27,263 nt of DNA, from the IMG/VR virus record IMGVR_UViG_3300045931_000164, positions 1 through 27,263 of that record. One strand, 5' to 3'. The stretch is from a virus. A model generated the notes under the pieces. That model made no database searches and had not been told where the DNA came from. It saw only the letters and a list, made by a program, of their open reading frames with translations. Positions 1 to 27,263 of the stretch are shown here, one piece after another (within the stretch, counting starts at the first letter, position 1; the number at the start of each line of letters is the position of its first letter). The translations under genes and the position numbers were made by a program.

Positions 1-21
1 GCCTTTTTTTCCTAACTCGAT

Positions 22-450
22 ATGAAGCAGAACGGTCGTAAATCAGCAGCTTCGCTGGCGATCGCCGTCCCAATCCGCGGCATTTCGCGTCCGGCGCCGC
101 CTGCAGAGCTGAAGCTCGATGCCGAGCGGGCGGTCTGGCTGCGCACGGTGAATGCGCGGCCTGTGGACTGGTTCGGCCCTGAACACGTGCCATTGCTTGT
201 CAGTTACTGCCGGCACGTAGTGGGAGCAGACCAGATCGCGGGGCAGTTGGCCGAGGTCACGCTGCAAGTGCTCGCCGACCCGGAAACCTTCCGGCGACTC
301 GAGCGCCTGCGCAAGATGATGCGTGACGAGACGACGGCCGTGCTGCACCTGGCGCGTGCCATGCGGCTCACGCATCATTCGCTCTACCAGGCGCAGAAGG
401 CGTCTCGGGCCGTGGAGCGGCACGGCTCAGGTAGCAGGCCGTGGGAATGA
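22..450 (+). CDS. terS: Terminase small subunit, P27 family
   Basis: This is the DNA-recognition subunit of the packaging motor, which binds near cos and hands DNA to the large subunit. The 142-residue product has a basic N-terminus (MKQNGRKS), the Pro-rich linker and 'AERAVWLRTV' helix usual in P27 proteins, then a helical stretch ending in 'MRLTHHSLYQAQKA'. Its length is normal for the family. It is followed by the large terminase with a 4-nt ATGA overlap at 447-450, which supports translational coupling. No strong Shine-Dalgarno precedes the ATG at 22, and only 21 nt of upstream sequence are visible. The call rests on family resemblance plus its place before terL and after an HNH gene in the circular reading. 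Confidence 0.85.
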   Translation: MKQNGRKSAASLAIAVPIRGISRPAPPAELKLDAERAVWLRTVNARPVDWFGPEHVPLLVSYCRHVVGADQIAGQLAEVTLQVLADPETFRRLERLRKMMRDETTAVLHLARAMRLTHHSLYQAQKASRAVERHGSGSRPWE

Positions 451-1955
451 CGCGCGGACAGCGCAACGCCCGGTGGATCGAGACTTACTGTCGGATACCG
501 GAGGGTCGGCTCGTCGGGCAGCCGGTCAGACTGACGGCGCACCAGAGGCGGTGGCTGCGGCGCATCTATGACACGCCGACGCGGACCTTCATTCTGTCGA
601 TGGGACGCGGCAACGCGAAGACGGCATTTGCGGCGTTCCTGCTGCTCCTGCACCTGTGTGGCCACGAAGCGCGCCGGAACAGCCAGCTCTTCTCCGCGGC
701 GCAGTCGCGCGACCAGGCGGCGATCCTGTTCGGCTACGCGGCAAAGTGCGTGCGGCTCTCGCCGGACCTGGACGGGAGCGTCGTGATCCGCGACACGGCC
801 AAGCAGCTCGCCTGTCCCGAACTCGGGACGCTCTACCGGGCGCTGTCGGCGGACGCCTCGACGGCGCACGGGTTATCGCCAGCCTTCGTGGTCCACGACG
901 AGCTCGGGCGAGTGCGCGGACCTCGCTCCGAGCTCTACGAGGCGCTCGAGACGGCGCAGGCGAAGCAGCCTGAGCCGCTGTCGATCATCATCAGCACCCA
1001 GGCGCCGGGGGATGCCGATCTCTTGTCAGTGCTGATCGACGACGCACTGCGCGGGGAGGAGCGGGAGCGCAAGATCGAGCTATACACGGCGCCGGTCGAT
1101 GCGGACCCCTTCGGGGTGAAGGCGATCAAGGCCGCCAATCCGCATTTCGGAGAGTTCATGAACCAGGGCGAGATGCTGCGCCAGGCGGCCGAGGCCAAGC
1201 GCCTGCCGGGCGCGGAAGCGGCGTATCGCAACCACGTCCTCAACCAGCGCATCGCGCTCGAGCACCTCTGGCTCGCCCCGGCGATCTGGAAGGCGTGCAA
1301 CGCGACGCCCGACCCGGCGATCTTCCGCGACGGGCGCACCGTAGGCGCCGGGCTCGACCTCTCGCAGAAGCACGACCTGACCGCCTGCGTGCTGGCGGCG
1401 CAGGACGATGGGGGCACGGTGCACCTGTGGCCGTTCGTGTTCACGCCCGAGCGATCGCTGCGCGAGCGCGAGCTCCGGGACCGCGCGCCCTACAGCGCCT
1501 GGGTGCAGAGCGGGCAGTTGATCGCCGTGCCGGGCGCCACGCTCGACTACGACTGGCTCTTCCAGTTCCTGCGCATGCGCCTTGACGATCTCGAGATCCG
1601 CATCGATGTCTGCGCCTACGACCGCTGGCGCATCAACGAGGCGCGGAGCGCCGCCGACCGGAATAACTTCGTCGTGAACGCCTGGAGCGAAGTCGGCCAG
1701 GGGATGCAGTCGATGAGCCCGCGCCTCGAATTCTTCGAGACGCTGCTCCTGCAGGAGCGCCTGCGCCACGGCGCACATCCGCTCCTCAACATGGGCGCCG
1801 CTAATGCGGTCGTGGTGCAGGACCCGGCCGGCAACCGCAAGCTCGACAAGGCGCAATCGACGCAGAGGATCGACCCGCTGGTCGCCGCGGTCATGGCGGC
1901 GGGCGTTTTCATGGTGAGCGCGCCCGCGTTCGACGTTGCGGCGTTTATCGCATGA
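447..1955 (+). CDS. terL: Terminase large subunit (ATPase and nuclease)
   Basis: The protein powers DNA translocation into the prohead and cuts the concatemer. A Walker A-like loop GRGNAKT lies at residues 53-59, a Walker B-like FVVHDE at 147-152, and a C-terminal nuclease domain starts near 'GAGLDLSQKHDLTACV' with its acidic residue. The 502 residues match the usual P27-partner terminase size. I chose the ATG at 447 because it makes an ATGA overlap with the terS stop; an in-frame GTG at 441 would add two residues. The Walker A loop is of the degenerate type common in this family. Function is certain at family level. Confidence 0.93.
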   Translation: MTRGQRNARWIETYCRIPEGRLVGQPVRLTAHQRRWLRRIYDTPTRTFILSMGRGNAKTAFAAFLLLLHLCGHEARRNSQLFSAAQSRDQAAILFGYAAKCVRLSPDLDGSVVIRDTAKQLACPELGTLYRALSADASTAHGLSPAFVVHDELGRVRGPRSELYEALETAQAKQPEPLSIIISTQAPGDADLLSVLIDDALRGEERERKIELYTAPVDADPFGVKAIKAANPHFGEFMNQGEMLRQAAEAKRLPGAEAAYRNHVLNQRIALEHLWLAPAIWKACNATPDPAIFRDGRTVGAGLDLSQKHDLTACVLAAQDDGGTVHLWPFVFTPERSLRERELRDRAPYSAWVQSGQLIAVPGATLDYDWLFQFLRMRLDDLEIRIDVCAYDRWRINEARSAADRNNFVVNAWSEVGQGMQSMSPRLEFFETLLLQERLRHGAHPLLNMGAANAVVVQDPAGNRKLDKAQSTQRIDPLVAAVMAAGVFMVSAPAFDVAAFIA

Positions 1956-1973
1956 TTCTCAGTCGGTTAGCAA

Positions 1974-2008
1974 TAATGCTGATGTAATGCTGATTTTCCT
2001 TGTAGAAT
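1974..2008 (+). promoter_or_regulatory. Possible capsid-gene promoter in an A+T-rich patch
   Basis: The 183-nt gap between terL and the protease-capsid gene contains an A+T-rich patch that stands out from the GC-rich surroundings. It has two copies of TAATGCTGAT (1974-1983 and 1985-1994, 11-bp period) and a TAGAAT -10-like hexamer at 2003-2008. The matching -35 position is poor (TGATGT). The repeat could bind a regulator or merely reflect the A+T-rich spacer. The function is inferred. Confidence 0.3.
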
Positions 2009-2138
2009 TTCCTTTCATGGACAGCCGCCGCCGTCCCTCGAAAGACGAACGCGAAAAGCGGTTGCCCCCCTTTCCCCTGAAACTCGGCGACGGTCCGCTC
2101 CCAAGCGGTAATTCCGGCCCTCTGGTGCGAGGTCCGGC

Positions 2139-4049
2139 ATGCCCCTGGATGGCGCTCAACCTGATCGTCGAGAGCTCCCGCTTGTAATCGAGAAAGCCGC
2201 CGCGCGCGATAGCGACGCGCGGTTCGTCCTCTCCGCGTCCTCGCCCGACCGGGAGAAGGACACCATCGACCCTGCGGCGTATCGCCCGCACGTCGGCAGG
2301 CGCCTGATTGCGCTCTGGCAGCACCGCGACGCCATCGGCTACTGGGAAAACCTGAAGATCGTAGCGGGCAAGCTGATCGGCGACCTTACTCTCGCCACGA
2401 CGCCGCTCGCGCGCATGGCAAAGACGCTGCTCGATGATGGCGTGCCCTTGTGCGCGTCGATCGGCTTCCGCGGCATGGGCAAGCCCAACGACAAGGGTGG
2501 GCTGCACTTTCACGAGCTCGACCTGATGGAAGTCTCGCTCGTCAACACGCCCGCGCATCCGCTCGCGATCCAGATCGCCAAGTCATTCGGAATCACCCTG
2601 TCGGACCCCGCTGGGCAAGTGCCCGCGCGCGGCGGCCCGGCTCTGCAGTTAGTCGCGGCAAGTGCCGCTCGCAGTCCCTCCAGGAGTCACAGCATGGGCA
2701 AGACCATTTCCGAGCTCGTAGTCGAGACGCAAAGCGCACAGGTCGCCGCGCGCGACAGGCTCGCCGAGCAGACCTCGAAGCTGGGCGAAATCGAATCACC
2801 GACCAGCGATGAATTCATCACCCAGAAGGCGTTAGTCGACGAGCTCGATGCCGAGCTCCACGCAATCGACGGCAAGCTCGCTACCTTGAAAAGCAGTGAG
2901 TCGAGACTTGCTGCGGGAGCTCTCGCGACGAAGAGCGCGCAGGTCATCCGGCGCGACTCCGTGAAGGACACCGAACACCTGCTCGGGAAGCTCGCGCTCG
3001 TCACCTACGAGGCGGCGTGCAAGTCGATGAAGATCGATGACGTGGTAGCGATCCGCTTCCCCGGCTCGGCCGCGATCGAGACGATCGTCAAGGCCGCGCA
3101 GAACCCGGCGATGACGACCGTCCCTGGCTACGCCCAGGAGCTGACGCGCATCGGCTACGGGCAATTGATGGACATGCTGCGCGCCGAGGCGATCCTGCCC
3201 AAGTGCGTGCCCTTCGGGCAGCAGCACAGCTTCGAGGGCTATACCTCGATCACCTACCCGATCCGCAGCGGCACGGCCACGGACGCAGCGGGCGCGTTCC
3301 GCGCAGAAGGGGCGCCGATCCGGGTCGGCGGGCTGCACTTCACGAGCGGCTCGCTCACGCCGAAGAACCTGGGCGTCATCCTGACCGCGACCGAGGAGAT
3401 GCTGCGGCGCTCGACGATCGATCTCGCCGCGTATTTCCAGAGGGCGATCATCGATGACACCGCCACGACGCTCGACGCGATCTTCATCGGCACCGGCGCC
3501 GGCTCGGCGACGCAGCCGGCCGGGATTCGGAACTCCCTCGCCGCGGGCGACACGCGCCCCTCGACGGGCGCAACCGCGGCGGCGATCACCAACGACCTCA
3601 AGGTGATGCTGACCGCGATGACGACCGCGAACATGGGCGGGATGAACACGAAATGGCTGATGCACCCGAAGAACTTCCTCGCCGTGTCGTGGCTGACGAA
3701 CGCCGTCGGGACGAAGCAGTTCCCCGAGACAACGAACAACAATCTCGGCGGCTACGGTGTCGTTACCTCGCTCGCGATGCCGGCAGACATCGTGCTGCTC
3801 GTGGACTTCTCGCAGTTCAGCTTCGCCATCGGCAACCCGGCATTCCTGCCGAACAACGTCGCGACGCTGCACGAAGAGGACACGACGCCGCTGCCGATCG
3901 CCTCGGCAGGCACGCCCAACGTCGTCGCTGCTCCTGTGAGGTCGCTCTATCAGACGAACTCCTGGGCGCTGCGGATGCTGATGGATGCCGACTGGGCAAA
4001 GATGCGAAACCCCGGCCCGGTTCAGGAACTCACCGCCGTTGCGTGGTAG
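2139..4049 (+). CDS. Fused HK97-type prohead protease and major capsid protein
   Basis: One 636-codon frame carries both the maturation protease and the shell protein, which are separate genes in HK97. Residues about 22-150 are the U35-type protease: His62 in 'ALWQHR', Ser107 in 'CASIGFRG' and Glu131 in 'MEVSLVNTPAH' are the expected catalytic-region residues. Residues about 186-250 are charged and coiled-coil-like, as in the capsid delta (scaffolding) domain. From about residue 255 to the end is the HK97-fold capsid. An internal ATG at codon 186 (2694) has AGGAG 7 nt upstream, so free capsid protein could be made directly. The 2139 ATG has only a weak upstream 'GCGAGGT'. Protease-capsid fusions are known in other phages. 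Confidence 0.92.
   Translation: MPLDGAQPDRRELPLVIEKAAARDSDARFVLSASSPDREKDTIDPAAYRPHVGRRLIALWQHRDAIGYWENLKIVAGKLIGDLTLATTPLARMAKTLLDDGVPLCASIGFRGMGKPNDKGGLHFHELDLMEVSLVNTPAHPLAIQIAKSFGITLSDPAGQVPARGGPALQLVAASAARSPSRSHSMGKTISELVVETQSAQVAARDRLAEQTSKLGEIESPTSDEFITQKALVDELDAELHAIDGKLATLKSSESRLAAGALATKSAQVIRRDSVKDTEHLLGKLALVTYEAACKSMKIDDVVAIRFPGSAAIETIVKAAQNPAMTTVPGYAQELTRIGYGQLMDMLRAEAILPKCVPFGQQHSFEGYTSITYPIRSGTATDAAGAFRAEGAPIRVGGLHFTSGSLTPKNLGVILTATEEMLRRSTIDLAAYFQRAIIDDTATTLDAIFIGTGAGSATQPAGIRNSLAAGDTRPSTGATAAAITNDLKVMLTAMTTANMGGMNTKWLMHPKNFLAVSWLTNAVGTKQFPETTNNNLGGYGVVTSLAMPADIVLLVDFSQFSFAIGNPAFLPNNVATLHEEDTTPLPIASAGTPNVVAAPVRSLYQTNSWALRMLMDADWAKMRNPGPVQELTAVAW
2682..2696 (+). promoter_or_regulatory. 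Internal ribosome binding site and ATG for capsid-only product
   Basis: AGGAG at 2682-2686 stands 7 nt before an ATG at 2694-2696. That ATG is exactly in frame (codon 186) with the upstream protease domain. The preceding residues (ARSPSRSHS) look like a low-complexity linker. The product from this start would be 451 residues, opening with the delta domain. This is the arrangement expected if capsid is made in excess over the fusion, like the in-frame nested scaffold start in lambda C/Nu3. The sites are visible; their use is inferred. Confidence 0.6.
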
Positions 4050-4198
4050 CAAGACTCGTGCTCGCCGCGCTCGCTTTCGGCGCGGTGAGCGCGTGTATCA
4101 GCGTGCGCATCGAGTCGCCGTGTGAAGTGGAAACCGTCATCGATTTCGGGGCGGTCGAGATCCGCACGTGCAAGCCGCACAAGCCCGAGTCCTCTTAA
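4043..4198 (+). CDS. Small putative lipoprotein (51 aa)
   Basis: A GTG at 4043 overlaps the last codons of the capsid gene. The product opens with a short hydrophobic stretch (VARLVLAALAFGA) ending in V-S-A-C, a good lipobox, followed by a short polar tail with two further Cys residues. This predicts secretion and lipid attachment at Cys18. An alternative GTG at 4058 would still keep the lipobox. It stops 20 nt before the next gene. Phage-encoded small lipoproteins often act in superinfection exclusion, but nothing here proves that role; Rz1-like spanin function is less likely because the tail is not proline-rich. Confidence 0.55.
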   Translation: MVARLVLAALAFGAVSACISVRIESPCEVETVIDFGAVEIRTCKPHKPESS

Positions 4199-4218
4199 CT
4201 GACAAGGAGGTTAGTGAC

Positions 4219-4635
4219 ATGCCGCAGACGTTTTATATGAAGCTTGAACCGACGGGCCAGCCCGGCATCGTCAAGGCTACCGCTGTCGAAGCACCACCCT
4301 CGATCTGGGGGCCAGATGATCCACGCCCCGGCTACGGGCCAACGCCTCCCGGCGGAGGCAGCATCTGGGAGCCGTTGTTCCCTACCAACCCCATAGTCAT
4401 CCCGCCGATTGACGAGCCGCCTTCCCCGCCAGAAGCCAAACTGACCTCCGTGTTCTCGCCGACGCACGGCAAGTGGGTCTACGGCTATCAGTTGGTGTCT
4501 GGCGCTGGGCCGAAGAAAGAAGACCCGTGCGAGCCGCCAGCCCCGCCGGGATATCAGTTCGCTTGGGTATATGCCCCGCAATACAACGGCTGGGTGTGGG
4601 GTTATCAGCGTGAGAGCGGAGCAGGACCGAAGTAA
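4219..4635 (+). CDS. Proline-rich phage protein with W/Y repeats
   Basis: The start is fixed by a perfect AAGGAGG at 4204-4210, ahead of ATG 4219; an in-frame upstream ATG at 4168 is less likely. The 138-residue product has 'SIWGPDDPRP', a Pro/Gly-rich middle, and two C-terminal repeats built on a WVxGYQxxSGAGPK pattern (GKWVYGYQLVSGAGPKK and NGWVWGYQRESGAGPK). There is no signal peptide or membrane segment. Similar 'IWGPxDPRP' proteins are common near phage capsid genes without known function. Its place directly after the capsid and its strong ribosome binding site suggest abundant synthesis, perhaps as a virion accessory or decoration protein. That role is inference. Confidence 0.7.
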   Translation: MPQTFYMKLEPTGQPGIVKATAVEAPPSIWGPDDPRPGYGPTPPGGGSIWEPLFPTNPIVIPPIDEPPSPPEAKLTSVFSPTHGKWVYGYQLVSGAGPKKEDPCEPPAPPGYQFAWVYAPQYNGWVWGYQRESGAGPK

Positions 4636-4651
4636 GCCAACGGTTCCCCCT

Positions 4652-4691
4652 GACGCGGACGTGCTTGCAGGTTGCGCGCCCGCGTCTTTTT
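4652..4691 (+). terminator. Rho-independent terminator after the capsid-accessory genes
   Basis: The stem pairs GACGCGG (4652-4658) with CCGCGTC (4680-4686). After one A/C mismatch it continues as CGTGC/GCGCG (4660-4664 with 4674-4678, one G-T pair), around a 9-nt loop. It is followed by TTTTT at 4687-4691. The U-tract runs straight into the Shine-Dalgarno of the next gene. It would separate highly expressed capsid genes from portal and tail genes, acting as partial attenuation or as a target of late antitermination. Confidence 0.7.
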
Positions 4692-4705
4692 GAAGGAGCG
4701 ACGCA

Positions 4706-4897
4706 ATGATCGAGTTCCTGGTCTATCTGCTCGTTCTCTGTCTCGTGTTCGGAATGATCTATTACGCGATCGGGCTCCTGCCGCTGCAGCCGCCCTTCAA
4801 GAACATCGTCATGGTCATCCTGATCCTGATCTTCATCCTGCTGCTGCTCGGCGCGATATTCGGCGCGCTGCCGCTTCCCAAGTGGCCGCGCTACTGA
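4706..4897 (+). CDS. Small membrane protein with two predicted TM segments
   Basis: AAGGAG at 4693-4698 precedes ATG 4706. The 63-residue product has two hydrophobic helices, about residues 3-23 and 33-54, joined by a short 'LPLQPPFKN' turn, and ends 'PKWPRY'. This looks like a known class of small two-TM phage proteins found near capsid and portal genes. It could in principle be a class II holin, but no endolysin lies beside it and it sits among head genes. I cannot assign a function. It is the first gene after the 4652-4691 terminator. Confidence 0.7.
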   Translation: MIEFLVYLLVLCLVFGMIYYAIGLLPLQPPFKNIVMVILILIFILLLLGAIFGALPLPKWPRY

Positions 4898-4907
4898 GAG
4901 GTCCGCA

Positions 4908-5120
4908 ATGGCAACGACTTGCGTATGGGCGTTTCGGCGAATTCCAGAATTGAACAACGCGACGGGCTACGTCGAGTGCGACGAGGAGCTGGCAGCGCGG
5001 CTCGTCAGAGACGGGCTCGCGCAGGACCCGCGTATCGGCGCAAACCTGCTCAACCACATCGAGGACGCGCCGCCCCCGCTGCAATACGATACCAAGGTCG
5101 TTAGGCCGAAGCGCCGATGA
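4908..5120 (+). CDS. Small hypothetical protein upstream of portal
   Basis: This 70-residue soluble protein starts at ATG 4908 behind GAGAGGT and ends in an ATGA overlap with the portal gene (5117-5120). It has 'TGYVECDEELAARLVRDGLAQDPR', broken by nothing obvious, and a basic C-terminus (VVRPKRR). The helix-rich middle resembles the small head proteins often found just before portal in lambda-like genomes. No catalytic motif is visible and the function is unknown. Confidence 0.6.
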   Translation: MATTCVWAFRRIPELNNATGYVECDEELAARLVRDGLAQDPRIGANLLNHIEDAPPPLQYDTKVVRPKRR

Positions 5121-6520
5121 GCGTCATCGACCGCTTCAAGTCGTGGTGGTTCGGCGGCCTCGAGGGCAGCTATCGCGGCCCGGCGGTCGGTTATTCGCAC
5201 TGGGGCAATCGCTTCCCGATTCCCTTCGGCGACGGCTACCAGGCGGGCCTGACGCTCGACCAGCGCAGCGCCCAGTGCGTGCCGATCGCCTACGCCTGCG
5301 TGATGGCGACGGCGAAAGCGGTCGCAACCTGCCCGGCAGCGCACAAGGTCGTTCTCGACTCCGGCAAGCACGAGACCTCGACGACCTCGCCCGCCTCGCG
5401 CGTGCTGCGGAAGCCCAACGCCTACCAGACCTGGCCCCAGTTCATCCTCGACTGCGTGGCGACGATGCTCTTCGAGGGCGAGGCCTTCGTGCTGCTCCTG
5501 CGCGACGATCGCTACGCTGTCAACGCCATGCACTTGATGCCGCGGCGCGCGTGCTCGCCGTATATCGAGCCGCTGACAGGCGATCTCTACTACTCGATCG
5601 GCGCGAACCCGATGCTGCCCGCGGGCATCGATGCGATGGCGCCCGCGCGCGACATCCTGCACCTGCGCCAGCACACGCCGCGCCATCCGCTGATCGGGGA
5701 ATCCCCGCTGACCGCGGCCGCGCTCGCGCTCGGGGTGAATGTCGCGCTGTCCGGCAACCAGGCGGCGTTCTTTTCGAACATGAACCGCCCGAGCGGCGTG
5801 CTCTCGAGCCCGGAGCCGCTTACCAAGGATCAGATGAAGCAGCTCCGCGAGGCCTTCGACGAGCAGTCGCAGGGGCCGAACGCGGGAAAGATCCCGGTGC
5901 TCGGGCGCGGCCTCACGTTCTCGCAGATGGCGATCAGCTCGCAGGACGCGCAACTGATCGAGGCGCAGCGCATGTCGATCGAGGACGTGGCGCGCTGCTT
6001 CGGGGTGCCGCTGCCGATGGTCGGCGACCTCTCGAAGGCGACGTTGAACAACGTCGAGGCGATGACGAACTTCTGGCTCGCGCACGGCCTGGGCTCGCTG
6101 CTGGAAAACCTCGAGCGCAGCTTCGATGCCGCGTTCGGCCTGCCCGCCGACGAGTATGTCGAGTTCGACGAGCGCGCGCTCTTGCGCATGGACTACAAGT
6201 CGCGCATCGACGCGATCACCAAGGCGATCCAGGGTGGGGTGATGTCGCCGAACGAAGCGCGCGACGGCGAAGGACTGCCGCCCGTCCCCGGCGGCAATAC
6301 CCTTTTCCTGCAGCAGCAGATGGTCTCCATCGACATGCTGGCCGAGCTGCACGCGGCCGAGATCGCCTCGAAGAACCGGCCGGCCGCCGAGACGCCGCCA
6401 GCGCCCGATGACGAGGAAGAGCCCGGCGAAGACGGCGACGAAGAAGAAAAAGGAGGCGACCCGCAGATCGCCAAGGCGCTTGCCGTGGATCTGCTCGAGC
6501 GGATAAGGAAGGCAGCATGA
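5117..6520 (+). CDS. Portal protein, HK97 family
   Basis: The portal forms the dodecameric ring at one capsid vertex through which DNA passes. The 467-residue product has the N-terminal 'IAYACVMATAKAVATCP' helix typical of HK97 portals, the 'ATMLFEGEAFVLLLRDDR' wing region, and a crown/stem region with 'EDVARCFGVPLPMVGD'. It ends in a very acidic tail ('PDDEEEPGEDGDEEEKGG', residues about 428-450). Length is as expected for the family. It overlaps both neighbours by 4 nt, consistent with coupled translation of the head genes. Confidence 0.93.
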   Translation: MSVIDRFKSWWFGGLEGSYRGPAVGYSHWGNRFPIPFGDGYQAGLTLDQRSAQCVPIAYACVMATAKAVATCPAAHKVVLDSGKHETSTTSPASRVLRKPNAYQTWPQFILDCVATMLFEGEAFVLLLRDDRYAVNAMHLMPRRACSPYIEPLTGDLYYSIGANPMLPAGIDAMAPARDILHLRQHTPRHPLIGESPLTAAALALGVNVALSGNQAAFFSNMNRPSGVLSSPEPLTKDQMKQLREAFDEQSQGPNAGKIPVLGRGLTFSQMAISSQDAQLIEAQRMSIEDVARCFGVPLPMVGDLSKATLNNVEAMTNFWLAHGLGSLLENLERSFDAAFGLPADEYVEFDERALLRMDYKSRIDAITKAIQGGVMSPNEARDGEGLPPVPGGNTLFLQQQMVSIDMLAELHAAEIASKNRPAAETPPAPDDEEEPGEDGDEEEKGGDPQIAKALAVDLLERIRKAA

Positions 6521-7164
6521 TCGAGAAAACGATCGTCGCGGCGCTCGAGCCGCTGGCAGCCGACATCGTCGCAATAGAAAAGCGCCTCGACGCTCTCCAG
6601 CTCCTGCCCGGCCCGCCCGGCGCCGGCATCGACGCCCCGCAGTGGGCGAAGGGCGCCGTCTACCGCAAGGGGACCTTCGTCGTCGCCAATTTCGGGCAGC
6701 ACTTCGTCGCGCTCAAGGACACCGCGAGCCCGACCGACGACGCGGAGCACTGGGCGCGCGTGGGCTCGGGCGGGTTTCGCCATCGCGGCACGTTCGAGAA
6801 GGACGCCGTTTATGCCGACGGCGATCTCTTCATGGACAACTACGGGACGTTCTGCATGGTGCATGGCGTCCCGGTGCTGCTCGCCGGGCGCGGTCCTGCC
6901 GGCAAGCCCGGCGAGAAAGGCCTGCCCGGCGCGAACGGGCGCGATGGCTCGACGATCATCGGCGCGCAGGTCGAGGGCTTCAAGCTGGTCCTGGTGCAGC
7001 AGAACGGCGACGGCACGACCGACCATCTCGAGGCCGACTTCGGGCCGGCGTATCGCGAGGTGATGAAGAGCGCGCTCGAGGCATCCCTCCCCGAGCTCGC
7101 GCAGCTCCTGGCCGACCTGCGCGACGACGTGGACGCGCTGATACAGCGGGGGCGCGCCCGGTGA
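6517..7164 (+). CDS. Collagen-like protein with CBM-like repeats
   Basis: The 215-residue product starts at ATG 6517, overlapping the portal stop. After a short helix and a 'PGPPGAG' hinge it has two Trp/Tyr/Gly-rich repeats (about residues 42-83 and 86-115). The first carries the Y-x-K-G...F-V-A-L...W-x-x-V-G pattern of family 5/12 carbohydrate-binding modules. Six Gly-X-Y triplets follow (about 126-143), then a helical C-terminus. This suggests a trimeric, glycan-binding surface protein. Its gene lies between portal and connector rather than with tail fibres, so it may decorate the head or neck. The domain likeness is visible; the location in the virion is inferred. Confidence 0.65.
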   Translation: MIEKTIVAALEPLAADIVAIEKRLDALQLLPGPPGAGIDAPQWAKGAVYRKGTFVVANFGQHFVALKDTASPTDDAEHWARVGSGGFRHRGTFEKDAVYADGDLFMDNYGTFCMVHGVPVLLAGRGPAGKPGEKGLPGANGRDGSTIIGAQVEGFKLVLVQQNGDGTTDHLEADFGPAYREVMKSALEASLPELAQLLADLRDDVDALIQRGRAR

Positions 7165-7823
7165 CGACCCCGATCCTCCTGCCGCTCGACAAGGTGAAGG
7201 AGCTCCTCGGTATCACCGACACCGCGTCGGACGCCGCCCTGACCGCGGCGCTGCCGGTCGTTACCGCGATGTTCGAGAACTACTGCAAGCGCGGCCTCGC
7301 CTACGTCGCGGACATGGTGGAGGAGCAGAGCATCGTCGCCGTCGAGCGCCTGCCGCTTTTCCGCTATCCCGTGGAAGCGGTGAGCGAGCTCCTGATAAAC
7401 GGCATCGCCCAGGCGCCCGCGCCGGTCGCGCCGCAGGTCGATCACACACACGGCTTCATCTATATCGGCGCGTGCGGCTGGTGGGGGCGTTATCCCGGCT
7501 ATGCGGGATGGGGCTATCCGGGGAATTTCGCGCGCGTCACCTATTCGGGCGGCTACGACCCGGACGAGGTGCCGGCCGACCTGGCCGACGCCTTTGCCCG
7601 GTGCTGCGCCGACTACGGCGGCGTCACCTACGCGAGCGGCGGTGCCTCGAGCTCGGGCGCCGGCGCGCCGTTGAAGTCCCTCGGCCTGGGCTCGGGCGCG
7701 CTCACCGTCTCGTTCGACACGACGCAGGCCGCGAAGTCGAGCTACGACACCTCCAGCGTGCCGCCGATCCTCGCGCCGTATCTCTACACGATCGACGCCT
7801 ATCGCGTGAAGGACTACTGCTGA
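7161..7823 (+). CDS. Head-tail connector protein, gp6-like
   Basis: Start is GTG 7161, in a GTGA overlap with the previous stop. The 220-residue product opens with 'LPLDKVKELLGITDTASDA', the DNA-packaging/gp6-type start in which helices build the connector ring beneath the portal, and ends with 'LAPYLYTIDAY'. The middle is glycine- and tyrosine-rich. Position after portal and before head-closure genes supports the role. An in-frame extension upstream exists but would run through the previous gene, so it was not used. Confidence 0.75.
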   Translation: MTTPILLPLDKVKELLGITDTASDAALTAALPVVTAMFENYCKRGLAYVADMVEEQSIVAVERLPLFRYPVEAVSELLINGIAQAPAPVAPQVDHTHGFIYIGACGWWGRYPGYAGWGYPGNFARVTYSGGYDPDEVPADLADAFARCCADYGGVTYASGGASSSGAGAPLKSLGLGSGALTVSFDTTQAAKSSYDTSSVPPILAPYLYTIDAYRVKDYC

Positions 7824-8179
7824 TGGCGCTCCCCGCTGTCGATTTCGCAGAGATTAAGGCGACCGCCCAGGAGGCGATTGCGCTCTACGGCACGACTGTG
7901 AACTTCCAGCGGCAGGGAGAGGTGACGGTGCGCCCGGTCAAGACCGTTATCTACCGCGACACCGATCCCGCGGCGCTCCTGCAGGATGTCAACGGCGAGC
8001 CTGCGAAGGCGCTGCTTTCGCCTGCCGATTTCACGAACCCGCTCAACTTCCCGAACCAGTTCGACACGCTGACCGTAGACGTGGGCGGTTTCAAGCGGAT
8101 CTATTCCATTGCGGCCGTGCATCCGGTGCTGGCCGAAAACGAGCTGGCGCTGATTATCGCCACGCTGAAGGCAAACTGA
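7823..8179 (+). CDS. Putative head-closure / head-tail joining protein
   Basis: The ATG at 7823 overlaps the previous stop as TGATG. The 118-residue product has a helical N-terminus and a beta-rich C-terminal half ('NQFDTLTVDVGGFKRIYSIAAVHPV'-like strands). Size and order fit head-completion proteins that close the portal after packaging. Sequence motifs are weak, so the call rests mainly on synteny. Confidence 0.5.
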   Translation: MALPAVDFAEIKATAQEAIALYGTTVNFQRQGEVTVRPVKTVIYRDTDPAALLQDVNGEPAKALLSPADFTNPLNFPNQFDTLTVDVGGFKRIYSIAAVHPVLAENELALIIATLKAN

Positions 8180-8589
8180 TGAGCAGCGGCACCGCACGCA
8201 ACGCCTTCCGCATGGAGCTCGCCGTGGCCTTTCCCGCGCTGCCGCAGTTCGAGACGCTGGCCGCGCGCGTGGATAACACGACGCTGCCGGACCTGTGGGC
8301 GTCATCGGACTTCATCCCGATCAGCGATGCGCCGATCAGCATCGGGGCTCCGAGCTGCTGCAGGGAGCTTGGCACGTTTCGCTGCTACGTGGTCGGGCGC
8401 ACGGGTGCCGGCGATGCCACAGTCGTCAGCCAGGCCGACGCCATCGCCGGGCATTTCCGCCGCTGGCGCGACTCATCGGGCCGCATTCGGGTGACGGGCC
8501 ACATACCGCCCGCGCCCTCCGATTTTTCTGATGGACGGTGGCTGATATGCGCCGTGGATTTTGCGTTCGCTCACGACTACTTCGTATAG
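8179..8589 (+). CDS. Putative tail terminator / tail completion protein
   Basis: It starts in a TGATG overlap at 8179 and encodes 136 residues. The N-terminal helix carries 'ARNAFRMELAVAFPALP', followed by beta strands including 'GTFRCYVVGRTGAGDATV' and a C-terminal strand 'LICAVDFAFAHDYFV'. This helix-then-sheet layout, size and place directly before the tail tube gene are those of ring-forming tail terminators that cap the tail tube. Family-level assignment is by size, order and fold expectation, not by a conserved motif. Confidence 0.6.
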   Translation: MSSGTARNAFRMELAVAFPALPQFETLAARVDNTTLPDLWASSDFIPISDAPISIGAPSCCRELGTFRCYVVGRTGAGDATVVSQADAIAGHFRRWRDSSGRIRVTGHIPPAPSDFSDGRWLICAVDFAFAHDYFV

Positions 8590-8598
8590 GAGAACATC

Positions 8599-9576
8599 AT
8601 GCCTCTCAGTGCTGACCTCGTGCGCGTCGCCTTTGTCGAACTGACCGGCGCGCCTCCTGCTATCCCTGCCACGCCCGTGTTCACCGTCGCGCGCCTCACG
8701 GGCGAGGGCGTCGCCTTCGCGCCGACCGTCACGACCTCGAACGAGTTCGATGCCTCGGGAAACATCCGCGACTCGATCCTGACGGGCGGCGAGTCTACCG
8801 GCGATCTCTCGCTCGAAATCTCCGACCATGCCGCATTCGAGGAATACCTGCGCGCGGTGCTCGGCGGGGATTGGGTCACTGACGTGCTGGAGAACGGCCC
8901 GACGCTGCGCCAGTATCTGCTGGAGAAAACCTTCCCCGACATACCGACCGCGGGCGCGGAGTCGTTCCACCGCTTCGACAAGACGACGTTTGCTACGATG
9001 ACGATCAGCATCGCACCGGGAACACCGATCACCGGCACGGTCGGCACCATCGGCGGGCCGCTCACGCTCGATACCGCCATCATCGCGGGCGCGACCTATC
9101 CCGACCCCGGCGTGGAGCCGGTCCTGGTCCCGCAGGACGTCGTGGTGAGCGTGGGCGGAATCGCCGCGACGGCATGCTTCTCTGCGGTCGAGCTCTCGTT
9201 CGATACCGGCAGCCGTGCGATCCAGTGCATCGGCACCCTCGGCACGAAAGAGACGGTGCGTGGGCGCCTCGACGCGAAGATTAGCGCAACGCTCTACTAC
9301 GCGACCGACGCGCCCGTGCAGGCGTTGATCGACCAGTCCGAGTTCGCGGTGAGCGTTCAACTGAACGACGCGGCGGGCGCGCTCGAGTATCTCTTCGAGT
9401 ATCCGCGCTGCAAGATGATGGCGGCGCCTGTCACTGCGCAGGGCACGAATACCGACGTGACCATTGCCATGCAGGCGCAGGCGCTCTACGACGACACGGC
9501 TGGCTACACCGTGAAGGTGACGCGCGCTGCGTCGGTGGTGGCGGCCGATGCTGAGCCTGAATCCTTGGCGGCGTGA
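8599..9576 (+). CDS. Major tail (tube) protein
   Basis: AGGAGAA ahead of ATG 8599 gives a strong start. The 325-residue protein is beta-rich and Thr/Ala/Gly-rich, with 'SNEFDASGNIRDSILTGGESTGDLS' broken around residues 45-70, and resembles the Phage_tube_2 type of tail tube protein. It would polymerise around the tape measure. It lies between the tail terminator and the chaperone frameshift pair, the canonical place. The strong ribosome binding site fits a high-copy structural protein. Confidence 0.85.
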   Translation: MPLSADLVRVAFVELTGAPPAIPATPVFTVARLTGEGVAFAPTVTTSNEFDASGNIRDSILTGGESTGDLSLEISDHAAFEEYLRAVLGGDWVTDVLENGPTLRQYLLEKTFPDIPTAGAESFHRFDKTTFATMTISIAPGTPITGTVGTIGGPLTLDTAIIAGATYPDPGVEPVLVPQDVVVSVGGIAATACFSAVELSFDTGSRAIQCIGTLGTKETVRGRLDAKISATLYYATDAPVQALIDQSEFAVSVQLNDAAGALEYLFEYPRCKMMAAPVTAQGTNTDVTIAMQAQALYDDTAGYTVKVTRAASVVAADAEPESLAA

Positions 9577-9992
9577 GTAACCCGCGCGACAAGTATGCGA
9601 TCGATCGCGCGCGTGAGGCGCAGGGCGCCGTCGTGCAAATAGACGACATGGAATTCACGGTGCGCTCTGCCAGTGCCTCGAATCGCGGATACCGCTACGC
9701 GCTCGCAATGGCGGCGGGGCGGCACCGTGAGGAGCTGCAGGGCGACGGGATAAAAGCGTTCGAGGTCCACGAATCCATCCTGATCGAGGCGTTCGCTGAC
9801 TGCGTGATCCTGGGATGGAAAAACGTCACGAACGGTAACGGGCACGAGCTGGAGTTCAGCAGGGAAAGCTGCATCAAGCTCATGGAGGACTGCCCCGATA
9901 TTTGGGATCGCATCCGTGAAGCCGCGCTCGACCGTGAACGGTTCCGCCCGCTCGCCGCTCAGGAGGACGGCGAGCTCTTGGGAAAATCCTGA
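9573..9992 (+). CDS. Tail assembly chaperone, lambda G-like
   Basis: Start is GTG 9573 in a GTGA overlap with the tube gene; the product is 139 residues, mostly helical, with 'DDMEFTVRSASASNRGYRYALAM'-type charged helices and no signal. It should coat the tape measure during tail assembly and be absent from the virion. A fraction of ribosomes is expected to shift -1 at 9980-9986, four codons before the stop at 9990, giving a G-T fusion. Confidence 0.8.
   Translation: MSNPRDKYAIDRAREAQGAVVQIDDMEFTVRSASASNRGYRYALAMAAGRHREELQGDGIKAFEVHESILIEAFADCVILGWKNVTNGNGHELEFSRESCIKLMEDCPDIWDRIREAALDRERFRPLAAQEDGELLGKS
9961..9986 (+). promoter_or_regulatory. Programmed -1 ribosomal frameshift signal
   Basis: The heptamer G GGA AAA at 9980-9986 is exactly in the zero frame (codons GGA 9981, AAA 9984), the X XXY YYZ pattern also used in lambda G/GT (G GGA AAG). 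A Shine-Dalgarno-like AGGAGG at 9961-9966 lies 13 nt upstream, as in stimulated bacterial -1 sites such as dnaX. The zero frame stops at 9990, and the -1 frame stays open to 10303. I did not identify a convincing downstream hairpin. Confidence 0.85.
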
Positions 9993-10303
9993 TATGGCAC
10001 GAACAGTATGGCGCACACGTGGAACAGCTCGAAAAGGCGCAGGCGCGCGGCAAGCGCATCCCCGCGCTGGAGTCCCGGCCCGAAGTGCCGCTGTGGCTCC
10101 TGCCTGCGATGGATGCCTGGATTGACCTCGGAGGCGCCGCGCCGTGGTGGCGGGTGCGTGAATGGTGCAACCACTACGGGATCGAGCTCGAATGGCTGGC
10201 ACCTGTGCTGCGACGCGCAGCGGCAATGCTGAACGAGCACGTAGCGAAAGGGGATCAGAAGCGTGGCAAGTCTCCCAGCAGTCGCACACGTTCCCGTCAT
10301 TAG
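9986..10303 (+). CDS. Lambda T-like extension of the tail chaperone (made by -1 frameshift)
   Basis: The -1 frame has no good start with a ribosome binding site (only a GTG at 10019), which fits expression as a fusion. After the slip, translation continues as 'ILIWHEQYGAHVEQ' and runs 105 residues, giving a 243-residue GT protein (138 + 105). The extension includes 'EVPLWLLPAMDAWIDL', 'WWRVREWCNHYG', and a basic tail. In lambda the T part binds the tape measure and recruits the tube protein. It overlaps the next gene by 41 nt. Confidence 0.75.
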   Translation: MLIWHEQYGAHVEQLEKAQARGKRIPALESRPEVPLWLLPAMDAWIDLGGAAPWWRVREWCNHYGIELEWLAPVLRRAAAMLNEHVAKGDQKRGKSPSSRTRSRH

Positions 10304-10994
10304 TTCGACGCAGCGAGGTGCGCTCTACAAGGACATCCTGCAGGTAGCGGAAAAGGACTATCAGTTCGTCCTGCGCGGGATCGCGCTGCAGGAGATTCAC
10401 GATCAGGCAGGCATCGGGAACAAGCCGACCGGGATGCTGGTCGATGGCAAGCGCGGCGACGTGTCGCAGGCGCAGCGATCCGTCATCGTCTGGTTCGCTG
10501 ACCGCAAGTCCATGTCCGATGCGATCTACGCCGCGCGTGATGAGCTGGTCCGCGCCGGTAGGCGCGTGAGCGGGCGCACCCTCGGGGCTCTGGCGTTCTA
10601 CTACAGCATCGGCAGGGGCGGCGCAGTCTCTCCCTGTGAGCCGAAGGCTATCGCGGCGACCACGCCTAACCCTGCTGCGCTCGACCTCTACGTGACCCTG
10701 CCGCTGGTCCACGTGCGCCGCTGGCAGTGGTATGGCAAGGGCGGAAACCGGCTGGAGCGGCGCACCAGGAACAAGGTGCTGCGCCGCTACGCTGCGGCTA
10801 CCAAAACGAAGCCGCAGATGGTCGCGGCCTCAGTCTTTGAGGTGAGCGCCAAGCGGGTGCAGTCACGTTACCGCGCGCTCGATGTCCTGTTCGTCTACCT
10901 GCGCGTGCAAAACCTCAACATCGGCGGGCGCACCGCCGTGGACCGCATCCCCGCGATCAAGGTCCGCATGAAGGTGCGCGGACGGGGGCGCTGA
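10263..10994 (+). CDS. Unknown protein between chaperone and tape measure
   Basis: GTG 10263 is preceded by AAGGGGAT at suitable spacing. The 243-residue product is basic, especially at the C-terminus (VRMKVRGRGR), with 'RDELVRAGRRVSGRTLGALAFYY' and a beta-rich second half. No catalytic motif, signal peptide or membrane segment is visible. It starts inside the T-frame and ends 1 nt before the tape measure gene, so it is part of the tail operon. It may be a tail-completion protein, but I do not recognise the family. Confidence 0.6.
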   Translation: MASLPAVAHVPVISSTQRGALYKDILQVAEKDYQFVLRGIALQEIHDQAGIGNKPTGMLVDGKRGDVSQAQRSVIVWFADRKSMSDAIYAARDELVRAGRRVSGRTLGALAFYYSIGRGGAVSPCEPKAIAATTPNPAALDLYVTLPLVHVRRWQWYGKGGNRLERRTRNKVLRRYAAATKTKPQMVAASVFEVSAKRVQSRYRALDVLFVYLRVQNLNIGGRTAVDRIPAIKVRMKVRGRGR

Positions 10995-10995
10995 C

Positions 10996-13152
10996 ATGGC
11001 CGAGAACGTCACTCGCATCTACGAGCTGCAGGTAAAGCTCGCGCAGGATTCCCTCGCGCAGTTGAAGAAGCTGCAAAGCAGCACGAGCGCAATCGAACAG
11101 GGATTCAAGTCGGCAGGCGACACCATCAAGAATTTCGCAGTCGGGCTCGCCTCTGCCCTCTCCGTCGGAGCGGTCATATCCGCCATCGACAGCGTCATCT
11201 CGAAGTTCGATGAGCTGGGAGCTGCAGCGCAGCGCACCGGAGTCCCGGTCGAGGAATTCTCCGCGCTCGCCTACGCCGCGCGTCAGGCCGACTTGGAGCT
11301 GTCCGGTCTCGAGACCGGCATGAAGGAGCTGCAGAAGGCGATGGTCAACACCGAGGACAAGGGATTCAAAGTCCTCGATGCGCTGAAGATCGACAAGACG
11401 AAACCGGCAGTCGAAGTGCTGAAGGACTTCGCCGAAGCATTCAAGACCATCCACGACCCTGCGCTGCGGGCGAATGCACTGCTGGAAGTTTTCGGCAAGG
11501 CGGGGCTGCAGTTGCGCCCCCTGCTGGAACAGGGCGCAGCGGGGATGCAGGCCGCAATCGACAAGGCGAAGGAACTCGGGCTCGTGCTGACCGAGGACGC
11601 CGCGCAGGGGATCAGCGACCTCGACAACGCGATCAAGACCGCGCAGGAACAGACCGCCGCGCTCGGCAGGGAGATGGTCCTCGGTCTCCAGCCTGCGCTG
11701 ATGGACGTGCTGCAGGCATTCCAAGGGGCACGCGAGGGCGCGAGCGCATTCGAGGGCGTAGGCAAGGCGCTCGGCGTATTCCTGCGCGGGCTCACTGCGA
11801 CCGTCGTCGGTGTCGTGCATGTGTTCCGCCAGCTCGGGGAGGTGATCTACGGCGTGATGATGACCGCCGCGAATCTGTTCATCGGCGAGCGCAAGACTGC
11901 GGCCAGCTACTTCGAGTCGATGGTCGCCAATCTGGAGAAAAACGACGCGGCTTATGCGGAGACGCAGAAAAACATTCTCGGGTTCAAGGACACCCTTGAC
12001 GACACGACCGACTCTATCAGGCATCACACCGAGGCCGTAGCGAACAACGACAAAAAGGTGCGGGCGGCGCTGACGGACAAGAAGGACAAGAAAAAGGAGA
12101 AAACCGAATACGAGAAACTGACCGAGGCGCTGAACGACCATCTCGCCGCGGTGCAACGCGCCGAGTCGGAGTATCCCGAACTCGACAAGGCGATCAAGAA
12201 CTACACCGATTCGCTCGCGAAGCTGACGCCAAGGGAAGCTGAACAGGCATATCAACTCGTGCAGCAGATCGCTGCGGCCGAACAGCAAAACAAGAAAATC
12301 AAAGAGCGCGCAAAGCTGATGGACGAAGTGAAGGGCATCATCGAGGGGCAGCGCAGCGAGTGGGAAAAGTTCAACGATGACATCGCCCGATACTACGAGC
12401 TGATCGCGTTGCTGCCTGAACGCGAGGCAGAGCTGCGGGAAGCCATTCTGCGCCGCACCGACGCCTTCCGCGAGGCGAACGACAAAGTGCAATACGGCGT
12501 TAAAAAGGACGACGAACTCTTCGAAAAACTCGCCGACAAAATCGACGGCTATGCCAAGTCGATGGCGGATTCACTGGTGGACTTCGCCAGCGGCGCGAAG
12601 GACGCCAAGCAGTCGTTCTCCGACATGGTGACATCGATCCTGCGCGACATGGCGAAGATGGCGACGCAGATGCTCATCATGGAACCGATGATGCGCCAGT
12701 TCAAGGAATGGCTGAAGGGCGTCAATCTCGCAAGCATGTTCGGCAACTATTCGACGCCCTCAGACGTGCCGCCCGGAGGGCCGTGGGCTAAGGGCGGCGT
12801 GTTCACGAACTCACCGTCGCTCTCCAAGTATTCCAATGGCGTCTACGACTCGCCGCGCGCGTTCACCTTCGCCAAGGGCGGCGTATTCGCTGAAGCGGGA
12901 CCGGAAGCGATCATGCCGCTCTCGCGCGGCCCCGACGGATCGTTGGGCGTCGATGCGAGCGGTGCGGGCGTGACTGTCAACGTCTACAACGAAACGCGCG
13001 CGCAGGTGGAGACGAAGAGCAGCCGGGACGTGAACGGGAACCGCATGATCGAGATCATGGTGCGCGATGCCGTCTCGGCGGGCTTCCGCTCGGGCGCGTT
13101 CGACGGCGTGATGGGCTCGACCTACGGCTTGAACCGCCAGGGAGCGCGCTGA
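10996..13152 (+). CDS. Tape measure protein
   Basis: The 718-residue product begins with a charged coiled-coil ('VTRIYELQVKLAQDSLAQLKKL'-like, residues about 3-40), has hydrophobic segments near residues 46-65 and 265-300, long Lys/Glu-rich helices (about 345-520), and a Gly-rich C-terminus with 'AEAGPEAIMPLSRGPDGSLGV', a typical tape measure ending. It sets tail length; using the roughly 0.15 nm per residue known for siphophages, a tail near 108 nm is expected. It overlaps the next gene by TGATG at 13150. Confidence 0.92.
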   Translation: MAENVTRIYELQVKLAQDSLAQLKKLQSSTSAIEQGFKSAGDTIKNFAVGLASALSVGAVISAIDSVISKFDELGAAAQRTGVPVEEFSALAYAARQADLELSGLETGMKELQKAMVNTEDKGFKVLDALKIDKTKPAVEVLKDFAEAFKTIHDPALRANALLEVFGKAGLQLRPLLEQGAAGMQAAIDKAKELGLVLTEDAAQGISDLDNAIKTAQEQTAALGREMVLGLQPALMDVLQAFQGAREGASAFEGVGKALGVFLRGLTATVVGVVHVFRQLGEVIYGVMMTAANLFIGERKTAASYFESMVANLEKNDAAYAETQKNILGFKDTLDDTTDSIRHHTEAVANNDKKVRAALTDKKDKKKEKTEYEKLTEALNDHLAAVQRAESEYPELDKAIKNYTDSLAKLTPREAEQAYQLVQQIAAAEQQNKKIKERAKLMDEVKGIIEGQRSEWEKFNDDIARYYELIALLPEREAELREAILRRTDAFREANDKVQYGVKKDDELFEKLADKIDGYAKSMADSLVDFASGAKDAKQSFSDMVTSILRDMAKMATQMLIMEPMMRQFKEWLKGVNLASMFGNYSTPSDVPPGGPWAKGGVFTNSPSLSKYSNGVYDSPRAFTFAKGGVFAEAGPEAIMPLSRGPDGSLGVDASGAGVTVNVYNETRAQVETKSSRDVNGNRMIEIMVRDAVSAGFRSGAFDGVMGSTYGLNRQGAR

Positions 13153-13508
13153 TGCCAGCGAACCCGTGGCCGCCCAACATCAGCGAGGCGTTCACCTCCG
13201 ATGCGTTCACCGAGACGCCGCAGGAAGTGACGATCCGCAGCGACATGGACACCGGGCCGCCCAAGGTGCGCCGGCGCTTCATCAATCCGGTGCGGACCTA
13301 CGAGTGCAACATCGTGCTGCGCGACGCCGCCGAGTATCAGAGCCTGCGCGACTTCTACTACATCACCTGCCAGGGCGGCACCGACACCATCTCGATGGCG
13401 CATCCGATCACCGGGGCAATGCTGCTCTTCCGCTTCGCCTCGCCGCCCGTCTACACCGCGCTCGGCATCGCCTGGCGCGCGGCGTTCCGGCTCGAGCTCC
13501 TGCCGTGA
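13152..13508 (+). CDS. Minor tail protein, lambda M-like
   Basis: This 118-residue protein follows the tape measure by a TGATG overlap. It contains 'IRSDMDTGPPKVRRRF' and 'DFYYITCQGGTDTISM', features of the distal-tail gpM/minor tail family, and a C-terminal beta strand pattern. It should form part of the ring joining the tube to the tail tip. The next gene starts inside its last codons (GTGA at 13505). Confidence 0.75.
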   Translation: MPANPWPPNISEAFTSDAFTETPQEVTIRSDMDTGPPKVRRRFINPVRTYECNIVLRDAAEYQSLRDFYYITCQGGTDTISMAHPITGAMLLFRFASPPVYTALGIAWRAAFRLELLP

Positions 13509-13978
13509 GGTCGCTTTCCGCCAATGCCGTAATACAGATCAATTCGCTCCAGAGCGGCTCGGCGTGGTTTTATCTTATCGAGATCGCGCACCCGGAGCTC
13601 CCCGTTCCCTATCGCTTCGTCAACAATACCGAAGACATCGTTGCGCTCGGCGTCGTGTGGACCCGTTACGAGTTCAGGGTGACGCTCGCCATCGACGACG
13701 GGCAGACCCTGCCGAGCGCGGAAGTCGAGTTCACCAACGTCGACCGAGTGCTGATCGACGTGATACGCGGGCTCGCGAGCGCGCCGAGCATCAACCTGTA
13801 TGCCGTGCTGTCGATGACGCCGGACGTGATCGAGCAGAGCCTGACGGACATGCAGCTGATGGACATCAGCTACGACATGCAGACGATCAGCGGGCGGCTC
13901 GTGTCGGGCGATCTGCTGAACGCGCCGTATCCGGCAGACAGCTACGACCCCGCGCAATTTCCGGGCATCTTTTTCTGA
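13505..13978 (+). CDS. Minor tail protein, lambda L-like (DUF1833)
   Basis: Start GTG 13505 is chosen for its GTGA overlap. The product has 157 residues and shows 'LLEIAHPELPVPYRFVNN'-type features (here 'LIEIAHPELPVPYRFVNN'), 'AEVEFTNVDRVLIDVIR' and 'ISYDMQTISGRLV', which match the DUF1833 type of L-like tail-tip proteins. Order M-L-K-J is kept. The lambda protein binds an iron-sulphur cluster through Cys residues; no Cys is evident here, so that property is not expected. Confidence 0.75.
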   Translation: MRSLSANAVIQINSLQSGSAWFYLIEIAHPELPVPYRFVNNTEDIVALGVVWTRYEFRVTLAIDDGQTLPSAEVEFTNVDRVLIDVIRGLASAPSINLYAVLSMTPDVIEQSLTDMQLMDISYDMQTISGRLVSGDLLNAPYPADSYDPAQFPGIFF

Positions 13979-14373
13979 TGCGCGACTTCACCCGTTACGT
14001 CGGCATTCCCTACAAGGACAAGGGCACCGACCCGGCGACCGGGCTCGACTGCTGGCAGCTCGTGCGCTACTTCCACAAGCAGGAGCTCGGGCGCGAGCTC
14101 CCCGACTACCTGGCGCTCTATGACTCCTCGCTCGATCCGGACTCGGCGAGCGGCGCGTTCGTTCGTGCCATTCCCGACTGGCGGGCGGTGGACCCGCCGG
14201 CGTTCGGGGACGTGCTGATTTTTCGCATCGCGCGCGGCCCCTGGCACTGCGCGGTCTATCTCGAGGAAGGGAAGATGCTGCACATCGACCAGGGGCACAA
14301 CTCGGTCATCGAGTCGGTGGACAGCCTGCGCTGGCGAAACCGCATCTACGGGGTGTATCGGTGGAAGTCCTGA
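13978..14373 (+). CDS. NlpC/P60 tail-tip peptidoglycan hydrolase, lambda K-like
   Basis: The 131-residue protein begins at ATG 13978 in a TGATG overlap. The catalytic Cys25 lies in 'GLDCWQLVR', with His90 in 'PWHCAVYL' and a likely third residue at His102 in 'MLHID'. It is a cysteine peptidase that should open the cell wall during DNA entry. It consists of the hydrolase domain alone, without the N-terminal JAB domain of lambda K. It is not a lysis endolysin by position. Confidence 0.88.
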   Translation: MRDFTRYVGIPYKDKGTDPATGLDCWQLVRYFHKQELGRELPDYLALYDSSLDPDSASGAFVRAIPDWRAVDPPAFGDVLIFRIARGPWHCAVYLEEGKMLHIDQGHNSVIESVDSLRWRNRIYGVYRWKS

Positions 14374-17300
14374 CGCAGCGCCTCGACAAGCGGCGCTCTC
14401 TCGGCTTTGCCGAGGAGGGGCTGACCTGCGCCCAACTGGTCGAGGGCTTTGCGCCGGCCGGGATCGACCGCGAATACGTGCTGTGCGCGATCAACGGCGT
14501 CCCGGTGCCGCGGCACCTGTGGGCGCACGTCACGCCGAAGGAGCACGCTCAGGTCATCGTCGCCATCGTGCCGGGCAAGGGCGGCGGCAAGAAGAACCCG
14601 CTCGCGCTCATCGCCTCGATCGCGATCGCCATCGTCGCGCCGATGGCCGCGGGCGCAATACTTGGGGCTTCAGGCGGCACGGTGCTCGCGTTCGGCATCA
14701 CTGCACAAGCTGCGCTCGGCACGGCGATCGGCTTCGTCGCGAACATGGCGCTTGGCGCGATCTTCAAGCCCTCGCAGCCGTCGATCTCCGCGGCGAGCGC
14801 CTCGACGAGCTCCTCCTCGTCCTCGCCGACCTATTCATTGCAGGGGCAGTCGAACCTGCTCGACCCCTACGGCCCGGTGCGGCGCATCTTCGGGACGCAC
14901 CGCATCTATCCCGTCATCGCCGGCCGGCCCTACTCGGAAATATGGGGCGACGATCAATACCTGACGACGCTCTACGACATCGGCGCGGGCGACTACGAAG
15001 TGAGCGACGTCCGCATCGGCGCTAGCCATATCGGTTACTTCCAGAATGCCAGCTACTACGTCCACCGCAACACCAAGACGCCGGGGCTCCTCTGGTATTG
15101 GGGCGCGCGCCACGAGGACGCCTACAGCCTGATACTCAACGACGGCTGGAGCACCGTGGACACGCAGCCCGACACGGCCTACTTCGTCGCGACCTTCGTC
15201 TTCCCGACCGGGGTCGCCACGATCAACCGGGACACCGGCGCGCAGGGTCAGAACATCGTGCGCTTCCAGATCGAGTGGTCGCCCTACGGATCGGGCGCGT
15301 GGTATCCGGTCCAGTCCGCGCACTACTGGCATTCGTCGCGCGACATCATGCCCGACACCGATTCCGCGAATGTCGAAGTGACGGGCGGCGAGCTCCTGCG
15401 CCAGGAAGGCTCCTGGGGCAACCCCGACGACGGCGGCGACGGTGACCTGCGCGCCATGCGCGTCACCTCGAGCACGACCGGCTATCTGCCCGGAGCGCAG
15501 GCGCTCGAGCTGCGCTCGCAGTCGGTCCCGCTGCCGTATGGCTCGACCTTCATCTACAACGGCACGACCTACACGATTCTCGGCAACGTCACGACCTCGG
15601 CGCAGTCGCATACCATTTCGCCGCCGCTGCAGACCGAGTTCGTCACGCAGGTAACGCATTTCGACGGCGACGGCGGCGAGTGGTATCAATACGACCCGCC
15701 GCAGACGGTGCTGGCCTATCACACGGCGACAAACACCTACGAGATCCGCGATTCCCGCATCCAGCAACTGGCGCTCTCGGTCACGGTGCGCCCGACCGCG
15801 GGACACGTCGAGGGCCAGCGATTCTCGATCCGGGCGCGCCAGACGCAGGGCGCGGGCGACGAGCAGTTCACCTACGGCGACATGATCTTCGCGGGCGTCT
15901 CCTCGATCAGCGGCACGGTGCCGGCGATCAATCTCAGGAACGAGCACACGCTCCTCGAGCTCCGCGTCAAGGCTAACGACCAGGTGAACGGCACGCTGGA
16001 GGATCTGTCGTGCTTCGCGCAGTCCTATCTGTGGGTAAGGCGCGGCGGCGCGTGGTCCTACGAGCTCTCGAGGAATCCCGCATGGTGCCTGTGGGAGGTG
16101 CTGACCGGGAAGATGAACAAGCGCCCCGTCGCGCAGGCGAAGCTCGACCTCGCAAGCTTCGAGGCGTGGGCGAATTACTGCGACTCGATCCATCCGAGCA
16201 CGGGCGATGCGCGGGCGCGCTTCGATCACGTCGTCGATTACTACACGACGCTCTTCGCGCTGGCGCAGACCATCAGCGCGGCGGGCCGCGCGACGCTCGC
16301 GCCGGGCGACGGCCTCTTCCGCGTCATCATCGACCAGCCGAAGACGACGCCCGTGCAGGTTTTCACGCCGCACAATTCGATCGGCTTCAAGGGCACGCGC
16401 ACCTTCATCGAGGCGCCGCACGCCTTCCGCGCCAAGTTCATGAACAGCGCGAGCTGGAAAGTGGAGGAGTTCACCGTCTATAACGACGGCTACAGCCTCG
16501 GCAATTCGAGCGTGTTCGAGGTCATCGAGCTCCCCGGCGTCACGCGCGAGGGGCAGGTCTGGTGCGACGCGCGCTACCGCATGGCGCAGGGCATCCACCG
16601 CCAGGAATCCTGGACGCTCGAGGTTGACTGGGAGAACCTCATCTGCACGCGCGGCGATCTCGTGCACGTGGCGCACGACGTGCCGAAGCTCGGCGGTCTC
16701 CCCTCGCGCATCAAGGACGTGCATTACACCGGGGGCGGGCTTGCGGACCAGTGGACGCTCACCGAGCCGGTGGACTTCGGCGGCAACCCCGGCGGCTTCG
16801 GCTACACCATCCGCTCGGTTAACGGCGTAATCCAGCAGGGCCAGTTCGGCGCGCAGTTGGACGCCTACACCGTCGCGCCCGTATCGCCCATCGGCAACGT
16901 GCAAGTGGGCGACCTGCACGTGTGGGGCGAGATGGACCACATCACCTATCCGTTCCTCGTCGCCGCCATCGCCCCGCAGTCCGACGCCGCCGCTACCCTG
17001 ACGCTCGTCCCCTACGCGGGCGCGGCGATCTTCGGCGCGGACCAGGGCGCGATCCCGCCATACGATCCGGTCGTAGACGACGACCTGTCGCTCATCGCGC
17101 CCCCGCCGATCCCGCGCGTGACGATCCTGCAGACGCTGGTCTACGCCGCGCGCCGGCCTCTGCTGACGATCAGCTTCGACTGGCGGCAATACGTCGCGCC
17201 GATCTTCGTCAACTACGAAATCTGGCTCGACTGGGATCTCAACACGACGGGCGCGCCGGTTCTGCTCGGGAGGAGCGCGTCGCCGAACTTCGAGTGGATA

Positions 17301-18617
17301 CACGCGATCGATGTCGCGACCATGCGCCACTACGTCGGCACGCGCTTCTGCGTGCGCGTGCTCGGGGTCAATTCCTTCGGCGCAAAGCGCACGCTCTCGG
17401 AAACGCCCGCGACCTGCGACACCATCATCGGCGACACGACGAAGCCTGCGCCGCCGCCGTATCTCGATCTCGACCTCAAGCGCGACACCATCACGCTCAA
17501 CTGGGATCATCCTGCCGCGCCGGACGTGGACTATTACGAGGTCCGCTATTCGCCGCTGATCGAGGACGCGAGCTACGCGCAGTCTACGGTGCTCGCGCCG
17601 CAGATCGCCTACCCGACGCGCTCGATGGACGTGCCCACGCGCCTCGGAACCTACTTCATCAAGTGCGTGGACACGAGCGGCAACCGCTCGGACGGCTTCG
17701 CCGCGGCGTTCACGCCCGGCGAGAACATCTGGCAGCTGAACGTCATCGCGACCTGGGACGACAAGCCCGAGGGCTGGCCGGGGTCAAAGGGCAATTTCGA
17801 GGTCGCAGGCGGTAACCTGCGCACGATCGCGCTCTCCGATGGCGTCTATCACCAGCGCGCCGAGTATTACTACGACGAACTCTACGACGGGGGCGCGATC
17901 TACCAGACGCGCTTTACCAGCAAGATCATTGCGGGCGGCGTGAGTTTCAATTCCGTCATGGCGCGCTGGGTGCCCCTCGCGAGTGCCGCGCCGATCGCGG
18001 GCTCGGTCGTGCTGGACACGGGCGACGGCTCGAACATCGCCGAGCTGATCGACGTGTGGCACGAAATCAGATGGGTGACGGTCGCGAACGTGATGGCCGA
18101 CTGGACGCCGCTTGCGAGCGCGGTGCCGATCGGCTTCGGCGAGTCCGACTTCGGGCCGTGGCGGCGCTTCCAGGTCGGCGACTACATCGGCCAGGTGTTC
18201 CAGTTCCGCCTGATCGCCGAATACATTGGCCCGGACGCGGTCGCGGACGTGGGCGCGTCGATCACGGGCGCGGTGATCGAGATCGACATGACCGACCGCA
18301 TCGATGGCGTCTACGACGTGGCCTGTCCGATCGGCGGCATGCGCGTTCTCTACGAGCCCGCGTTCAAGGAGCGCCCGGCAATCGCGATCACCAGCGACAG
18401 CGTGAGTGCGGGCGATACGCACGTCATCACCAACGCCGACCGCAACGGCTTCGACATCGAGTTCCTGAACGGCGGCGCATCGGTCGCGCGCCAGTTCGAC
18501 TGGCTCGCCAAGGGCTACGGCGCGCAGAGCACCCGCATCGTCGAGGGGATGCTCCGCAGGCGAGCGGGCCCGCGCCGTCAGCCGGTAGCTAGAGTAATTA
18601 CCAGGAGGGCAGCATGA
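14361..18617 (+). CDS. Tail-tip host-specificity protein, fused I-J type
   Basis: The 1418-residue protein starts at GTG 14361, 13 nt inside the hydrolase gene. The N-terminal ~70 residues look beta-grasp/ubiquitin-like and are followed by a long hydrophobic stretch (about 78-137). Both are features of lambda protein I, so I and J seem fused here. Residues about 165-910 match the J/phage-tail_3 hub, with 'DPYGPVRRIFGTHRIYP' near its start. Fibronectin III-like beta domains follow (about 916-1120). The C-terminus carries a repeated 'MARWVPLASAAPI' / 'MADWTPLASAVPI' unit and should be the receptor-binding end. Confidence 0.9.
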   Translation: MEVLTQRLDKRRSLGFAEEGLTCAQLVEGFAPAGIDREYVLCAINGVPVPRHLWAHVTPKEHAQVIVAIVPGKGGGKKNPLALIASIAIAIVAPMAAGAILGASGGTVLAFGITAQAALGTAIGFVANMALGAIFKPSQPSISAASASTSSSSSSPTYSLQGQSNLLDPYGPVRRIFGTHRIYPVIAGRPYSEIWGDDQYLTTLYDIGAGDYEVSDVRIGASHIGYFQNASYYVHRNTKTPGLLWYWGARHEDAYSLILNDGWSTVDTQPDTAYFVATFVFPTGVATINRDTGAQGQNIVRFQIEWSPYGSGAWYPVQSAHYWHSSRDIMPDTDSANVEVTGGELLRQEGSWGNPDDGGDGDLRAMRVTSSTTGYLPGAQALELRSQSVPLPYGSTFIYNGTTYTILGNVTTSAQSHTISPPLQTEFVTQVTHFDGDGGEWYQYDPPQTVLAYHTATNTYEIRDSRIQQLALSVTVRPTAGHVEGQRFSIRARQTQGAGDEQFTYGDMIFAGVSSISGTVPAINLRNEHTLLELRVKANDQVNGTLEDLSCFAQSYLWVRRGGAWSYELSRNPAWCLWEVLTGKMNKRPVAQAKLDLASFEAWANYCDSIHPSTGDARARFDHVVDYYTTLFALAQTISAAGRATLAPGDGLFRVIIDQPKTTPVQVFTPHNSIGFKGTRTFIEAPHAFRAKFMNSASWKVEEFTVYNDGYSLGNSSVFEVIELPGVTREGQVWCDARYRMAQGIHRQESWTLEVDWENLICTRGDLVHVAHDVPKLGGLPSRIKDVHYTGGGLADQWTLTEPVDFGGNPGGFGYTIRSVNGVIQQGQFGAQLDAYTVAPVSPIGNVQVGDLHVWGEMDHITYPFLVAAIAPQSDAAATLTLVPYAGAAIFGADQGAIPPYDPVVDDDLSLIAPPPIPRVTILQTLVYAARRPLLTISFDWRQYVAPIFVNYEIWLDWDLNTTGAPVLLGRSASPNFEWIHAIDVATMRHYVGTRFCVRVLGVNSFGAKRTLSETPATCDTIIGDTTKPAPPPYLDLDLKRDTITLNWDHPAAPDVDYYEVRYSPLIEDASYAQSTVLAPQIAYPTRSMDVPTRLGTYFIKCVDTSGNRSDGFAAAFTPGENIWQLNVIATWDDKPEGWPGSKGNFEVAGGNLRTIALSDGVYHQRAEYYYDELYDGGAIYQTRFTSKIIAGGVSFNSVMARWVPLASAAPIAGSVVLDTGDGSNIAELIDVWHEIRWVTVANVMADWTPLASAVPIGFGESDFGPWRRFQVGDYIGQVFQFRLIAEYIGPDAVADVGASITGAVIEIDMTDRIDGVYDVACPIGGMRVLYEPAFKERPAIAITSDSVSAGDTHVITNADRNGFDIEFLNGGASVARQFDWLAKGYGAQSTRIVEGMLRRRAGPRRQPVARVITRRAA

Positions 18618-19738
18618 GCCAATTCAATTTCGGCACCATCGACCCGAACGTCAAGACCGGCACCGAGCTCGCCGCCGACTTGAACCAGTGGCGCGACGCG
18701 CTGCACACGACGCATGCGGGTGTTGCGCGCCCTGCATATGCAACGCCGGGCTTGCTATGGGTCGATCAGACGAACGGCGCGGATTGGCTACTGAAGATGT
18801 CCACATCTACGGGCGATGTAATTATCAACGGGATTAACCCGACGACGAATCAGCGAAGCCCGACGCTCTTTCCTGACGGCTCGGTAACTGCGCCTGCAAT
18901 CGCGTTCGCGAGCGAGCCGGGGCTAGGATGGTATCGCAGGAGCGCGGGGAATATCAGTATGGCGGCGGGCGGCAAGAAAGCGCATGACTTCGCCGCCAGT
19001 GCCGCATCGTCGTCGTTGACGATAACCCCGCTGGCGGCGGGAGATAGTGTGGTGAGGTTAGATTCGGATCAATCAGATCAAACTAACAGGAATGTGTTGA
19101 TGCTCTACGTAAACGCGGCAGAAGCCGCGTTGCTATCTACGACGGGAGGAGCGGGCACGGCGCGGGCCATCACCTACACCGCGCCGTCGCACAATTTCAG
19201 CGGGCCGATTGTCGGAAACGGGACCATTACGACCACGGGTGGGTTTGGGCTTGTCCCTGGGGCGAAGCCCGCTTTACGGTTTGAGAGTTCGGGCTGGCGC
19301 TTGGAGTTTGACGTTGGATATTTGACTTATAGAACTTGGGACAATGCGTCGCCCTTCTCTTGCGACCCCAATGGCAATTTCAGTATCGGCGGGATGGGCT
19401 ACAAGCCCGGCGGCGGGCCGTGGACCGACAGTTCCGACGGGCGCATAAAGGATAACATTGCGGACTATACGAGCGGGCTTGATGCGGTGCTGGCGCTGCG
19501 CCCGGTGAGCTACACGTTCAAAGCCGAGACCGGGCGCGATACTGCGATTAAGTATGTTGGGCTGATTGGGCAGGAAGCCGAGCGCGCCATGCCCGAGATT
19601 GTGACAACTAAGGCCGACAAGGTTGGCGATCTGGAATTCAGCGACATGCGAACGCTCGATTCCGGGCCGCTCGTTTACGCGCTCGTCAACGCGGTCAAGG
19701 AGTTGGCCGAGCGCGTCGGCAAATTGGAGGGCGCATGA
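18614..19738 (+). CDS. Tail fibre with C-terminal S74 intramolecular chaperone
   Basis: It begins in an ATGA overlap with the J-like gene; GGAGG is at 18603-18607. The 374-residue protein has an N-terminal attachment region ('MSQFNFGTIDPNVKTG'), a beta-rich Gly/Thr middle, and a C-terminal peptidase S74 domain starting at 'SDGRIKDNI'. Ser274 and Lys279 form the expected autocleavage dyad, so about 100 residues should be released after trimer folding. A coiled coil follows at the end (VNAVKELAERVGKLEGA). The middle is visibly more A+T-rich than the J-like gene, consistent with fibre exchange. Confidence 0.85.
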   Translation: MSQFNFGTIDPNVKTGTELAADLNQWRDALHTTHAGVARPAYATPGLLWVDQTNGADWLLKMSTSTGDVIINGINPTTNQRSPTLFPDGSVTAPAIAFASEPGLGWYRRSAGNISMAAGGKKAHDFAASAASSSLTITPLAAGDSVVRLDSDQSDQTNRNVLMLYVNAAEAALLSTTGGAGTARAITYTAPSHNFSGPIVGNGTITTTGGFGLVPGAKPALRFESSGWRLEFDVGYLTYRTWDNASPFSCDPNGNFSIGGMGYKPGGGPWTDSSDGRIKDNIADYTSGLDAVLALRPVSYTFKAETGRDTAIKYVGLIGQEAERAMPEIVTTKADKVGDLEFSDMRTLDSGPLVYALVNAVKELAERVGKLEGA

Positions 19739-19920
19739 GCGACAAGCCAAACGGCACGATGAGCGAGCAGGATGTCGCCTACATGGTCCAGGTGCTGACG
19801 ACCCGCCCGCTCGGCGAGGCGCTGCCGCTCTGGCTCAAGCTGACGGGGCAGCAGGTCGTGCCGATCGCGGCGTCCGCTTCGCCGGATAGCCCGAGCCGGG
19901 CGGGGGGGCCTGTGGGGTAG
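19735..19920 (+). CDS. Small hypothetical protein at the end of the tail operon
   Basis: An ATGA overlap with the fibre stop supports this 61-residue ORF. It has 'MSEQDVAYMVQVLTTRPLGEALPLWLKL', a helical segment, and a low-complexity Ser/Pro/Gly tail. No membrane segment is clear. It could be a fibre assembly factor by position, but no family is recognised. Its stop codon lies in a 14-nt palindrome with the stop of the convergent gene. Confidence 0.5.
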   Translation: MSDKPNGTMSEQDVAYMVQVLTTRPLGEALPLWLKLTGQQVVPIAASASPDSPSRAGGPVG

Positions 19921-19922
19921 GG

Positions 19923-20213
19923 CTACCCGGAGCCTGCCGACGCGTCCTGCGCGTCACCCGCCGCCTGCATGCGGGCTTTTACAGCAGGGTTCCAATCCTC
20001 AGTTGTCCACCATCCATCGCCATTTTTGTCAAAGTTCGTTCCCATCCCGGCTCCCCGCATCTCCTCCGGGGCCATGCAACGCCTACCGCCTTCACTGGCA
20101 GGCACGCCGAAGCGCCCGACCCGGTGCATCTCGAAGGCGGTATCGGAATTGAAGTATTCCCCGCAGCCGGAGCACTGGCAGCGGCTGTTGGTCAGCTTGC
20201 GGGTAGGTCTCAT
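19923..20213 (-). CDS. Small zinc-binding protein, FDXHR-like
   Basis: ATG at 20213 gives 96 residues; an in-frame TTG at 20225 would add four. The product has 'CQCSGCGEYF', then 'AFEMHRVG' and 'RRCMAPEEM', a Cys-Cys/His-Cys arrangement like a single zinc finger and like the phage FDXHR family. The C-terminus has 'NFDKNGDGWWT'. It is convergent with the tail operon (2-nt gap) and lies between the tail and attP. The role is unknown; nucleic-acid binding is plausible. Confidence 0.7.
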   Translation of the reverse strand: MRPTRKLTNSRCQCSGCGEYFNSDTAFEMHRVGRFGVPASEGGRRCMAPEEMRGAGMGTNFDKNGDGWWTTEDWNPAVKARMQAAGDAQDASAGSG

Positions 20214-20217
20214 GATG

Positions 20218-20432
20218 ACTGCCAAAAATGAAGAAAACGGCTTTTGATAACACTGGCCTTTTTTTGGCCGGTATTTTTGGCAAATCCTGGAAAATGCTTT
20301 GCGAATCAGTAAATGCGGACGGGATTGTGATTCCAGGTGTTGTGGGTTCGAGTCCCATCAGCCACCCCAAAATCAATGACTTACAAGCGGCGTTTTTGAA
20401 TTTGCCAAAAATAACCGGATTTGCCAAAAATA
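20218..20432. repeat. Integrase arm-type sites flanking the attachment core
   Basis: A 16-nt sequence GGATTTGCCAAAAATA occurs at 20417-20432 and, inverted and exact, at 20272-20287. A near copy (TTTGCCAAAAATAA) is at 20401-20414. Core-only partial copies are GCCAAAAAT at 20221-20229 and inverted TTTTTGGC at 20261-20268. They flank the tRNA-like core on both sides, as arm sites do in tyrosine-integrase attP. Binding by the neighbouring integrase is inferred. Confidence 0.65.
20321..20369 (+). other. attP core: 3' half of a tRNA-His gene
   Basis: The sequence from the anticodon loop TTGTGAT (20325-20331, anticodon GTG at 20327-20329) through the 3' stem TCCAG, variable region, T arm (GTGGG-TTCGAGT-CCCAT at 20342-20358), acceptor strand CAGCCAC and encoded CCA (20367-20369) is the 3' half of tRNA-His. 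There is no 5' half upstream, and the 5' anticodon stem already mismatches (CGGGA against TCCAG). This is the classic integrase crossover site, which would restore an intact host tRNA-His after insertion. Confidence 0.82.
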
Positions 20433-20455
20433 AAGCCCCTGATCAGCGCAGGGGC
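20425..20455 (-). terminator. Intrinsic terminator of the integrase gene
   Basis: The perfect 7-bp stem GCCCCTG/CAGGGGC (20435-20441 with 20449-20455) has a 7-nt loop, and on the - strand is followed by TTTATTTTT. The integrase stop codon lies in the loop, and the U-tract coincides with the right-arm repeat. It would end the leftward transcript next to attP. Confidence 0.75.
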
Positions 20456-21492
20456 GTCACCTTCGAGACCCCTCTGCGGTAGTGCTTTTGTGCGGTCTTC
20501 ACGGTGTCCCCGAGGAGCTCGGCGGCCCGCTCGTCGCTCTCGGCGTCCGACCCGGACTTCGCGCGGATGTCGTGCTCGACGAAACGCTCCCCGCCATCCT
20601 TCAGGTGCCGCTCCATCGTGCGATACCACTCGCTCTTGAAGGCCTGTTTGGTGATCGCCCGGCCGGCGTAGGCCTTCTCGGTCCGCCTCATCATGAAGAG
20701 CGGCCGCGGCAGTGCAGCAATGCCCTCCGGGAGTGTCGGGCGCAGCGCCAGGATGGCGTCCACGACGCGCTTGAGCGACGGGCTCCAGCGCACCAGGCGG
20801 TGCTTGCCGCGCTTGTTCTGGACGTAGTCGATCCCGCGCGCGGTCAGGTTCGCGTCGGTCAGGCGCAGGAGGTTCCCCTGGCGCATCGCGGTGAGGCGCT
20901 TCAGCATGATGTAGCAGCGCAGCCACCGCGGGCCGTGGCGCTCGAACTGGCGCAACTCCTCGGCCCTGACGTAGCGCACGCGCGGGCTCTCCCTGTTCCG
21001 GCGCACGCCATAGCATGGGTTAACCGTGACATCGTAGCGGTCATCTCCCATAGCCCAACTGTAAGCCGAGGAGAGGAGAGCGATCTCCCGGTTCGCGCGC
21101 ACGGGCGCGGGCACGCCCTGCTTGTCGGTGCGCTTCCTGAGGTAGCGGGCGGCGTGCTTGGAGTTGACGAGCCCGTATTTCATGCGCCCGAATGTGGCCT
21201 TGAGCATCTCGGCCTCGCCCAGGTTGGACTTGTGGGTCTCCATGCTGCGCCGTCCGGCGCGCACCTCGCCCTCGCAGTAGACGAGGAAGGAGTCGAGCAT
21301 CTCGCCCACGGTTCCCTCGGCGGTAGCCTTCCCGGTGGAGAGCTCGACCCACTTCGCGCGGGCATCGCGGTCCCAGGTCTTGCCGAGCCGGGTCCACTCG
21401 TTGTTAGCCGGATTGCGCCAGAAATAAATGCCGCGATGCTCATACACGCCCTGCGGCAAATGGGCGTGCTCGGGCTTGCGCCTGCGTGCCAT
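20443..21492 (-). CDS. int: Tyrosine integrase
   Basis: The 349-residue protein catalyses site-specific integration and, with an excisionase, excision. It has an N-terminal arm-binding-like region (1-55), a SAM-like core-binding domain (about 58-160) and the catalytic domain. Arg204 in 'TAMRQGNL', Lys230 (or 227) in the beta hairpin, His307 and Arg310 in 'HDIRAKSG' and the nucleophile Tyr338 in 'QKHYRRG' are visible. The usual second His of 'LGH' is Asp329 here (LLGDT). GGGAGG precedes the ATG. It sits directly beside the tRNA-His attP site. Confidence 0.93.
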   Translation of the reverse strand: MARRRKPEHAHLPQGVYEHRGIYFWRNPANNEWTRLGKTWDRDARAKWVELSTGKATAEGTVGEMLDSFLVYCEGEVRAGRRSMETHKSNLGEAEMLKATFGRMKYGLVNSKHAARYLRKRTDKQGVPAPVRANREIALLSSAYSWAMGDDRYDVTVNPCYGVRRNRESPRVRYVRAEELRQFERHGPRWLRCYIMLKRLTAMRQGNLLRLTDANLTARGIDYVQNKRGKHRLVRWSPSLKRVVDAILALRPTLPEGIAALPRPLFMMRRTEKAYAGRAITKQAFKSEWYRTMERHLKDGGERFVEHDIRAKSGSDAESDERAAELLGDTVKTAQKHYRRGVSKVTPLR

Positions 21493-21497
21493 GTTGT

Positions 21498-21737
21498 CTA
21501 ATCCTCCCTGCCCTTCAGTCTATCCCGCCGTTCGAACATCGAAAAATCGGGCTCTGCGTCCTCGTCGTGGCTGGCGTCGTTCGGGCGCAGGTTCGGCACA
21601 TCGTTCGCGGCGACCTTAACCTTCCCGCCCTTCCTGTAGATGAACCGGATGCCCATCGCCTGCAGCCGCTTCGCCTGCGCCGGCGCCGTGCGGCGATCGG
21701 TCAGTTCGCAGACTTCGTCCGGCGTGAGGTAGAGCAT
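21498..21737 (-). CDS. Excisionase-like DUF4224 protein
   Basis: This 79-residue protein begins at ATG 21737; longer in-frame extensions run through the neighbouring gene. 'MLYLTPDEVCELTDRRTAPA' followed by 'QAKRLQAMGIRFIYRKGGKV' is the small helix-plus-wing DUF4224 pattern seen next to phage integrases. It ends 5 nt before the integrase start, whose Shine-Dalgarno lies in its last codons. A directionality role is therefore likely, though not shown. The C-terminus is acidic and disordered-looking. Confidence 0.7.
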   Translation of the reverse strand: MLYLTPDEVCELTDRRTAPAQAKRLQAMGIRFIYRKGGKVKVAANDVPNLRPNDASHDEDAEPDFSMFERRDRLKGRED

Positions 21738-21748
21738 GTGCGTTACCG

Positions 21749-21976
21749 TCAGTGGTCCCTGTCCATCTCGATCATCACGCGCATGCTCGAGCAGTGGTCC
21801 TCGAAAATCTGCCGGCGCGCTTCCTTCGGGTGGAAGCCGCAGACCCACATGGCCGTCAGTTGCGCGAGCACCGCGCCCTGAACGTGCGGTCCCTGCCCGT
21901 GCAGCAGCACCTCGATCTGTTGGGAGACAGCGAGTGCGCGCCGCATGATCTCTTCGCGGTCCTCGTCCTCTGTCAT
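21749..21976 (-). CDS. Small hypothetical protein in the integrase operon
   Basis: The 75-residue ORF starts in an ATGA overlap with the annealing-protein stop (21973-21976), indicating coupled translation. It is acidic at the N-terminus (MTEDEDREEIMRRA) and helical, with 'LLHGQGPHVQGAVLAQLTAMW' broken by no motif and a final 'MRVMIEMDRDH'. No family is recognised. Its neighbours suggest a recombination accessory role, but this is guilt by association. Confidence 0.6.
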   Translation of the reverse strand: MTEDEDREEIMRRALAVSQQIEVLLHGQGPHVQGAVLAQLTAMWVCGFHPKEARRQIFEDHCSSMRVMIEMDRDH

Positions 21977-22890
21977 GCCTGATCTTCCTTCATGGCCTTC
22001 AAGGTCGCCTCGAGGTCGGTGTATTCGGCCGGCGTGAGCTCCGAAAAATGTTCTTTGCCGTAGGCTTTCAAGCAGTAGTCCTTCACGTGCTCGCGGTCGA
22101 GCTTGTGCTCCCTGATGAACGCTTCCAGTCGTTTCTTCTGCGGCTCGCTGATGACGCCGCGCTCGGCTGCCCGCTCCGCCTGGGCCATGCGCTTCAACGC
22201 CGCGCGTGTCTTGGAATCGAGGAGCGTCCATAGCGCGACCTTCTCGTCATTGTCAAAGCCGGAAGCTTCGCAGAGCCCGTAGGCGTCCATCGGCCGGTCT
22301 TCCGCCATGCACTGGCGCACCCCCGCGGCCGTCGCCATGACGACCTCCTGGCGCTCGGCGCTCAACGCCTCGAGCGCGCCGGTCGTTGGAGTAATCGGGG
22401 CTGAGGGCAGCCCCGTCTCGGCACCGGGGATCGAGTCAACTTCAGACTCGTCGAGCCACCCCATCCCGCAGATCGAGAGCGTGACGCGCCGCTTGGCCTT
22501 GGTCTCGCACTTCATCAAGGCATTGCTGCGCGCCTCGCCCTTCAGCCCTTCGAGCGGCACGGCGCCGATCGCCTCGTCGTGCCGGCCGTCCTTGTCGGTC
22601 GCCGTCGCCGTCACCACGTAGCAGCCTTCGACGAGCTCGCGCGACCGGATGCTGATCGACACCCCATGAAGCCTGCGCAACTGGTCGGTGCAGTCACGCA
22701 GGGCGTAGAGGCGCAGCTTCCCGTTCAGGACGATGTACTCGAACGGCTTCGTCAGCGGGTTCAAGCCCTGCGATTCGCACACCCGCTTGTAATACATGAC
22801 GCGCTCTTCCGGCTTGAGCTTCGACAGGTCGCCCTGGATCAGGACCTGCTCGAGCACGGCGCCGCCGTCCTGCTTGCTGGGGAGGCTCAC
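21973..22890 (-). CDS. Putative RecT/Redbeta-like single-strand annealing protein
   Basis: GTG 22890 is preferred: AAGGAG lies 8 nt before it and it makes a GTGA overlap, while the GTG at 22899 would start inside the Shine-Dalgarno. The 305-residue protein has 'CESQGLNPLTKPFEYIVLNG', then 'RDCTDQLRRLHGV', and 'ALMKCETKAKRRVTLSICG', the pattern of phage annealing proteins that pair homologous single strands. A separate helical C-terminal module (about 245-300) has 'SEPQKKRLEAFI' and 'SELTPAEYTDL'. No partner exonuclease is obvious next door. Assignment to a superfamily is from pattern, not alignment. Confidence 0.65.
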   Translation of the reverse strand: MSLPSKQDGGAVLEQVLIQGDLSKLKPEERVMYYKRVCESQGLNPLTKPFEYIVLNGKLRLYALRDCTDQLRRLHGVSISIRSRELVEGCYVVTATATDKDGRHDEAIGAVPLEGLKGEARSNALMKCETKAKRRVTLSICGMGWLDESEVDSIPGAETGLPSAPITPTTGALEALSAERQEVVMATAAGVRQCMAEDRPMDAYGLCEASGFDNDEKVALWTLLDSKTRAALKRMAQAERAAERGVISEPQKKRLEAFIREHKLDREHVKDYCLKAYGKEHFSELTPAEYTDLEATLKAMKEDQA

Positions 22891-23078
22891 TCGCGCCACT
22901 CCTTCGGCGTGGACATCATCAGCTCGCGCTCGAGACCGCGGGCGAACTCGGACCAGTGGAGCATCAGAGAGCGGATGTCCTCGCAGACGCGGAGCACGTC
23001 CTCGTTCGGCAGGCTCGACGGCAGATGGATCGTCGGCAGCAGGTTTATGAAGTTGTCGGTGCGCGGGGTCTCGATCAT
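22887..23078 (-). CDS. Small hypothetical early protein
   Basis: ATG 23078 has GGAGGAG 5 nt upstream and gives 63 residues. Longer in-frame starts at 23135 (ATG with GAGGAG) and 23156 (GTG) would add a basic leader. It contains 'LPNEDVLRVCEDIRSLMLHW', a helical segment. It is the first gene downstream of the leftward early promoter and overlaps the annealing-protein start by 4 nt. Function unknown. Confidence 0.6.
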   Translation of the reverse strand: MIETPRTDNFINLLPTIHLPSSLPNEDVLRVCEDIRSLMLHWSEFARGLERELMMSTPKEWRE

Positions 23079-23203
23079 CGTTCTCCTCCTCTGCTGGTTG
23101 CGAAGCTTCATCGCCAGGCTGCGGTTGCGGTGCATGGTGGGGAACTCCTCGGTCACGGGTTCTTAAGGAGTGGTTAAAGTCCGCGTCATATAGGCGTAGG
23201 CGT

Positions 23204-23244
23204 AGTTTAGACTCCTAGAATCCTGCTGTCCAGAGTCCTAAACT
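23204..23244 (-). promoter_or_regulatory. Leftward early promoter with two embedded operators
   Basis: On the - strand, TGGACA (23232-23227) and TAAACT (23209-23204) are separated by 17 nt, a strong sigma70 match. Operator copies occupy 23204-23221 (AGTTTAG-ACTC-CTAGAAT) and 23227-23244 (TGTCCAG-AGTC-CTAAACT), 23 bp centre to centre, covering the -10 and the -35. This is the counterpart of lambda pL/OL and would drive the recombination-integration operon. Confidence 0.75.
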
Positions 23245-23253
23245 ACACAAGCG

Positions 23254-23275
23254 AAAAAACCCCGCCGGAGCGGGG
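23254..23275 (-). terminator. Intrinsic terminator after the repressor gene
   Basis: The stem CCCCGC/GCGGGG (23260-23265 with 23270-23275) has a 4-nt loop, and on the - strand is followed by TTTTTT (23259-23254). It ends the repressor transcript just before the leftward early promoter. Confidence 0.85.
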
Positions 23276-23314
23276 CGCGCGCGGTTCAACCTCTTCCAGT
23301 GAAGCCGCTAGGGT

Positions 23315-23448
23315 TTACCCCTTGAAAGTTTCCGCGATGCGCGCGAGGCGCTCGCGCTCTTCCTGGGTCATGCTCATCATGGCGGCGTAGACGCGGCGTA
23401 TCGTCGGGTCAAGGCGTTTGGGCATGCGGCCCCACATGATCCATTCTC
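23315..23448 (-). pseudogene. Out-of-frame C-terminal part of the repressor
   Basis: Just where the HTH repressor frame diverges, the +1 frame continues with 'REWIMWGRMPKRLDPTIRR' and ends 'QEERERLARIAETFKG' before TAA at 23315. 'TGY-R-REWIMWGRMPKR' is what would be expected after 'NIEKHTGY' in short phage repressors, and 'MTQEERERLARIAE' is a typical repressor C-terminus. The intact protein would be about 103 residues, without an S24 protease domain. It may be joined to the N-terminal part by frameshifting, or be a mutated remnant. Confidence 0.6.
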
Positions 23449-23627
23449 TTCCTATAGCCGGTATGTTTCTCGATGTTCTCGGCGTGGATGGGGCTGATCG
23501 ACTTCGCCGTGCCGTCACGCCATTGCGTGACGAGGCCCTTGCTGCACCCGGCGATGTCGGCGAGCTGGGTCGATTTCAGTTTCTGCTCGGTCAGCATTTC
23601 GTTGATGCGCTGTCCAAGAGTACTCAT
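23409..23627 (-). CDS. XRE-type HTH repressor, CI position, apparently frameshifted
   Basis: The 72-residue frame starts 'MSTLGQRINEMLTEQKLKST' and has a clear helix-turn-helix (about residues 17-38: 'QLADIAGCSKGLVTQW'), followed by 'NIEKHTGYR'. After Arg59 the sequence loses similarity ('KRMDHVGPHAQTP') while the +1 frame continues the expected domain. The change lies near 23449-23453 at AGG-AAG-AGA, which contains rare Arg codons and no long homopolymer. It is divergent to the Cro-like gene as in lambda, so it is the likely lysogeny repressor. No Shine-Dalgarno precedes the ATG. Confidence 0.75.
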   Translation of the reverse strand: MSTLGQRINEMLTEQKLKSTQLADIAGCSKGLVTQWRDGTAKSISPIHAENIEKHTGYRKRMDHVGPHAQTP

Positions 23628-23651
23628 AGGCTTGGACCGTAGCTTGGAAGC

Positions 23652-23692
23652 GGTAGAGGATGCTTGACGCACCTTCTTTAGCGTCCTAAACT
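23652..23692 (+). promoter_or_regulatory. Rightward cro promoter with embedded operators
   Basis: TTGACG (23664-23669) and TAAACT (23687-23692) are 17 nt apart. Operator TCTTTAG-CGTC-CTAAACT at 23675-23692 contains the -10. A weaker copy, GGTAGAG-GATG-CTTGACG at 23652-23669, contains the -35 and is 23 bp away centre to centre. The -10 ends 7 nt before ATG 23700, so transcription should start at or next to the ATG. Confidence 0.75.
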
Positions 23693-23699
23693 TCGCGGC

Positions 23700-23888
23700 A
23701 TGAACGTGCAAGCCTTCACCCAGGCCGTGGGAGGCCGCCGCGTCCTGATCTCCGTGACCGGCCTTAGCAAGGGCCGCATTTCGCAGTGGGTTACGGACAA
23801 TCATATCCCGCGCTCCTGGGTGAAATTCCTGGAGCTGCGCTTCCCGGTCGCGTGCCGCAAGCACGGCATACGCGATCTCACGCCCTGA
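23700..23888 (+). CDS. Cro-like HTH regulator
   Basis: The 62-residue protein has 'RRVLISVTGLSKGRISQWV' (HTH about residues 13-32) and 'HIPRSWVKFLELRFP', like small Cro/YdaS-type phage regulators. No Shine-Dalgarno is present and the promoter -10 is only 7 nt upstream, so a leaderless mRNA is predicted. It is divergent to the repressor and its 3' end overlaps the next, convergent gene by 11 nt. It should compete for the same operators and favour lytic growth. Confidence 0.75.
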   Translation: MNVQAFTQAVGGRRVLISVTGLSKGRISQWVTDNHIPRSWVKFLELRFPVACRKHGIRDLTP

Positions 23889-24234
23889 AGAGTCCCCGAT
23901 AGCGGGCCTCCGTCGCCACCGACATGAACCAACCGATTCGGAGCCAGTTCTTGGCGCGGGCGGGGGGCATCACTCCGAGAATGTTGAGCGCCTGCGTGGC
24001 TTGCTTGCTGCGGCTGGGCGCCCGCATCGGTCCGCGCCCGGCCCGCAGCCATTCCATGCTGGCGCCGGTGGCCTTGCTCAACGCCAGCAATTCGTCCGCC
24101 AGCAGAACGCCCGGACGGTTGAGGACATGCTCGAAGCGGTCGCGCCCGATCCGGGCGCGTACGGGTAACTCTTCCCACACGATGTCGGCGGCTGCGGAGG
24201 CGGTGCGCAGCCGCGCGCGAAAGGTTCGCTGCAT
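23878..24234 (-). CDS. Second phage regulator, XRE-like
   Basis: CGGAGGT stands 4 nt before ATG 24234, a strong start. The 118-residue protein has 'ARIGRDRFEHVLNRPGVLLADELL' split by the usual HTH spacing and 'LSKATGASMEWLRAGRGPM', the post-HTH signature of phage repressors, then a basic C-terminal part (RARLR...ARAKNWL). It occupies the cII-like slot between cro and replication but on the opposite strand, so cro transcription runs antisense through it. It may set a second layer of lysogeny control. Confidence 0.65.
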   Translation of the reverse strand: MQRTFRARLRTASAAADIVWEELPVRARIGRDRFEHVLNRPGVLLADELLALSKATGASMEWLRAGRGPMRAPSRSKQATQALNILGVMPPARAKNWLRIGWFMSVATEARYRGLFRA

Positions 24235-24270
24235 TAGACCTCCGGTTTTTATTCAAAACGTCGAGGGTAC

Positions 24271-24281
24271 TGCACGGTGCA
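24271..24281. promoter_or_regulatory. Palindrome upstream of the second regulator
   Basis: TGCAC-G-GTGCA is a perfect 11-nt palindrome 37 nt upstream of ATG 24234. On the - strand TTGAAA (24294-24289) lies just upstream of it. The site differs from the AGTTTAG operators, so it could be the autoregulatory site of the second regulator. Low confidence: short palindromes occur by chance. Confidence 0.3.
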
Positions 24282-24297
24282 ATCGACATTTCAAGAA

Positions 24298-24360
24298 CGC
24301 TTCCCTCCCGCTCATCCCCAGGGAAGCGCTTTTCCCGGCTCGCAAGGGCCGGGATTTCTT
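24298..24360 (+). terminator. Tandem intrinsic terminators between switch and replication genes
   Basis: Stem 1 pairs CGCTTCCCT with AGGGAAGCG (24298-24306 with 24320-24328) and is followed by CTTTT. Stem 2 pairs CCCGGC with GCCGGG (24334-24339 with 24348-24353) and is followed by ATTTCTT. They would stop rightward transcripts from the cro promoter, as lambda tR1 does, just before the replication promoter. Confidence 0.6.
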
Positions 24361-24387
24361 CATTCTCTGATGTTGTCATATCGGCGA

Positions 24388-24429
24388 AGTTTAGATAGCT
24401 AGACTTCGCCATGTCAAGCACTCTAAACC
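24388..24429 (+). promoter_or_regulatory. Replication promoter with embedded operator pair
   Basis: TAGACT (24400-24405) and TAAACC (24424-24429) are 18 nt apart. Operators lie at 24388-24405 (AGTTTAG-ATAG-CTAGACT, nearly symmetric) and 24412-24429 (TGTCAAG-CACT-CTAAACC), 24 bp centre to centre. The first is extended by flanking GGCGA/TCGCC. The -10 ends 7 nt before ATG 24437, the same geometry as the cro promoter. Confidence 0.65.
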
Positions 24430-24436
24430 CACAGCC

Positions 24437-24832
24437 ATGAGCCTCGCAACCCGCCAGGCGTGGCAGGCGCACCTGTTCGGCGGAGGGGCCACGCCCGGCC
24501 CGCGGCGCCGGAACCAGCACCCTGAGCAGGGCGTGCTGAACGCCGTCATCAAGGTCCTGCGCCTGCACCCGGAGGTCTCCTGGGTCGCGCGGATGAATAG
24601 CGGCGCCTACCGGATGCCCGACGGGCGATACGTGCGCTTCGGGTTCCCAGGCTGCCCGGACATCCTGGGCCAGATGTGCGATGGACGCCTGCTGGCGATC
24701 GAGGTGAAGAGCTCGAAGGGGCGCCTCACGGACGAGCAGGAATTCATGCTCGCCAAGGTCCGGGCGAATAACGGTGTATCAGGGGTCGCGCGGTCGATCG
24801 CGGAGGCGGTCGCGATCGTGGAGGGCCGGTGA
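24437..24832 (+). CDS. VRR-NUC domain nuclease
   Basis: The 131-residue protein is a PD-(D/E)xK nuclease of the VRR-NUC type: 'GFPGCPDILG' supplies Asp75, 'LLAIEVKSSKG' gives Glu89 and Lys91, and Gln101 follows in 'LTDEQEFML'. An early Glu30-Gln31 and 'RMNSGAYR' fit the family core. It probably cuts branched or structured DNA during replication or recombination. No Shine-Dalgarno precedes the ATG; a leaderless transcript is predicted. The stop overlaps the start region of the next gene. Confidence 0.85.
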   Translation: MSLATRQAWQAHLFGGGATPGPRRRNQHPEQGVLNAVIKVLRLHPEVSWVARMNSGAYRMPDGRYVRFGFPGCPDILGQMCDGRLLAIEVKSSKGRLTDEQEFMLAKVRANNGVSGVARSIAEAVAIVEGR

Positions 24833-25441
24833 GTGCCAGATCGCCTGATACGCGACGAGATCTTGGAGTCCGAGCGCTGGCTGCGCCTGAAGGACAACGC
24901 CGACCGGCTCGCCTTCATTGCGCTCCTGCTCAAGGCCGACTCCTACGGGAATTTCAGCGCCGATGCGTTCCGCCTGATGCGCCTGTGGCGCGACTTCGGG
25001 ATCAACAACGAACCGCATGCCTGCAAGACGCTGACGGAGCTGGCAGACGCCGACCTGGTGCGGCTCTACGAGGTCGATGGGAAGGCTTATCTACACATTC
25101 CGAGATTCGGGCAGCGAGCACGCTATTTCAAGCGAGTTTTCCCGATTTCGCCATGGACAATCGAGCACAAACAAGAGGTTACAAATAATTCACCTGTCTA
25201 CAGTCAGGTGCGCACAGCAGAAGTGAAGAGAAGTGAAGAGAAGAGAAGTGAAGTTGACCTTGGTTTATCTATCTCTCCTACACGGGACAAGCGCAACGTC
25301 AAAACCGTTTTAAAAAACATTCCTGAAGACCAAAACCAGGACCACGTCGAGAGAAACCGTCGACTGGCGATCGCCTTGGCAAGCGGCGATATCGAGCTCG
25401 CCAGAGCAATCAAGGCAGGGAAACGGCGAAAAAAAAGGTGA
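24833..25441 (+). CDS. Replication initiator-like protein
   Basis: GTG 24833 follows the nuclease stop directly and gives 202 residues. The N-terminal half is a winged-helix-like domain ('RDEILESERWLRLKDNADR', 'LTELADADLVRLYEVDGKAY') of the kind found in phage replisome organisers. A Lys/Glu/Arg repeat (VKRSEEKRSEV) links to a basic C-terminal helix ending KAGKRRKKR. The second half is visibly A+T- and purine-rich, like a phage origin inside an O-like gene. No helicase gene is seen, so host DnaB loading is likely. Confidence 0.65.
   Translation: MPDRLIRDEILESERWLRLKDNADRLAFIALLLKADSYGNFSADAFRLMRLWRDFGINNEPHACKTLTELADADLVRLYEVDGKAYLHIPRFGQRARYFKRVFPISPWTIEHKQEVTNNSPVYSQVRTAEVKRSEEKRSEVDLGLSISPTRDKRNVKTVLKNIPEDQNQDHVERNRRLAIALASGDIELARAIKAGKRRKKR
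25219..25253 (+). repeat. Iteron-like purine repeats, possible replication origin
   Basis: Three copies of AGAAGTGAAG lie at 25219-25228, 25229-25238 and 25244-25253, with a 5-nt AGAAG between the second and third. The tract is all purine on the + strand apart from the T of each repeat, and is followed by an A+T-rich stretch to about 25320. It lies inside the initiator-like gene, as lambda ori lies in O. Replication slippage is an alternative. Confidence 0.45.
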
Positions 25442-25445
25442 GGAC

Positions 25446-26015
25446 ATGAAAGGCGATAAGAGGCCATGCGAGCGGCAATGTCAGAAGTGTCTGCAATGGA
25501 AACATCATTCGCGCTTTCGCATTGGGAAAAAAATGGGTGCAACCGATGCGTTGCACACGTTTAGCGCGAAGTGCCGCGACTGCGAGCAGATCGAGAGGAA
25601 CGAGAAAAAGAACGAGGACCGTCCGCTGGCGATTGTGAGAGCGCGGGCGGCACGCAAAGCGGCTGAACTCAAAGTGCCGTTTGACTTCATTTGGATAAAC
25701 ATGAATTACCAAGGCCTGGTTCCGTATTTCCGCGCTGCGCTCAGCGGCGAGGCGACGTGTCGGTCGTGCGGGCATGCGTATCAAGGTGAAAGAGATATTC
25801 AAACCGACCATCTAGAAGCACCGCGAAGTCCTGACGATTGGGCGCGGCAGCATGCGCGCAATTTGGTTTTGTTGTGCCAATCGTGCAACGGGACGAAAGG
25901 ACGCAAGCCGCTTGCCACTTGGCTAGATGAACAGGAAGGCGCACGGATTAGCAATGAACTGCATCGTGGAGAGGTCCAACCGAATGGTTGGCGCCAGATA
26001 AATCTGTGGGACTGA
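25446..26015 (+). CDS. HNH endonuclease with N-terminal zinc ribbon
   Basis: The 189-residue protein has CxxC pairs at 12-15 and 43-46, a Lys/Arg-rich linker, then an HNH core: CRSCG (105-109), Asp121-His122, Asn139, CQSCN (144-148) and a following GTKGRK. It should be a metal-dependent nicking or cutting enzyme. AGGTGAGG precedes the ATG. The gene is clearly more A+T-rich than its neighbours, suggesting later acquisition, possibly as a homing-type or moron gene. It is distinct from the terminase-linked HNH at 26910. Confidence 0.85.
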   Translation: MKGDKRPCERQCQKCLQWKHHSRFRIGKKMGATDALHTFSAKCRDCEQIERNEKKNEDRPLAIVRARAARKAAELKVPFDFIWINMNYQGLVPYFRAALSGEATCRSCGHAYQGERDIQTDHLEAPRSPDDWARQHARNLVLLCQSCNGTKGRKPLATWLDEQEGARISNELHRGEVQPNGWRQINLWD

Positions 26016-26020
26016 CGAGC

Positions 26021-26359
26021 ATGCGATGTCCGCGCTGTCACGCCGCGATCGAGCGTGCGAGATATTGCAGCGACTGCGGCTGGACGCGGCCGACGAAGCC
26101 CGCCGTGCCGCAGTCCAGGCCACCGACGCCGGCACCGGTTGAGGCGCCCTTGCCGCCGCTTGCCGTGCGCGCGAAGCGCATGGCCGAGCTCAGGCAGATC
26201 CTCAGGCAGGCGAAGCGCCAGCGCTTTCATCGTCCCGCCGAGCACGGCGTCGAAGTCATCGCCGGCCACGGCACGCGCTGCACCTGCGAGCGCTGCTTCG
26301 CCGTGCGCATGAAGCCGGCGCAGATGCGGGAGCTCCGCGAGATGGAGCGCGGGGAATGA
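26021..26359 (+). CDS. Zinc-ribbon protein of unknown function
   Basis: ATG 26021 is chosen because the N-terminus then opens with 'MRCPRCHAAI...YCSDCGW', a four-Cys zinc ribbon. A Pro-rich linker (VPQSRPPTPAPVEAPLPP) follows, then a basic helix and a second Cys set (CTCERCF) near the C-terminus. It has 112 residues. The last codons overlap the next gene (ATGA at 26356). Nucleic-acid or protein binding is likely, but no specific role can be given. Confidence 0.65.
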   Translation: MRCPRCHAAIERARYCSDCGWTRPTKPAVPQSRPPTPAPVEAPLPPLAVRAKRMAELRQILRQAKRQRFHRPAEHGVEVIAGHGTRCTCERCFAVRMKPAQMRELREMERGE

Positions 26360-26460
26360 GCCGGCTCGACGACGAGGACAACACGGTGTGGATCTACCTG
26401 CTGCTGCTCGCCGTCGTGGTGCTCGTGCTCGCCTTCGTCCTGGCGTGGGTGCTCGCGTGA
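26356..26460 (+). CDS. Single-TM small protein (34 aa)
   Basis: It starts in an ATGA overlap and reads MSRLDDEDNT, then a continuous hydrophobic helix rich in Leu and Val (about residues 11-34) with no charged tail. It is an N-out or N-in single-span membrane protein. With no lysis gene found elsewhere it is a weak pinholin candidate; a role in exclusion or complex anchoring is equally possible. Confidence 0.5.
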   Translation: MSRLDDEDNTVWIYLLLLAVVVLVLAFVLAWVLA

Positions 26461-26465
26461 TCCAC

Positions 26466-26489
26466 GTGAAACGCTGGCCCGGCATCCGC
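26466..26489 (+). repeat. Truncated copy of the start of the 45-aa gene
   Basis: GTGAAACGCTGGCCCGGCAT and the next four bases match the first 24 nt of the gene at 26776 (26776-26799) at 20 of 24 positions, giving VKRWPGIR against MKRWPLIR. The frame ends at 26501. The two copies bracket the 92-aa gene, so they may mark an insertion or local duplication. Confidence 0.5.
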
Positions 26490-26500
26490 AGGAGGTGGTG

Positions 26501-26779
26501 ATGGCAGCAACAGACTATCAGCGCGGATATTCGAAGGGCTATCAGAGAGGCCGCAACGGCACATGGCCGGATTACGTGCCGCCGGCCGTTCCCTGCGAAA
26601 TAGTCGATGCTCTACGCTTGGCGCTCGTCAATCTACGCAACGCCATTGATGCACAACTGGCCGTGTTTGATGAAGATGACCCTCTGAATCTTGCCTTGTC
26701 ACAGCACATTGACGCAGCAACGCAGGCGCTATCGCGGTTGACGCACTACGCAACTACTGGCGATACGAAAGACGCATGA
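26501..26779 (+). CDS. Small accessory protein with YxRGYxKGY repeats
   Basis: GGAGG at 26491-26495 selects ATG 26501 over in-frame GTG codons. The 92-residue protein opens with 'DYQRGYSKGYQRGRNG', a tandem Tyr/Gly repeat seen in small phage proteins, followed by a helical domain ('IVDALRLALVNLRNAIDAQ', 'LALSQHIDAATQALSRL'). It is more A+T-rich than its neighbours, as expected for a moron. It overlaps the next gene by ATGA. No function is recognised; it would be a reasonable candidate for host-takeover or anti-defence testing. Confidence 0.6.
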   Translation: MAATDYQRGYSKGYQRGRNGTWPDYVPPAVPCEIVDALRLALVNLRNAIDAQLAVFDEDDPLNLALSQHIDAATQALSRLTHYATTGDTKDA

Positions 26780-26913
26780 AACGCTGGCCGCTCATCCGCC
26801 ACCTGCGCTACCTGTGGCTGTCATGGTGCCTGTGGCGCTGGTGGCATACCGGCGCTTGCCCCGTCGATGCCGACTTCAAGTTTCTCGACGACGTGTGGGA
26901 AGGACGCGCATGA
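26776..26913 (+). CDS. Trp/Arg-rich small phage protein (45 aa)
   Basis: The ORF MKRWPLIRHLRYLWLSWCLW, then RWWHTGACPV and an acidic end 'FLDDVWEGRA', starts and ends in ATGA overlaps with its neighbours. The amphipathic Trp/Arg helix suggests membrane-surface association. Proteins with this 'RWPxIRHxRYLW...DxVWxG' look are common in proteobacterial phages, without known role. Confidence 0.65.
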   Translation: MKRWPLIRHLRYLWLSWCLWRWWHTGACPVDADFKFLDDVWEGRA

Positions 26914-27197
26914 CCGATCCCTTCTACCACTCGAACGCATGGCGCGAGCTGCGCTACCTGTGCCTGAAGCGCGATCACTGGCACTGCACCGTGTGCGAGA
27001 GGAGCGTGCGGCTCAAGGGCAGCGCACGAGTCGATCACATCATCGATCGGCGCGAACGTCCCGACCTGGCGCTCATGCTCTCCAACCTGCGCACACTCTG
27101 CGCTTCCTGCGACAACAAGCGCCATGCCGAGAAGGGTGGACGTCAGATCGAGCGCCCGGAGATCGCGCTCGACGGACTGCCGAAGTCATGGCGATAA
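26910..27197 (+). CDS. HNH endonuclease linked to terminase
   Basis: The 95-residue protein has the start 'FYHSNAWRELRYLCLKRD', then CTVCE (26-30), Asp42-His43, Asn59 and CASCDNKRH (64-72), a full HNH core. Small HNH proteins of this type lie directly upstream of P27-type small terminases and assist cos cleavage in HK97-like phages. Here it is the last full gene, and terS is the first, so the two would be adjacent in a circular genome. Confidence 0.9.
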   Translation: MTDPFYHSNAWRELRYLCLKRDHWHCTVCERSVRLKGSARVDHIIDRRERPDLALMLSNLRTLCASCDNKRHAEKGGRQIERPEIALDGLPKSWR

Positions 27198-27263
27198 TCC
27201 ACCGGGGGACGTGTCTCGACGACGGGAGGGGGGCGATTGCGTTTCTGCGATCGAGCGACCGAC
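27188..27263 (+). other. Right end: short open frame and possible cos region
   Basis: After the HNH stop only 66 nt remain. An ATG at 27188 opens a frame to the window end (MAIIHRGTCLDDGRG...), and if joined to the window start it would stop after about 38 codons, so it is doubtful. The tract GGGAGGGGGGCGA (27223-27235) is G-rich like cos-adjacent DNA between HNH and terS genes. The cut site itself cannot be seen. Confidence 0.25.

Follow-up and report, generated by a model that had tools for sequence, protein, structure and literature searches.

Among published operators, those closest by half-site to the ones considered here are the operators of CP-933P from Escherichia coli O157:H7. These are 18-bp palindromes with the half-site GTTTAGTAA, in a region that has been footprinted with PaaR2 and YdaS over PR and PRM (PMC8630535). 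Footprints and fusions have been reported for palindromes of GTTTAG half-sites at PR, PRM and PL, where PL is repressed and has operators of its own, and the repressor mRNA in this system is leaderless (PMC8630535). Leaderless cro and cI mRNAs have been described in PY54, where the cro mRNA was mapped (PMC4488713), and in Rac three repeats are bound by RacR (PMC5700373).

In this study, we analysed positions 1 to 27,263 of the IMG/VR virus record IMGVR_UViG_3300045931_000164; this whole stretch is referred to here as the window. It carries terminase, portal, head and tail genes, followed by an immunity region and then by replication-type genes, and integrase and excisionase genes on the minus strand precede the immunity region.

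Results

The window contains a GTTTAG-N4-CTAAAC operator in six imperfect copies, arranged as three pairs that each overlap a sigma-70-like promoter (Table 1). In a sequence-only reading of the same DNA, these had been described as six copies of AGTTTAG-N4-CTAAACT; the coordinates were correct, but the copies are not uniform and carry 1 to 6 mismatches each. A hand count across the 14 bases that the pattern specifies gives 2 and 3 mismatches for pair 1 (sites starting at 23204 and 23227), 6 and 2 for pair 2 (23652 and 23675) and 1 and 4 for pair 3 (24388 and 24412), and the 23652 site, with the highest number of the six, is indeed the weakest. The centre-to-centre distances of 23, 23 and 24 bp and the hexamer spacers of 17, 17 and 18 nt also held on checking, the operator distance being equal to the promoter spacing since the two hexamers occupy equivalent positions in their respective operators.

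With AGTTTAGNNNNCTAAACT and up to 3 mismatches allowed, the window gave four matches where 0.09 would be expected, and a count of four was not reached in any of 100 shuffles. A two-site composite matrix, trained on relatives alone (19 composites of the PR/PL type), identified exactly three places in the 27 kb window, which are the three pairs. The scores were 39.6 bits on the minus and 24.8 bits on the plus strand for 24388-24429, 21.9 bits on the plus strand for 23652-23692, and 17.8 (minus) and 17.7 bits (plus) for 23204-23244; no positive score was seen in any of 60 shuffled windows. A plain sigma-70 scan of 23000-24700 returned exactly three promoters, one per pair, against 0.2 expected. 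A motif occurring as often elsewhere in the genome had been named as a result that would speak against the pairs; beyond these, no further copies were found in the window or in a 56.5-kb contig of the same phage, which is 99.99% identical over 8.6 kb. Across the seven whole records scanned, there were two motif clusters per phage and three in the phage of the window, the other matches being single, stray and weak.

Table 1. Features of the immunity region and the adjoining operons in the window
Feature	Position	Strand	Details	Basis
Leftward operon of PL	20443-23156	-		Predicted co-transcription
Integrase	20443-21492	-	PL operon
Excisionase	21498-21848	-	PL operon
308-aa ORF	21973-22899	-	PL operon
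Small ORF	22887-23156	-	PL operon
PL operator pair (pair 1)	23204-23244	-	23227-23244 and 23204-23221	Coordinates, matrix, promoter scan
PL promoter		-	-35 TGGACA (23232-23227), 17-nt spacer, -10 TAAACT (23209-23204)	Promoter scan
Intrinsic terminator-like hairpin	23259-23276	-	Closes cI transcript just before PL	Hairpin scan
67-aa overlapping frame	23315-23518	-	Probably carries the rest of the CI frame	Position and motif REWIMWG
CI-like repressor	23412-23627	-	72-aa open frame with complete HTH; frame changes after HTH domain
PR operator pair (pair 2)	23652-23692	+	23652-23669 (weak) and 23675-23692	Coordinates, matrix, promoter scan
PR promoter		+	-35 TTGACG (23664-23669), 17-nt spacer, -10 TAAACT (23687-23692)	Promoter scan
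Cro-like HTH protein	23700-23888	+	62 aa	Homology, fold search
118-aa repressor-like protein	23878-24234	-	Convergent with cro; GGAGG ribosome site	phrog_2328 transcriptional repressor, E 3.6e-5
Terminator-like hairpin	24333-24354	+	For rightward PR transcripts	Hairpin scan
Third operator pair (pair 3)	24388-24429	-	24412-24429 and 24388-24405	Pattern, matrix, promoter scan
Pair 3, best promoter		-	TTGACA (24417-24412), 18-nt spacer, TAAACT (24393-24388)
Pair 3, weaker promoter reading		+	TAGACT-18-TAAACC
VRR-NUC nuclease	24437-24832	+	131 aa	Domain search

Pair 2 is flanked by divergent genes for the CI-like and Cro-like HTH proteins, and its PR composite is homologous in all relatives whose half-sites are 4 bp apart (the N4 relatives). 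The Cro-like protein matched PF15943 (YdaS-family) with an E value of 0.01, which falls short of the Pfam cut-off, and a fold search pointed to a Cro-like fold through weak matches, N15 Cro being the top one and weak as well. A search of 50,697 records of named phages with the Cro proteins and with the region gave no match. The cro ATG lies 7 nt past the -10 box in the window, and a distance of 5-7 nt is seen in the window and in most relatives; with the ATG so close to the -10, the cro mRNA is likely to be leaderless. Some related loci (L061 and L066), by contrast, have a 33-nt leader.

Relatives of the 62-aa Cro-like protein came from IMG/VR as well as from bacterial genomes (Paraburkholderia, Advenella, Alcaligenes and a Burkholderiaceae bacterium), and those with paired operators are prophages of Burkholderiaceae and Alcaligenaceae as well as metagenomic phages. 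The pairs in these relatives occupy two places, namely PR (cro) and PL (leftward operon). Between cI and cro, the N4 group has the composite GGTTTAG-N4-C[TTGACT]-N5/6-GGTTTAG-N4-C[TATACT], with the cro ATG 5-7 nt further on, and a second composite is found on the opposite strand beyond cI; most N4 relatives have three operators between cI and cro in addition to the PL pair. All left half-sites of the training set read GTTTAG, and the right ones deviate from the palindrome at the promoter bases (-35 CTTGACT, -10 CTATACT). This set was picked with the pattern and the invariance is therefore partly due to selection, although a set picked by homology agrees with it. A composite scan of all of IMG/VR returned 10 stretches, in which Cro/CI genes or a PL terminator adjoin the composite where checked, and some of which (L061, L066) have a different Cro type together with the longer leader. 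In named phages the scan gave chance Vibrio matches alone (E about 4), and nothing was found in E. coli genomes. L004 has a similar Cro and a diverged operator region between cI and cro, and at 4203, where PL is located, it carries one AGTTTAGAACATTAGACT site.

Pair 1 would correspond to PL and, if the genes are co-transcribed, would drive an operon that ends in excisionase and integrase. An equivalent pair is present downstream of cI in L002, L003, L005, L007, L017 and L029, and in L005 a terminator-like hairpin lies, by eye, directly before the PL pair, which is the same layout as in the window.

No counterpart of pair 3 was found among the relatives. Its leftward composite is the best match to the matrix in the window, and the leftward operator GGTTTAGAGTGCTTGACA is one base off the PR operator of L005, L061, L065 and L066. 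It had been proposed that pair 3 is a plus-strand early promoter (TAGACT/TAAACC), but the scan found only the minus-strand TTGACA-18-TAAACT, the plus-strand promoter being weak, and the direction first assigned is probably wrong. The gene for the 118-aa protein is the likely target of the leftward promoter. No relatives of this protein beyond the same phage were found in IMG/VR, and it was rejected as a homologue of the relatives' CI, with which it could not be aligned. An ATG 8 nt past the leftward -10 box opens a putative frame at 24253-24381 on the minus strand, which was recorded as overlapping the 118-aa gene out of phase.

Over its first 60 residues, the CI of the window matches that of the relatives (hhalign E 2e-15), and it then ends early. 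In the other frame, REWIMWG resembles the IWLVLG of the relatives; the profile match for this continuation is weak and covers just 14 residues, and the split of CI is therefore deduced from position and motif. The same split sequence is present in the near-identical contig L001, which may belong to the same population as the phage of the window. By eye, N4 relatives have a third operator by the start of cI, which overlaps -10 boxes of the TAGATT type located 7-8 nt upstream of the cI ATG; such a cI-proximal operator (OR3) was not found in the window, either by coordinates or with the relatives-only matrix. With the CI reading frame split and OR3 missing, the lysogenic arm may be altered, and CI may not repress in the normal way in this phage.

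In a sister set (L023, L024, L030, L031, L035, L037, L039 and L040), GTTTAG-N6-CTAAAC operators are found upstream of cro, and wherever both sites of a pair are recognizable, their distance is 23-24 bp here too, at PR as well as at PL. The CI of this N6 group belongs to a different family from the N4-type CI. Several Cro proteins of the group share 63-67% identity with the Cro of L022 and L029, which have N4 operators and an N4-type CI, while in L061 and L066 the N4-type CI and the N4 operators are accompanied by a different Cro. This suggests that CI, rather than Cro, sets the half-site gap. A tree of the Cro proteins needs one change only to account for the switch in gap, so the link is an association and not proof, and the idea that it has repeated independent support was rejected.

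Discussion

We consider it highly probable that the three pairs are OL/OR-type operators of a lambda-type immunity region in a temperate phage, with pair 3 as an extra one. Repeated palindromic operators 23-24 bp apart cover the -35 and -10 of PR, cI and cro diverge with operators between them, and beyond cI a leftward promoter has an operator set of its own, seen as pair 1 in the window and as the corresponding pairs in relatives; three OR operators, with the cI-proximal one at PRM, are seen in N4 relatives and not in the window. The sequence-only reading had drawn attention to operator pairs superimposed on -35 and -10 boxes, and the same composite is indeed present at PR and PL of the relatives, with the same geometry in lambda. 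Its statement that lambda operators are about 23-24 bp apart was also accurate, with 24 bp for OR1-OR2 and OL1-OL2 and 23 bp for OR2-OR3. Its picture of a compact version of the lambda switch was not supported, as most N4 relatives have an ordinary lambda-like set and the window is without the cI-proximal operator.

In the mechanism we propose, each operator would be a palindrome of GGTTTAG half-sites, in which the left half-sites stay near the consensus for the repressor and the right half-site is altered, to a -35 hexamer in one operator and to a -10 in the next, giving the design GGTTTAG-N4-C[-35]-N5/6-GGTTTAG-N4-C[-10]. Occupation of either site by a dimer of CI or Cro would be expected to exclude RNA polymerase. 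Pair 2 would function as PR (cro) and pair 1 as PL, and pair 3 would be an additional operator-promoter, restricted to this phage, which most likely reads left into the second repressor-like gene. The sites themselves, their conservation, their overlap with promoters and the lack of further copies are observed; that proteins bind and repress here, that translation is leaderless and what pair 3 does are inferred from the sequence, and that one protein might bind all six sites is a prediction of the same kind.

As in the window, the operators of lambda OR and OL are 23-24 bp apart, and the hexamers of PR and PL overlap outer half-sites of operators next to each other; in lambda, however, the hexamers are placed at +5 to +11 relative to the operator centre, about 2 bp further out than here (+3.5 to +8.5), and lambda has another half-site sequence, a normal cro leader and no third cluster. 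The GTTTAG half-site is identical to the consensus text published for the CP-933P (PaaR2/YdaS) system, which resembles the window also in its short CI-like and Cro-like (YdaS) regulators and, if the cro mRNA here is leaderless as predicted, in its leaderless regulator mRNA. Going by the published description, the half-sites of its palindromes would be separated by 6 bp, as they are in the N6 sister group, whereas the gap in the window is 4 bp; there are four repeats at PR instead of two or three, and its leaderless gene is the repressor, while here it would mainly be cro. The PY54/N15 telomere phages differ in that PY54 Cro binds a single operator and the prophages are linear plasmids. In the RacR/YdaS system of Rac in E. 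coli K-12, paired palindromes are found at the -35/-10 edges of PR- and PL-like promoters, as here. Operators of Rac and Qin (DicA/DicC) were rejected as members of the same sequence family, their half-sites being TTAGGC (Rac) and TTAGT/C-like (Qin) and not GTTTAG. In the literature searched, which takes in a minority of the subscription journals, we found no description of this Betaproteobacterial-phage operator family, the third pair or the spacing link. The paired operator-promoter plan is for the most part already known; the present example is real, conserved and lambda-like, and its novelty is modest.

That the repeats arose by chance and have no function is scarcely conceivable. Two of the six sites carry at least 4 mismatches to a perfect palindrome, but the excess of matches over expectation, the lack of any shuffled window with a positive composite score and the retention of pairs at the same two places across many different phages all argue against it. 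A third early promoter reading right from pair 3 is a proposal that we think unlikely. It would give VRR-NUC and the replication genes a leaderless transcript of their own, downstream of the cro terminator, with the replication genes repressed directly and not through PR read-through alone, and a bidirectional element would be the mixed form. Consistent with this proposal, the VRR-NUC ATG lies 7 nt beyond the plus-strand TAAACC, the same distance as in cro, and a terminator-like hairpin lies upstream. Moreover, L057 has an 88%-identical VRR-NUC gene for which homology reaches up to CCACAGCCATG, and a ribosome-site-like AAAGG replaces the operator half-site of the window there, with homology resuming at CCACAGCCATG. 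However, the -10 TAAACC is without the final T and matches at 3/6 positions, the composite score is 24.8 bits on the plus against 39.6 on the minus strand, and the promoter scan returns the minus promoter alone. From the position of the VRR-NUC ATG and the L057 comparison, pair 3 may be a bidirectional element. We rejected the idea that the pair has long belonged to the promoter of the nuclease gene, as the 88%-identical L057 gene has no such pair. A different palindrome, GTATCCGACCGGATAC, is found just upstream of this closest VRR-NUC homologue (L057 3960-4000) and is apparently common to a divergent gene set, so that the same nuclease gene is accompanied by another operator.

A further question is which protein acts on the operators. 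Binding by Cro or the 118-aa protein, and not by a broken CI, would describe a virulent-leaning or rewired derivative without normal CI-maintained lysogeny, a view to which we give limited credence. The CI frame is split after residue 60, the OR3 slot has no operator, the PR operator is weak and a second repressor-like gene is present here alone, all of which would fit such a derivative. On the other hand, an integrase and an excisionase are present, the 72-aa CI keeps a complete HTH, and a recoded frame or an assembly artefact is possible; L001 shows the same sequence but may come from the same population.

Going beyond the reading of the pairs as lambda-type operators, we put forward as speculation, and with considerable doubt, that the immunity circuit has been rebuilt. 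The old CI would have been truncated and OR3 lost, and a third module at 24388-24429 would extend the control of the same operators to another short repressor of 118 aa, and perhaps to a nuclease/replication operon with a leaderless transcript, giving a three-node switch; in the phage group, the gap would follow the CI family and the half-site would stay constant for the shared Cro. The natural swaps, in which a similar Cro occurs with another CI and gap, or the same CI with another Cro and the same operators, offer a testable case for which partner sets the geometry. The operator-promoter module is compact, strongly conserved and recognizable by sequence alone, and it may be used to locate and orient immunity regions in uncultured phages.
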